A stretch of DNA of 64,000 bases, taken from assembly GCF_020921035.1 (NCBI RefSeq), contig NC_063156.1, positions 28,320,283 through 28,384,282 on the forward strand. The letters run 5' to 3'. The notes below the pieces were generated by a model. It ran no database searches and was not told the DNA's origin. It worked only from the letters and a program-made list of their open reading frames with translations. A program made the position numbers and the translations under genes. Source of the DNA: Rhodamnia argentea (taxonomy: Eukaryota > Streptophyta > Magnoliopsida > Myrtales > Myrtaceae). Position 1 is the first letter of the stretch. Every line of letters starts with the position of its first letter. This document shows, piece after piece, positions 1 to 64,000 of this stretch.

Positions 1-589
1 TCTGGGTGTGACCTTAAGAGCCCACTTGCTGAAAAATCAATGGGAAAAGAATGGTTGCTCGACCTTCCCTTTCCTGGACGCTTACCATTTTGTGAGAGCA
101 CCCTCAACTGGGTTTGTGGCATAGTCGGACATGTAGCCCTGCTATTCTGGCTAAAGCCGGGTTAATTGGGGACACAACGACTAGTGTTGGCAACCTCTGG
201 TGACTATGTTGGGATGGTTCGCCCTAATCATGTTGCTCACTTTCGCGCTCGACCGACAAATTTCACGTTTTAAACTTTCCCCGTCATTTCACATGTCATC
301 CTAGGCTCATGTTTGAGGCACAAGAAGCAGCTGACTACCTCCACCTCCTTTCATTAAAACTTCATAAATACACTGACCAGCGAAATCCCAAGAAGGCAAA
401 AGACATGCAAGGTCCGGGTTCTGAATCAATGCGTCCTGGAAAACCCAACTCCAGCTTTTACATAATCTCAGATTTCAAGCACAGTTTGGAACAACTTATT
501 GCCAAACTTGTCCTCTTAAAGGGACATTAAAAAAAAAAAAAAGCAGGACAAATGAGGAGAAAGATGTCACTAGTGTCAGCTATTAGGTA
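1..589. other. No supported gene
   Basis: Mixed-composition DNA ahead of the coiled-coil gene. A 73-codon open frame at 309-530 (plus) has no recognisable domain and no convincing splice context. An A-tract lies at about 529-541. The stretch probably includes the 3' UTR and downstream flank of the minus-strand gene that ends at 590. Confidence 0.5.
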
Positions 590-1926
590 TTAACAGATCA
601 GAGCATTAACCATGTGCCTTCTTTCCATTGAGCTCTGAGTCTTTTCTCTGGCATGGATCAGGGGATCAAGGGCTTGGCTTGTGATTTTCCTCGTTATCTT
701 CATCTCTCTGGGCTGAGTTTTCGCTGGAAGCTGGATTGGGACCAGTGCCTGTGAGCCGTGAGCTTCCTTGTCGATCTCACTATGCGTCTCCGGCTCTGCC
801 ACGGAAGCTTTCGACATGGAAGAACTGGAAGAGGGACATTGAATTAATTTTACTCAGTTGACTGCCAAACATTGAACACATCTGACCTATGATCACACGT
901 CCTATAGATTAAATCAGCATTACCCAACATGGCTATTGAATTGTATATCAACAGGAGGATAAGCAGTAATAATCAGAAATTATGCACAAAATTTTCTCAG
1001 CCACTGGAATTGCATGCAGCAGCAAAACAGAAGTGATATTACTAGAAACGTTGAGCTGGAGAAAAGTGTCAGTTAGAACTCGTGCCTGGGATCATCAATC
1101 TTCGTCTCTCCATCACCGGCAGCGAGTTGCTCGCCAGATTTTTCAGCAGGAAAAACACCAGTTTCCCAATCAGGAATAGCTTCATGGGTGTGAGAGTGAT
1201 CACTTGACTTGGGCCGGTTTGAAGAACCGATTTTCGAGTTTTGGGAAGTTTCTTGCTCTGTGATCTGGCTCTTGGCTCTTCCTAATTGCGCATCACCGGG
1301 GCCTGAAGTAATGGGTGATCTGCGAGACTCTTCTGGTTCCTCCAACGTAGGCGAGGATGGGATGTTCACGGTTTCGAGCTTTCCCTTAAGGAATTGAAGC
1401 CTCTTCTCGGCCTTGTCCCTCAATCTGATCTCTTCTCTCAGCTTCTTCTCCAGCTCTGTCAACTTCACAAACATCAAATGCAGAAGAAAGAGTGAAACAG
1501 GCATCACATTAGGAGATGCACCATTACGAGCCACGTTAGAAGGCGAAACTCGCTTCAGTTGTTACATACAAAACAGAGGATAGAAACCTTCTCTTTTTGT
1601 ACCCGTTTATAAGAAGGAGATTTGCGTAGGGAGATGAAACGAATACAATCCCAGGAAGAGATCAAACCTTTCGAACCATGAACTCTGCATCATCTTTAGC
1701 AGCTCTAGAGGCCTGTCTCTCTGCCAGCAACCTTCCTCTCAGGCACTCTATGAGACTCGCGCCGCCGTCGCCGTCGTCCTCGGTTTTCTCGACGCTGGCC
1801 ACCCCAATGTCGGTGATTAGACTAATGAACAGACAACAAGAAAAGGGGAGATGGAAGAACAAAAACCCACCTGCATATTTTCTCTCCGAGACGGCTAATC
1901 GCCATTCCTGTTCTATCCATGCACAT
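590..1926 (-). CDS. Plant-specific coiled-coil protein of unknown function (4 exons, about 266 aa)
   Basis: Joining exons 1926-1871, 1794-1668, 1462-1080 and 824-590 gives a continuous 266-codon frame with matching intron phases (2, 0, 2). The N-terminal third is a charged helix: LRGRLLAERQASRAAKDDAE, followed by a heptad-like Leu/Glu/Lys stretch (LTELEKKLREEIRLRDKAEK), which predicts a coiled coil. The middle is Ser/Pro/Glu-rich and probably disordered. The C-terminal exon ends in a helical segment with the motif AREKTQSSMERR. I recognise the general look of an uncharacterised land-plant family but cannot name it. The start could be the ATG at 1926 or the in-frame ATG at 1920. The donor of exon 3 (GTTCTA) is weak; without that splice the protein would end three codons later, at a stop just below 1080. 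No signal peptide or membrane segment is visible. Confidence 0.7.
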
Positions 1927-3890
1927 GCCGCAAACGCCTACTGATGACTCAAAAGGAGAGGTTGAGCATGTCTATCTCCGTACTAGAGGAGGAGAATCAG
2001 AGATTCAAAGATCCAGAGCCTCTCAAGATTCGGAGAAGATCTTAAGATCAACACTTTCTTCTCTTCATTTTTTCCTTGTTGGGGGTTATGTTTTGATTTG
2101 TTTTGGGGAGGGAAGATGGGTTGGTTTGGTGGAGGGACAGAGGACGCCAAAGTTTCGAGCCTTGTGAGTGTTATTTGTACTGTTACTGCAGTGATGGGTC
2201 CAAAGCTATGAGTTTTAAATAGCTGCTTAATAATTTTTCTTGGTGATTTTCAGCGACCTTGTTGTCCTCTTCCACTTCAACATGTCTCGTTTCTATTAAA
2301 GACCACCTCAAATCTCTCGCGCTCTCTGTGAATTATCCACGTTGCTTCACCGACCGAACACGGAGTCCTAATTATGACTTTTTTAAATCATGCACGGATG
2401 ATGAATGTGTAGTTGCCTATTTACAGAGTCTCTCAGCTCTCAACTTCCTCATAAATCTGAAAGGAATACGATATCCTTTCGATTCTCGAGATATCGAGTA
2501 CAAAATAACATAATTTGACCCAATACGTGCACGGAAAATTGTAGATTTTCTTCGATTTTATTGCTCGATAGGCGTCGAGACACACTAGTTAACAAAATCA
2601 ATAACACAAAAAGTGGCGACACGAACACCAAGCTGGATTTAATTATCGAATAACCGACCCATCCCCCAAAAACCCCACGCGAGAAAGAGGTTGTGCGTAA
2701 ATTCTGGGCGTTGATGTCACGTGATGCCTCTGAACCGTCCCTGTCCCCTCTCGTCTCCTTAATCGTCCGAATTCATATTTTGAAAGATTCAAGAAGGAGA
2801 GCGTGCAAAATGGCCAAGACAAGACACTCCCGAACGGGGAATTAAAGCATTGCGAACCGACCAAGACCTCTGTGCTAGACCAAAAACACTTTTTCTATCA
2901 TTTGTTGTTGCTTGACAGACCACGGAAACTTCCAAAAACAGATGAAAAGGAAAGAGACGAGCCAATGCAAAACAACATCAGACCATAGTATCACAACCCG
3001 CGCCCCTCCCCCCCTCGGATCGAGTATTTTGTAATATGTCACGATTAATCACCGAGTCTTATCATTCTTGAAATGTCATCATACCGGCAATTGATTGCAA
3101 ACTTATGTATCCCAGTTAAAAGACACCTTGCACTTCACTCTAAGAAACCACCAAGCAACCCTGCACGATTTTGCACACTCAATGCGTCCACCCACCTAAG
3201 CTGCTTAAATTATGAACTAAAAATTGGAGCTGCGAGAGTACTCCAAGTCCAGATAATACTTTTAAAGAACCTTTTTGTTATTTACTGGAGCAGCTGCTAG
3301 TAGGGGCCAAATGGGTACCACCAACTACTTGAAGAGATGCCAGCGCGCTCTCTGTCATGCTTTCTATATGCATTCGGAGAACTCTTACCACAGATTTGGT
3401 TTTCAAAATGCGACGAGAAAAGGTAAGTGTTCTCTTCCTGTTCCAGAGCAAGCACATCCAAGCTACGGCAAGGTAAAACAATTTATCTGGGATCAACCAT
3501 ACCAAATCATGCTATCAGGTAAACCATGTGGCATCACTAGTCATTTATCTCCAAATCATGCAGGAATTTCCACCGCATACAGCACACCTCCTAATCCAAA
3601 TGAAGCAGACTTAAAAGACCGTAAAAGGAGAGTGAGAGGAGGATGGTAATAATATTTCTATCTGACAGACAAAACAGATTTCCTCAATAGGAAAGGCTAA
3701 TGTGGCCTGAATCTCATTAAAACAACTAGCACTTAAATGGACGTTCTCAAGGGTAAAATGGGTGAAAAAGCTCCTAACCAAAGAAAAGGAGCCAAAACGA
3801 ACAAGCAGCGTTTTTTATACCCCAGTACTTTAAACTACATCTAAAACCATTGTGGACAGATTGGAAAAGGGAACACGAAGAGGAACTCCT
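1927..3890. other. Intergenic: promoter side of the coiled-coil gene and 3' side of the RRM gene
   Basis: No gene is supported. The first few hundred bases would carry the 5' UTR and promoter of the minus-strand gene ending at 1926. Bases 2450-2640 are AT-rich. The 124-codon plus-strand frame at 3275-3649 has no recognisable motif and lies where the 3' UTR of the RRM gene is expected, so it is not called. Confidence 0.5.
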
Positions 3891-6800
3891 CTACTGCAGA
3901 ACTCGTAACAAAACCTGACTATTTTGGCAGAAACCTCGATTCTTGGTGATGAAAGCATTTGTTGCTTCAATCTGCGAGGGGAAGCTCACAGTTGCCATCT
4001 TAATTGGATCTGGGAATGCTGGCCTGCAAATGCATTAGATTAACATGAGAAGGGACATAAGACCAACACTTCTGGAAAATTTCAGCCATGCTCGGTTAGC
4101 ACTTAGTAGCATATACTTATAAGCTGCTTTACAATGTCATTATATCATGACCTTTATTTTTAGACCTATCGTCTCATCTTTAGGTTTTTCAAAACCCTTT
4201 CATTCACCTTGAAAATGTTCATGCAATCCACCATAATAAAGAAGATGAGCTCTTGCATTTAGGATGTCTCTCGTACTTTCTTTCTATGAATGGCACTTCT
4301 TGGTCAGTCTGTTGCCACCATTAGCACATTTTTGTTCATGCAAGGTGAAATCTAAATACTACTTCAGCCTTTCTGCCTTAGGACCGATAAGAAGATTGCA
4401 TCTTGTAATTGCTAATTAGCCCCAGATTTCTTTGCAAGGAAAGGGTTAAACACTCTCATCTTTCTCATCACCCATGAGAAGGTGCAGCCAGATATCATGA
4501 CCGTGCTTCTAGCCTACATAGCTCAGATTTACTCGGATCCAACAGCATAACATTGCCATTCAACAGACAGTTATCGCATTTTTTAGAAAGGGGTAGACTG
4601 ATCAGATGGATATCTTCTCCAGCTTAAGAATAAAGGAGATTAGGGAAATATTAGCAAGAGCAAGATTGTCGACAGATAGCAAGAATAAGTCAAAGGACTG
4701 AATCTTTGGGGAATGGTGCCAAAAGACATGTTATTGTTTAGCATTTGGTTTTCACACTTTTAATTGAAAATTTCATTCGCTGACGTGGCAAATGAAGGTT
4801 CAGGTTCAAAATCATTCCAAAATAAATTTTCATCCCAATTAGGTGCAGCATGTTTTGTAGGACGATAGTTCTTTGAACAAGGATTGGTTCTCACAACATC
4901 TATGCAATTACAATTATCAATAGAAATATTATCTGTCAAACCTAGTTTTACATTTTTATTAAGCAAAATACTTCACAGAAAGCTACTTGGCTAACCTGAC
5001 CATCATCTGAATGGAGGATGCCTCATATTGACATCCGGACAAAAACCGTTCCACGTCATTTGGAGTAGCAGAGAAAGGGATTCCTTGCAGTAAAAGCTGA
5101 CGAAGGCAAATCAAATCAGCCCATATCAATCCTCACATTTTTTCAAGTCGAAGCTGATTAACCATACAAAGAGAGCAAATCTCCAGGAAACAAAATGCAT
5201 CAACAAACTATAGCAAGCAATGCTTTTTACCAGCAAAATTTCCGAGGGAAATTTGAAGTCCCGAAGAGAAGTTATTCAACATTCCAGCACCAAACCACTC
5301 AGAAATAACGACCCATCAATTCACTCACTGGACATTTATGCACGAAGGATGATAACCAAGCGTAACAAATTTGTCCAATGGACATTATTTGATGAATCCC
5401 TAGAAGCTCTGGATACCATTTTGAGTTTTGACTAGCTCTCATACATATCTATTAGCACAACATGTCTACTGATCATAACTAACAAAGAATTAAGCAAGTT
5501 CTCATTTCAATGACTCCATTTAAAGACATAAGGAAAACTCAAACAAATTGCAAAGAATTAATCAAGTACACATACTAAATAAATATGATTCTATGATTGA
5601 AGAACAAACACTAGAATTTCTTAAATAGAGAGAGAGAGAGCTACAAGACGAGCATACCTGCATGCCAATCATGACGATGAACAACATACAATGATAAAGC
5701 AAGCAATAGCTAGTTAATCAAGGAGGAAGACTAGAGCCTTAAAGTACCAAACTAATTCTATCACTAGATTTATTTGCCCCTGCATTGCACAGGAGCACAC
5801 AAAATTTTTAATTCAAGTACACAGCAAATTTAAAAAATTATTCAGCTAAACTAGATTTTCAAAAAGCGGGATTTTTTACATCGTCAAAATTTATGACTTT
5901 TTTTCCTCATAACGTAGCTCCCAAAGAACTTAGATTATCTACTTAAATACTCAAGGCACAAAGTAACCGAATTTTCTCTTTCCCTATGTGTATGAGATAC
6001 TCCATTGGTATCAACATATTAGAGATTTAACGATCGTACTCATCTCTCAATTGTATAATAAGAGAATATGGATATGGTAATAGAGTGAAATATGTTAGCT
6101 TATTCTATGAAACAGTAAGGAATGGTATCTAGATGACTTCGTATTTCATTTCTTAATTTTTATTTTTGGTTTTATGTTTTATTCGTTGTGTTTTTCCATC
6201 TAATTAAGATACGATATTTGAGTGGTGACAGATTTAAAAATTATATTAAAAGACCTTGGGCTAAGAAAGGATTTTTTTGTTGTTGAAGCTATCTCTTAAA
6301 AGTTTGTTGGAAATAAAATGAAGGGGAAAAAAGTTAAAAGTAGGAAAATGTTTCTTGATAAACTTCTACTATGCGCACCAAAACAGGTATGTTTAATTAC
6401 GTCTCTTATTGACCAAAAAAAAAATAAAAAATTACATGTCTCTTTCTCTTGCTTCTAAATTGAAGCTTCAGCTTACCGCTTTCCCACCATAATTCATGAG
6501 AAGATCCCACTGTGAACGATCAGCCTGAGAGGCAAGAGTCATCAATTAACCACAATGCCAAAATGATGCAAAAATTAAGGAAACTTGGAAAACTGGTGTC
6601 AATGAGAAGAATTACCCTCTCCAATCTGTACAAGCGACCCTTCTTACCAATCACCTTAAAAGCCTGATCGAATTCAAACCGAGAGGGAAACTGCACCATC
6701 CTGAAGGCAAAAATGATATAGATGAGGATGAACAGTTGAAGCTTTGATGTATAATCCCCTCAAACACAATGAAAGAAACAATGTATTCATTGGAGAGGAT

Positions 6801-7951
6801 TTGTGGAATCACTCAAGCCGCAAAGAGAGGTGGTGGGTTCAAAAAATTTCCTGTTCTACCCCGCATACATCCAAATTAACCTAAATGAGGTGTTTGACTG
6901 ACCATTGTGCAACAGGAAATAACAAGATTTTGTGCATCGTACCAAAACCAAAAATATAAGTACAATAGAAAGACACATTACATTCCCGTTGGCACAAACA
7001 TCCGGTTGTAGTGGAATCTGACATCATCCTGGGTCAGGTTACAACCTTCAAGCAGGTTAACAATATCAGTCTTCAAGGTGTGTCTCGACACTCCAAACAG
7101 CTTTGCATAAACTAGACCTGAGGGAGGGAGCACCAAGTATTAGCAGAATGAACCAAAAACACCAATCGGAAGCATTCCTAGGTTCAAAGTACGATGGAAT
7201 GATGCACAGGTGAGAGGAACAATGAACTTAAACATTCAACATCCACTTTCTCTCAGAGATTCATAGACAATGTGCCGGAAATGATTTTCAATAAACAAGC
7301 CAAATCTAGGAAAGTCTCCATGTGTTTATCAAAATAAACTAGGCCACTCGGCATTTTACCCTCGTGAATGCACTCTTTTCCCTTCTAGAAACCAAGGAAT
7401 TAAAACCACCAATTTCAGTGGGAGAACATGTTGGACTGATCAATACAAATCCAAACGCTTGGCCATTATCAAACCGCTGTCCAAATAAATGACAAGGCAA
7501 AATGGAAATCGTACGTGTGTAACTTGATCACTCCATCTCATCGACTTCTATAACAGAAAGCCAACAATTGCTCGAATATGCTCTGTCTCCGCTTCATTTT
7601 TCCGTTCAAACACTATGCGCGGAATGCCACTGACGCGATGGAGGCATAAACCCTAACACTAACGGTCGAAAGCAGAGAACAGAGAACCAACGACGAATCG
7701 AATGATCGAGACGTAATCGAAAATAAAAAGCACGTGAAGCCACCAGTGTTCGGAGGTCGAAGAAACGGATCGGCGGACGAGTCCTCCGGTTGGGCCGGCT
7801 GCTCCGGCTCCGTCGAGAAAGGTCGCGGCACGTCTCGGAGAAGCGGAGGGAGGCCTCGAGCAGTGGCGACGCTACTCCGAAGGGCGAAAGTCGACCTGAT
7901 TGCGTTCCGAAGCTGGCTCATGCTCGGCGTTTCGGCGAGGAATCGAATCAA
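3891..7951 (-). CDS. Mitochondrial-type protein with two RRM-like domains (6 exons, 236 aa)
   Basis: Exons 7951-7744, 7117-6982, 6700-6616, 6524-6477, 5096-4996 and 4023-3891 join in frame to 711 nt (236 aa plus TAG), every junction GT-AG. Residues 1-45 are rich in Arg, Ser and Ala and lack acidic residues after Glu7 until about Arg39-Asp40, ending at RPFSTE, a typical plant mitochondrial presequence with its cleavage region. Residues 70-145 (LVYAKLFGVSRHTLKTDI..., later GMMVQFPSRFEFDQAF) and 158-236 (ALLLQGIPFSATPNDVERFL..., later MATVSFPSQIEATNAF) each follow the beta-alpha-beta-beta-alpha-beta order of an RRM, but the aromatic RNP1 residues are largely lost. This indicates organelle RNA binding or a structural role such as in the mitoribosome; the exact role is inference. 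Homologues are ordinary single-copy plant genes to my knowledge. An in-frame ATG at residue 11 is an alternative start. Confidence 0.85.
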
Positions 7952-9483
7952 ACGGAGGTCGCTTCGTGTTCGAAGGCGAAGAAGACGACATGCATGAGAG
8001 TTCGAAGTAGTGTGCTAGTAAAAGTAGCCGATGTTTGCTGCTAGAGAGGGTTCGAAGGCGCAGAAACAGAACTGGCGGGTCGGGGCGGGTCGGTCGGGCT
8101 CTCTTTTGGGTCCAAGCCCTATTATATATGGTTTGAGATCCGAATATGTCGTAATAAACACACGATAACTTTGAAACTCCCGCGACCTAACAAGGCTTTG
8201 ATTCGATTATTTGGTTTGCATTAATTAATTATATGATCGTACATGTAAAAATGTAAGCTATTTGATCATATCAATGGCCCGATTTATTGATGTAAGTAAT
8301 TTATTGATGTAAGTAAATTGACAGCTAAGACTAAAGGAAAGCCCGTGCTAATATGGCCCAAAAAGAGCAGATCTATCGCATCAATGTGCTTAGATCTTGA
8401 ACGGTCGGGTATCAGGGTATATAAGACTCGTTATTAAGCGACGTGGAAAAACATTTTAACATCGCTCTCGACGTGCAAGCGTAATGTGAAATTTGACCGA
8501 GGGGTGGATGCGTACACACAAAAAGCAATAAAATCGACTCTAAATCATGTTAGAAGTCTAATTCAAAAACTTAAGCGATCAAATGGAGGGAGATTGCACA
8601 TACATATACATATATAAAGAGCGCATAAGAGCCATTGTCAAACGGCGTGGAATAATATTTGCAACAAATATACGGCTCATATCAGGGTGGAGTTATGACT
8701 AAGCCCGTGTGAGAAATTTAAACGCTCATAAAATTCAGAATAGCCTGACCATTGGCCCAGTGATCTAACTTGAGCGGGCCCTCCATCTGCACGAGTTGAG
8801 CCCAAGCTGGGCTAGCAATGGCCCATCACGAATCAGATAAAAGGGCCTTGTGTGTTGATGACTTGATGTGGCAGGTTGGTCCATGAGCCTCATACCTGTG
8901 AGAACCACATTGTTCTGGCTTACTCAAAAGATGGCCAAACCGGACCCCAGAAATGATCCGGCAGATTTTACAAGGACAGTGACATTGATTTGCATATCAA
9001 AGCAATTAGCTTGGCTTAATCCTAAAAAGTGTTGTATTTTCCCTCCAACCATCTATCCGGTTGGTAGGTTACAAGCTCCGAATCTCGCTCATGTGCGAAG
9101 TCGATTGAATGTAAACGTGGGTAATATCCGTAATTGTAACCCCACAATTATAAGGGTGGATGAAAAACTGGGCAAGTCGGTTATAGACATTGTCCACCTA
9201 GCAGGAAATCGAAGTTTCCCTCTATAACTCCAGGTGCGGGAGGCTACTATACCTGCCTATTTAGCAGTCACCAATTGAAATTGGCCTAGAGTTTACCTTT
9301 CCCAGCCAAAGACCCCTTAGTTCCTTGCAGATATTGGATGGAAACTTGGAGGAAAACACGCCCCGGGGGTATAAGTAGAAAGAGCAAAGCCATCAGGGGG
9401 AAGATAGGGAGACTTTTCTTATTTTGCAGGAAGTTCATCCGTCTCATTCCAACAACAACATGATCAACGATGCAGATGGATTT
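7952..9483. other. Intergenic region upstream of the RRM gene
   Basis: Promoter side of the RRM gene, then unassigned DNA. A 119-codon plus-strand frame at 8868-9227 has no known motif. The stretch at about 9155-9300 resembles 18930-19060 (shared words around an AAGTCGGTTA... segment and a CCAGGTGC...GCTACTATAC segment), so it is more likely repeat than gene. A TATA-like GGGTATAAGTAG lies at about 9367, but nothing downstream is a recognisable transcript. Confidence 0.4.
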
Positions 9484-9681
9484 TGTTAGGTGTGCGCAGC
9501 AAAAGTCAAATACCTTCGCTGAGAAAGATCAATAAGAAGGAGCCTAAGTTTGGGCCCGTCAATATATTGAGTTGGACCTACCTTTACTCAAAAGTTTAAG
9601 CCAATGAATTATTAGCCAACTTGGATATATTAATCGCTTTACAGCACATCGATTCTCCAATGTGGGACTTCTCCGACACAA
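9484..9681 (+). repeat. Short dispersed repeat, TGTTAG...ACACA ends (copy 1)
   Basis: Begins TGTTAGGTGTGCGCAGC and ends near the words GTGGGACTTCTCCGACACA. The body shares the phrases ATTCAAAAG-like, TTAAGCCAATGAATTAT and TTGGATATATTAA with copies at about 9875-10038 and 18087-18404. TG...CA-type ends and the 160-200 bp size fit a small solo-LTR or TRIM-like fossil, but no internal region or target-site duplication was confirmed. It is degraded. Confidence 0.4.
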
Positions 9682-9874
9682 CTCACCCCTCGCATGTGAG
9701 CTCCAATGTTAGATTTGTTTCCTTGCACATCGGGCACGCGTTGCTACACCACAACGCCCACCGGCCCGAAAATCGCATTGGTTACCAAATTCCTTCCTTG
9801 AGATATTTATCAAACACCGATACATATGGAGAGTGGACCACTAATTAACTAATCAACCATCGGCACCGGTATCA

Positions 9875-10038
9875 TTAGTTGGGTGTGCGCAACTGAAATC
9901 CGATGCCATCACCCGGTTAATATATTTAGTTGGATCCACATTCACTCAAAAACTTAAGTCAGTGAGTTATAAGTCAATTTGAATATATTAACAGTTGCAC
10001 ACCACATTAATTTTTCAACGTAAGACTTTTCTAACACA
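9875..10038 (+). repeat. Short dispersed repeat (copy 2)
   Basis: Starts near GTTGGGTGTGCGCAAC and ends at CTTTTCTAACACA. It is aligned by eye to copy 1 through ATATATTTAGTTGGATCC, ACTCAAAAACTTAAGTC and GAATATATTAAC. It is a diverged fossil copy of the same family, direct and about 390 bp from copy 1. Confidence 0.4.
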
Positions 10039-10841
10039 ATTTACACATACATTCTAATATATTTAGTTCACATGATCTACAAACCTTATAGTGTGTTGTG
10101 TGTTTTCTTCTCTCGATGTCTCCCTTAAGGGAATTTTCGAAGAAGAAAATTGTGAGATTCATGAATTCATTGGATGATATAGTCAAAATTGTCAAATCAA
10201 TGGGGGAAAAAAAAGCTAAGAAAAAAAAGTGGAACACGTGTCAAGACTTCCTCTTAGGATTTTCTAGCGAAACTTCGTGAGAGAAACAGGAGAATTCGCG
10301 AGGATTTGACTATGTTAATAATTACTATTTAATCACACCTTCAAGCGTTTAGAACATTTAGCACTTGTTACGTAGAAACTCCTATCTAAGAGTTTGTATT
10401 ACTAATGTTAACTATTCTAAAATTTTAAGTTGTTAAATTAAGGCGTTGCTTAGTATTGAAATACCTTAAATGGAGTATTAAGGCTTAAAGAAACACACCG
10501 GTGATCGAGCGATTGATTGCCGTTCTTTGAGGCTGGCCTACCCATGGAGCAGCTATCGACAATCGGACCAAACTACATAAACCTCTTGTGTGATTTATTG
10601 TTCCTAATTTATATTCTTAATTTCATCCTCTCGAGTTTGACATTTAATTGCAGGATAAGTCATCTTGCGTGTTGGAGTTTGGTTCGCGCATTAACTGATT
10701 ACAAGATAATAAGGTATTCCACAAGCTCAGAATTTACCTATTTAATATGAGTTTTTTTTTTTTTTTTGCAATAGAAAAATGTAACCGCACATTAAGAACG
10801 TACTTTCTTATGCAAAAACCCAAATTAAACATGACGTCCTC
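10039..10841. other. Intergenic, no gene seen
   Basis: AT-rich DNA with short open frames at 10098-10280 and 10517-10750 that lack domains or splice context. A T-tract lies at about 10751-10767. Confidence 0.4.
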
Positions 10842-10844
10842 TTA

Positions 10845-11602
10845 GGTTATATTTGGCGGTCGGGGATAAAGTCAAGATATGATAGACTTTATCCAATCTT
10901 TTGTTTGATTGCTGTCCAAGAGAGGACAAGGCCAAGTAAAAGTGGGTTGGAGTCCGGATTAAAAGTTCCATTCTGGGAATTGCGTAAAAATAGATAGGAC
11001 TGCCCATGTCCATGGTGTACGTTAACCACCACGAGAGGACCATCATCGCAATAGCCGGTTGTCATCACCGGCCAACCGACCGTCATCTCCGGCCCATAGA
11101 TCGTGTTCCCCAACCGGAGCTTTCGGATTGACATCTACCTTCACCCAAATCTGGCGTGATGGTAGAGCTTTTGTTCACTGTCCGTTCTCATTCACAACTC
11201 GCTCATCCTCTCTGCTACATATGCACTTCATTTGCAAGGAAAAGCTTCCACCTTTTCACAGTCTCTAACTCAATGACGCATTGTCCGGGCGGGAATCGAA
11301 CAAATCGAGCCACGCATTCCGTCCTCAGCTTCCATTTACCATGGAAGTATGACGTGCTCACGAGCTTCGGCGGAGAGGAGGCGGGGGAGAAATGCAAGGT
11401 GAGGCCGAGGGGATGTCCGTGGTGGCTTGACAGGTGGGGTGGAAGGAGAGAGAGAAGAATTTGTGTTACATCTACGTTATATCCAAGGATTTGCCAAAAT
11501 ACTCTCTAAGACATTGCATATCCCATCGTTTATTCTATCCAACGTTGATCCTATCCGACCTTGTCCTAGCCCACCAAAAAGTGCGAATGACCAAACGCAA
11601 CC
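10845..11602. mobile_element. Tourist/PIF-Harbinger-type MITE, about 758 bp
   Basis: The left end GGTTATATTTGGCGGTC and right end GACCAAACGCAACC form imperfect inverted termini. They are flanked by TTA at 10842-10844 and 11603-11605, the 3-bp target duplication typical of PIF/Harbinger elements. The subterminal sequence (TAAAGTCAAGATATGATAG left, and CTATCCAACGTTGATCC right) resembles the family seen at 20516, 24582-26687 and 59107-59652. There is no transposase; this is a non-autonomous element. Confidence 0.65.
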
Positions 11603-11681
11603 TTAATCTCTTCAACAACATGGAAATTGGCATGGCGAAAGATCAAAGTCTCTTTCTCTCTCTTTATCCGTTGGTCAATTA

Positions 11682-12505
11682 CGGCGCGTGTGGTAACACT
11701 ACGTTTTCAGAAATCAACTTCCGGCCATGAGTTGATCTTTTTAATTCTACTCCGGAAGTTGATTTCTAATCAAATGAATTTATTTGGTAACAGTTGAGAA
11801 TTTCTACTTATGAAACATTATTAGCACAAAATTTTCTATGAAAAATTATTATCGGCGGCTGAAATTTTTTTACTTCATTGTAAACTCTTTAAATTTCTTT
11901 AAAAAATAATTTTTATTATTAAAAATATTATTTACTTTTTAAAATTAAAACATTATTAATTATTTTCTACTCCCGCGGTTGGAGACGACGACTCGGCGGC
12001 GGCGGGCGGCGATGGTGGTCGACAGCATCCAACAAGCGGCGGCGGAGGTCGGCGGTAGCTTGGGGCGGTGGTTGACGGTTGGCGAAGGTAGTCAGCTGGG
12101 GCCGGCGATCGCGAGCGGCGATCGACGGAGGTTTGTAGTGGTCGTGGGCGGCGATCGGCGGTGGGCGGTAGGTAGTGGTGATTACGAGCGACGATGGGCG
12201 ATGGTTAGCGATGGGCAGCGGTGGAGGTCGACGGCGGGCGGTGGAGGTCGATGGCGGGCGGAGGCGAGCGTGGTCGAAAAGAGGGTGAGGGCATAATGAA
12301 AAGAGGTTGATGCGAGAAGCATTTCTTAAGTTGAGAAGCAATTTTTTTGAACTTTTTAAATTGAGGGAAAACAACTTCAAAAGTGAAAATTCACTTTAAA
12401 AGTAGAAATTTTTTTCAGAAGCAAAAAATTTTATCAAATGAATTTCTGCTCCATAAGTACTTTTAAAACAAAAATTCACTTTTAAAAGTGATATCATGCG
12501 CACCC
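11682..12505. mobile_element. PIF-Harbinger-type MITE with GC-rich core, about 824 bp
   Basis: The right end ATGATATCATGCGCACCC is followed by TTA (12506-12508); the left end CGGCGCGTGTGGTAACAC is preceded by TTA (11679-11681). The arms are AT-rich (repeated words such as AAAAGTGAAAATTCACTTT). The centre, 11975-12295, is a strongly GC-rich tract of GGCGGTGG-like units that can be read as open frames on both strands. A second copy of the same family lies at 60199-60984. The open frames in the core are low-complexity and are not called as genes. Confidence 0.65.
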
Positions 12506-12654
12506 TTAGTACTCCCAACCTTACTTTCAACTTCCATTGGAAAACATTAAAGAGCGGGGAGGGCATCCAATCAACTGATCCAAGAAACAGCCACGCCTCG
12601 GACCACATGGGTGGGGTGGGGTCTGTCCTCCTTTTCAGCTTGTCCATGTAATTT

Positions 12655-14425
12655 ATAATTGCTGTTCTGAGATCCGCTTTGCATTGCTTTTGTGTGCGGT
12701 TTTGGTGGCGTTTCGTAATCAACTTCGGCTTTTTATGCGTGTCTGTCCCCCCCTTTCTCTTTGTCGTTCTCTCCATCAATGCGATGTGGCTGTCTTCTTC
12801 TGGGGGAGGCGAGGCGCTGTCTCTCCGAACCTCCGTACACGGGAGACCGTGGTGCGTCCCGCTTTTCCTCGATCCACGGAGCACGCGAGTAGCATTTTGT
12901 GAGTTACTCGCGATCGTGGGTGTGCGTGCCCGCGCTTGCTACTGCGCCTATGATGACTTTTCAGCCAAAACGATATTATTTTCGTGCCAAGTAAATATCA
13001 CGCCAATACCGTTTGCTTTATAGTGTTCATATAAATAGATTTTTAATAGTACTTATTGACGAAATTTTGACGGAAAGTAAATTTACCATACATGTACATA
13101 TTTAATTTTTTTTTGTCTCGCAAAAAAAAGTTTAAGATAAATATGCAGATGTGATTTAGAATTTTTGGCGGTTTTTTGTCATTTCTTTACGTGTATCACT
13201 CGTCAACAACTTTTGGGTACTTTCGATGAAGATTAGAAAAAAGGAAAGCAACTTCCGGGTATGTGGTCTGAAAAAGACCCGAATCTCTGAGAAAATCCTT
13301 GTTGGAATGGATATTTAATGATTAATTAGCGTGGGAAGAGAAGTGTTAATCGAGTAAACCCATTCAAAAAATTGAGAAAAAGAACGCGCGGTTCCCTAGT
13401 TAAAACCCGTCCCTCCCTATATAGCACCCTCCGCACCGTTCCGGGTCGGTCAAGCAAGGCTCAAGCCCCCTTCCACGTTTACTAAAACCGGTTAATAAGC
13501 ACTCAATAATGAATGACAACAATTAATTAATCCGTCCGTTAATCACATCCTAATCACGCGGCTTCCCTCCAATCTTAAATTTGATGTTCCAAACCGCTTT
13601 TTTTTTTTTTGCTTTTTCTCTTTTGAATGTGCTGTGAATTATTGTTCGCGTGTTGAAATGGTCCAAACATAGGACAGATGAGCTAGCCCAGTAGGCTCTT
13701 ACACTGGATGGGGTTAGAAACTTGGAACGTTAGAGCTGGTCAAAAGGCGAAGGAGCTTGACCGGGAAAAAGTACCTAAAGAATTCCAAATATATTACATT
13801 TGGTACCAATACAACTCTAAATATTTTCATAGTGGTAACAATTCAATCGATCCGATCAATTTATGCTGGGAATTACTAACGTGGATGATGGCGGTCCTAT
13901 GCGGTACGGCTGGGCTGACGTAAATATTTTTTTTATTGTGTAATTAAAATATTTTTCGTTGACCAATTATTTCAAATGATACAAACAATCATTTTTTAAG
14001 AAATTATTTTTTCAATCGTTCATTTTCTACTAAATGAATGGAATATAAAAGTATTATCCTTATCGGTAGGTGTTGCCATTCTGGAATTCCTTTTGCCCGC
14101 ACAATATCTATCGTAATATTGTATAAATAGGAAGAATGTAATCAACAAATAAATGGGATTATTATGTTATTTAGCATCTGCGAATTATTCTCTGGACATG
14201 AGGGAGTCAGAACGGTTCATCTCGTCCGAGGAAAGACATACTCTTCCAAGGTTTACCTTAAAGAGAGGTACAAAGGTACGACATTTATAGTACTTTAATA
14301 GGTGCCACCATGTGCGTTTACGCGTAATTTATTTAGATTTTGAATTATAAAAAATATGTTTATGTTGCCAGGGCTCCGGTTCATCGTCTTCCGGTGCGGG
14401 GTTGGACACGGGCGGGTTTATTATA
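12655..14425 (+). repeat. Segmental repeat, unit 1 (diverged partner at 15388-17890)
   Basis: At least four collinear blocks match the 15.39-17.89 kb region. These are 12660-12830 (with the words TTTTGGTGGCGTTT and TCTTCTTCTGGGGG), 13190-13370 (AAAAAGACCCGAATCTCT), 13630-13760 (AGCCCAGTAGGCTCTT, CTGGATGGGGT) and 14150-14420 (GAGGTACAAAGGTAC, CACCATGTGCGTTTA). Open frames are short and broken, so this is either an old non-coding duplication or a dead gene. I recognise no protein in it. Confidence 0.6.
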
Positions 14426-14945
14426 GCATTCCTTCAGGAGATAGTCGGAACCCGGATCTAATCAACCGAAAAATAGGTCCGAGAACCTGTTTCCATTCAA
14501 ATCGATCCGGAAACTGGTTTTAAATTTTGGAAACCAGTTGGAACCGGGTTGGTTCTCGATTCTAAGTATCTAGGAATCGGATCGATTTTTGAAACAATCT
14601 TTAGCAACTGTAAAAAAAAAAATCTTAATCTCGCTTGTCTCACCTCATCTGTTTTTGGTGGCTTGTAATTTATATTGCTTATATTAGGGATTGTTGCTTT
14701 TGATAGATAGTGAGTTTTATTATTCGTACTTTGAATCGTTTCACCGCTACTCATATTATTTTATTAAAAAACTAAAATTTTAAAAAATAGGTTCCGCTGG
14801 ATCGAAAAAATAGGGTAAGTTCCAAAATAGGTTCAAGGAAAAAATGGGTATGTTTCGGGTTTCAAAAATTTGGAACCAGTTATAACAGGGTCGGTTTCAG
14901 AATCTAGGTCCGGAACTTACCCACCCGACCCATGCTCACCCTTAG
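14426..14945. repeat. Degenerate inverted-repeat element
   Basis: The right part (14840-14942) contains words such as TTTGGAACCAGTTA and GGTTTCAGAATCTAGGTCCG. Their reverse complements echo the left part (14480-14580: CCAGTTGGAACCGG, GGTTCTCGATTCTAAG). The far right end reads GACCCATGCTCACCC, like the termini of hAT-type MITEs. No clean target-site duplication was found. Confidence 0.35.
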
Positions 14946-15387
14946 GAAGAGCATACCGTGAAGTTTTACCCAAAAAAGCACAACTTAAAACAATAAAAAT
15001 TAATGCTCCATTTGTTCCGTAAAAAACATGGCATTTTGGAAAATATTTTCGGAGAACTCATTTTTCAGGAAAATGAAAATATTGTTTGGTGTTTGATTGG
15101 CACATGAAAATGAAAATGAACTGGAAAATATTTTCTATTGTTTGGCAAGAAAAAATCAAATTTGATTTTTCGCATCGTCGTTTAACTTGAAATTGATGAA
15201 ATGTATGTGAGGTGTCCTATTTAGCACGATCGGCGCCGTTGTTGATAATTTTTGTAAATTTTTTAATCTTGTATAATTTTCTCAAATTTTTCCATTAATT
15301 TTTCTATTTTATTTTATTTTGTTTTATTCTGTTTTGTTTTGTTGTTTCTTCTCTTTTTGTTTTGTATTCCTTCTGCTTGGCCATGTG

Positions 15388-17890
15388 TTAATGCCGTTTT
15401 GAGATCTGCTATGCATCGTTTGTGTGTGTGGCTTTGGTGGCGTTTGATAATCGATTTGGCTTATATATGTGTCTGTCCTCTTCAACGTGGGTTGTCTTCT
15501 TCTGGGGGCGGCGAGACGCTAACTCTACATCTCCTTAGGGGGGTGGGCCCACCTTTAGTGGGATCATATCATATATAGCAAAGAAGTAGGACCCTTTCAG
15601 AAATGGACGAAAATACCCCTTCAATATAGTTTATGATTAATATCACCAAAAATTTTAAATTTGTACGTATATATATATCCTGATTTAACTTTTACATTGC
15701 AAAATGAAAACCCAAATTGGCATATGCGTGGTGCATTTATCCTAAATTAATTTGTGTATCCCAGAAAATCACAAATTAATATACGTGCCACATTTATCCA
15801 AAACCTGTCATTTCGTGGTCCATTCGTACACGATTTATCCCACAACTCCGGTCAATGTTAACATCAATTGTCATTTCATCCCTAGACGTTCCATTTCAAA
15901 GTGCTTACGCTAAGCTGAATTATAACATTCTATGGGGAAAAAAAAAGGGCCAACAATAAGGCTTGTACCTTCGCTGAGGGAGGAAATATTGAGGTTCTTC
16001 AAATGGAGAATCTTGATTTGAGATCACCGATTGAAATAGAAGGTCGGTCGTCCTCAATGTTGACTAGGTCGAAGTTCATCGAGCTCCTGAACTTGAACCC
16101 AATAACCATCGGCGAAGTGCCGAAAAGAGAAAAAGCTCAAGAGCTGCCCGAGATCGTGAAGATTTGCGTGATTAAGAAAGCAATATTGAAGCGACAATGC
16201 GAAGTTTTTGTAAAAGGTTTGGCACATAAAGAGAAGATAGATGGCAGATTTGTCACGGACACACCAACGAGACAATTTTTTTAGTACAAATTAGTTTGGA
16301 GTAAATGTGATACGGATGTACCAGTTTGGGATCTTTAGTGATAATTACCCCTAAATAAATCGCACTAATGATATCTTGACAATTCGTAGTGCGCAGTAAT
16401 TCTTCTTGGTCATTTTAATTTCTTTCTTACTTTATTAATGATTTGCTCTTCTTTTTTTTAAATTTATCGATTCACTCATCAATTGCCTTCAGCGAATATG
16501 CTTAGAAAAAGACCTGAATCTCTAGGAGTTTTTCCCGCCGATAAGTTGGAATGTATGTCTGCTCTTAACTACCTGTTTGAACTGAGAATTAGTGATTAAT
16601 TATTGCGGAGAAGTACGTGTTAATTAAGCAAAGTCCTCCAAAAAGTTAATCATAAAATAAAGACTATTATGTCATATGCACCAGTGGGACCACAAGAGCA
16701 TAGTCCATACGATCATCCCCAGTGAATTGCTGTCCCTAGATAACACACGAAGGATGAATGTCGAAAATTAATTTTTTATTTTTTGCGTTGTTATTTTAAT
16801 TTTTGATTTTTGCGTGTTTTTTTTTTTTGTTGGGTCCAATTTTTTTTTGGCTTGTTGAAACGGTCGAAAGAGAGGTAGGACAGACGAGTCAGCCCAGTAG
16901 GCTCTTGCGCTGGATGGGGTCGAAACTTCAATCGCGAGAGCTGGTGAAAACGCGGGAGGGACTTGGCTGAATTCAACCAGCCAGGCAACATCTGAAAACG
17001 TGAATCCTAATCATGTGCCGATATTCCTTTGCTTAATCACCTATTTAATTAATTGAAGAACCCGTTTTGATTAAGATACTTGCCCGAATCGAAAGGTGTC
17101 GCCCCGCTCACGAACTCCGCGTCACCGCAACGCTTGTTAAATAACATGATTATCGATGTCTTTTCGTGGAAAAAGGGTTAAAGCCGAGTACAAAAATTTA
17201 AGGTCGCAAATCTATTGAACCTATTTTATCACAAACAAGAAAATATGAAGTAACCCTGTAAGAGAGGTAATGGAAAGAACATAGCGTCCGAATGCTTGTC
17301 GATTCCTAGATTAACAAGCCGGTCAGCAGGACGATTTCCTTTCCCGAAAGCGAACTAAATCATGATCTTATGAAAGACCAAGTTGTTTCGTGAAGTCGAA
17401 TCCTAACCACAATGCCCGAATTTTTGTTTGCGTCGATGAATGTGTTCATACGAATAAGAATCATGAACCAGCAAATCCTAGATTGCCTTTAGAGGCATCA
17501 TCTATATTCGGTTTAATCGGAGAATCTTATCTGATCAAAATCGAAAAACCAGGTATGACTATATACATAATTGTTTTGCAGTTAATTTTTGGGAAATCAA
17601 AACCCAAAGCATATGAACGCGCATATTATGAGGCATCTGAGAATTAATGTCTAAGCATAAAGAAAGTCATAATTGTTCATCTCGATCTATGAAAGACATA
17701 TCTCCGAAGGTCAGAAAGAGGTACAAAGGTACTATGGACCACCATGTGCATGTATGTGTAATTAATTGATGTTCATCTGGTGTTTTTTCCCTAACAAATT
17801 TCTTTTTATTTTTTATTTTTATTTTTAGAGTTATAGTTCTGTTGCTACCGGTTCTTCAATGGCAGGTTGATTATGGCATTCCCTGCCACG
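15388..17890 (+). repeat. Segmental repeat, unit 2 (diverged partner at 12655-14425)
   Basis: Collinear with unit 1: blocks at 15393-15530, 16460-16650, 16840-16975 and 17625-17890. It is longer than unit 1 because an inverted-repeat element (about 15630-16365) and further DNA lie inside it. Shared words include AGCCCAGTAGGCTCTT, CTGGATGGGGTC and GAGGTACAAAGGTAC. Similarity is patchy, so the duplication is old. Confidence 0.6.
15630..16365. mobile_element. Foldback-type element enclosing a 93-codon open frame
   Basis: The left arm (TATCACCAAAAATTTTAAA..., with GTGCATTTATCCTAAATTAA further in) is an imperfect reverse complement of the right arm (GATCTTTAGTGATAATTACC at the end, with AAATTAGTTTGGAGTAAATG further in). 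The arms enclose a less AT-rich centre with an open frame at 16003-16284 (starts MENLDLRSPIEIEGRSSSML, 93 aa). The frame has no domain I recognise. It may be a captured gene fragment or chance. No transposase is present. Confidence 0.45.
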
Positions 17891-18086
17891 ATTACACAAC
17901 GAAATACCATGAAAAGGAAGCCGTTGGTTTTTTAGAAGCAAGAGCACACCAAACATGCCGGATTTTGAGATCCGATTCGACGTAATGTACACAGCCGAAT
18001 GTGCACCGGATCCGAAGATTGGCTTAGTATAACGATGAGTTAACTAGGTTCTTGAATCATGTTGCCGGTCTTGGGAACATGGCTTG
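17891..18086. other. Intergenic, no gene seen
   Basis: Unassigned DNA between the segmental repeat and the next dispersed repeat. Confidence 0.4.
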
Positions 18087-18404
18087 TGTTAGAAGTGTGC
18101 AGCAGGGGATTGATACTTTCACTCGAAAAGATTTCTCTAACACAACTCATACGTGCAACATGACAATTTTTCTCTCAAAAGAATGGGAGAATCGACTCTG
18201 ATATCATTCACTAGAGGCGAGTAGCATAAGCTCGATACCTCCATTTTGGGAGATCCCCAAGAGAGAGTCAATGTCCGAGCTCATCAACATATCCATTTAG
18301 ACCCACATTTATTCAAAAGCTTAATTTATGAATTATGAACCAACTTAGACATATTAACTACTTTTTACCATATCGGTTTTCCGATAAGGGAATTCTCTAA
18401 CACA
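18087..18404 (+). repeat. Short dispersed repeats (copies 3 and 4)
   Basis: 18087 begins TGTTAGAAGTGTGCAGCAG, and a first end CTCTAACACAACTCATACG follows within 60 bp. A second body, 18270-18404, carries ATTCAAAAGCTTAATTTATG, AACTTAGACATATTAAC and the end CTCTAACACA. Both belong to the same family as the copies at 9484 and 9875. They are degraded fossils, perhaps one copy interrupted by rearrangement. Confidence 0.4.
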
Positions 18405-18689
18405 ACAAACACGTGCATCGTAACAGTTTGATCCTTTAACGTGCTCTAAATTAAAGATCTCGACTTGTTGATTCATGACCGTTCAATGTCCTTGAAATCG
18501 ATTGAGGTTCTTGTATTTGCGTATATATCGTCGCGGTGTCTAGTAGCAAGTTTGCGAATCATTTCAAGTTGCATTGTACGATAGGTTTAGAATTTCTCCA
18601 ACAATTATTCCGAATTATATGAGCACTGTCTTGTTGGTCGATTCACACCTCTCAGACCCCCAAAAAAAGAAGAAGCATTACTTGTAATG

Positions 18690-18912
18690 TCTCGAGACCA
18701 AAAAGGTTGTGGTCCGAATCTCGTTTGCGATTCCTGTACCAATCGCGGACCACATTGAGTTGTCTCGATAACAACTTTTTTTTGTCATTTTATTCATCTA
18801 TCAAAATAACACTCGAAAGGTATATAAAATACTTTCAAGTATTTATTTTGTCTTGCAGTGATTTGAGATTTGCTAGACTTAAAAGATCGAATCATAATTT
18901 TGCAAATCTTTA
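18690..18912 (+). repeat. Direct repeat, unit 1 (partner 19213-19462)
   Basis: About 220 bp beginning GAGACCAAAAAGGTTGTGGT and ending in the block GTGATTTGAGATTTGCTAG. It is collinear by eye with 19213-19462 over the whole length, with only scattered substitutions and small gaps. There is no recognisable protein. Confidence 0.6.
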
Positions 18913-19212
18913 ACTAGGGGCATGTCGCCGACAAGTCGGTTAAAGATATTGTACGAAACACGAGTCGATAATGCAGGAGTTGAAGCTCTGATGACTCGCC
19001 CCAGGTGCAGATGCTACTATACGACCCGCACGGTAGTAGTTAGCCGAAACTAACGTTGAGTCTAGCTTCTTCACCGCCACCCCTTTTGTCGCCAAACATA
19101 TATTTTTCTTCCCTATTGGCAGAAAATGCCCTCTATTTATTTTACGTTTGGGGGATCCTGAGGTCCAAACGAGACATAAGACAAAGCGATTTAAGGACTT
19201 ACTTAGGTCCAA

Positions 19213-19462
19213 ACATCACTTGTAATGACTCAAGACCAAAAAGGTTGTGGTCTGCATCTCGATCGCGATTCCTGTATAAATCGTGGTCCACATTGAATTG
19301 TCCATATTGCAATTGCTTTTTGTCAAAAGAAAGATTCTATTCATTAATCAAAATAATACTCGAGAGGTATATACAAAGTTTTCGAGCATTTGTTCTGTCA
19401 TGCAATGATTTGAGATTTGCTAGGCTTGAAAGTCCGAATCGTACTTTCCAAATCATTAAAGT
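19213..19462 (+). repeat. Direct repeat, unit 2 (partner 18690-18912)
   Basis: Contains CAAGACCAAAAAGGTTGTGG, ATCGCGATTCCTGTA and ATGATTTGAGATTTGCTAGG in the same order and spacing as unit 1, plus a small insertion near 19325. The start-to-start distance between units is about 520 bp. Confidence 0.6.
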
Positions 19463-20319
19463 AGAAAACTACGAGACATGTTGAATTAACGGATGAATAT
19501 TTCCAATATAACTAGACACAGATAAAAAAAAAACTATAATCTCTTGAATGATTCGGCCACGAAACACTAAGGAAATGTCGGTGTCTCGTTCTAGAGATAT
19601 TACTAAGAAGAAGCCTGAGTTCGAGCCAATCATCGGAGCGTCAAAAAGTACCCCATCCAAATCTAAAATCTTTGTGTGCCTAATGCGCGTACACCAGTAC
19701 CTCAACAGTCGATTAGACGAGACGTGAAAAAAAAAATATAATTTTGGGAAGATTTACCACCTAGCATTATTGCAAAGTTGTTACATTGGAGATCCTAGCG
19801 CATGGTTACCAGCACACAGTTACAAGTATTTTACCTTGCGGAAATGATTCTTACATTCGCGATGCGGCCATTTTTCACACTAGAAGCTGTTCTATTACAG
19901 TAAGATGCGCATGATCCGATCCGATGATCGAGATAGAGTGGAAAGTCGTGGAAAAGTGGGGTTTGCTCATAAAGGGACGCCCGTCCCAAATTCGTGTCGG
20001 AAAAAAAGTCTCCTTCCTCCCTTATCTTATCATCCATTTCCCTGCGCAATCAATGCGTCCTGTGAAATCCACTGCCCCGCCACTACAGCCATCTCTTGGG
20101 TCCCGGCCACGCCCCGCCTCACGTGACATGGGCCCGCCCCCGCATATTCTTGATTTTCCATAAATTACCGTCGATGTTAAAAATATTTTTCATCGACTAA
20201 TTATAGCAAGCGATACAAGCGGCTATTTTTTAAAAAAAGTATATTTCAATTCATTCATTTTTTTTTTCATTAAACGGACGGAGCTTGGTCCATCGAATCT
20301 CTTGGTATGGCGACAAAAG
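19463..20319. other. Intergenic, no gene seen
   Basis: AT-rich with a more GC-rich patch at 20040-20150. The open frames there overlap one another in several phases and show no domain. Bases 20165-20280 resemble the MITE-like tract at 13940-14045 (shared words around CAAGCGATACAAGCGG / CAAATGATACAAACAA). Confidence 0.4.
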
Positions 20320-20515
20320 GTCACCTCCTGTCTTTTGTGAGATCCAGAGAACGATTCAAATCACGAACGAATGTAGTTGTTTAGCTACGGCATGCCTCAC
20401 GGGGGGAAGCTCCTCGATCATTAGCATCTTATTAAGGCTGCAACGATTGATTCGCGAATGGTGCAGAGTAGCTATTAACTCAATCCGAACATCTCATAGT
20501 AGCCGTGTAACTTTA

Positions 20516-20810
20516 GGCTACGTTCGATCATATGGATTTCTAATTATGATAGCAAATCTAATCCAATGATTTTGCTATATGCGATTTACTGTTTGGTGAA
20601 TCCCAATAATAAAGCCGAATATTTTCACATCCAATTTTGTTCATTGTTTGGTATGAACAATATATTAGTGCGAATGAACCTAAAAGTTGCACAAAAGGAG
20701 ATGGTAAATTGGTAAGAGTCTTTCACGACACTCTTGCTTACTTAATATTTGAATTTTAATACAATTTTAATTTTATTAATTTAAAAAACTTGTTATTAGA
20801 AAAAATAACT
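20516..20810. mobile_element. Truncated Tourist-type MITE in unit A
   Basis: The left end GGCTACGTTCGATCATATGG follows TTA at 20513-20515. It matches the element at 24582-26687 in unit B, but the right end is missing here. The homology stops at about 20815, where unit A passes straight to sequence found at about 26922 in unit B. Confidence 0.55.
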
Positions 20811-21646
20811 TCTACATTAGAGAAGGATTGCTTAGTTTTAGCATTAGAGTTAGGGTTAAATATCACAAAGAAGTCAAACTGGTATATCTGCGATAAATTT
20901 ACTTAAACCAAGTTATTCGATTTATAAAGCCTAATGATCGAAAGATTGTTACTCTTCCTTCTTTAAAAGTACATGTAAACATATAGATTTACCTTTTTGC
21001 TTGTTAAGTCAACTGAGTTATTATCTTGCATTTCAAACGGGTGTTCAAATTGAGCCACCTTCATTATGAGTCGCTCGGGGACCGGAAGGTTCGGGATCAC
21101 TCAGCCCGTGCCTGCAAGCCCCACCAAAACGATGGCAATCGGGAGGTCCTTCCGCACGAGTAGTGCTGCCACTACACAACACCGCACGAAAACCATTCAG
21201 ATGATCGTTCAATGCGCGGATTTAATCATTGTGATCTCGCGTGACAAAATGATTGGTCTCTCCACCAAGGGCGAATCGCCTTTGAAGTGGACCCCGGGGG
21301 GACTTTAGGATGGCCCACGGTCGGCACGGGGCAATAGCGCGTACCGAGACAAAACCTTCCGTGACATATTAAGTCCCCTGTTTTCGTATCAGGTCGTACG
21401 TACGTTCCCCGTGATTAGCGAGGCGGACTCATCTCTTTCCTCAAGTAGAAACCGCCCGAGTTGTTCCCCAACGCCAAACTCCATCTGGGGACGGTTCTCT
21501 CTCTCTGACTCTGACTCTGACCACCATAAGTTCCGTACAAGCCACCTCCCACGTCCCATTTCTCTCCCACCCATAGATTCCTCCTCCTCCTCCTTCTTCA
21601 TCTTCTTCTTCACGAGGTCAAGATTCAAGAACAAGTTCTTGCGACA

Positions 21647-23190
21647 ATGGAAATGGCGAGTGGAGCAGCGACTGGGTTGGGCTTGTTGGAGTGGGAGTGG
21701 GAGTTCGACATGGAGCACCTGGGGTGGATGGTGGACTTCCTCAAGGGGATGGTGAAGCCGCTGATGGCGCTCGCGGTGGTCCTCATGGCGGTTGCCCTTT
21801 CCTACGCCCAGAGGCTCCGCCTGGAGCGAGAGATGCTTTACGCCATCTTCAGGGCTTTCCTTCAGCTCTCCGTCATTGGCTTCGTCCTCCAGTTCATCTT
21901 CAACAGCCAGAACGTCGCCTGGATCGTCCTTGCGTACCTTTTCATGGTATCTCCCCCTCTCCTCTTCGTGCTTTTGGCATTTCCGGTTTATGTTTCGGAT
22001 ACAGAGTTTAGCAGAGAGAGATGCAGAGCATGTTTCTGCTTTCTTGGTTTCTTGTTGCTTCCACTAGCGACTTCATCTGAAAAATTTACCCTTTTTTGCA
22101 TTCATGACCTTAATGATCTTGGAGTGAGATATAAGATAATGAATGTCTCAAAAAAGTTTAGCTTCCCCTGTTTTCTTGATTTTCTCCAGCCTCAGCTAAT
22201 GTCTTTCACTAAAATTAGCTGGAAACCGGAGAAAATGTTCCTTCCTTTTCTTTCCCTTTCTCAAATTCAAATTCAATTTTCAGACAAGTTATCCTCTCTA
22301 TTTGTTCAGTTTCCAGAGAAAGAGATACAGAGCAATATGCCTGAGACATGTTGACTGGTTTTGGTTGAGTAATTGTCTTAGCATCCGACCTCCTTCCTTG
22401 ATGAGAATATAGGCTCTTTCGGTTGTTTTAGGCTCAAGTTCTTGGCCGTCATTTGTTTACGTTAATCCTTTCGTTGACTTTGATTATTCAATCCTTTTAG
22501 GTCTCGGTTGCCGGCTACACGGCCGGTCAACGTGCCAAGCATGTTCCTCACGGCAAGTACATAGCTGGAGCCTCGATCCTCGCCGGAACCGCGGTGACTT
22601 TGTTCTTGCTCGTCCTGCTCAATGTGTTCCCCTTCACTCCTCGGTACATCATCCCCGTCGCGGGGATGATGGTGGGAAATGCAATGACGGTCACTGGTGT
22701 CACCATGAAAAGACTTCGGGATGATATCAGGACCCAAATGAACCTGGTAAGTCTTGATTTCAACCCGCTAATGTTCCGCAATCCGTGAACAGAAGGCCAC
22801 TTTTGATTTTAACAGAATGGAATATGGACGTCCAAGTCCTGAAATTTATGTGAATTTGTAATCTGTCTGTTGCAGGTGGAGACTGCATTGGCTCTCGGCG
22901 CAACCCCGCGCCAAGCGACATTCCAGCAAGTGAAGAGGGCATTGGTCATCGCACTCTCCCCGGTGATCGACAATGCGAAAACCGTGGGCCTCATCTCGCT
23001 CCCGGGCGCGATGACGGGCCTGATAATGGGAGGGGCTTCTCCGATCGAAGCCATCCAGCTGCAGATTGTGGTGATGAACATGCTGATCGGCGCGTCCACC
23101 GTCAGCAGCATCATGTCCACGTACCTGTGTTGGCCGGGATTCTTCACCCAGGCTTATCAGTTGGAAGCCAAGGTGTTCTCCTCAGAGTGA
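21647..23190 (+). CDS. ALS3: ALS3-like UPF0014/FetB-family membrane protein, copy 1
   Basis: Three exons, 21647-21946, 22501-22746 and 22876-23190, all joined in phase 0, give 286 aa. The protein is an all-helical membrane protein of the UPF0014 (bacterial FetB/YbbM) family. Arabidopsis ALS3, the founding plant member (about 270 aa), pairs with the nucleotide-binding subunit STAR1 at the tonoplast/plasma membrane and is needed for aluminium tolerance and root phosphate responses. Diagnostic stretches are VGNAMTVTGVTMKRLRDDI (residues about 158-176), ALALGATPRQA (186-196), SPVIDNAKTVGLISLPGAMT and GASPIEAIQLQIVVMN. About seven hydrophobic helices begin after residue 35. The start is the ATG following the conserved 5' leader; a second Met lies two codons on. 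All conserved motifs are intact and there are no premature stops, so it should be functional. Copy 2 differs at 8 residues. Confidence 0.95.
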
Positions 23191-24387
23191 CGTTCGATTC
23201 GAGCGTCTGTCCACAAAATAACCCTAGCGCAACTCGAAACCGAGACACGAAAGGGATTAAGGAGGACTTCAGGAGATGCACTACAGAAATTGTAGAACTT
23301 CATTTTTTTTGCACCATATTGGGTTATCAATCATTAGTCGAATGAGAAGCTTTTGATATTTTTGGTTGATTGCTTGCTGAGAATCAACCTCCTATGTTGC
23401 TCATTGGCTTCACACAACACAATCACAATTGGTCTCGACAAACAGCAAAATGCAGCAGGAAAATACAAGAGCGACTGGAAGTTTTGACGAATTAAGCAGA
23501 TGTTTAATCTCCAAACCGTCCGCAACCGAGTCTGCTTTCTGTTTTTCCTTTAGAAACGGGTCGATTCGGCTTTAGGCAAGTATGTTGGACTCATGGTTTT
23601 TAGTTTGTAGAGAGATTGTTCTGGGGATCCTAAAAACTGTTCCTATGGAGCACATTCTCCGCCCTTTTCGGATTAATCATGGCTGTGTCGGACAATGATA
23701 CGATCCGGCCACAGCATCCCCTACAATGACAAGAAGTCTAATCACAACACACTACTTGAAGACCAGCTGCTGCAACGAATGCATCGTGGACCGATTTCAA
23801 TTCCGTTCCCGAAGAAGTTGGGCTTCTGTGATGCTCTGAAAGGAATGTAACAATCAAATGGTATGTACTTGTATCCCCCAAGTCAGGTTTCAGGAAATAA
23901 CAGGCATGCTTTGGCATAAACGATGTTTAAGATCAGCTAATACCCGACTCCGTCTGCATCGGTACGTTTCTTTCTCTAACTGGTTCGTCGTCGCGCCATG
24001 CGCTTGAAGGACTGAACACAGGCTTCCGCTCAATGGAGAAGAGATAGAACTACGGCACAGACGGACGGTAAGAAATGGCGGCATTCTCGACGGAGACACA
24101 TTCACACATCAACCGAAGGTGTGCCCTCCCTGGAATCTGAAAATTGATCCCCCGAAAAGAAGACGTGATTGCACATCACAGATGAACAAGTGTAGTTGTC
24201 GAGTTCGAGCAAATGCAGGTCTAACGCCACAAGATGTCATTGGCCTAAGCACTAAAGGATACATCGTCGTCGCGGGATCCAAATTAAGCAGAATGATTTG
24301 GTATACAAAAGTAAAACCTCGGCCGTCAAAACATATTGTATACCAAATCTTGCAATTGAGTTCAGGTCATAGTACTAATGGAGGATC
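23191..24387. other. 3' flank of ALS3 copy 1
   Basis: Homologous to 29883-31147 downstream of copy 2. No gene is supported; the small frames (for example 23890-24105 minus) have no domain. It ends at the duplication joint. Confidence 0.6.
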
Positions 24388-24581
24388 ACCCCGTCTTTCT
24401 TGAGATCAAGAGCATGATCCAAATCACGACCGAATGTAGTTGTTTAGCTATGGCACGTCTCAAGCGGGGAAACTTTTCGATCGTTAGCATCTTATTTGCC
24501 AATCTCGGGCATTCATATCGCAAATGATGCAGAGTAACTGTTAATTCAATCTAAACATCTCATAGTAGTAGTGCACCCCTA

Positions 24582-26687
24582 GGTTACATTTGGTAGTCTG
24601 GAATTCTAGCTATGATAGGATATATAATCCAATAATTTTGATCTATCCGATTCACTATTTGGTGAATCATAATAATAAGGCGGGATATTTTCACATCCAA
24701 TTTTATCCATTATTTAGTATGAACAACATATTAGTGTGAACGAACTTAAAAGTTGCACAAACGGAGATGGTTAGAGTCTTTCATGACACTCTTGCGGGTT
24801 TTTTTTCCAAAATAATTTTAAAAAAATATATTTACAAAAATATTTTTTAAAAATAAATATTTACTGATTTGGGCCTCACTCAGCAGTTGGGCTACCGAGC
24901 AAGGCAGACACCCGACCCACGTTTTTGTTGTTGTAAATTTCGCATTTTTTTTAATTATTGATACTTAGAATATTTATTTTATTTATAATTTTTTTTCTTG
25001 TGAAGCTTATATTTATAACATTATTAGCAATAATTAATGTAAATATTTATTAAGATCTATAATTAATAAATAATGTTGTGATATAATGTAATATAGCCGC
25101 AGGAATATGTTGGAAACCGCAATAATAGATAGATGGGAAACCGTAGCAAAAGAGTTAAAAACCGCATGGAAAGATTAAAAACCACAGCAAAAGAGTGGAA
25201 ACGAGTAAAGAAATGACAAAACTTTGGAAGAACATATCTCATCGCTCGGGCGTCCGTTTGAGACGATTTTTTTTTATTTCACGTAATTTTTCGAGACGAA
25301 TCCATTGGCAAATTGCCGTAGGTGGTTTGACCCGGCTTTTTCCCCCAAAAATGCCGTTTTCCTTGTCAATTTTGCATTTTCTCCCTTCGGTGCTACTTCT
25401 CGATATCGAACGAACCGTCCTTTCCCTCTTTCCCCAAACAAATTCGGTCGGCTAAAATATTGAAATAGGAAAGAGGAAAATGAAGGTTCGTTCGATATCA
25501 AGAAGTAGCATCGAAGGGAGAAAATGCAAAATTGACAAGGAAAACGGCATTTTTTGGGGAAAAAGCCGAGTACGGCAGTTTGCCAATGGATTCGTCTCGA
25601 AAAATTACATGAAATAAAAAAAAAATTCGTCTTAAACGGATGCCCGAGCGATGAGATATGCTCTTCCAAAGTTTTGCCCTTTCTTTATTTGTTTCCACTC
25701 TTTTGTTGCGGTTTTTAATCTTTCCATGCGGTTTTTAACTCTTTTGATGCGGTTTCCCATCTATCTATTACTGCGGTTTCCAACATATTCCTGCGGCTAT
25801 ATTACAATATATCACAACATTATTTATTAATTATAGATCTTAATAAATATTTACATTAATTATTACTAATAATGTTATAAATATAAGCTTCACAAGAAAA
25901 AAAAATATAAATAAAATAAATATTCTAAGTATCAATAATTAAAAAAATACGAAATTTACAAAAAAAAAAAAAAACGCGGGCCAGGTGTCTGCCTTGCTCG
26001 TAAGTGGGCCCGCCGAGCAAGGGGTTGGGGTGGACCCAGCCCCTGGCTCGGCAACTCAACCGCCGAGCGAGGCCCAAATCCGTAAATATTTATTTTTAAA
26101 AAATATTTTTATAAATATTTTTTAAAAAAATTATTTTGGAAAAAAAAAACCCCACTCTTGCCCACTTCATATTTATTGCTTATTTTTTTAATTATTTTCC
26201 TTCACTTTTTTTAATTATTTTTTTATTTACTTTTTCCCTTCCATCATTCTCTAACAAAATTTTATTAAATAGTAAACTATACTAATATTTCTAAAATACT
26301 AAAATACCTAAAATATGTAATAACCATATATATATAAATATTGTCTATATATATTGAATTTAGATTGTAAAAGCAAAGAAATATGAATAAAAATAGGAAT
26401 AAATAGTGAAGAAAATGTTGTTATTCTTTTTTTTTTAATAGTAGAATTCAAAATATTATTCATATTCTAATACAATTTTAATTTTATTAATTTAAGAAAT
26501 TTTTTTATTAAAAAAATGACTTTTACATGATGGATTTTAGAAATTCTATCCATCTTTATTCTACCTACCATATAAGATAATTTTATCTAGGCTATATCTC
26601 ATTTTATCCTGTCTTGAGTAGGCACCAAATATTGAATATGACAAATTTTATTCTTTTTTGAATTTTATCCAATTACCAAACGGAATC
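24582..26687. mobile_element. Tourist-type MITE, split by a palindromic insertion
   Basis: The left end GGTTACATTTGGTAGTCTGG (24582) and right end CCAATTACCAAACGGAATC (to 26687) are inverted termini. TTA follows the right end (26688-26690) and CTA precedes the left end. The element is interrupted by the 24796-26152 insertion. Its head matches the truncated copy at 20516 in unit A, so this MITE predates the duplication. Confidence 0.6.
24796..26152. mobile_element. Giant palindromic Mutator-like (MULE) foldback element, 1357 bp
   Basis: Two long inverted arms (about 24796-25430 and 25480-26152) end in GGGTTTTTTTTCC and GGAAAAAAAAAACCC and are separated by about 50-60 bp. They are almost perfect reverse complements apart from an extra GC-rich tract of about 50 bp in the right arm (around 26000-26050). 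Flanking 9-bp direct repeats CACTCTTGC lie at 24787-24795 and 26153-26161. Unit A keeps the empty site, with a single CACTCTTGC followed by TTACTTAATATTT at about 20729-20750. A 9-bp duplication with long termini is the Mutator-like signature. The mirror-image open frames at 25195-25455 (plus) and 25274-25669 (minus) are products of the palindrome, not genes. There is no transposase, so it is non-autonomous. A transcript through it would fold into a hairpin of about 600 bp. Confidence 0.85.
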
Positions 26688-26755
26688 TTAGGATAATGGC
26701 GAGATGAGTTAGGGCCGATTGCCGCACCTTCCCTTTCCATAATAATAATATTAAC

Positions 26756-26790
26756 AATAGTAGTAGTAGTAGTAATGATGATGATGATAA
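26756..26790. repeat. Trinucleotide microsatellite (TAG)n(ATG)n
   Basis: A compound run of about five TAG units followed by about four ATG units within unit B; it has no counterpart in unit A. Confidence 0.8.
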
Positions 26791-26964
26791 CCAGCAGTGA
26801 AATGAGGCATATGAACCGCGGGTTTTCTATGGCCCTTCAGAGGATCAAAACCCTACCGTTGAGTATGCCTTCCAATCTATTATTATAGTTAGATTTAGTT
26901 TTTTTATCCTAATTTCCTCATAGAAGGAATGGGTATACAATGATTGTTTAGTTTTAGCGCAAGA

Positions 26965-27490
26965 GTTAGGGTTAATATCATGAAGAAGTCAAATTGGTAC
27001 ATTTGTGATAAATTTACTTAAAAATAATTTTTAGGCCATAAAATTTGTCAAACCGATATGCACGGCACATTTATCATTGTTAGTTTTCATCAATTTTACC
27101 CTCAAATTGCTAAGGCATATGACATATGCCAATAATTGAGTTGACTTGATGAGTCCAAGTGAAAATCGGAGATGAACATAGATTTTCAGGCATATTTGAG
27201 TAGACATTCTACTTGTGGTGGAGCTTGGTTCATAAAGTCTAATGATTGGAAAATTGTCACTCTTCCTTCATTAGAAGTACAAGTGAACATACAGATATAC
27301 CCTTTTACTTGCCAGGTCAACCGAGTTATTACAATGTGTCATCCAGCTCAATAATTTCACGAGAAAATTTAGTGGAAGCTAACGGATGGTAAATGTGTCA
27401 AGTGTGTATCAGTTTGAGATTTTTAGTGATTCAAAATTAGTTTGTGATAAATTTATCGTAAATATATCGGTTTAAAATTTTTCGTGATAT
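26965..27490. mobile_element. Inverted-repeat element upstream of ALS3 copy 2
   Basis: The left arm (AATATCATGAAGAAGTCAAA, then GTACATTTGTGATAAATTTA) and right arm (GTTTGTGATAAATTTATCG, then TTTTTCGTGATATTAACC) are imperfect reverse complements. Part of the left arm is present in unit A (20870-20930), where the right arm is gone. Its ends resemble those of the element at 15630-16365. Confidence 0.45.
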
Positions 27491-28134
27491 TAACCTTTAG
27501 ATGAATGGCAAATTTCGGCTTCTCTTCATGCGAAATATATGCGAGGCTTACTCCAAGCTTCTTTTTATAAAACTAAACAGTTTACCTTCGGACCTTACTT
27601 GGAAAAAGCCCAATCTTGACCGAAAACATCATTCTACCATGAAGAACTCGATGTTTACTTATCTACTGAGACTTTGCTTGACTTTTTCTTTTATAAGTAA
27701 AAGGGTCGAGACGAAAGACACCAAATGTTCAAATCGAGACACACTCATTTCGCACCCCTCGTGACCCGAGGGTTCGTGATCGCAGAGCCCGTATCCGCGA
27801 CCCCACCGAAACGATAGCAATCGGGAAGTCAGTTCCGCACGAACAGTGCCGCCTCCGGGCAGCACCACACGAGCCATTCATATGTTGGCTCACGGCGAGA
27901 ATTGATCATGTGAATCTCGCGGGAAAAATTGATTGATCTCTCCACGTTGATGGACGGTGGACCCCACGCGCCATAGCGCGGACCAGGACAAAACCTTCCG
28001 TGACAATAACTCCCGGCTTTAGTATCAGGTCGTACGTAGTACGTTCCCGTAATGAGCGAGATGACTCATCTCTTTTCCTCGAGAAGAATCACCCCGAGTT
28101 GTTTCCCCAACGCCAAACTCCATCTGGGGACGGT

Positions 28135-28159
28135 TCTCTCTCTCTCTCTCTCTCTCTCT
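28135..28159. repeat. (TC)n microsatellite in the leader of ALS3 copy 2
   Basis: Twelve TC units lie about 130 bp before the start codon. The same place in copy 1 (about 21498-21511) has only a few TC units followed by a duplicated GACTCT motif. Confidence 0.85.
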
Positions 28160-28287
28160 GACTCTGACCACCATAAATTCCGTACAAGCCACCGCCCACG
28201 TCCCATGTCTCTCCCACCCATAGATTCCGGCTCCTCCTTCATCTTCTTCTTCACGAGGTCAAGATTCAAGAACAAGTTGTCGCGACG

Positions 28288-29882
28288 ATGGAAATTGCGA
28301 GTGGAGCAGCGACGGGGTTGGGCTTGTTGAAGTGGGAGTGGGAGTTCGACACGGAGCATCTGGGGTGGATGGTGGACTTCCTCAAGGGGATGCTGAAGCC
28401 GCTGATGGCGCTCGCGGTGGTCCTCATGGCGGTTGCCCTCTCCTACGCCCAGAGGCTCCGCCTGGAGCGAGAGATGCTTTACGCCATCTTCAGGGCTTTC
28501 CTTCAGCTCTCCGTCGTTGGCTTCGTCCTCCAGTTCATCTTCAACAGCCAGAACATCGCCTGGATCGTCCTCGCTTACCTTTTCATGGTATCTCCCCCTC
28601 TCCCGTTCGTGCTTTTGGCATTCCCGGTTTATGTTTCGACATGTAGTTTAGCAGAGAGAGATGCAGAACATGTGTCTGCCTTCTTGGTTTCTTGTTGCTT
28701 ACATTCGTGAGCTCTTCTGAAAAAAGTTTCCTTTTTCAATATGTAATTCATCAAAGCAAAGCATGCATGACCTTGATGATCTTGGAGCGAGATAAGATAA
28801 TGACTTTCTTACAATATTTTAGCTTCCCCTGTTTTCTGGATTTTCTCCAGCTTCAGCTAATGTCTTCACAAAAATTAGCTGGAAATTGGAGAAAATTGTT
28901 CCTTCCTTTTCTTTCCCTTTTTCAAATTCAATTTTCAGACAAGTTATCCTCTCTACTTGTTCACCTTCAGACTTCAGTCGATTGTACTTACAGCTTATCC
29001 AGAGAAAGCGATACAGAGCAATATGCCTGAGACATGTTGACTGGTTTTGGTTGTGTAATTGTCATAGGATTAGCATCCGACCTCCTTCCTTGACGAGAAT
29101 ATAGGCTCTTTCGGTTGTTTTAGGCTCAAGTTCTTGGCCGTCATTTGTTTACGTTAACCCTTTCGTTGACTTTGATTATTCAATCCTTTTAGGTCTCGGT
29201 TGCCGGATACACGGCCGGTCAACGCGCCAAACATGTTCCACACGGCAAATACATAGCCGGAGCCTCGATCCTCGCCGGAACCGCGGTGACTTTGTTCTTG
29301 CTCGTCCTGCTCAATGTGTTTCCCTTCACTCCTAGGTACATCATCCCCGTCGCGGGGATGATGGTGGGAAATGCAATGACGGTCACCGGTGTCACCATGA
29401 AAAGACTTCGGGATGATATCAGGACCCAAATGAACCTGGTAAGTCTTGATTTCAACCCGCTAATGTTCCGCAATCCGTGAACAAAAGGCCACTTTTGATT
29501 TTAACAGAATGGAATATGGACGTCCAAGTCCTGAAATTTATGTGAATTTGTAATCTGTCTGTTGCAGGTGGAGACTGCATTGGCTCTCGGCGCAACCCCG
29601 TGCCAAGCGACATTCCAACAAGTGAAGAGGGCATTGGTCATCGCGCTCTCCCCGGTGATCGACAATGCGAAAACCGTGGGCCTCATCTCGCTTCCGGGCG
29701 CGATGACGGGCCTGATAATGGGAGGGGCTTCTCCGATCGAAGCCATCCAGCTGCAGATTGTGGTGATGAACATGCTGATCGGCGCGTCCACCGTCAGCAG
29801 CATCATGTCCACGTACCTGTGTTGGCCGGGATTCTTCACCAAGGCTTATCAGTTGGAAGCCAAGGTCTTCTCCTCCGAGTGA
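28288..29882 (+). CDS. ALS3: ALS3-like UPF0014/FetB-family membrane protein, copy 2
   Basis: Exons 28288-28587, 29193-29438 and 29568-29882 match copy 1 in length and phase and encode 286 aa. Differences from copy 1 by eye are M3I, E15K, M22T, V36L, I77V, V90I, R194C and Q274K; exon 2 is identical at protein level. Six of the eight changes lie in exon 1, in the N-terminal region and first helices. R194C falls inside the otherwise conserved ALGATPRQA block, next to the loop expected to contact the partner ATPase, so it may matter functionally (inference). Splice sites, start and stop are intact, so this is an expressed-looking paralogue and not a pseudogene. The leader carries an expanded TC repeat, and a palindromic MULE sits about 2.1 kb upstream, giving scope for regulatory divergence. 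The role is the same as in copy 1: the transmembrane half of an ALS3-STAR1 type transporter. Confidence 0.95.
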
Positions 29883-30198
29883 TGTTTGATTCGAGCGTCT
29901 GTCCACAAAAATAACCCGAGTGCAACTCGAAACCGAGACACGAACGGGATTAAGGAGAACTTCAGAAGATGGATTACAGAAATTGTAGAACTTCATTTTT
30001 TTTTGCACCATATTGAGTTATCAATCATTAGTCAAGTGGGAAGCTTTTGACATTTTCGCTTTGATTGCTTGCTGAGAATCAACCTCCTATGTTGCTCGTT
30101 GGCTTCACACAACAAAATCACAATTGGTCTCGTAAAACAGCGAAATGCCGCAGGAAAATACAAGAGCGGCTGGAAGTTTTGATGAATAAAGCAGAGGT

Positions 30199-30345
30199 TT
30201 AACCTCCAAATCGTCTGCAACTGAGTATTCTTTCTGTTTTTCCTTAGAAACAGGTCGATTTGGATATAGGCATGTTTAACCTCCAAATCGTCTGCAACTG
30301 AGTCTTCTTTCTGTTTTTCCTTAGAAACGGGTCGATTCGGATATA
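30199..30345 (+). repeat. Short tandem duplication in unit B
   Basis: A stretch of about 85 bp containing TTTAACCTCCAAATCGTCTG and TTTTTCCTTAGAAAC occurs twice in a row (about 30197-30270 and 30276-30345). Unit A has it once (about 23505-23565), so the event followed the ALS3 duplication. Confidence 0.8.
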
Positions 30346-31154
30346 AGTAAGTATGTTGGACTCACGGTTTTTAGTTTGTAGAGAGATTGTTCTGGGGATC
30401 CTAAAAACTGTTCTTATGGTGCACATTTTCTGCCCTTTTTGGATTAATCATGGCTGTGCTCGGACAATCCGGCATCAGCCCCTACAGCGATAAGAAGTCT
30501 AAACACAACACACTACTCGAAGACATGTTGCTGCAACGAATGCATCGTGGATCAATTTCAATTCCGTTCCCGAAGCGGTCGGGGCTTCTGTGATGCTTCG
30601 AAAGGAATGTAAGATTCAAATGGTATGTACATGTATCCCCCAAGTCATGTTTCAGGAAATAACAGGGATGCTTTGGCATAAGCGATGTCTAGGATCAACT
30701 AATACCCGACTCCGTCTGCATTGGTTTCTTTCTCTACTGGTTTGTTGTGCCTCGAAGAACCGAACATGGGCTTCCGCTCAATGGAGAAGAGACAGAACTG
30801 TGAAACGACCGGACGGTAAGAAATGGCAGCGTTCTTGAGAGAGAGAGACACACACACACATTCACACATCGATCGAAGGTGTGCACTCCCTGGAATCTGA
30901 AAATTGATCGCCGAAAACAAGACATGATTGCGCATCACAGATGAATATGTGTGGATGTCGAGTTCGAGCAAATGCAGGTCTAACGCCACAAGATGTCATT
31001 GGCCTAAGCACTAAAAGATACATCGTCGTCGCGGGATCGAAATTAAGCAAAATGATTCGGTACACAAAAGTAAAACCTCGGCCATCAAAACATATTGTAT
31101 ACCAAATCTTGCAATTGAGTTTCAGGTCATAGTACTAATGGAGGATCATCGTCC

Positions 31155-31838
31155 TCATCGGCCGTCGAAGGTCGAGAACGGGCTCTCGTTCACGTAATTC
31201 CCTGGCGGGTCGTACGAGCAGATGGCGTACATGCCGCCGTTGAGGCACGAGACCCAGGCGCAGCCCACGCGGGTGCTGTCCCGCCAAACGACCTGCGTGT
31301 AGTGCCCGCACATCTGGCCCTGCGCGCACGTGTTGCGCGTCGCGTCGTAGAACTGGTTCTCGCTAACCCACGAGTCCACGATCTGGGACGGGGACCACGC
31401 GGCCTGCGCCCCCCAGAAGATGTTCTCCCCGTAAGGGCCGTAGGAGTGGATCATCTTGCAGTCCGCGGCGCGCCTGGATGCGAACCGCCGCGAGTACTTG
31501 GCCAGGTTCTTGTCCCATCTCATGGGCGGCTGGCCGAGACCGAGCCTGACCTTGTTGTGGGCCTGGACGAACTCGCTGGCGCTGCAGATGGGGATCCCCG
31601 GCTTCGCGTCCTGGGGCCGCGGGTTCCGGGACGGGTCCGGGGTCTGGCCGATGATGCCGGCACCGCCGTGGGAGGTAGCGTTGGGCATCATCCTGGCCAA
31701 AGGGGCGGCTACGCTCGGGAGCCCGGTCGCGCGCGTTTGGACATTGATGGGGACGGCGAGCACATGGGTGGAGAGGGCAAGGAGGGCGGCGGCGACGGCG
31801 AGGAGGACGAATCGGATGCTTGACATGGGAAAGATCAT
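31155..31838 (-). CDS. PR-1-type CAP superfamily secreted protein (227 aa, intronless)
   Basis: A single-exon gene encoding a signal peptide (a hydrophobic stretch at residues about 7-26, RFVLLAVAAALLALSTHVLA), a Pro/Thr-containing linker of about 55 residues, and a CAP domain from about residue 85. CAP hallmarks are FVQAHNKVR, a GENIFWG motif, CGHYTQVVWRDSTRVGCA and CSYDPPGNY, with the paired cysteines of plant PR-1. Classical PR-1 proteins (about 160-170 aa) are apoplastic, bind sterols and are salicylate-induced. This member is longer because of the N-terminal linker. The C-terminal CSYD/PPGNYVNESPF segment resembles the CAPE peptide cleavage region of PR-1. The start is the ATG at 31838; the ATG four codons on (31826) is equally plausible. 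It is intronless, as is usual for PR-1, and GC-rich compared with its flanks. Its 3' end almost touches the ALS3 duplication boundary. Confidence 0.93.
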   Translation of the reverse strand: MIFPMSSIRFVLLAVAAALLALSTHVLAVPINVQTRATGLPSVAAPLARMMPNATSHGGAGIIGQTPDPSRNPRPQDAKPGIPICSASEFVQAHNKVRLGLGQPPMRWDKNLAKYSRRFASRRAADCKMIHSYGPYGENIFWGAQAAWSPSQIVDSWVSENQFYDATRNTCAQGQMCGHYTQVVWRDSTRVGCAWVSCLNGGMYAICSYDPPGNYVNESPFSTFDGR

Positions 31839-32237
31839 GGCGTTTATGCTGCCCTCATGATCCGAGAGCAGCGGGCTAAAAAAAAAAAGGGATTTTATGT
31901 GAAGGATTCGTGTCTTTACGCACTCTCCGTCATTATTTTTAGCTAAATCCCGTTACAGATTTCCGGGCCAATTTGAGCAAACGGGAATTGATGGCACAAC
32001 TCCGTTTTCTGCTGACCAGAATCTCGCATTAAGCCGCCATCCTCGTTTGTTGAATTAACTGTCGATCAAACAAATATAGACATCATCATCATAGCAGACG
32101 TAAAACTACGTGCTACGCTATTACACCATAGATTTTATTCCCATGAACTTATCAATCAACATTTTATAAACATTCTCAACAACATTTTTTTTTTTTTGAG
32201 CTATTCTCAACAACATTGGAAGAGCCAGATTTTGGAC
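31839..32237. other. Promoter region of the PR-1-type gene
   Basis: Upstream flank of the minus-strand PR-1-type gene. An A-tract (about 31878-31888) lies about 40 bp from the start. I see no convincing TATA box or W-box cluster that I could assign. Confidence 0.4.
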
Positions 32238-32825
32238 AAAATTACCACAAAAAAGTTATAAATACATCGCAATTATGTCAATTCAGTTCTAGAATTTTTT
32301 TTTCTACCAATTAAGTCTTAAATCTTTTACATTTATGCTAATTCAATCCATCCGGCCAACTTTGGTAAGCTAGCGCTAATTCGGTCCATCCGGCCAACCT
32401 TGAGCCTTTGGGTGGTTGCCGATCCGTGGAGGAAGAAGGAGAATGAAAAAAAAAAAAAAAAAAAACTTTTCGATTCACGGTCCCTCGAAACGAAGGGTTA
32501 GGCAGGTAGTATGGGCCCTCCGACTTCCAGCTATATGCTGTGTGGCTCTTGCGAAGCGAATGAGGGGAAGCTCTTCGAGCTTTCTCTACCAGAGAGGGTA
32601 GAGAAGGGTAGAAGCGACTCGTCGTTGAAGCAATAGCTTCCGAGACGAAGCCAAGCCTAAAAGATCGACTTGGAAAAAAATTAGAATATTATTAAAATCG
32701 TCACGTTAGCATCGATCGGCTAAAGTTGGCCGGATGAACTCAATTGTCAGAAGTGAAAAAAGGTTTAGGATTGATTTGACACATTTGTAATATGTTTAGG
32801 ACATTTTTGGTAATTTTCTTCTAGA
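32238..32825. mobile_element. MULE-like foldback repeat with GC-richer core (family R, copy 1)
   Basis: The left arm (ACAAAATTACCACAAAAAAG, then TCAATCCATCCGGCCAAC) is the imperfect reverse complement of the right arm (AAAGTTGGCCGGATGAACTC, then GGACATTTTTGGTAATTTTC). The core around 32400-32660 is richer in G+C. It is the same family as 48690-49538, 49753-50280 and 50705-51468. It is non-coding. Confidence 0.6.
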
Positions 32826-33563
32826 TTTTGTGCACATCATTCTATCAGGATCTATTTTTGGTACAATTAAGTTCCAATCTTCTTCTTCTTTTTAAAAGGT
32901 AATTTTAGTTACACTACGTCTTTTTCGGCCGTCATTTTTTCGGTTTGTCCAACGAGGCATTCTCCAAAGAAGCCACCTCGGTAACTTTCCGTGATAAAGA
33001 CTTAATTGTACTTGTGTGCATGGAAATAACTATGATTTGATTGCATCAAATGAAAAATATTGAGTTCGATAGAATTTTGTCCATTGAGTCGAGGCGGTGA
33101 ATTTTGAAATGGTTTAATTAGTTTTTTTTTTGGTCGGAAAAATGGTTTAATTAGTTCGTAGTCTATATATAATATCAGTTATAATTTTTTTTTACAGTCG
33201 TTTGAATTTTGTGGATAATATCTAAAATTTTAGTGAGAACCCTAATAAGTTACATTTTTTTTTTCAAGTAAAGCCATGAAATAGATGAGGCCGATACTGT
33301 AGCATAATAATTATGAAAAGGTTTTAATGTGTCTTCGAAGGTTTTAAGTAGTTGATTCTGGATAGAAGTTAAGGTTCAAGTACTACAAAAAAGCAAAGCA
33401 TTAAGAGCCAAACTATAAAAATCACTCCAAAAGGATCAGAAATGAAATGAAAACTAATATGAAATCAGATAGAGCCGGATGTATAGCGTAAAGTTTTGCG
33501 AGATCACAGCCAATTATTTTAATTTTTTTTTTAGCAAATAAGAGGTCTAAAAATAAGTGTGAT
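32826..33563. other. Intergenic AT-rich DNA
   Basis: No gene or clear element seen. There are several T-tracts. Confidence 0.4.
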
Positions 33564-33566
33564 TTA

Positions 33567-33734
33567 GGGTGCGTCTGCTTAAGCGAACAACGAATGATTG
33601 TGGAGAATATTTTCTTAAAAATATCACTTCTATCGCATGAAATAATTAGTCAATAAAAAATATTTTCTTCACTATAATAATATATATTTCATATTTTTAA
33701 AGAAAACATATAGCGAACCATTTATTTAGCACCC
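33567..33734. mobile_element. Tourist-type MITE, 168 bp
   Basis: The termini GGGTGCGTCTGCTTAAGCGA and CGAACCATTTATTTAGCACCC are inverted and flanked by TTA (33564-33566 and 33735-33737). AT-rich interior, no coding capacity. Confidence 0.7.
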
Positions 33735-34706
33735 TTACTATTTTTTTTTCATTTGTCAAAAATGCAAAATTTTCAAATAAGGACATGAAGTGCCCTCATT
33801 TTTTCAAATAAGAGCATGAAATGGATATTGTTTCAAATAAGGGTTTGAAATGCCCTCTTTGCTTTAAAGGAGGGCCTAAAATGAATATTGTTTCAAATAA
33901 GAGCTTGAAGTATCAACATCGATCTACAAAAAGGGCCTGACTCACTAGCTAATTAAGGGTATTTTCATCATTTATTTATGTATTTAATCTTTGTTTTTCC
34001 TTTTTATGTTTTTTGAAATATTAAAAAAATAAAAGTAAAAAAAAAAAAATGAAGAAGGAGAATTGTAGGTGGGAGGTAGCGGGAGGGCTACCTCTCGCCC
34101 GTGGTCGCCACCCCATCACTGGTGCCTCAGCACGGGCCGGCAAGTCGGCTACCTCCCGCCTGTTCTTCTTCTTTCGTGTTATTCTTTTGCCTTTTTTTTT
34201 ATTTTAAAATTTTAATTTAATTTAACTAAAAATTAAATTTAAATTATATTTTGACGAAAATATCTTTGATCGGCCGAAATATTTACCCGGCCGGTGAGAT
34301 AAGGTCTTTGTCTGAAATAATCATAATCACTTTAAGTTTTTATTTGAAAAAAGGAGAGTATTTTGGGTCATTAATTGAAATTTTCTGGACCAAAAATTTA
34401 GACTCTTTATTTTTGGTCGAAAATAAAATTAAGACGCCACGCCACCTCTGTTCCGTTGTCTCGGTCAGCTTCTCTACGTAAGCCTCCATCGTGCGCGCTC
34501 CGTTCAACCACCATTTCTTGACCCGAGAAGAAGCTTCGAATCTTTCCTCGAACCGCCATCGAAGGAAATTCCGTCGAATCTCGTCGAGCTGTGTGCTCCA
34601 AACCCCTCGGTACCTTTCAAGATTTACCCGATTCTCTGGTTTCCGCCCGCCAGATAGGAAGCAGACACGATCGCAGCACGAGCTGTCGACCCTGCATCTT
34701 CTGCAT
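33735..34706. other. Intergenic and promoter of the type I membrane protein gene
   Basis: Bases 33765-33915 contain a degenerate tandem repeat based on TTTCAAATAAG followed by a CATGAA(A/G)TG phrase, about four units of 40 bp. A GC-rich patch at 34068-34165 resembles the core of the foldback family. The frames at 34251-34601 are unsupported. The last 250 bp should contain the promoter and 5' UTR of the next gene. Confidence 0.45.
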
Positions 34707-36721
34707 ATGACGATCTCGCGGGTTTCTGCTGCTTCTCTGTTCTGTTGGGTCTTCCTCAGCTTCTTTCCAGGTAAAAGAATCGGTCTCGGTCCTCAATTCA
34801 ATCGGAAGCTGATTTTTCTTGTTCCGGGTTAGATTCGGCTTGTTCCTTCTGGGTTGGTCGTGGATCGCTGGTGCGCGAATTCGTTAGAGTAGACGCGATT
34901 AGTTGCTCGGCGAGGTCGTGTGATGGATGGTAGCTGCTGGTGATAGCTCCCGGCTAGAGAGAAAAGGGAAGAAAGAGAAGATTATGAGTCCGCTTAAAGT
35001 AGTGAATTTTGAATTAGGACTTCGTGATGTTGGTTCTTGTCGGTTGAATCGGGGTTACAGATTCGATGCGTTGAATTGCATCCTGCCACTTGTTGGTGGT
35101 CTGTCCACTGGGGAAATGGTTTTCTCACTGCATCCCCTGTTTGCAGGATGCTTGCTTGCGGCAGTTGTCACGCTCGATTCTATTGAAATATATAGGACTC
35201 ATGAGTGGTTCAAGGCTAAGCCAACGGTTTATTTCCGATGTAAGGGGGAGAACAAAACTGTTTTGCCGGATGTGAAGGAAGCAAATGTCTCGTATTCCTT
35301 TAAAGGTCAAGAATCTTGGCAGGTATGAGTTGTTTCTATAACCTGACTACGGTAGGACGATGTGTAATTGGTTGGAACTAGCTTGTCGGATCTTTTAATA
35401 GATGAGTGTTAGGAGCTTGAAGTTTGCAACTGGAATTCCCATTAGTTGTGAGGCTTGAGTTCTCCTTGTGTAATACTATTGTTTGATTTTGTGAGCTTGC
35501 GCTACTTTACTAATTAGTGGCTACATTTCATTGGACAAGTTTCTTTTCTGCGGTTCAGCATAGTTGATCGTAGTGATAAGTAGTTTTCGTAAAATGTAAA
35601 CTCTCTATTACTCGTCTTAAAAAAGCTGGTGTGGGCAGTTTCTAGGCAATTTAAGTGGATAGTGTGCTTGATCCTACAGCATAGACAGCTAATGCTAAAG
35701 TCATGATCTCCATTTTCTCAGCCCCTTACAGAATTTTCAAACGAAAAATGCAAGCGATGTGGGTTTTATGAGGAGGACACCCTAAAGTCAGATGATACCT
35801 TTGAAGAATGGGAGTTCTGTCCTTCAGATTTTAGCTCTTCGGATGGAAGATATACGAGAATCAAGGACAAGGAGTTTACTGCTACTTTTCTATGTCCACA
35901 GTGTGTACCTATGAAGGCTGGTGAGATTACATGTTCCTCGCACTCTTTTTATTTTCAGCCTGTTAATGCAGGCAATTATGTTTCATACGATTCAAAGTAA
36001 TAATAGCCAAATAGACATCCAGGTCGTAAATACCAGTAAATATTTTGCGATGAACTGCGAAAACTTCTCTGTGGATGTTGTGGGACCTCAATTGCCGTGG
36101 AATTGGGATATAGTTAATTGATCTATCTCATACTCTGTATGGAAAAGTCTGTATTCTGGGATGCCAAACTTTTGCCGACTGAGATAGGAAATTTGTGAGG
36201 GAAACCTACCGATATTTGTCAATTATGGGAACACTGCATCTGTAGCTATTCGCCTCGAACAACTGGAGAAGTCATGATTTGTGATTTTGATCTTCATCCT
36301 TTTTTATGATGGATCGCAAGAGAAATCTTCTTCACGATTTTTCATTTCCAATTGTCTTGAAGATCTTTTGTGATTAGAACAGTGGGTATTCAAAATGAAT
36401 AGGGAAAGTTTACCTTATTTTACATTACACTCCTTTATTGCTCTTGGGCTGTATATCATCATGCTGATTTTGGTAATTGGTTCTTGTGTCTTTGCAGATA
36501 CCAATACAACCCCTGCTGCTGATAGAAAAGGGAGAGGAATGCATGCTGCTCTTGTCATAATGATTAGCGTTCTAGTTTCGACTGTTCTACTTGTCGGGTT
36601 GGTAGCTGCTTACAAGTATTGGCAGAAAAAGAAGAGGGAGCATGAACAGGCTAGATTTCTGAAGCTATTTGAAGATGGTGATGACATCGAGGATGAGCTA
36701 GGACTGGGTTCTGTTTTATGA
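34707..36721 (+). CDS. Type I single-pass membrane protein of unknown function (4 exons, 220 aa)
   Basis: Exons 34707-34770, 35147-35322, 35722-35920 and 36498-36721 join in frame (phases 1, 0, 1) to 220 aa. Residues 1-29 form a signal peptide. Residues 30-158 are a luminal/extracellular domain with Cys pairs (CKRC at 90-93, C113, CPQC at 138-141), one N-glycosylation sequon NVS at about 68-70 and another NKT at about 57-59. Residues 161-186 are a transmembrane helix (HAALVIMISVLVSTVLLVGL). The cytosolic tail begins KYWQKKKREHEQ and ends with an acidic FEDGDDIEDELG. This is a land-plant family usually annotated only as a transmembrane protein; I do not know its function. The topology suggests a secretory-pathway or plasma-membrane protein. 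Other open frames inside it (35090-35275, 35921-36121, 36395-36497) are intronic or antisense. Confidence 0.88.
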
Positions 36722-37152
36722 CTTCGGTATTCTGGTTCATAACCTTATTGTACAGCAGCACATTCTTAATGGCGAAAATTTTTGCTTGTAAACTTGGACC
36801 TGAAATAGAGTACAGTACGAAGCACGCTCCTCTGTTTGTATGTTTGTGCACTGTCTCGACAATCGCTGTAGGCAGCGGATGTAGCTTTGGTAAATATGTA
36901 TGAGAAAAGAAAAACAGTTGGCTTTGGAAAAGAAAGATTGCCATAGATTGGCATTAAGAAATTATCCATACGATATATTCTTGATTAGAATGAGACATCT
37001 TTGATTATGGAAGGCAACTGCCTGCTTTTAAACAATGAAAATAGTAATGGAGGACTAAAATTGCCAGGAAATCTGTCTGAGATGGACTCCTGAAAGCTAG
37101 CGGGGAAGTCAGTGTTAGCTGTTCTGGCTCTGTAACGAAGCTCGTCCTTCAA
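36722..37152. other. Convergent 3' flanks
   Basis: Between the plus-strand membrane-protein gene and the minus-strand gene that ends at 37153; probably both 3' UTRs. No extra gene seen. Confidence 0.5.
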
Positions 37153-38330
37153 TCACCATAGAGTTTTCGGTTCTTCCTGAAACAGGCAGGGCCAGTAACC
37201 CAAGATACTGTCATAGAAAGCCGTTTCAACGAAGGAGCTTGTTGGCTCTTGCTGACTAATTTTAGGAGTGGTCTCTGCCCATATACGTTCTGGCCAATAT
37301 CCGTATCCTGTCGCGAGATCATGTCCATCAGAAGATTGCATTTCCCCAGTGTGGTAAAAATCGTGGCTTTGTTCTTCATTCCGATACAGATTCTCCTGCT
37401 GTAAGCCGTTCCATTGTTCACTGTCATCGGAATCATCTCGAAGTGGGAAGAAATAACGATCCCAGCAGCTGCTGAAGTAGGACTCATGATCGCTAGGCCA
37501 ATCTCCATATTTGTCATAAGGTAGTTCCTCTCGTTCATAAAAATCCTCGCGTCCATGACACTAGCTCAAAAATCCACCTGAGAAATCATCTCGTGGAAAA
37601 TAAGAGGGATTCGAGCTAACATCGGGAAAACATATGGCGGATAAGAATGAGAGAGAGTCTTCATAGGATCCGCCGCCAATGGCATCATAAAGCTCTCCGT
37701 TTGAAGTCGGCCATGGGGGGCGACTTGTGAGCTGTGGCTCATAGGGGCTAAGAACTGTGCAAGCCATGGTACTGAAGTCCGAGCTCCAGGTTGCTGCCTG
37801 AAAATTTCTATTGAATTGTTCCTGTTGTTTTTACTCACTCAGGAAAGAACATACGCTTCAGGGCAACCTTAACACAATCGAGCATGAGAGAGAGAGAGAG
37901 AGAGGCTAAAGCGCTAAGTCCAGCACAAAGAGAATTGGCTTTGCAGCGATGCTGTAGCAGAGTCTGGAGAGATCATACTGATATAATAGATAGTCACTGC
38001 GTCGGGGTGACTTTTAATCATCCGGAATCGACTTTTTTCCTGGTGAAAAAGGAGGGAGAAGATACTCATCTATGGGCAGAAAGACAAGTCGTGATCGGTC
38101 ACAGAGGCATCTGATTCTCCACTATCATGGAAATTTTTCCAGAGCAATGCGGCTGCTTCCAGTTGCTGATAAAAAGCTCTCCTTTTTTTTTGGCTCTTGT
38201 ACCACATCTCCTCGGTGGTCGGCGTAGAACCTTCCTTTTTGATAAAAGCTACTAACAATTGATGCGAGAAAATCGCAAAGGGGAAACACGAAATATTAGC
38301 AGCCTCCTCAATCTTCTCAAGTAATCTCAT
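37153..38330 (-). CDS. Putative gene with one in-frame TAG, function unknown
   Basis: On the minus strand, frame 37767-37153 reads 205 codons (start MACTVLSPYEPQLTSRPP) with a single internal TAG at 37561-37563. Composition on both sides is alike: Tyr/Trp/Ser/Asp-rich, with YDKYGDWPSDHESYFSSCWD after the stop and YGYWPERIWAE further on. It ends with LGYWPCLFQEEPKTLW. This indicates one original coding region. A 60-nt GT...AG segment (37620-37561) would remove the TAG without a frame change, but it is short for a plant intron. An upstream frame, 38330-38070 (MRLLEKIEEAANISC..., FYQQLEAAALLWKNF), may be an earlier exon. An acceptor TTTTCAG sits 30 nt before the MACT start, in phase 0. No known domain is seen. 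The alternatives are a recently broken gene, a short intron or read-through. Confidence 0.4.
37886..37904. repeat. (GA)n microsatellite
   Basis: Nine GA units, inside the presumed intron or leader of the putative gene at 37153-38330. Confidence 0.8.
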
Positions 38331-38868
38331 TTGGCAATAGGAGGAGGTACAATACTCTGGTGTGCTTTATTTCCCTTTTCTGTTCCCGTGTTAACCTTTA
38401 TTTGTTTCATTGTTGGATAGAAGGCTACAGTAGTATCCTTTGGCTTTTGCTCATGAGCCTAGATTGACGTGTTTAATGGTTTTCATTCACGAAGATGCCT
38501 TGGTGAAAAAGTCATTGTGTCGCTAGTCTTGCTCGTGCCGGGGCCAAACTTACCAGCATGAGTCCATGAAGATCCTTATTGAAATGAGGAACATAATCTC
38601 CAAAACTTGATTAATGCTTTGGTTTCACGGCGCACGGAGGATCGCTTCGGTGGTAAAAAGCCGGTAAATAAGAAGCTACGCCGTACAATATTTCATCTAT
38701 AGTACGATTCCAAAGCGAAACGAAAAACAACAGAAACACTGATGCGAGAAGTCCGAGGAAGGACCAAGAAAGATGCATATTGCCTATACACTGTACAGGC
38801 GTCTCCTCGGGGCATCAACTTAGTAAGCAGCAACAGCTGGAGAGCTAGAGACTGAAAGCGAAGTCGCC
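38331..38868. other. 3' flank of the Ca2+-ATPase gene
   Basis: Between the putative gene and the stop codon of the ECA gene. The ORF at 38693-38929 runs into the terminal exon in another frame and is not a gene. Confidence 0.5.
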
Positions 38869-43285
<4,417 letters not shown>

Positions 43286-43750
43286 CTCTAGTTGCAGTCA
43301 AACAGATTACGAGGAGTCAAACCCGTGTCCATTTCACTGGGAAACTCAGAACCGCAAGTTGCACGACACAGATGAACTGTGGAAAACACAGAATTTGGAA
43401 GTACAAGAAACGTTACGGAGTTAGAAAACAAAAGTAGAGAAAGACCTTAATTTCAGTCTCCGACTTTGAGAACCAAGTCACTGGGTCGCCCTCCGTCGCT
43501 TCGTCGAGGGTTGGCCTGTCGCTGCAGAAATCGCCAGGAAGGTGGGGGAGATTAATAAAGACATAACCGTGGGATTAAACTAATCAATCCCGCGAAGCTT
43601 CGCCGCAGCTTCTTCCATCGGAGTGGGCATGCGAGGGAGATTTCAACTAGCGTGAAACTTCGAGAGAGAAACCGGCGTGCGTGCGCGCCTGCGCCTGCCT
43701 TTTCGAAAATCGATTCGGAGCGAACTGGCGGCGAAGCTGTCAGAAAAGTC
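43286..43750 (-). promoter_or_regulatory. 5' UTR with likely intron and proximal promoter of the ECA gene
   Basis: On the minus strand a donor-like AAG/GTCTTT at 43445 and an acceptor-like TGCAACTAG at 43288 bracket a T-rich 158-bp segment just before the ATG, typical of a leader intron. The region upstream to about 43750 is GC-richer than the flanking desert and is probably the transcription start region. No specific element was identified. Confidence 0.45.
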
Positions 43751-44767
43751 AACGTGGCCGACGTGGCATCCTCCCATTGAATCAGAAATGATTAGGGGGC
43801 CAGCTGGGGAAGAATTGTCCGGGGGTCAAATCAAATCTTGGGTGTCCACATCAATTACCTCGTATTGATATGACCCAGCATCCTGAAAATACATTTTCTT
43901 TTCCAAAAGTCAATGTTTCCACATTACTTATTCTAGCATTATTTGGAGAGCATGATGATAGGGAGGGTCTGTTGTTAGGTAAGTTAAAGCACCCGTATGC
44001 CAATACTTTTGGAATAGAATTTTTACTTTAAAAGTACTTGTGGAGTAGAAATCCATTTGGAAACGCAATTTCATTTTTCTACTTCTGAAATATTTTTTCT
44101 TTTTGCTATTATAGAAATTCTCACAAATTTTTTCGCGTTTCCTTACGGTGTTAATATGAACAATAATTGATTATGAGGAAGACTGAGATGTGACAATGCG
44201 TTTTCTTTCTTTCTTTTTTGTTGTTGTTGTTGCCAGGAGAATAAGGTTCTATATGTATCGAGAGAACTTTTGAGGTTTTCGATTTTGATTTTTGAATGAA
44301 AATAAAAATCACATCGAAAAAAGGGTCTTGTGAGATGCTGAGACTTCTACTACTCTAACCATGTGGATCCTCCAAATTTAGAAAGGATATTCACATCTTA
44401 ATTTCCATCTCTTTCATATAGTTCTACATTAACAAACAATTGTACTAAAGTTCAGTGACCAGTCATGGAAATCTCCCGCCCGTGTTTAGCTCAGTAGCTT
44501 CCAGAGCTCAGTCGCAAATGTAAAAGCCGGAAGGGAGAGAGCCTTTTGCTGCCTCAACATGATCCGAACCTTCAGCCATGGAGAAGTTCGTAGGTTATAC
44601 TTTGTATCCTATGATGCTTACATACGTTTTCTAATTTCTACCAATACCATTTTCCAAAATGAATATAGCTAGTATTTTCTCATTAATAATAATGCGATTT
44701 TTAAATGGTCCAGCTGTTAAGATGTTCTCTCTTTTCCTTCCGGCCAAAACAGCTAATATAAAAAAAA
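43751..44767. other. Intergenic, no gene seen
   Basis: AT-rich. Bases 44000-44110 carry TTAAAAGTACTTGTGGAGTAG-like words resembling the arms of the MITE at 60199-60984, so another degraded copy is possible. Confidence 0.4.
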
Positions 44768-45209
44768 AGGGAAAAAGCCACCAAAAATCCTAAACTATGC
44801 CCGTTGTGACACATTTACCCCAAACTTTTATTTGTGACACAAAAAACTCTAAACTTGTACGCATGTGACACATTTACCCCAAACTTGTACTTGTGTGACA
44901 CATTTATCCCAAACTTTTTGTTGTGACACTAAAAACTCCAAACTTATATTCATGTGACACATTTACCTCAAATTTTTGAAGTAAATGTGTCGCACGAATA
45001 TAAGTTTAGGAATTTTGATGTCATAAAAAAATATTTTGGGATAAATATGTCACACGGGTATAAGTTTAGGGTTTTCAATGTCACAAGAAAAAGTTTGGGG
45101 TAAATGTGTCACATGAGTAAAAGTTTGGGATTTTTGGTGTCACAAAAAAAAGTTTAGGGTAAATGTGTCACAATTGGCATAGTTCAGGGTTTTCGGTGGT
45201 TTTTTTCCC
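44768..45209. repeat. Palindromic array of GTGACACATTTACCCC-type units
   Basis: The left half repeats a phrase of roughly 35-40 bp (GTGACACATTTACCCCAAAC, then aaaaactc(t/c)aaacttgta) about four times. The right half is its reverse complement (GTTTAGGGTAAATGTGTCAC, GTCACAAAAAAAAGTTTAGG), with the axis near 44985. The ends read GGGAAAAAGCCACC and GGTGGTTTTTTTCCC. It is a foldback element built from tandem units, non-coding. Confidence 0.75.
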
Positions 45210-45720
45210 AAAAAAAAATTAAGTTGGTAAATTGATAATTAGTTGATGATATATAAATATGATGAGCAGGTGGCTTTGCAGGATGCTTTTATAACGCAGC
45301 AACCTTTGATGCCAAACCAAAGGAACCTCCACGCATCCGTACAATTCATTATGTGTGGGGGAATATTGACTGGCCCCAGGCAATTTGCATAATAAAAATA
45401 ATGCATACCGGTCTAGTTCAAATCCGTCTTGACATATTGTATCAATGCGCCACTTTAAGAAGAGACATCAAAATTCATTGCGATGAAAATTTGTTATATC
45501 GTAAAGGCTGTCTCATCCTATCTAATCTCATAGTTTATACTTGTTAAGATGGTGTTAACAAGAGCCATTGCTCTAATCAAGTGATACCATGTTACAACAT
45601 GCAAATGTTTCTTCTTTCTCCCTAAATGAGTCATGGATTTATTAGCATCCCTTCCTATCTTTCTTATGTTGGGAGAATACGATGATCGCATGGGAACAAA
45701 TAGAATCAGACTTTGAGGCA
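45210..45720. other. Intergenic, no gene seen
   Basis: Short frames at 45353-45547 (plus) and 45518-45721 (minus) lack domains. Confidence 0.4.
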
Positions 45721-45842
45721 TTAAGGAATAAGTTGCCCCATAACGTTATTAATGGTTACCGGCAAAAATCTTTCGGGATACAATAAAATCTCGAAATGAG
45801 AACATCATATTGCAATTATGATATTTCTCCAGGAACTCTCAA
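45721..45842 (+). repeat. Direct repeat, unit 1 (partner 46152-46272)
   Basis: AATAAGTTGCCCCATAACGT ... AACATCATATTGCAATTATG; collinear by eye with 46152-46272 over about 120 bp with substitutions. Confidence 0.6.
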
Positions 45843-46151
45843 AGGGAAACAATGAAAAAAACGACTATATCTCTTTGGAAACAAACGAAAATGGAAGTTT
45901 GAGTAAATGAGTCGATAGTGAATAGAATCGTTTAATATATAATAGCGAAAAGAACGTAACTTTTCGCTGAATTGGGACACAATTGTTCATGTCCCAAAAT
46001 CTGTTAATTTGGACACAATTCTTCATGTCCTAAAAGTTTCATGTCTGAAAAATCACAACTTGTCAAAGGTTGTAAGAGCGCCTAATAACCGTTAGGCAAG
46101 AAAAAAATTTGAAATTCAAAAAAATAATAATAAAATAACTGTAACTCTCTT

Positions 46152-46272
46152 CAAAGAATAATTTGCCCCACAACGTTATTAATAAATACTAACAAAAATT
46201 CTCAAATATACAACAAAGTCTCAGAATGAAAACATCATATAAACAATTCCGATGTTTTTTCAAAAAATTCTT
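46152..46272 (+). repeat. Direct repeat, unit 2 (partner 45721-45842)
   Basis: AATAATTTGCCCCACAACGT ... AACATCATATAAACAATTCC. The offset from unit 1 is about 431 bp. Between the units, GGACACAATTGTTCATGTCC and GGACACAATTCTTCATGTCC form a second, shorter direct repeat (46000-46040). Confidence 0.6.
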
Positions 46273-47164
46273 TTATGAGTTCTATTGGGAATCTCTCAAT
46301 ATCGAAATAATTTATCTTGTTAAAGTACGTGAGAAACAAAAAAAATATGGAAGCTTCTTATATATATATATATACATATAAAAGTTTAGTGAGTATGATA
46401 TTCACATAATCGTATTCACGAAAGGAATCATCAACTTAGAAATAATGAAATATCGAGATTTCAGTGACACAATTGGCTTGATACTTAAAGATGCAAACTA
46501 CATAACCACAACACAATTATCGGAAATGGTTAATCAAGTGAACGAAGGTTCTTCAAAATAACTACTTGTCGATAATTTCGTAATATAAACGAGCCATATC
46601 CATAAAATAATGAAAAGTATTTTAGCTCATTCGCATTAAGAAAACGAAAATTCATATCCACTGAATAAGAATAAGAAATACCATAAGAAAGAACAATGAA
46701 AGAACACTATTTCACTAAACCACCTCTAAAAAGATTGGCGAGTGCGAACACGCAATGTCTTTCGATAATTCCTTTTCGCTTTATCTACTGTTGCTTTCAT
46801 GTGAAGAATCATTCACCATTTAAAAAGTCGCTTCCATATAGTGGCTCATGAGCATCTAACCCTAGCAAACGCAAAAATTGCAAGACCCTTCATTCAAAAT
46901 TTGACATAATTCTCTATGAAAGAGGAGGAGGGCTACCGACGCACGAATTTCTTGCGGTATTAGTTATTCTTAATCTCTTTAACATGTCAAAAGAACGTCT
47001 TTCATAAGATGTTATTGAAGTTGAAAGAAAACTACATCGCGAATGCTGAAAAATGAGGTGGAAAGATATAAATATTGTTATTAGTGATCGTTCAAAAGGC
47101 CAACACCTCAGAACATCAAAGAGAGAACACGCATACACACATTACCCTTTATCAGGAAAAGTGT
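46273..47164. other. Intergenic, no gene seen
   Basis: AT-rich, with a TA run at about 46361-46372. The minus-strand frame at 46914-47138 has no domain. Confidence 0.4.
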
Positions 47165-47338
47165 CAAAAAATACATAAACTTATTGCATTGGTATCAATT
47201 CAGTCATAAATCTTTTAAGTGTGCTAATTGAGTCCATCCGGCCAATTTTAGCTGGTAATCGCCGACGTTGACACCTATAATTCTACGTGGCACGGTTGGT
47301 GCTGACATTCAGATTTTTTCTTAATAATTTTTTAATAT

Positions 47339-47340
<2 letters not shown>
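47165..47340. repeat. Foldback family R, left arm only
   Basis: Carries the family phrases AAATACATAAACTTATTGCA, TTGAGTCCATCCGGCCAATT and TACGTGGCACGGTTGG, but no matching right arm follows. Instead there is a T-tract. Confidence 0.5.
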
Positions 47341-47374
<34 letters not shown>

Positions 47375-47450
47375 TTTTTTGTTTTTTGTTTTTTGTTTTT
47401 TGTTTTTCTCTTTTCTTTTCTTTTCTTTTTCTCTCTCTCTCTCTCTCTTT
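47340..47450. repeat. Poly-T / pyrimidine tract
   Basis: About 33 consecutive T (47340-47373) followed by GTTTTTT units and a CT microsatellite (47432-47448). Such tracts are prone to length errors, so the exact length is uncertain. Confidence 0.8.
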
Positions 47451-48689
47451 TGTTTGGCCTATGGAGTTCTTCTCCTCAAATGTGGTCCTTCCTTGCGTGA
47501 TATGAGCAATGTTTCGAATGCTCTTCTCAACAGTGTACTATTACCAGATCAAAACTTTGGTATTGATATTGCAATTGACATGGTTTTTAAAGATTATTCT
47601 GAGCACTTATGAACCGGCAGCATATAACTCAATCTTTCCAAACATATACATACATCAGCTTCGTTGTCTACATCCTATGCTTTTCACTCACTATATTATT
47701 ATTATTATCAGCAACGGGTCATACGTCTCCTTTCCTCATTCAACTGACTTATTATGATAATAGCAGAAGAAAATCACTAATCAAGTGTTTAAACATAAAC
47801 CGATTACATTATCAGGTGAAGGCATCGTCTGTGCATCATACAGAGAGTGGTTGGTAAGTTCTGACGCCAAAAATTGCGTCATGTCGATTTCAGAAGAGTT
47901 CATGTGGACGGAGAAGCAAGGGAGCTGATCTAAAGATACATGCTGATGACAAGACATCATTACCATTTTAAAAACATAATAATCCTCGATTTTTCTCAAT
48001 TAATAAATATTAAAACAGTTCAATCACCAATTGTATCTTTTGCAATGTATTTAGGCTTAGTAAAAGCGAGCAAGGGCTGCTCGAATGTGTGCGAGCGGGC
48101 GTTGATGTGAATAATTTTTGCAATTTTTTTTCAAAGTTTGTGATACAAGTGAAAGGTTTAGGAGTAAATTGATTATCATATAGTCAGTTTAGTTGAAGCT
48201 TTTTAGAAAATTATCCTGTACAAGTTCATTTACTTTTCTAAAGTTTTATGTCACTTTATAAGTCGACCCGTTCGCACTCCGATGACACAATGCCCACAGT
48301 TTAGACTCTCCCTTGTGTTATCGACTTATCATCGAGGACAGACGCATGAGATGATCAAATGAGTGATTTTCGCTAAACTTTTATTCAACTATCAGTATGA
48401 CAAACTCCAAAATAGAAAGGTGATTAGGAGACCATTTGCCAATCATAGGGCAGTGTAGTCGACATAGTAAGTAGATGAGTCTAGTTGCAAGGTTTCTTTA
48501 CATAATAAGTTAAAGGGAGTTGCTTATCCGATCTCTTTCCCACCGGTCAAAAGTTTCATATTGGGAAAACAAGTAATAAAGGGAACTTCACAGAGAACAC
48601 CTTATGCACGCTTGACCTTAGATACTCTTTTTTTTTAATCCTTCTTTCTCTTTTGAAGACTCTATATGATGGTGACTATTTTACCTAGA
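47451..48689. other. Intergenic, no gene seen
   Basis: Overlapping short frames at 47509-47857 lack domains. Nothing else was recognised. Confidence 0.4.
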
Positions 48690-49538
48690 GCCAAATTTTA
48701 CTTGAAAAGCTATCCAAAAAGTCTTAAATCTATTGTACAACAGTTAATTTAGTTTGAAACATTTTAATTGTATTAATTTAGTCCTAAATCTTTCGACAAC
48801 TTATCAATTTAGTCATAATCCTAAACTTTTTAACAATTTTATAATTTAGTCATTCCAGTCAATTTTGGTTGAAAATCACTAATGTGACGATCTAGTCGGC
48901 CCCATCCATTCTATGTGACGTGTCCGGATCTAATGTAGACAATTTCTGCAATTTTTTAATTTTTTAATTTCTTTTCTTTTCTTTCCCTTTGGCATGTGGC
49001 CAGTACTTGGCCATGGCTGGCGACCTACCACAGGCGAGAGCTTGTGAGGGTCATCCTCGAGGCTTGGGAGTAGGCCCCCGGATGGAATCAGCATGGAAGA
49101 GCCTCGCCTAGGCCGGGTGGGTAGAGCCCTCGCCAAATCCTACAAGGGCGTCACTCAATAGATTTAGCAAGGGAGTCCCTTGCCGGACCACGAGGGTCGA
49201 GCCCTTGCTAGGTCCAGCGAGGGATGGCCGAGTACCAGCCACAAGCCAAAGAAAAAGAAAAGGGAAAAGAAAATGAAAGGAAAAACCGAATTAGTTATAA
49301 AAAAAAGTTGCCCACGTTAATGCCAGCCAAGCCATGTAGAATGGCCGACGCCCACATTATTGATTTCCGGTCAAAATTGGCCATAATAACTAAATTGAAA
49401 ATTCATAAATGGTTTAGGACTAAATTAGTAGACTATAAAAAAATTTAGGAGTAAATTGGCATAGTTAAAAGGTTTGAGACTAAATTGGCCACCGTAAAAT
49501 AGGTTTAGGAATTTTTGAACAATTATACCAAATTTCCC
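48690..49538. mobile_element. Foldback repeat with GC-rich core (family R, copy 2)
   Basis: The left arm GCCAAATTTTACTTG...TCCAAAAAGTCTTAAATCTA and right arm ATAGGTTTAGGAATTTTTG...ACCAAATTTCCC are imperfect inverted repeats. The core (48975-49225) is GC-rich, with GGCGAG/CTCGCC words. The open frames on both strands in the core are composition artefacts. Confidence 0.6.
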
Positions 49539-49752
49539 ACATCTTGATTGGTGAAAAATTCGTCCGACTAGTATTTAGTTGATGGACTACAAAAATGACA
49601 ACAACAAATGTTGATATTTATATTTATCCTTAGTTGGAGAAAACCTCGGCCCACCAGTTTTCTGGTTGGTTGCTTAAACTACGATCATCACCTACATTTA
49701 TATTTAGTTAAGTTGTATGTGAATGATTCCATATCTCGCAACCTGCCACTTA
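49539..49752. other. Spacer between foldback elements
   Basis: No gene. It shares words with 51480-51600 (AGTTGGAGAA, TTGGTGAA...), suggesting an older repeat underlies this cluster. Confidence 0.35.
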
Positions 49753-50280
49753 GAGGAAAAATTACCAAAAAATTCCTAAATCTATTACAATTGTGCCAAT
49801 TCAGTCATAATTTTTTTTTTTTTTGCAGATTCAACCCTAAACATTTTACAATTGTGTCAATTCAATCCATCAAACGAATTTTGGCCAATCGGGTGATGTT
49901 ACGTGGGTATTGGCTGGCCGACAGCCTAATATTTTAATATATTTTTATTTTTTTCCTTTTCTTTTTTTTCGTCCCCTTCCCTCTTCTTTAGAGGGATGGC
50001 CGGTCGCCAACCAGCGACCGGCCTCACCAGCCCAAATCTAGCGAAGCTCAACCTCACTCGGCCATGGCGAGGCCACCCCTCCCTCTCTGGTGACCAGCCA
50101 TCCCTCTAAAGAAGAGGGAGGGGGAAGAAAAAAAGAAAAAAAAATTTTAAAAATATATTAATATATTTGGTCGCCGGCCGATAAAAATTTGTCAATGGAT
50201 TGAATTGGCGCAATTGCAAAAGGTTTAGGATTAAATTGGCACAATTGCAATAGATTAAGAATTCTTTTGATAATTTTCCC
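49753..50280. mobile_element. MULE-like foldback repeat with GC-rich core (family R, copy 3)
   Basis: The arms AGGAAAAATTACCAAAAAAT and TTTTGATAATTTTCCC enclose an almost perfect inner palindrome (TCTTTAGAGGGATGGCCGG versus CCATCCCTCTAAAGAAGAGG). The flanks GCCACTTAG (49744-49752) and GCCATTTAA (50281-50289) match at 7 of 9 positions, consistent with an aged 9-bp target duplication as made by Mutator-like elements. Confidence 0.65.
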
Positions 50281-50704
50281 GCCATTTAAAGGTATGGTTG
50301 GAGGATCCAATGTGAGACGGGGAAAAAAATTAACCACCAAGAAGAGACTAGGTCAAATAAAGTTTCTTTCAATCAGGAATAGAGGTGAACACAATCCTAT
50401 GTAAGGACTATATTTTTACTCCACCCTCCATTGTTGGAGCAAGCTACCCGCTAATTCGTAGGTTATGAATATGGATATCTTGGTAAACTAATCTTAATAT
50501 CGGCCACGTGTTCCTTCCTCTCTAGCTGGGGGAAAATTTCTCCACCTAGATTTCTTATTGGGGCTATGTACATATTCTCCATAGTTGCTGTTTTTCTCAA
50601 GTTCACGTGTGAAATCTTCTCCGACATGATCCAACCATGGATGCTAGAAAACAGTACCCTCTTATGTATGGTTTACACTTTCCCCCATCTATGATCGGTA
50701 AAAA
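50281..50704. other. Spacer, no gene seen
   Basis: Contains GTGAACACAATCC and CCAACTAG-like words echoed near 51540-51600. No coding signal. Confidence 0.35.
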
Positions 50705-51468
50705 TTGAAGAAAATTATCAAAAAAATCCTAAACTTATTACACTTATCCTAATTTAATTATAAATCTTTCAATTGTGCCAATTAAGTCCTAAACCTTTTC
50801 ACGTTTTGCCAATTTAGTTCATCTGTCCAATTTTCATCGGAAAACACTAACGTGGTGATCCATACATGGCGTACCAACACTGATGTGGACAACTTTTAAT
50901 TTTTTTGGAATTTTTATTTTTTTCTTTTCCTCTTTTTCTGTCCTTTTAGCCGCTCGCCAGTCTCAAGTGATGGCCGAAGAGGGCTAGGCGAGGTTGCCAG
51001 TGCCAGCCACAAGCAAGGCCGGGGTCTCCTTCACCTGGTAAGGCTAGGCCGTCCTTGATGGCCATGATCGGGCAAGGGGTGGCCTCACTTGGACGATGGT
51101 TGCCTATGCGAGGGTCGCCCTTGCATGAGTTGGGTGAGGCCATCCTTAATGGCCACAGGCAAGGGTGACCATCGTCTAGGAAAGGCCGACTCTTGCCTGT
51201 GGCTGCCGACCCTTGCTGACACTCGATCAAAAAAAGAAGAGGAATGAAATGAAAAAAACTAAAAAGTATTAAAAATGTCCATATTAGTGTCGATCATGTC
51301 ATGTAGGACGATCGGTATCCAAGTCAGTAATTTTAGGCTAAAAATGATCCAATGGATTCAATTTGCAAAACATGAAAAGGTTTAGGACTTAATAAGCACA
51401 ATTAAAAGAATTAAGGCTAAATTGATATCCATGCAATAGATTTAGGAATTTTTTGGTAATTTTTCCAT
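50705..51468. mobile_element. Foldback repeat with GC-rich core (family R, copy 4)
   Basis: The left arm (ATTATCAAAAAAATCCTAAAC, GCCAATTTAGTTCATC) and right arm (GATTTAGGAATTTTTTGG, TCCAATGGATTCAATTTGC) are inverted. The GC-rich core is 50945-51225. It is the same family as copies 1-3. Confidence 0.6.
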
Positions 51469-52539
51469 GAAAACTGCCCTTTAATTGGTGAATATATATC
51501 TCAACCCACATTTACATTAGTATATAAAAGGTGGGCCATGTTTTCCTCTATCCCTACTTGGAGAATAAGTTTCTCCAACTAGGGTTTCTAATTGATGAAA
51601 TTACAAATACAAATGTCATCCACGCTTATTTTCAGCTGAGTTTGCACGTCGTTGATGTCCCTATTTACAATTAATCCATCAATTAGAACTCTAGTTAGAT
51701 GAAGTTTCCTTTATATATTATACATGAACATTTTTTCAAATAGAATTGAAGATAAATGGATTTGATAATAGGATACAAAGTTAAATTTTGATTGCTATTG
51801 TCTTTTGAAGGATCTTTTTGACATAAATTAAAGCATTACTTACTTAAGAATTTATTTCATTTTATGCGAGTTGTCTTCAACTAGTGGTATTGATGATGAG
51901 ACCATGGGAGCCATATATTGCCAATTGTTCTAAAAACATCAACTTCCTAAATGAGGGGGACACTTATGATTCAAACTAATTAACTCTCTCCCTTCTGTCT
52001 TGGGAGAGAAATGAGTGGAATATGATAATGAAAAACGTTCATCGATATCAACTTTAAGGAATGGGTGAAAAAATTGCGAGACACATTATTAACTTGTTTA
52101 AATACTTAGCTTTATAGATAAAGGGGGGACTTATTATTTATAAATTCTTAGGTATCTCCCTTATGCCTTACGAAGAAAGACAAATGAGCAACTTTGGAGA
52201 TATTCTAGTCCAACAAATCATGTCACTATAGAAATTATGATAGCAATACCGACTTATCTCGTAGATGATGGTATGACTTCACATTTAAACGTTCTTAAAA
52301 TATTGGGCTTTTCAATGACATCAATCCCTTGATGAATCTAATTGAAAATTTACGCAAAGTAAAAGAAACAAAGATAATTGTTGAGAAAAACCGATATCAA
52401 GCAAGGCTATCCGACTTCAGATGATTAGAGTGACCGGAATCATTTGCGGTCCCACACTCGAATGCAAAGTGTGGGAATCACGCTTATATAGAGTGATGAT
52501 TCTAGTCAAACCTACCTTCGAGGGAGTGTAGGTTTGGGC
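51469..52539. other. Intergenic, no gene seen
   Basis: AT-rich unique-looking DNA. No domain-bearing open frame. Confidence 0.4.
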
Positions 52540-52765
52540 ACGATCTCAATGGACCCGAGCTTGGGCACTAAGGTTCGGGCCCAGCATCGATGGACCAGGG
52601 CACAAGCACAAGGGTCGGAGGCCTGGTCTCGATGGACCCGGGCACGAGCGCCAATGACCCCGAGCACCGGTGATTTGTGCCTAACCTCAATGGACCCGAG
52701 TGCGACGGTCGGGATCCCGAGCTCAGCTTCGATGGACTTTGGCTTGAATGCGATGACCTGGCCCC
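52540..52765 (+). repeat. Degenerate GC-rich minisatellite
   Basis: Five imperfect units keyed on (T/A)C(A/G)ATGGACCCGGGCAC, at about 52547, 52587, 52631, 52690 and 52729, with unit spacing 40-60 bp. Open frames on both strands (for example 52534-52836 plus, 52512-52853 minus) come from the repeat and have no recognised domain. Confidence 0.65.
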
Positions 52766-54487
52766 ATCTCCAAGGGCTAGGGAGCAAGCCTTGGAGTTCC
52801 TGTGCCCATGCACAAAGTTTTTGGTTCGAAAGTTGATAGGATACATTTTTCATTAACTCGATTTCCTAAGCTATCCAAATGTCAAAAAAATATATATATA
52901 TATATATTTTTTCAAAAAATACTTTTTGCGAAATAAATGGAGCCATATTATTTAAAGACTTCTCTGGTAGGGATGTGTTTTACGTCCTTCCCTTTTTTTT
53001 TTTTTTTGGTCCGAGTCCTCCTCCTAGTTGAAATCCCAAGTTTCATGACTTCACAATGATTTCGTCCACCACTAGATTTTGCCACTTGTCCCACTCTCTA
53101 TTTAACTTGCCCTATGTCCATGTCCTTGGTTAACTTAGTCATTTTCTCTTCACGAACTGACCCACCTTATCCTCTTCCATCATGTCAAATTCCACAAGAT
53201 GCCAACTAACTTTGTCGCCCTCGCTTAACTTGAACCTCGACAACCAGAATACTGTGGTCGAACCCTTCTTCTTCAAGGTGAACTATGAATTAAGTACATT
53301 TCACTCTTCAAGCCATGAATTAACATATCATCAAAGTGCACATCAATATAATGAGCTAGGCACAGACAATCAAGAAATTAGATTACCATTTATTTACCAG
53401 CTCTTTCAAAAATTTACTGGCACACAAAAAAAAAAACGTTGTTTTAACTAGAGCATTGGAATCTTCCTCAAGCATGAAGATGATACATGAATTTATTCAT
53501 CGCACCCGTGGAAACATACATATATCAGTTTCTCAAATATCGTGAAGTCAAACATTGTCACATCATCTTCACAAAAAAAAAAACATTATCACGTTACCTC
53601 GAATCGATTTGAAGGATAAATTTAATAGATTATCATCCCACAAGAGAATTCCTCATTAATTTTACCAGATAAGAATACCGACGCTTATTTGAGTGCCATA
53701 ACTTCTAAAACATTATTGAGTGTCATAACTTTTAAAAAATGTTTACCGAAGTGCCGAAGATGCGATGTGGCATAGAGCTTGTGGTGAACTTTTTTAAAAA
53801 GTTATGGTACTCAAGTGATACTAATAAATAAATAAAAAGATACGATGTTGAGGTGATCGTTATATGAAAGTTAGGGCACCTGTACTATTGAGAAAAAAAA
53901 TCATGGGACTCAAATGAGTACCTATGAAAATTATTACACTTGTGATGTCTATTTCCACAGTAATATTCTTTTTATTTTTAATTTAGGAAAAAAGTTAGTG
54001 GTCCATTAATGGGGCCTAGACCGGTGCATGCCTGTATGGTTCATGTCTGTAATCATATATTAGAAAAAGATTTGTCTAATATGATTGCTTCTGGGCTTCG
54101 AATTATTCTAGGACCTCAGCACATATCTGAAGCTTTCCGCGAATGTTCCTCTTCCTGGAGGTTCGCCACAACCTAATAATAATAAACGTTTGGGAGTCGC
54201 TTCGAATTAAATAACAACAATGAATTGAAGAAAGGCCAAGTTAGCATGTTTCCATCAAAATATTCCAACCCAATAAAATAAAACTAGTTTGTGCATACCC
54301 GAGGGACATAAGTTTGAATTTTTAAACAATTGAAATCTCGGACCTTATAGAGATTGTCCCCTCTGGCATTATAAAAAGGAACAATATCAAGAATATAAAT
54401 TCTTTAATAGCACTAAAGTCGCTCATCAAGAGAGAAATTTCACGAGCGTCCACCACAATACGGCACATGTCGGTTATGATTGGTCAT
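52766..54487. other. Intergenic, no gene seen
   Basis: A TA dinucleotide run lies at about 52889-52907 and T/A tracts at about 52990 and 53428. The 89-codon frame at 53182-53451 is Ser/Asn/His-rich without a motif. Bases 53690-53830 hold a small imperfect inverted repeat around ATAACTTTTAAAAAATG. Confidence 0.4.
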
Positions 54488-54490
54488 TTA

Positions 54491-54684
54491 GGCTCTGTTC
54501 ATTTCACAAAGAATGAATGATTTCAAAAATATTTTATTGAAAATCGACAATAATTTATGTCTAAACATTTTCATAAGGATGTAAATAGTTTTCATTTATT
54601 CGTTTTTGTAAGACATAATAAACGATCATTTTTCTGAAAAATATTTTCTAAATCATTCATTTTTCGCTAAACAAATGAAGTCTC
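54491..54684. mobile_element. MITE-like element, about 190 bp
   Basis: The left end GGCTCTGTTCATTTCACAAA, preceded by TTA (54488-54490), mirrors the right end CGCTAAACAAATGAAGTC. The inner arms AATGAATGATTTCAAAAATA and AAATATTTTCTAAATCATTC are inverted. No matching TTA is seen on the right. Confidence 0.5.
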
Positions 54685-55139
54685 GTTGGTTTGTAAATAG
54701 CTCGCATAAAAATGGTGACAGGTGAAATGGCACGACTAAAGTTGGACCACTTTTTAACTTGAAGCCTCCAACCTTTTTTTGTAATATTTATTTATTTATT
54801 TATTTCATTTCTTTATACAACTTTTTTCTTCTATTTTTTTAATCCAACCAAAGACAAATGTATCTATTTTTTCCAACTTATCATTTGAGTATGGGATTGC
54901 AATTATTTTGTTGATAGACCCCAAAATCATCTCAATCGTCTCGAACGTACTTATTACGTGACAAATCATGTTTAGGATAATAAAAATAGAATACTTTAAA
55001 ATTCTTATCTCAGTAATATTGCTTCCTGATTAATCCAAATTCCATTAACAGGTGTAAACAGAAGGGGATACCACATATTATCACGCGTTAATTTTTTTTA
55101 TTTCTCTCAACACCACTAACAATTAGGTGCTTGTTTGTT

Positions 55140-55610
55140 CTTTTATTATTGAGATAAGTGCATTAAAAGTTCTAAAACTTGTTATGAAAATGCCTTTGAG
55201 TCTTAAAACTTTCAAAAAGTTTAATTGGGTTTTAAAATTTGTGAAATTGATGCAATGAAGTCTTTGTTAACTCCGTCAAACTTGAATAATGAAAAATGTG
55301 ACGTGACTTTTGTTTATTATTTTCTCTCTCCTTACGTGGCTTTTTTGGTCCAAACTCTACGTTTTCAATGTACATCTTAGTTGAATTAGGTTAATCATAA
55401 AGGGATAAGTACACTATAAATCCTAAAACTTGTCTTGAAAGTGCAATTGAGTCCTAAAAATTTCAAAAAAATGTAATCAAGTCTTAAAACATGCAAATTG
55501 GTGCAATTAAGTCCTTCTATTAACACCATCAATTTGTCTAACGAAAATGATGACATGACATTTTAAAATTATTTTTTGCTTCCCACGTGGTATTTTAAAT
55601 TATTTTTATT
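55140..55610 (+). repeat. Tandem pair of AT-rich repeats
   Basis: 55152-55310 and 55410-55565 are collinear (GATAAGTGCATTAAAAGTTC / GATAAGTACACTATAAATCC, then CTAAAACTTGT..., GAGTC(T/C)TAAAA..., TGACGTGAC / TGACATGAC). They are degraded relatives of family R arms. A GC-rich patch at 55715-55810 may be the associated core. Confidence 0.5.
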
Positions 55611-55910
55611 GGCATAATTTGTTTAACTTAAATTAAAAAACTAAAAAAGGCCAGAATTTAAGTGAAAAAAGATAAAATTGGAAAGAAAATAAAAAGAAGA
55701 AGGCAGAGGCTCATGGATGGGCCCGCAGATCTAGGCAAGGCCGGCCCTCACCTGGAGCCAGCGACCCTCGCTAGGCCGGGCAAGGCTCACCTAGATCTAG
55801 ACTATGGAAACTCATATCTGAGCAACGCCATCCCTCGCCTAAGGCCAACGACCCTCACTAGGATACTAGAGAATCTTATTCATGTGTTGATATTATGCAA
55901 CTGGAGCTCC

Positions 55911-56100
55911 GAAAAATATCATGAACTAATTTTATTAGTTTTTATTTTATTATCAAATATCCCTTGAATCTTTATTAATTATTTTTGAATTGTTAATTTA
56001 CTGAGAATTTTTTTTGGATTAAATAAAAAGGAGAAAGCACAAACTAGTTTTATTTTCAAAAATATCACGAACTAATTTTATTAGTTTTTATTTTGTTATC
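55911..56100 (+). repeat. Pair of 45-bp direct repeats
   Basis: AAAAATATCA(T/C)GAACTAATTT and onward through TTAGTTTTTATTTT(A/G)TTATCAA occur at about 55912 and 56057, about 145 bp apart, with two mismatches. Confidence 0.7.
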
Positions 56101-56363
56101 AAGACGACCTTTGAGCGACCGGTCTCGAACGTTCTTCGTGGTTCGTCTATGGAGGCCGAAGTAAAATGAACGTTTGTCTTTCTTATTACTGAAAGATTAT
56201 GAAGATGTTAAATTGATGTCTGGTGTCTAGGAAAAATATCCATATAGTGATTAGAAAAAATGCCAAGTATTCATCTCACCATCCAATTATAGTTCTGGAT
56301 TTATTTATCAATTTATAATGTCGTGTGAAAATGAAAAGTAATCGCTCGCGCGCCAAGTGCGTG

Positions 56364-56598
56364 CATGAAAACTAGTGTTTTTTTTTTTTTTATAATCGAG
56401 GTGTTCGGGCCAGCTTGCGTGCACTTCAACTATTCTTCGGGGAAAACCAATATAGCAACCCACAATCATAGCTCCTCACTTAAATCACAGATACTTAGTT
56501 GGGGAATCGAAACTGGGACCAATGCGCCTAACCACACAATCCCAAGTACGCCCTAATCAACTGAGCTACCCATGGGTTGGTCATGAAAACTAGTGTTT
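56364..56598 (-). mobile_element. tRNA-derived SINE with 17-bp target-site duplications
   Basis: On the minus strand the element (56581-56381) starts ACCAACCCATGGGTAGCTC and has an A-box-like TAGCTCAGTTGATTAGG, then a B-box-like AGTTTCGATTCCC about 45 bp on, as in a tRNA. About 120 bp of tRNA-unrelated body follow, then a poly-A tail (T-run at 56381-56391 on the plus strand). The 17-bp direct repeat CATGAAAACTAGTGTTT flanks it perfectly (56364-56380 and 56582-56598). The internal pol III promoter, A tail and long target duplications identify a SINE mobilised by a LINE. The perfect duplication implies a young insertion. It is not a functional tRNA gene, since no acceptor-stem pairing closes it. 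Confidence 0.88.
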
Positions 56599-56907
56599 AT
56601 CTTACACTAACTCAAAAAACGAGGCACGCACTAGTTGTGATTTAAGGCTTGTTTGTTTTAATTTTTCAGAAGTAAAATGTAAACTTTCTTCTTTTTCCGT
56701 CAAATCTTAAAACATGTTCCAAATTTTTCGAAAAAATTACGTGTAAATCTCTGTGTCAATACTTATATGCGATAAAAATTTCACGCGCTTAAAGATTAAG
56801 CATCGGAGCGTATACGTCGAGAGAAATTATAGTGTAGTATAATATTAAGCCAAGCCAATGATATAACGAAAGACCAATCAGAGTTGTATGAATCCCAAAT
56901 AGGACAA
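56599..56907. other. Intergenic, no gene seen
   Basis: No supported feature in this stretch. Confidence 0.4.
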
Positions 56908-57250
56908 GTATAAAAAAAAAGTCTTAAACCTATTGCATACGGTCCTAAACCTTTTAATTTAATCAATTTAATCTTAAATATTTATGCATTTATACCAATT
57001 TAGTTCATTCGGCTAATTTTGGCCTAGTATCGCCGACGTAGACGCCAGCGATGCTACATAGATTGGTCGGAGCCGACATGAATATTTTTTAATATTATTT
57101 TTTTTCCTTTTTTTTTTTGTAATTGGTTTTGGCCGACGAGGGTCACCAGAGCCCTCGTCGGCCCTTGCCGACCGCAGACGAGGGCCAACCAGCTCCCGCC
57201 AGCCACCGGCAAGGATCGGCGAGGCCTCGATGGCCCTAGACGAGGCGACG
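56908..57250. repeat. Foldback family R, left arm plus GC-rich core, right arm missing
   Basis: Carries GTCTTAAACCTATTGCAT, TTTAGTTCATTCGGCTAA and GCCGACGTAGACGCC, then a T-tract and a GGCCGACGAGGG/CCCTCGTCGGCC core. The matching right arm is not found before 57350. Confidence 0.5.
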
Positions 57251-57443
57251 ACCACGGACGACAGTGTTTGCGGCCTTGATGGTACCATTCGACCAGTTAT
57301 CTCCATGGTACCTAATGATATGCTTTTCACCAAACAGCTAGCATAAGATAAAAACCTGAAAAGAGGATAGCAGACTCAGTGTTAATCATGCTTCATCATT
57401 CGCAGCATTCCACACACAATATGATCGTCTCCCACTAAAAAGA

Positions 57444-57445
<2 letters not shown>

Positions 57446-57474
<29 letters not shown>
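57446..57474. repeat. (CT)n microsatellite in the leader of the 57648 gene
   Basis: About 14 CT units some 175 bp before the start codon. CT runs are common in plant core promoters and leaders. Confidence 0.8.
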
Positions 57475-57647
57475 AAGACCCAACTCAATACTCACCACTT
57501 AACTTTCCTTGCACTTTAAGCCTCCTCCATGTTCAACACGACTTCCCACATAGACCCCAGGGAAGAAGAGGAAAAACACAGGTACCCATCAGCCAATACT
57601 GCACACATCCACCCAAAAACACAAAAGAACTCGAGGAAGAAAAAAGC

Positions 57648-58109
57648 ATGAGTTCCGTCTGCATATCGAGCTGCCTCAACGATGCGCGCGCCCTGCAGGC
57701 TCCGGTCCGGGCCACCTATGTGAACCTCTACAAGTGGCCCGAGTCCGACGCAGAGTTCGTGAGGTCGATGAGCTCCAATGGGCGCGCAGGGGACAGCGCT
57801 GGCGGGAGGACCGTCGATCACCACATGATCCGCACCAGGGTGGTGGACAGCATCTCCTGCAGGCAAATGTACCTAAGGAGCTACCCGCTTTCCAGAGAGG
57901 AGAACGCCCCCCCGGACATCGAGACCCGGTGCTTTGGCCGTCGCCGCAGAGGCAAAGGAAGCGAAGGAGGCAATAAGAAGAGGAAGGAACGGCGTCGTAG
58001 AAGGAGGTGCGTGGCGTTGAGGAAAGTGAAGGAAGCGTCTTGGACTGCTCTGTTCAGGATCTTCCACGGGCTGCTCTCTTGCTCCGCCAGTGTAGACGTT
58101 GTTGACTGA
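57648..58109 (+). CDS. Small basic plant-specific protein of unknown function (153 aa)
   Basis: Single-exon gene. The N terminus reads MSSVCISSCLNDARALQAPV. Further conserved-looking blocks are ATYVNLYKWPESDAEFVRSM and VVDSISCRQMYLRSYPLSRE. A strongly basic run of Lys/Arg (residues about 96-128) may be a nuclear localisation signal, and the end reads FRIFHGLLSCSASVDVVD. I recognise this as a family of short, intronless land-plant proteins with that N-terminal and C-terminal signature, without a characterised role. There is no signal peptide, membrane helix or known domain. Antisense frames over it (57516-57866, 57533-57715, 57873-58067) are shadows. The short length and basic middle suggest a nuclear or nucleic-acid-associated protein, which is inference only. 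Confidence 0.85.
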   Translation: MSSVCISSCLNDARALQAPVRATYVNLYKWPESDAEFVRSMSSNGRAGDSAGGRTVDHHMIRTRVVDSISCRQMYLRSYPLSREENAPPDIETRCFGRRRRGKGSEGGNKKRKERRRRRRCVALRKVKEASWTALFRIFHGLLSCSASVDVVD

Positions 58110-59100
58110 AACTCTTTTGTTGTGTAGTTGTTTTTGAGCTTTTACTATAATATAAAAAGCAGAGGGAGAACATATCTGTTTCGAGCTTTGAACGCTTTGA
58201 GTTCGTCTTTTCCCTCCGTGCCTTCCTTTTTTTGCCTCTTGTTGGGTTTAATTTAAAGAAGTTAATTCGCTTTCTCTTCTTGTTTTTACTCTTTTCCTTC
58301 CTCTGTTGTCGTCTCCTTGTTGATGGACATCTGAAGGAGAGTGAAGGTATGATGTTAAACTTAAGTAATGGAGGGAGAATTTGATGTGTATCCGTTTCGC
58401 ATTTGGGAGACAACTTTCGTGGTGAAAAACATGGAATTCCATCTTTTGTTTTGGTCTTGCCTTTGTGTCGTGAGCATAAGTGGCATGCGCGGGGAAAGAA
58501 GCGACTTGCGTTTGGACAAACTGAGTTGACATAGTCAGAAAAATCCCATGAAAATAGTTGAAATTTGGACAAGTTGAGTTGACAGAAAACAAAAGGAATG
58601 AAGTAGATCTATAGAGAATGAAGTACTCGGGACCCCCACAGATTGTCAGCACTTTGAGAGTCCTAAGGCTTAATCAATAACCACATTAAACAATACAATT
58701 AGTGATGTCCTGCGTAATTTCCGAATGCCAGGCTGAAAGGAGAAAAAGCATACACATCAATGGAACTTTTAATGCATAGTCTGATCGAGAGCGCAAAAGC
58801 ACGATGGAACCATACTATACGATTCACATTGACTATATCATATTAGCAGTCAAGATTTAGGTTGTATTAGAAATTCTCACCTCGTCCATCCTCTATATCA
58901 TATTAGCAGTCAAGATTCAGGGTGTGACATCCAGCAAGATCAAAGAGAAAAATGTGTACCACTGCCTATTAATCGAGACATCATTACTCGGGACGCCTAT
59001 GCCGAACAAATCGAAACGATTGCATCAGGTAGCACCTACCATATTTATTTAACATGAGAGCATGAGAATTGAACGCAGTTTTTTCATATCCCGATTGATA
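58110..59100. other. 3' flank and intergenic DNA
   Basis: 3' UTR of the basic-protein gene. Minus-strand frames at 58054-58652 are Lys/Arg-rich, overlap in two phases and lack a domain. A 29-bp direct repeat around TATCATATTAGCAGTCAAGA occurs at about 58836 and 58894. Confidence 0.45.
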
Positions 59101-59106
59101 CTTAAA

Positions 59107-59652
59107 GGCTGTATTTGATCGTCCGGATTTCTAGTTATGATAGGATTGGATAGGATAAGAAATCTAGGGATTTGGCCATATCCTATCCACTGTTTGGTAA
59201 ACTGCGAATTTAAAGTCGGATATTCTCATATCCTATTTTATCCCGCATTTGGTAGAAACCGTATATCAATATAAAGGACATATATGCCCCTACGTGATGC
59301 TCATGAAATATTCCGATCTTATTACTATAAAAATAACGTTCTCATACACATAAAAAAAACTTGAAAATATACACATTTTATTAGATTTTCAAACCTCTTT
59401 GCAAAAAAATAAATAAATAAAATGAAAATAGAAACAAATGAGACAAGAAAGTTATCATTATTTTAAAAGTTAGCTTTTATATGACGGATAAGAGAAATCC
59501 TATCCGACCTTATCCTACCCCCTCCCCTCGGATTTTTTTATCCGGATTATATCCCCTCTATATCCGACATTATATTATCCGAGACACCTACCAAACATGG
59601 GATAGGATAAAACATCATATCCCGAGTTTTATACGGACGACCAAACGCAGCC
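59107..59652. mobile_element. Tourist-type MITE, about 546 bp
   Basis: The termini GGCTGTATTTGATCGTCCGG and CGGACGACCAAACGCAGCC are well-matched inverted repeats flanked by AAA on both sides. The inner arms GGATTGGATAGGATAAGAAA and CCAAACATGGGATAGGATAA also pair. It is related to the elements at 10845-11602 and 24582-26687. There is no transposase. Confidence 0.75.
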
Positions 59653-60195
59653 AAAGGGACTTGCTTTGGATACCCTTTTATCGAGATATATAAATGGGTT
59701 TTCCACAAATTGACTAAATGGTTGACGGGAAAGGGAAAGGGAGGATCATTAGGTAGAATACAACGCGCCAAGGTTTGAGCTGTAAAGCCTACGGTCAGGG
59801 AGGACAGCTCCACTATTACAGGCACAAACCTTGATCCATTCCCTAGTATATTGTTCTGTGGCCATATGAGCAATCGAAGACACTTAAAAGTTTTCTGTTA
59901 AGACAGGACTCAGAAAAATGAAAAGCTGAAACACAATTTCCAGAAGAACAATAGGCAATGAGTATTGGGGGATCCTAGCGTCAATTCACTAGTGCAACAT
60001 AACAGCATGTTTGCTGGTGGTGGACGATTCTTGAAAGTCCAAGTTAAGGAGATAATTTGTTTTTCTGGATTTTTTTTCACGTAAGACATCTGATCCAAAC
60101 TAATGCAGAATGTAATCACCAGACATTATGGTTTCGAACCAAGTAATACATAGCCTGTCTCGAATTCGGCACACCAATGGTAAAGGTGAAGCTAC
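59653..60195. other. Intergenic, no gene seen
   Basis: Short minus-strand frames at 59547-59873 and 59910-60119 have no domain. Confidence 0.4.
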
Positions 60196-60198
60196 TAA

Positions 60199-60984
60199 GG
60201 GTGCGCATATTAACACTTTTGAAAGTGAATTTCTATTCCATAATTGCTTCTAGAGCAGAAATTCGTTTGGTAATGCAACTTCTAAAGCAAAAATCCATTT
60301 GGTGAAAATTTTTACTTTTAAAAGAAATTTCTACTTCTAAAGTGAATTTTTACTTCTGAAGTTTTTTCCCAAATTTAAAAAATTAAAAAGAATTGTTTCT
60401 CAACTCAAGAAGTATTTCTCGCCTCACCCTATTTTCATAATGTCTCTCGCCCAATCACGCCTCCATCGTCACCGTCCATCGCCGCCAACCGCCGAACTCT
60501 CCAACCGCAATAGAACACCGCCGATCACCATCGCCCATAGCCCACCGCCGACCCTCGCCCGCCCGGTGCCCCCCACCGCCGCTGGCAGGCCCCCAACCTG
60601 CGCCGACCACCGCCTCTAACCTCCGTCGGGCATTGTCGCCCCCCACCGCCAACCGTTGCTGCCCACAACCGTTGTCGGCCGCCATCGTTGCCGTTGAGTC
60701 GCCATATCCAGCCACCGAAGTAAAAAATAAATAATAACTTTTTATTTTTAAAAACTTAATAATTTTTTTAATAATAAAAATATTTTTTAAAGAAATTTAA
60801 AAAAAAAAATGAAGTAGAAACTTTTCAACGCCGACAATAATTCGTCGTATAAGATTTTGTGCGTATAATGTTTCGGAAGTAGTTATTAAATGAATTTCTC
60901 CGATAAATAATCAACTTCTGCTTATGAATAAAAATAGAAAAATCAACTTCTACTTCGGAAGCAAAAGTGTTGCCATGCACGCCC
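60199..60984. mobile_element. PIF-Harbinger-type MITE with GC-rich core, about 786 bp
   Basis: The ends GGGTGCGCATATTAACAC and GTGTTGCCATGCACGCCC are inverted and flanked by TAA (60196-60198 and 60985-60987), the family target duplication. The AT-rich arms share AACTTCTAAAGCAAAAATCC-like words with the element at 11682-12505, which is in the opposite orientation. The core at 60445-60715 is GC-rich (CACCGCC units). Confidence 0.8.
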
Positions 60985-62570
60985 TAAGTTTGCATAGGAC
61001 GGAGAGTGTAAAAAAGCCCCTTATTTCTGATACATATGAGATCCTAAGATTATATGGTGCTTGCAAGTTGCAAATAAACTTCAGAATTGCTGAATTCCCA
61101 ACATAGATAAAGAGAGGAGGATAATAGGTCTTCTTTCAAAAACAGAGAAAAAGTACCTCTTTATCCAACCATAGAGCATACCGTGCGGACTACATTGTTG
61201 GGAGCTAAACTAAAATTGTCCAGAAAAATTACCCTGAGAGACACAACCTTGCTCAGAGGAAGACTGACACGTCCAAGTTCGGAAAAAACATGTTATGTAT
61301 GCACCTATGTTAATGTTGTTCTAATCTAGAACGATCATGGATTTGTGAAAAAGACAGACTAGAAATAACACAATTCATCCAAACTCTCAGCAGCTAAGGT
61401 AGGAACCTTGAGATACTAACTAGTATGGCTCTTGTACTTGCCGTAAAAAGATGGGTAAGTTTTGCCTCTTTGTTGTAGTTATCTATGTGAAACTCAAGAC
61501 TTCCTCTCTAAGCCCTCCCCTGCTGCTGATGCAAGAGTTCAGACATGAGTAACACATTTCAATGAAAGTAACCAGAAACACCTCATGGGGTCAACTAATC
61601 AGCATTTAGCCGCAGAAACCAGTAAAAAAAGAAATTGGTGTCATCTGATCATCACAATACCTCTCGATCAAGAAGAAAGGGAATCTCCAAGTAGGATAGA
61701 CTGATTACATGTCCACCAATGGTGCTTTCAGGCTAATCACTTTCTCAAAACAACATTGTGTCCCCCAAAAGCAATTTCATACTCGTATGACACTACTCTC
61801 CATTCTTCACAGTAAGTAGTCACAATGGAAAAGTTAACTGCGGAATTCTATAATTGCAATCTGATCTAAGGAACTTCAGATATCAGTTCCAAGTACAATG
61901 TCCTACAACAGGACAAGCCATTTAAAACATTTTGCACATCAACTTAATACCACCTCAATCCCACCTATCATTGCTGACTATATGAATCGTTTCGCGATAT
62001 TTAGCAGCCTTGATCAATATCGTAGAAAGATCAAACAGTAAAGAAATGGACTCAAAATCGGAGACTTAACAGCATTATACTCGAACCACCCCATCAAGAA
62101 AAAATCCAATTTTGAGATCAGTCCATTCCTCATATTTGCAAAGCATTGGATGCATGAAAAGGATACAGTAGAAAACCCAAAGACATTCCTTGCCTAATTC
62201 CCTGTAAGTTTGTCTTACATCAAGAACAAACAAGAAAATTTGAAACATGACTGAAGTGAATAAAGACCCAATTGAGCTCATTCCAAGAGAATAAACCACA
62301 GGGAGAACATGATCTCTATGTCTAGAGTCTAGAGTCTAGATCTCATAAGGGAATGATGTGAACATTCCACCAGTTAGAGATAAAAGCAACTGTTGAATCC
62401 AATATACTTAAGCAGGAAAGTCAAAAGTGTAGAATGGAATAAAAAGGATTAACAGGAGCAGTAGCACCAGACCTGATGTTACAGTAATGGTTCAAAATTG
62501 AATCATCCAGTTCTCTACGTATCATGCCATTAGCATCAGCAGCAGGTAAAAATCCTCCGACATTTTCAGT
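60985..62570. other. 3' flank of the GOST gene and intergenic DNA
   Basis: No gene is supported. A TCTAGAG triplet (GTCTAGAGTCTAGAGTCTAG) lies at about 62319. Bases 62400-62570 probably include the 3' UTR of the minus-strand gene. Confidence 0.45.
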
Positions 62571-63968
62571 TCAAAGGTCGAACTCTTCATCGCGGAGGGC
62601 CATTTCTGCTTCCTTTTCCTCCTCCTCATCAAGAACAAAGTACTCATTCCTCTCCAGAGGCCTGAACATATAAAACATCACAGTATAGAAAGCCAGGCTG
62701 GCAATCTCTTCGGCTGCATTGCTCACCCACTGATACTTATATGCGGCAATCGTCCTCAAGGCGAACACCACAATTCTCGTAAAATACAAGTATCCAATCA
62801 CCACAACATAAAACTGCCTAAACAACTGTAGCTTCGCCAAGTTCCTAGCAGCCTTGCCATCAGTCTTTGAGGTCTCCCTCAAAGACCTGATAGACCACAC
62901 AATCGGGAAAATAATTGCGCAGCAGCAGATTATATCCACCAGCAAGAACACCTGATTCCAAGTCACCCAATCCTTGATGAAAGGCCCTGTCTCTCCGATG
63001 ACAACCGAAGCCAAATTTGCCAACACCTGAAGGGGAATCACAATCATCAACACCTTCTTCTCCTTCTCTTGCAAGAAGGGCTTCAGAAACGACCAGCCCG
63101 TGCCGATCAACACTATCACGGTAAACAACAACACCACGCGAATGAACTGAAACATGTAGAACAACACGTCCCAACCGTGAGGCGTGCCCGTGACCTTAAC
63201 ATAATGCTTATCCTCGGCAGCACAAATCAGATTCAGCGCCTTCATCAGAAGCAACCCCGCCATCAAGAGATGGATCCGGTGCACCGATCGCTTATTATGG
63301 TAGCAATAATAGATCCAAAAGCCCAGGAAACCGAAATAAGAAAGCGAGAACAGGAAGTAAAGAGAAGGGAGCTGCGTCGAACCGGCGGAGAGGTAATCTT
63401 TGGAGTCATCGCTGTCGAGATTGAAGAGCTCGGTGTGGACGTTCATGGAGACGCTGGTGTCCGGGACGCAATTGGCGAAGTAGAGGGAGTATTCATTGGG
63501 AGAGATGACGGGGTAGGATTGGTTGAAGGAGGCGTGAGGCGGAGGAGAGAGGTCACGGAAGTTGAAGAGAAAGAGGATGTACTGGGAGTCGAGGACGCAG
63601 AAGTTAGGGTTTTCCCGGAACTCGAGGACGATCTGGAGGAGGGACTCCTCGGAGAGGAGGAAGAAGCCGAGGCGGGAGGGGTCAGGGGTGGCGGCGGCGG
63701 CGGCGGAGGAGGAGGAGGCGACGTTGACGGCGGAGACGGAGACAGATGCCTTGCCGCGGTAGGTGAAGCCGAACTTCTCGAAGAGGATCATGGAGCGAGA
63801 GTCGGAGGAGATGGTTAGGGTTTTGATCTCGGCGGTGGAGGGGGAGATGAGGAGGGAGGTGAGGAGGAGGAGGAGGAGGAGGAGGATCATGCCGTGTCGC
63901 TTGGCCTGAGCCATCGGAGAGATCGCAGCGGCGGAGATGGAGCCCTCGGTGGTGGTGGAGCGGCACAA
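62571..63968 (-). CDS. Seven-transmembrane GOST/CAND-type protein (465 aa, intronless)
   Basis: Single-exon gene encoding a signal peptide (residues about 27-46, an eight-Leu run then TSLLISPSTA). A luminal domain of about 155 residues follows, with Cys124 and Cys167 and an NQS sequon at 149-151, then seven hydrophobic helices (about 202-223, 231-252, 266-291, 305-326, 337-360, 384-407, 420-436) and an acidic tail (EEEEKEAEMALRDEEFDL). This matches the GOST family (animal GPR107/GPR108/TMEM87 type, 'lung seven transmembrane receptor'), whose Arabidopsis members include the candidate GPCRs CAND6/CAND7. Members reside in Golgi or endosomes and act in trafficking. The hallmark HGWDVLFYMFQFIRVVLLFT is present. 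The luminal part has a Ser/Ala homopolymer run (residues 85-93). The start may be Met1 (63968) or Met19 in MAQAKRHG. The plus-strand 249-codon frame across it is a codon-composition shadow. Confidence 0.93.
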   Translation of the reverse strand: MCRSTTTEGSISAAAISPMAQAKRHGMILLLLLLLLTSLLISPSTAEIKTLTISSDSRSMILFEKFGFTYRGKASVSVSAVNVASSSSAAAAATPDPSRLGFFLLSEESLLQIVLEFRENPNFCVLDSQYILFLFNFRDLSPPPHASFNQSYPVISPNEYSLYFANCVPDTSVSMNVHTELFNLDSDDSKDYLSAGSTQLPSLYFLFSLSYFGFLGFWIYYCYHNKRSVHRIHLLMAGLLLMKALNLICAAEDKHYVKVTGTPHGWDVLFYMFQFIRVVLLFTVIVLIGTGWSFLKPFLQEKEKKVLMIVIPLQVLANLASVVIGETGPFIKDWVTWNQVFLLVDIICCCAIIFPIVWSIRSLRETSKTDGKAARNLAKLQLFRQFYVVVIGYLYFTRIVVFALRTIAAYKYQWVSNAAEEIASLAFYTVMFYMFRPLERNEYFVLDEEEEKEAEMALRDEEFDL

Positions 63969-64000
63969 AAATGGTCAATTTGGTGTTGGGATGGAATCGA
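63969..64000. other. Leader of the GOST gene, cut by the window end
   Basis: Only 32 bases upstream of the first possible start codon are visible. Confidence 0.5.

Follow-up and report, generated by a model that had tools for sequence, protein, structure and literature searches.

Two tandem ALS3-like genes in Rhodamnia argentea are separated by a long inverted repeat, which raises the questions of what this structure is, how it came to lie between the two genes and whether it might act on either of them. We followed these questions through the window, the whole 64,000-nt stretch of contig NC_063156.1 analysed here (positions 28,320,283 to 28,384,282 of the forward strand). The palindrome is very probably a non-autonomous fold-back MULE that inserted into CACTCTTGC of the second tandem unit after duplication of the ALS3-like gene.

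In the tandem duplication, unit A measures 4,071 bp (20318-24388) and unit B 6,767 bp (24382-31148). Divergence between them is 16.8% for the upstream flank, 8.5% for the 3' region and 5.8% for the gene body. The gene of each unit matches UPF0014, and the name ALS3, adopted from an earlier sequence-only reading of this DNA, fits that family. The inverted repeat covers 24796-26152 (1,357 bp), and the ATG at 28288 confirms the earlier estimate that it stands about 2.1 kb upstream of ALS3 copy 2. The genes and the parts of the element are as follows.

21647..22354, + strand: initial coding segment of ALS3-like copy 1, inside an open frame (UPF0014 match)
28288..28710, + strand: initial coding segment of ALS3-like copy 2, inside an open frame (UPF0014 match)
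24796..26152, no strand assigned: very probable non-autonomous fold-back MULE, with ends GGGTTTTTTTTCC... and ...GGAAAAAAAAAACCC
24796..25433, + strand: left arm, its inner limit set by the innermost repeat pair
25468..26152, - strand: right arm, with about 50 bp close to the outer end that are absent from the left arm
24796..24904, + strand: terminal module, common to both ends of the 10-kb relatives described below
25138..25196, + strand: degenerate 20-bp repeat of the left arm, present in about 2.9 units, with its mirror image in the right arm at 25697-25755

The innermost arm sequences enclose a spacer of 34 nt. A global alignment of the two halves has 620 ungapped columns, of which 581 match and 39 do not (93.7% identity), and nine gaps, including one for the loop overhang; the right-arm excess of about 50 bp takes the form of three gaps close to the outer end. 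Thus, the inverted repeat proposed by the sequence-only reading stands at 24796-26152, but with this identity and number of gaps its arms are not "nearly perfect". Terminal inverted repeats of MULEs typically measure 100-500 bp according to the part of PMC3310237 that deals with them, and the long terminal repeats of this element conform to the MULE type. Its palindromic body is able to form a single hairpin, as in fold-back elements, and its length of 1,357 bp places it outside the MITEs, for which the relevant part of PMC12550479 gives 50-800 bp as typical. The longest frame of the element encodes 136 amino acids and had no match in a Pfam search, and an Rfam scan of the window at the gathering threshold returned no match.

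The case for transposition begins with the sequences bordering the element and their counterparts in unit A.

24787..24795, + strand: left target-site duplication CACTCTTGC, perfect copy
26153..26161, + strand: right target-site duplication CACTCTTGC, perfect copy
20729..20737, + strand: single 9-mer CACTCTTGC in unit A, the empty site by paralogue comparison
24390..24795, + strand: left flank of unit B, whose homologue in unit A is 20327-20737
26162..26174, + strand: sequence directly to the right of the duplication, agreeing with unit A 20738-20750 at 10 of 13 positions

That this 9-mer flanks the element on both sides and stands once in unit A at about 20729 had been noticed from the letters alone, and both observations proved accurate: with both strands searched, it is present exactly three times in the window. 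Shuffled windows held 0.24 copies on average and three copies in 0 of 100 cases, and identical 9-mers spaced 1,366 bp apart were found at 1 of 62,600 window positions. Target-site duplications of MULEs measure 9-11 bp, a range that includes the perfect 9-bp duplication seen here. The left flanks of the two units are 79.4% identical with gaps counted, and their alignment ends at the final base of the 9-mer in units A and B alike. To the right, the 10-of-13 match was equalled at 0.26% of 1,546 nearby positions. Local alignment of A and B over the first 40, 80, 120 or 200 bp right of the 9-mer did not exceed shuffles, and it became significant when 400 bp were taken. The earlier statement that unit A runs on into the right flank of the insertion is therefore borne out directly only for 20738-20750 against 26162-26174. 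Homology picks up again piecewise (A 20753/B 26464, A 20823/B 26939, A 20921/B 27229 and A 21042/B 27726), so that, beyond the element's right end, either B has acquired more insertions or A has suffered more deletions; several blocks beyond the 13-bp match are present in copy B alone. The empty site is supported, its left side well and its right side over a short distance. It backs the proposal that insertion followed the ALS3 duplication, with a right-flank match that is short (13 bp).

One of the blocks particular to copy B is an AT-rich stretch of 285 bp (26174-26458) that is bordered on each side by a copy of TTCATATT (26166-26173 and 26459-26466). This block may be a second, separate insertion adjoining the element.

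The element belongs to a dispersed family. A search of the genome (346.7 Mb in 74 contigs) gave at least 266 matches to it, and the matches listed fall in at least 40 distinct places, the window included; 28 of the 39 others were retrieved and 11 were not. Copy counts are lower bounds, with scoring of the best 40 of 412 candidates for the element, 150 of 474 for PF10551 and 40 of 382 for the end DNA. The ends of the copies are alike, reading GGGTTTTTTTCCAAAATAATTTT or a variant with CCAATTTAATTTT, and the end 23-mer had 81 genome matches at up to one mismatch, against 0 for a backward control. Flanking 9-mers agreed with at most one mismatch in 16 of 18 copies (window included) and, when left and right flanks were taken from different copies, in 2 of 306 pairings, none of which was free of mismatches. 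Among the 18, nine copies had best flanking 9-mers without a mismatch, seven with one, one with three and one with four; the loci L037 and L047 had no good 9-bp repeat. In this comparison, end positions were set by hand, with equal search freedom for true and mismatched pairings, and L032, L043 and L045, which match one end only, were left out. Of the short loci L051-L058, three of eight gave results, namely L051, L052 and L057, which have perfect flanking 9-bp repeats and are additional to the 18; in L053-L056 one end was not found, and L058 was not included. The duplications include CACTCTTGC, CCCCTTTTG, GTCGATTGT and CATCATTGG and are unlike TA repeats. Other genomic copies with 9-bp duplications of their own, for which the sequence-only reading had suggested a search, thus exist.

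Copies vary in completeness. A self-palindromic core was found in 13 of 20 copies (L031-L050, taken with wide flanks). The window element and L031 are whole palindromes, and other copies of this build have undergone losses. Some copies, for example L036, L039 and L040, have a right arm split by about 280 bp, and L046 and L048-L050 consist of a single core.

A link to a coding element came from a search with the right end, which led to a terminus on contig C4 about 4 kb from a MULE-domain match. The element there, C4:25677176-25687902, is 10,727 bp long and has near-identical ends, bordered by perfect 9-bp repeats; these ends are of the CCAATTTAATTTT variant that is seen also in small copies. 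Its frames match PF10551 (MULE; E 1.5e-17) and PF03108 (MuDR; E 2.8e-7), and another frame matches PF10536 (plant mobile domain; E 6.5e-53), so that the ends of the small copies are common to an element encoding a MULE-type transposase. Together with the common ends and individual 9-bp duplications of the small copies, the 10.7-kb copy supports the original classification as a MULE. A second relative, C1:6951614-6961699 (10,086 bp), is flanked by 9-mers with two differences between them. It matches PF10551 with one internal stop and also PF10536, and its PF03108 match falls under the curated cut-off. The two longest blocks common to the C1 and C4 copies are 93.5% and 92.2% identical. The frames of both copies are broken into several pieces, which were taken unmended; because their coding is split in this way, the source of transposase is only putative. 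The search with the end 23-mer had pointed to a coding partner at C1:6953088, a candidate that was rejected: the end at that position is part of a 182-bp palindrome within the C1 element, whose true terminus is C1:6951614.

Matches in one or both of the C4 and C1 copies cover 776 of the window element's 1,357 bases at E 1e-8 and 1,042 at relaxed settings, and the common stretches are about 70-94% identical. The terminal module at the left end of the window element is 80.7% identical to that of the C4 copy; for the right-end version the values are 91.5% and 89.6%. At relaxed settings, element bases 394-534, 788-876 and 929-1002 had no match in either 10-kb copy. With regard to Pack-MULEs, which carry a captured fragment of a host gene, the observations are that bases 394-534 are unmatched in both of these copies and that the longest frame lacks a Pfam match.

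Both 10-kb MULEs hold matches to the plant mobile domain (PMD) in their interior (L060:1464-2411 and L060:803-1132 in the C4 copy; L059:6314-6736 in the C1 copy). They also carry palindromes of about 170-180 bp built from a like terminal module (L059:389-570, 182 bp; L060:6682-6850 and 7132-7306), all of them situated upstream of the transposase frame; the C4 copy has two.

With the family at hand, the symmetry of the window element could be set against that of its relatives, using 44 arm cores from 29 copies after two short matches had been dropped. Arms differ by 10.1-10.3% on average between copies and by about 8.2% within copies (15 pairs, including a pair of direct copies in L047). Over the compared core, the difference between the window arms is 6.4%, and on average they differ from other copies by 8.6% and 9.0%. 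A later ranking left out two rows of fewer than 200 bases, among them the 159-base row of L042, which had seemed nearest to both window arms. In this ranking the partner and the arms of other copies nearly tie: for the left window arm, the partner is fifth of 41, with four others nearer (the best at 5.8%), and for the right arm it is second of 41, with one other equally near at 6.4%. Arms are mutually nearest in 4 of 13 copies, or in 3 of 14 with the short rows kept. In the tree, the window arms do not group, yet their grouping was not rejected (p-AU 0.472); the two arms of L036 group strongly, and so do those of L044. The same core stretch is missing from both L044 arms and from one L033 arm. 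Exchange between arms may have taken place in L044, L036 and L033.

The sequence-only reading took the symmetry of the window element as a sign of recent arrival or of gene conversion between its arms, neither of which the family supports, as 13 of 20 other copies are palindromic and foreign arms are about as close as the partner. For recent arrival, an additional objection is that divergence between arms and between paralogues is not separable. The arms differ by 6.3%, about as much as the gene bodies of units A and B (5.8%) and less than their 3' regions (8.5%) and upstream flanks (16.8%), and they give no clear insertion date. That conversion from arm to arm keeps the window element symmetrical appears unlikely to us: the closer agreement of arms within than between copies, the smaller distance between the window arms than from them to other copies, the tree's tolerance of their grouping and the strong grouping in L044 and L036 all point towards conversion, but a foreign arm is nearer to the left window arm and another is as near to the right one, and mutual nearest arms are confined to the few copies given above. 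We read the symmetry in the window as mostly inherited.

On the preferred reading, the ALS3-like gene would first have been duplicated in tandem to give units A and B. A transposase from a relative of about 10 kb, its putative source, would have recognised GGGTTTTTTTCC-type ends and moved the element, presumably as a cut DNA intermediate, and insertion into CACTCTTGC of unit B would have duplicated those 9 bp. The palindromic body would have been handed down from earlier palindromic copies. Read-through from a promoter could then give rise to a long hairpin open to Dicer cutting.

Two other histories deserve consideration. Since fold-back repair of breaks can create long inverted repeats, the palindrome might have formed in place by inverted duplication rather than by transposition, and the strongly grouping arms of L036 and L044 look as if one arm had been duplicated or copied late. 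An origin in place is nevertheless extremely improbable, given the exact 9-bp repeats that border the element, the lone 9-mer in the paralogue and the dispersed copies, which have similar ends and 9-bp repeats of different sequence. Alternatively, the insertion might be older than the ALS3 duplication, with unit A having lost the element by a precise excision that left one 9-mer. The similar divergence of arms and gene bodies is what such a history would produce, and thus divergence alone does not make the insertion younger than the duplication; however, the upstream flanks of the units have diverged further than the arms, and precise excision of MULEs with restoration of a single 9-mer is rare. 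We therefore hold this sequence of events to be very unlikely, though not to the same degree as formation in place. Insertion of a fold-back MULE after the duplication best accounts for the locus, and the element is real, well bounded and ordinary in kind.

Whether the element influences its neighbour is a separate matter. As RNA, it is predicted to form a single long hairpin (-912.4 kcal/mol, without a shuffle control at such length). According to the part of the review PMC12595863 on inverted repeats near genes, about 486 of 634 such repeats in Arabidopsis yield 24-nt siRNAs, many of them derive from MuDR MITEs, and an upstream MITE alters the looping of a sunflower gene. By analogy, the element might be a working regulatory hairpin whose 21-24-nt small RNAs act on ALS3 copy 2 via methylation or chromatin looping, an interpretation that we put forward tentatively and consider possible but less likely than not. 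Across the family, C-to-T or G-to-A changes relative to the column majority amount to 80/650 at CHG, 152/1517 at CG and 114/2516 at CHH sites, compared with 85/6228 for A/T transitions. These counts are not independent, as the copies share descent; the family-wide excess is consistent with past methylation and would suit a source of small RNAs. The same count for the window arms gave CHG 5/31, CG 7/70, CHH 5/116 and A/T 0/291. In the window pair alone (CG 10/62, CHG 5/30, CHH 10/120), however, the excess at CG and CHG over CHH did not reach significance (p 0.09). A CG+CHG excess was also present in two of three control stretches from units A and B (p 0.0008 and 0.026). As evidence for the window copy, the methylation footprint is weak. 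A hairpin role is a plausible hypothesis.

A broader scenario, in which hairpin small RNAs from fold-back copies silence the PMD-bearing 10-kb MULEs in trans and the PMD serves in counter-silencing, seems to us quite improbable. Terminal and subterminal DNA of these MULEs would be present in inverted form in the hairpin transcripts, and such trans silencing would be a natural parallel to maize Mu killer. The level of identity in the stretches common to the window element and the 10-kb copies, in places as low as about 70%, argues against it. In the part of PMC5418596 concerned with these domains, a counter-silencing role of the PMD is called "tempting to speculate".

The nearest named kinds are fold-back MULEs, namely FARE and MuTAnT of plants and the nematode family Tm1. 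FARE elements of Arabidopsis, now classed as MULEs, resemble the window element in having long palindromic repeats at both ends, by the description of FARE1 in PMC4486113. The same paper presents MuTAnT of Medicago truncatula as a MULE family with long TIRs that form a fold-back, as here, with members of about 200 bp to more than 1.6 kb and with an autonomous relative; MuTAnT targets TA microsatellites, unlike the present family with its duplications. Tm1, a Mutator/Foldback family of Meloidogyne, likewise combines composite inverted repeats with mostly 9-bp duplications, and its TIR pairs average 93.15% identity, compared with 93.7% for the window arms (PMC3169594, in the part describing the family). 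It comes from animals, and its arrays of 13-15-bp units are variable, whereas each window arm has about 2.9 degenerate 20-bp units. Multiple-long-TIR MULEs (Ferguson and Jiang 2012, PMC3310237) are plant elements with repeated terminal sequence, as here, but their TIRs are mostly tandem in the part of that account bearing on them, whereas the window element is nearly all inverted repeat. Finally, the C4 and C1 relatives resemble PMD-carrying MULEs in having PMD matches inside the element. Fusions of PMD and MULE are described for grasses and Amborella in the corresponding part of PMC5418596.

The locus offers a filled and an empty site in a pair of tandem paralogues, and the family ties fold-back elements to a coding relative with near-identical ends; our general impression is that for fold-back elements such a relative is often missing. 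The locus also constitutes a natural test of whether a long inverted repeat 2.1 kb upstream alters the expression of one of two similar genes.

Two further repeats were observed in the window. A second palindromic element of 441 bp (44769-45209) has the ends GGGAAAAAGCCACC and GGGAAAAAAACCACC and runs of nine A on either side, which are weak evidence of a duplication because they are homopolymers. A dispersed repeat pair in opposite orientation joins 11804-12000 with 60690-60882 and 12283-12450 with 60286-60452; these stretches are 80-82% identical, and the middle parts of the pair do not align.
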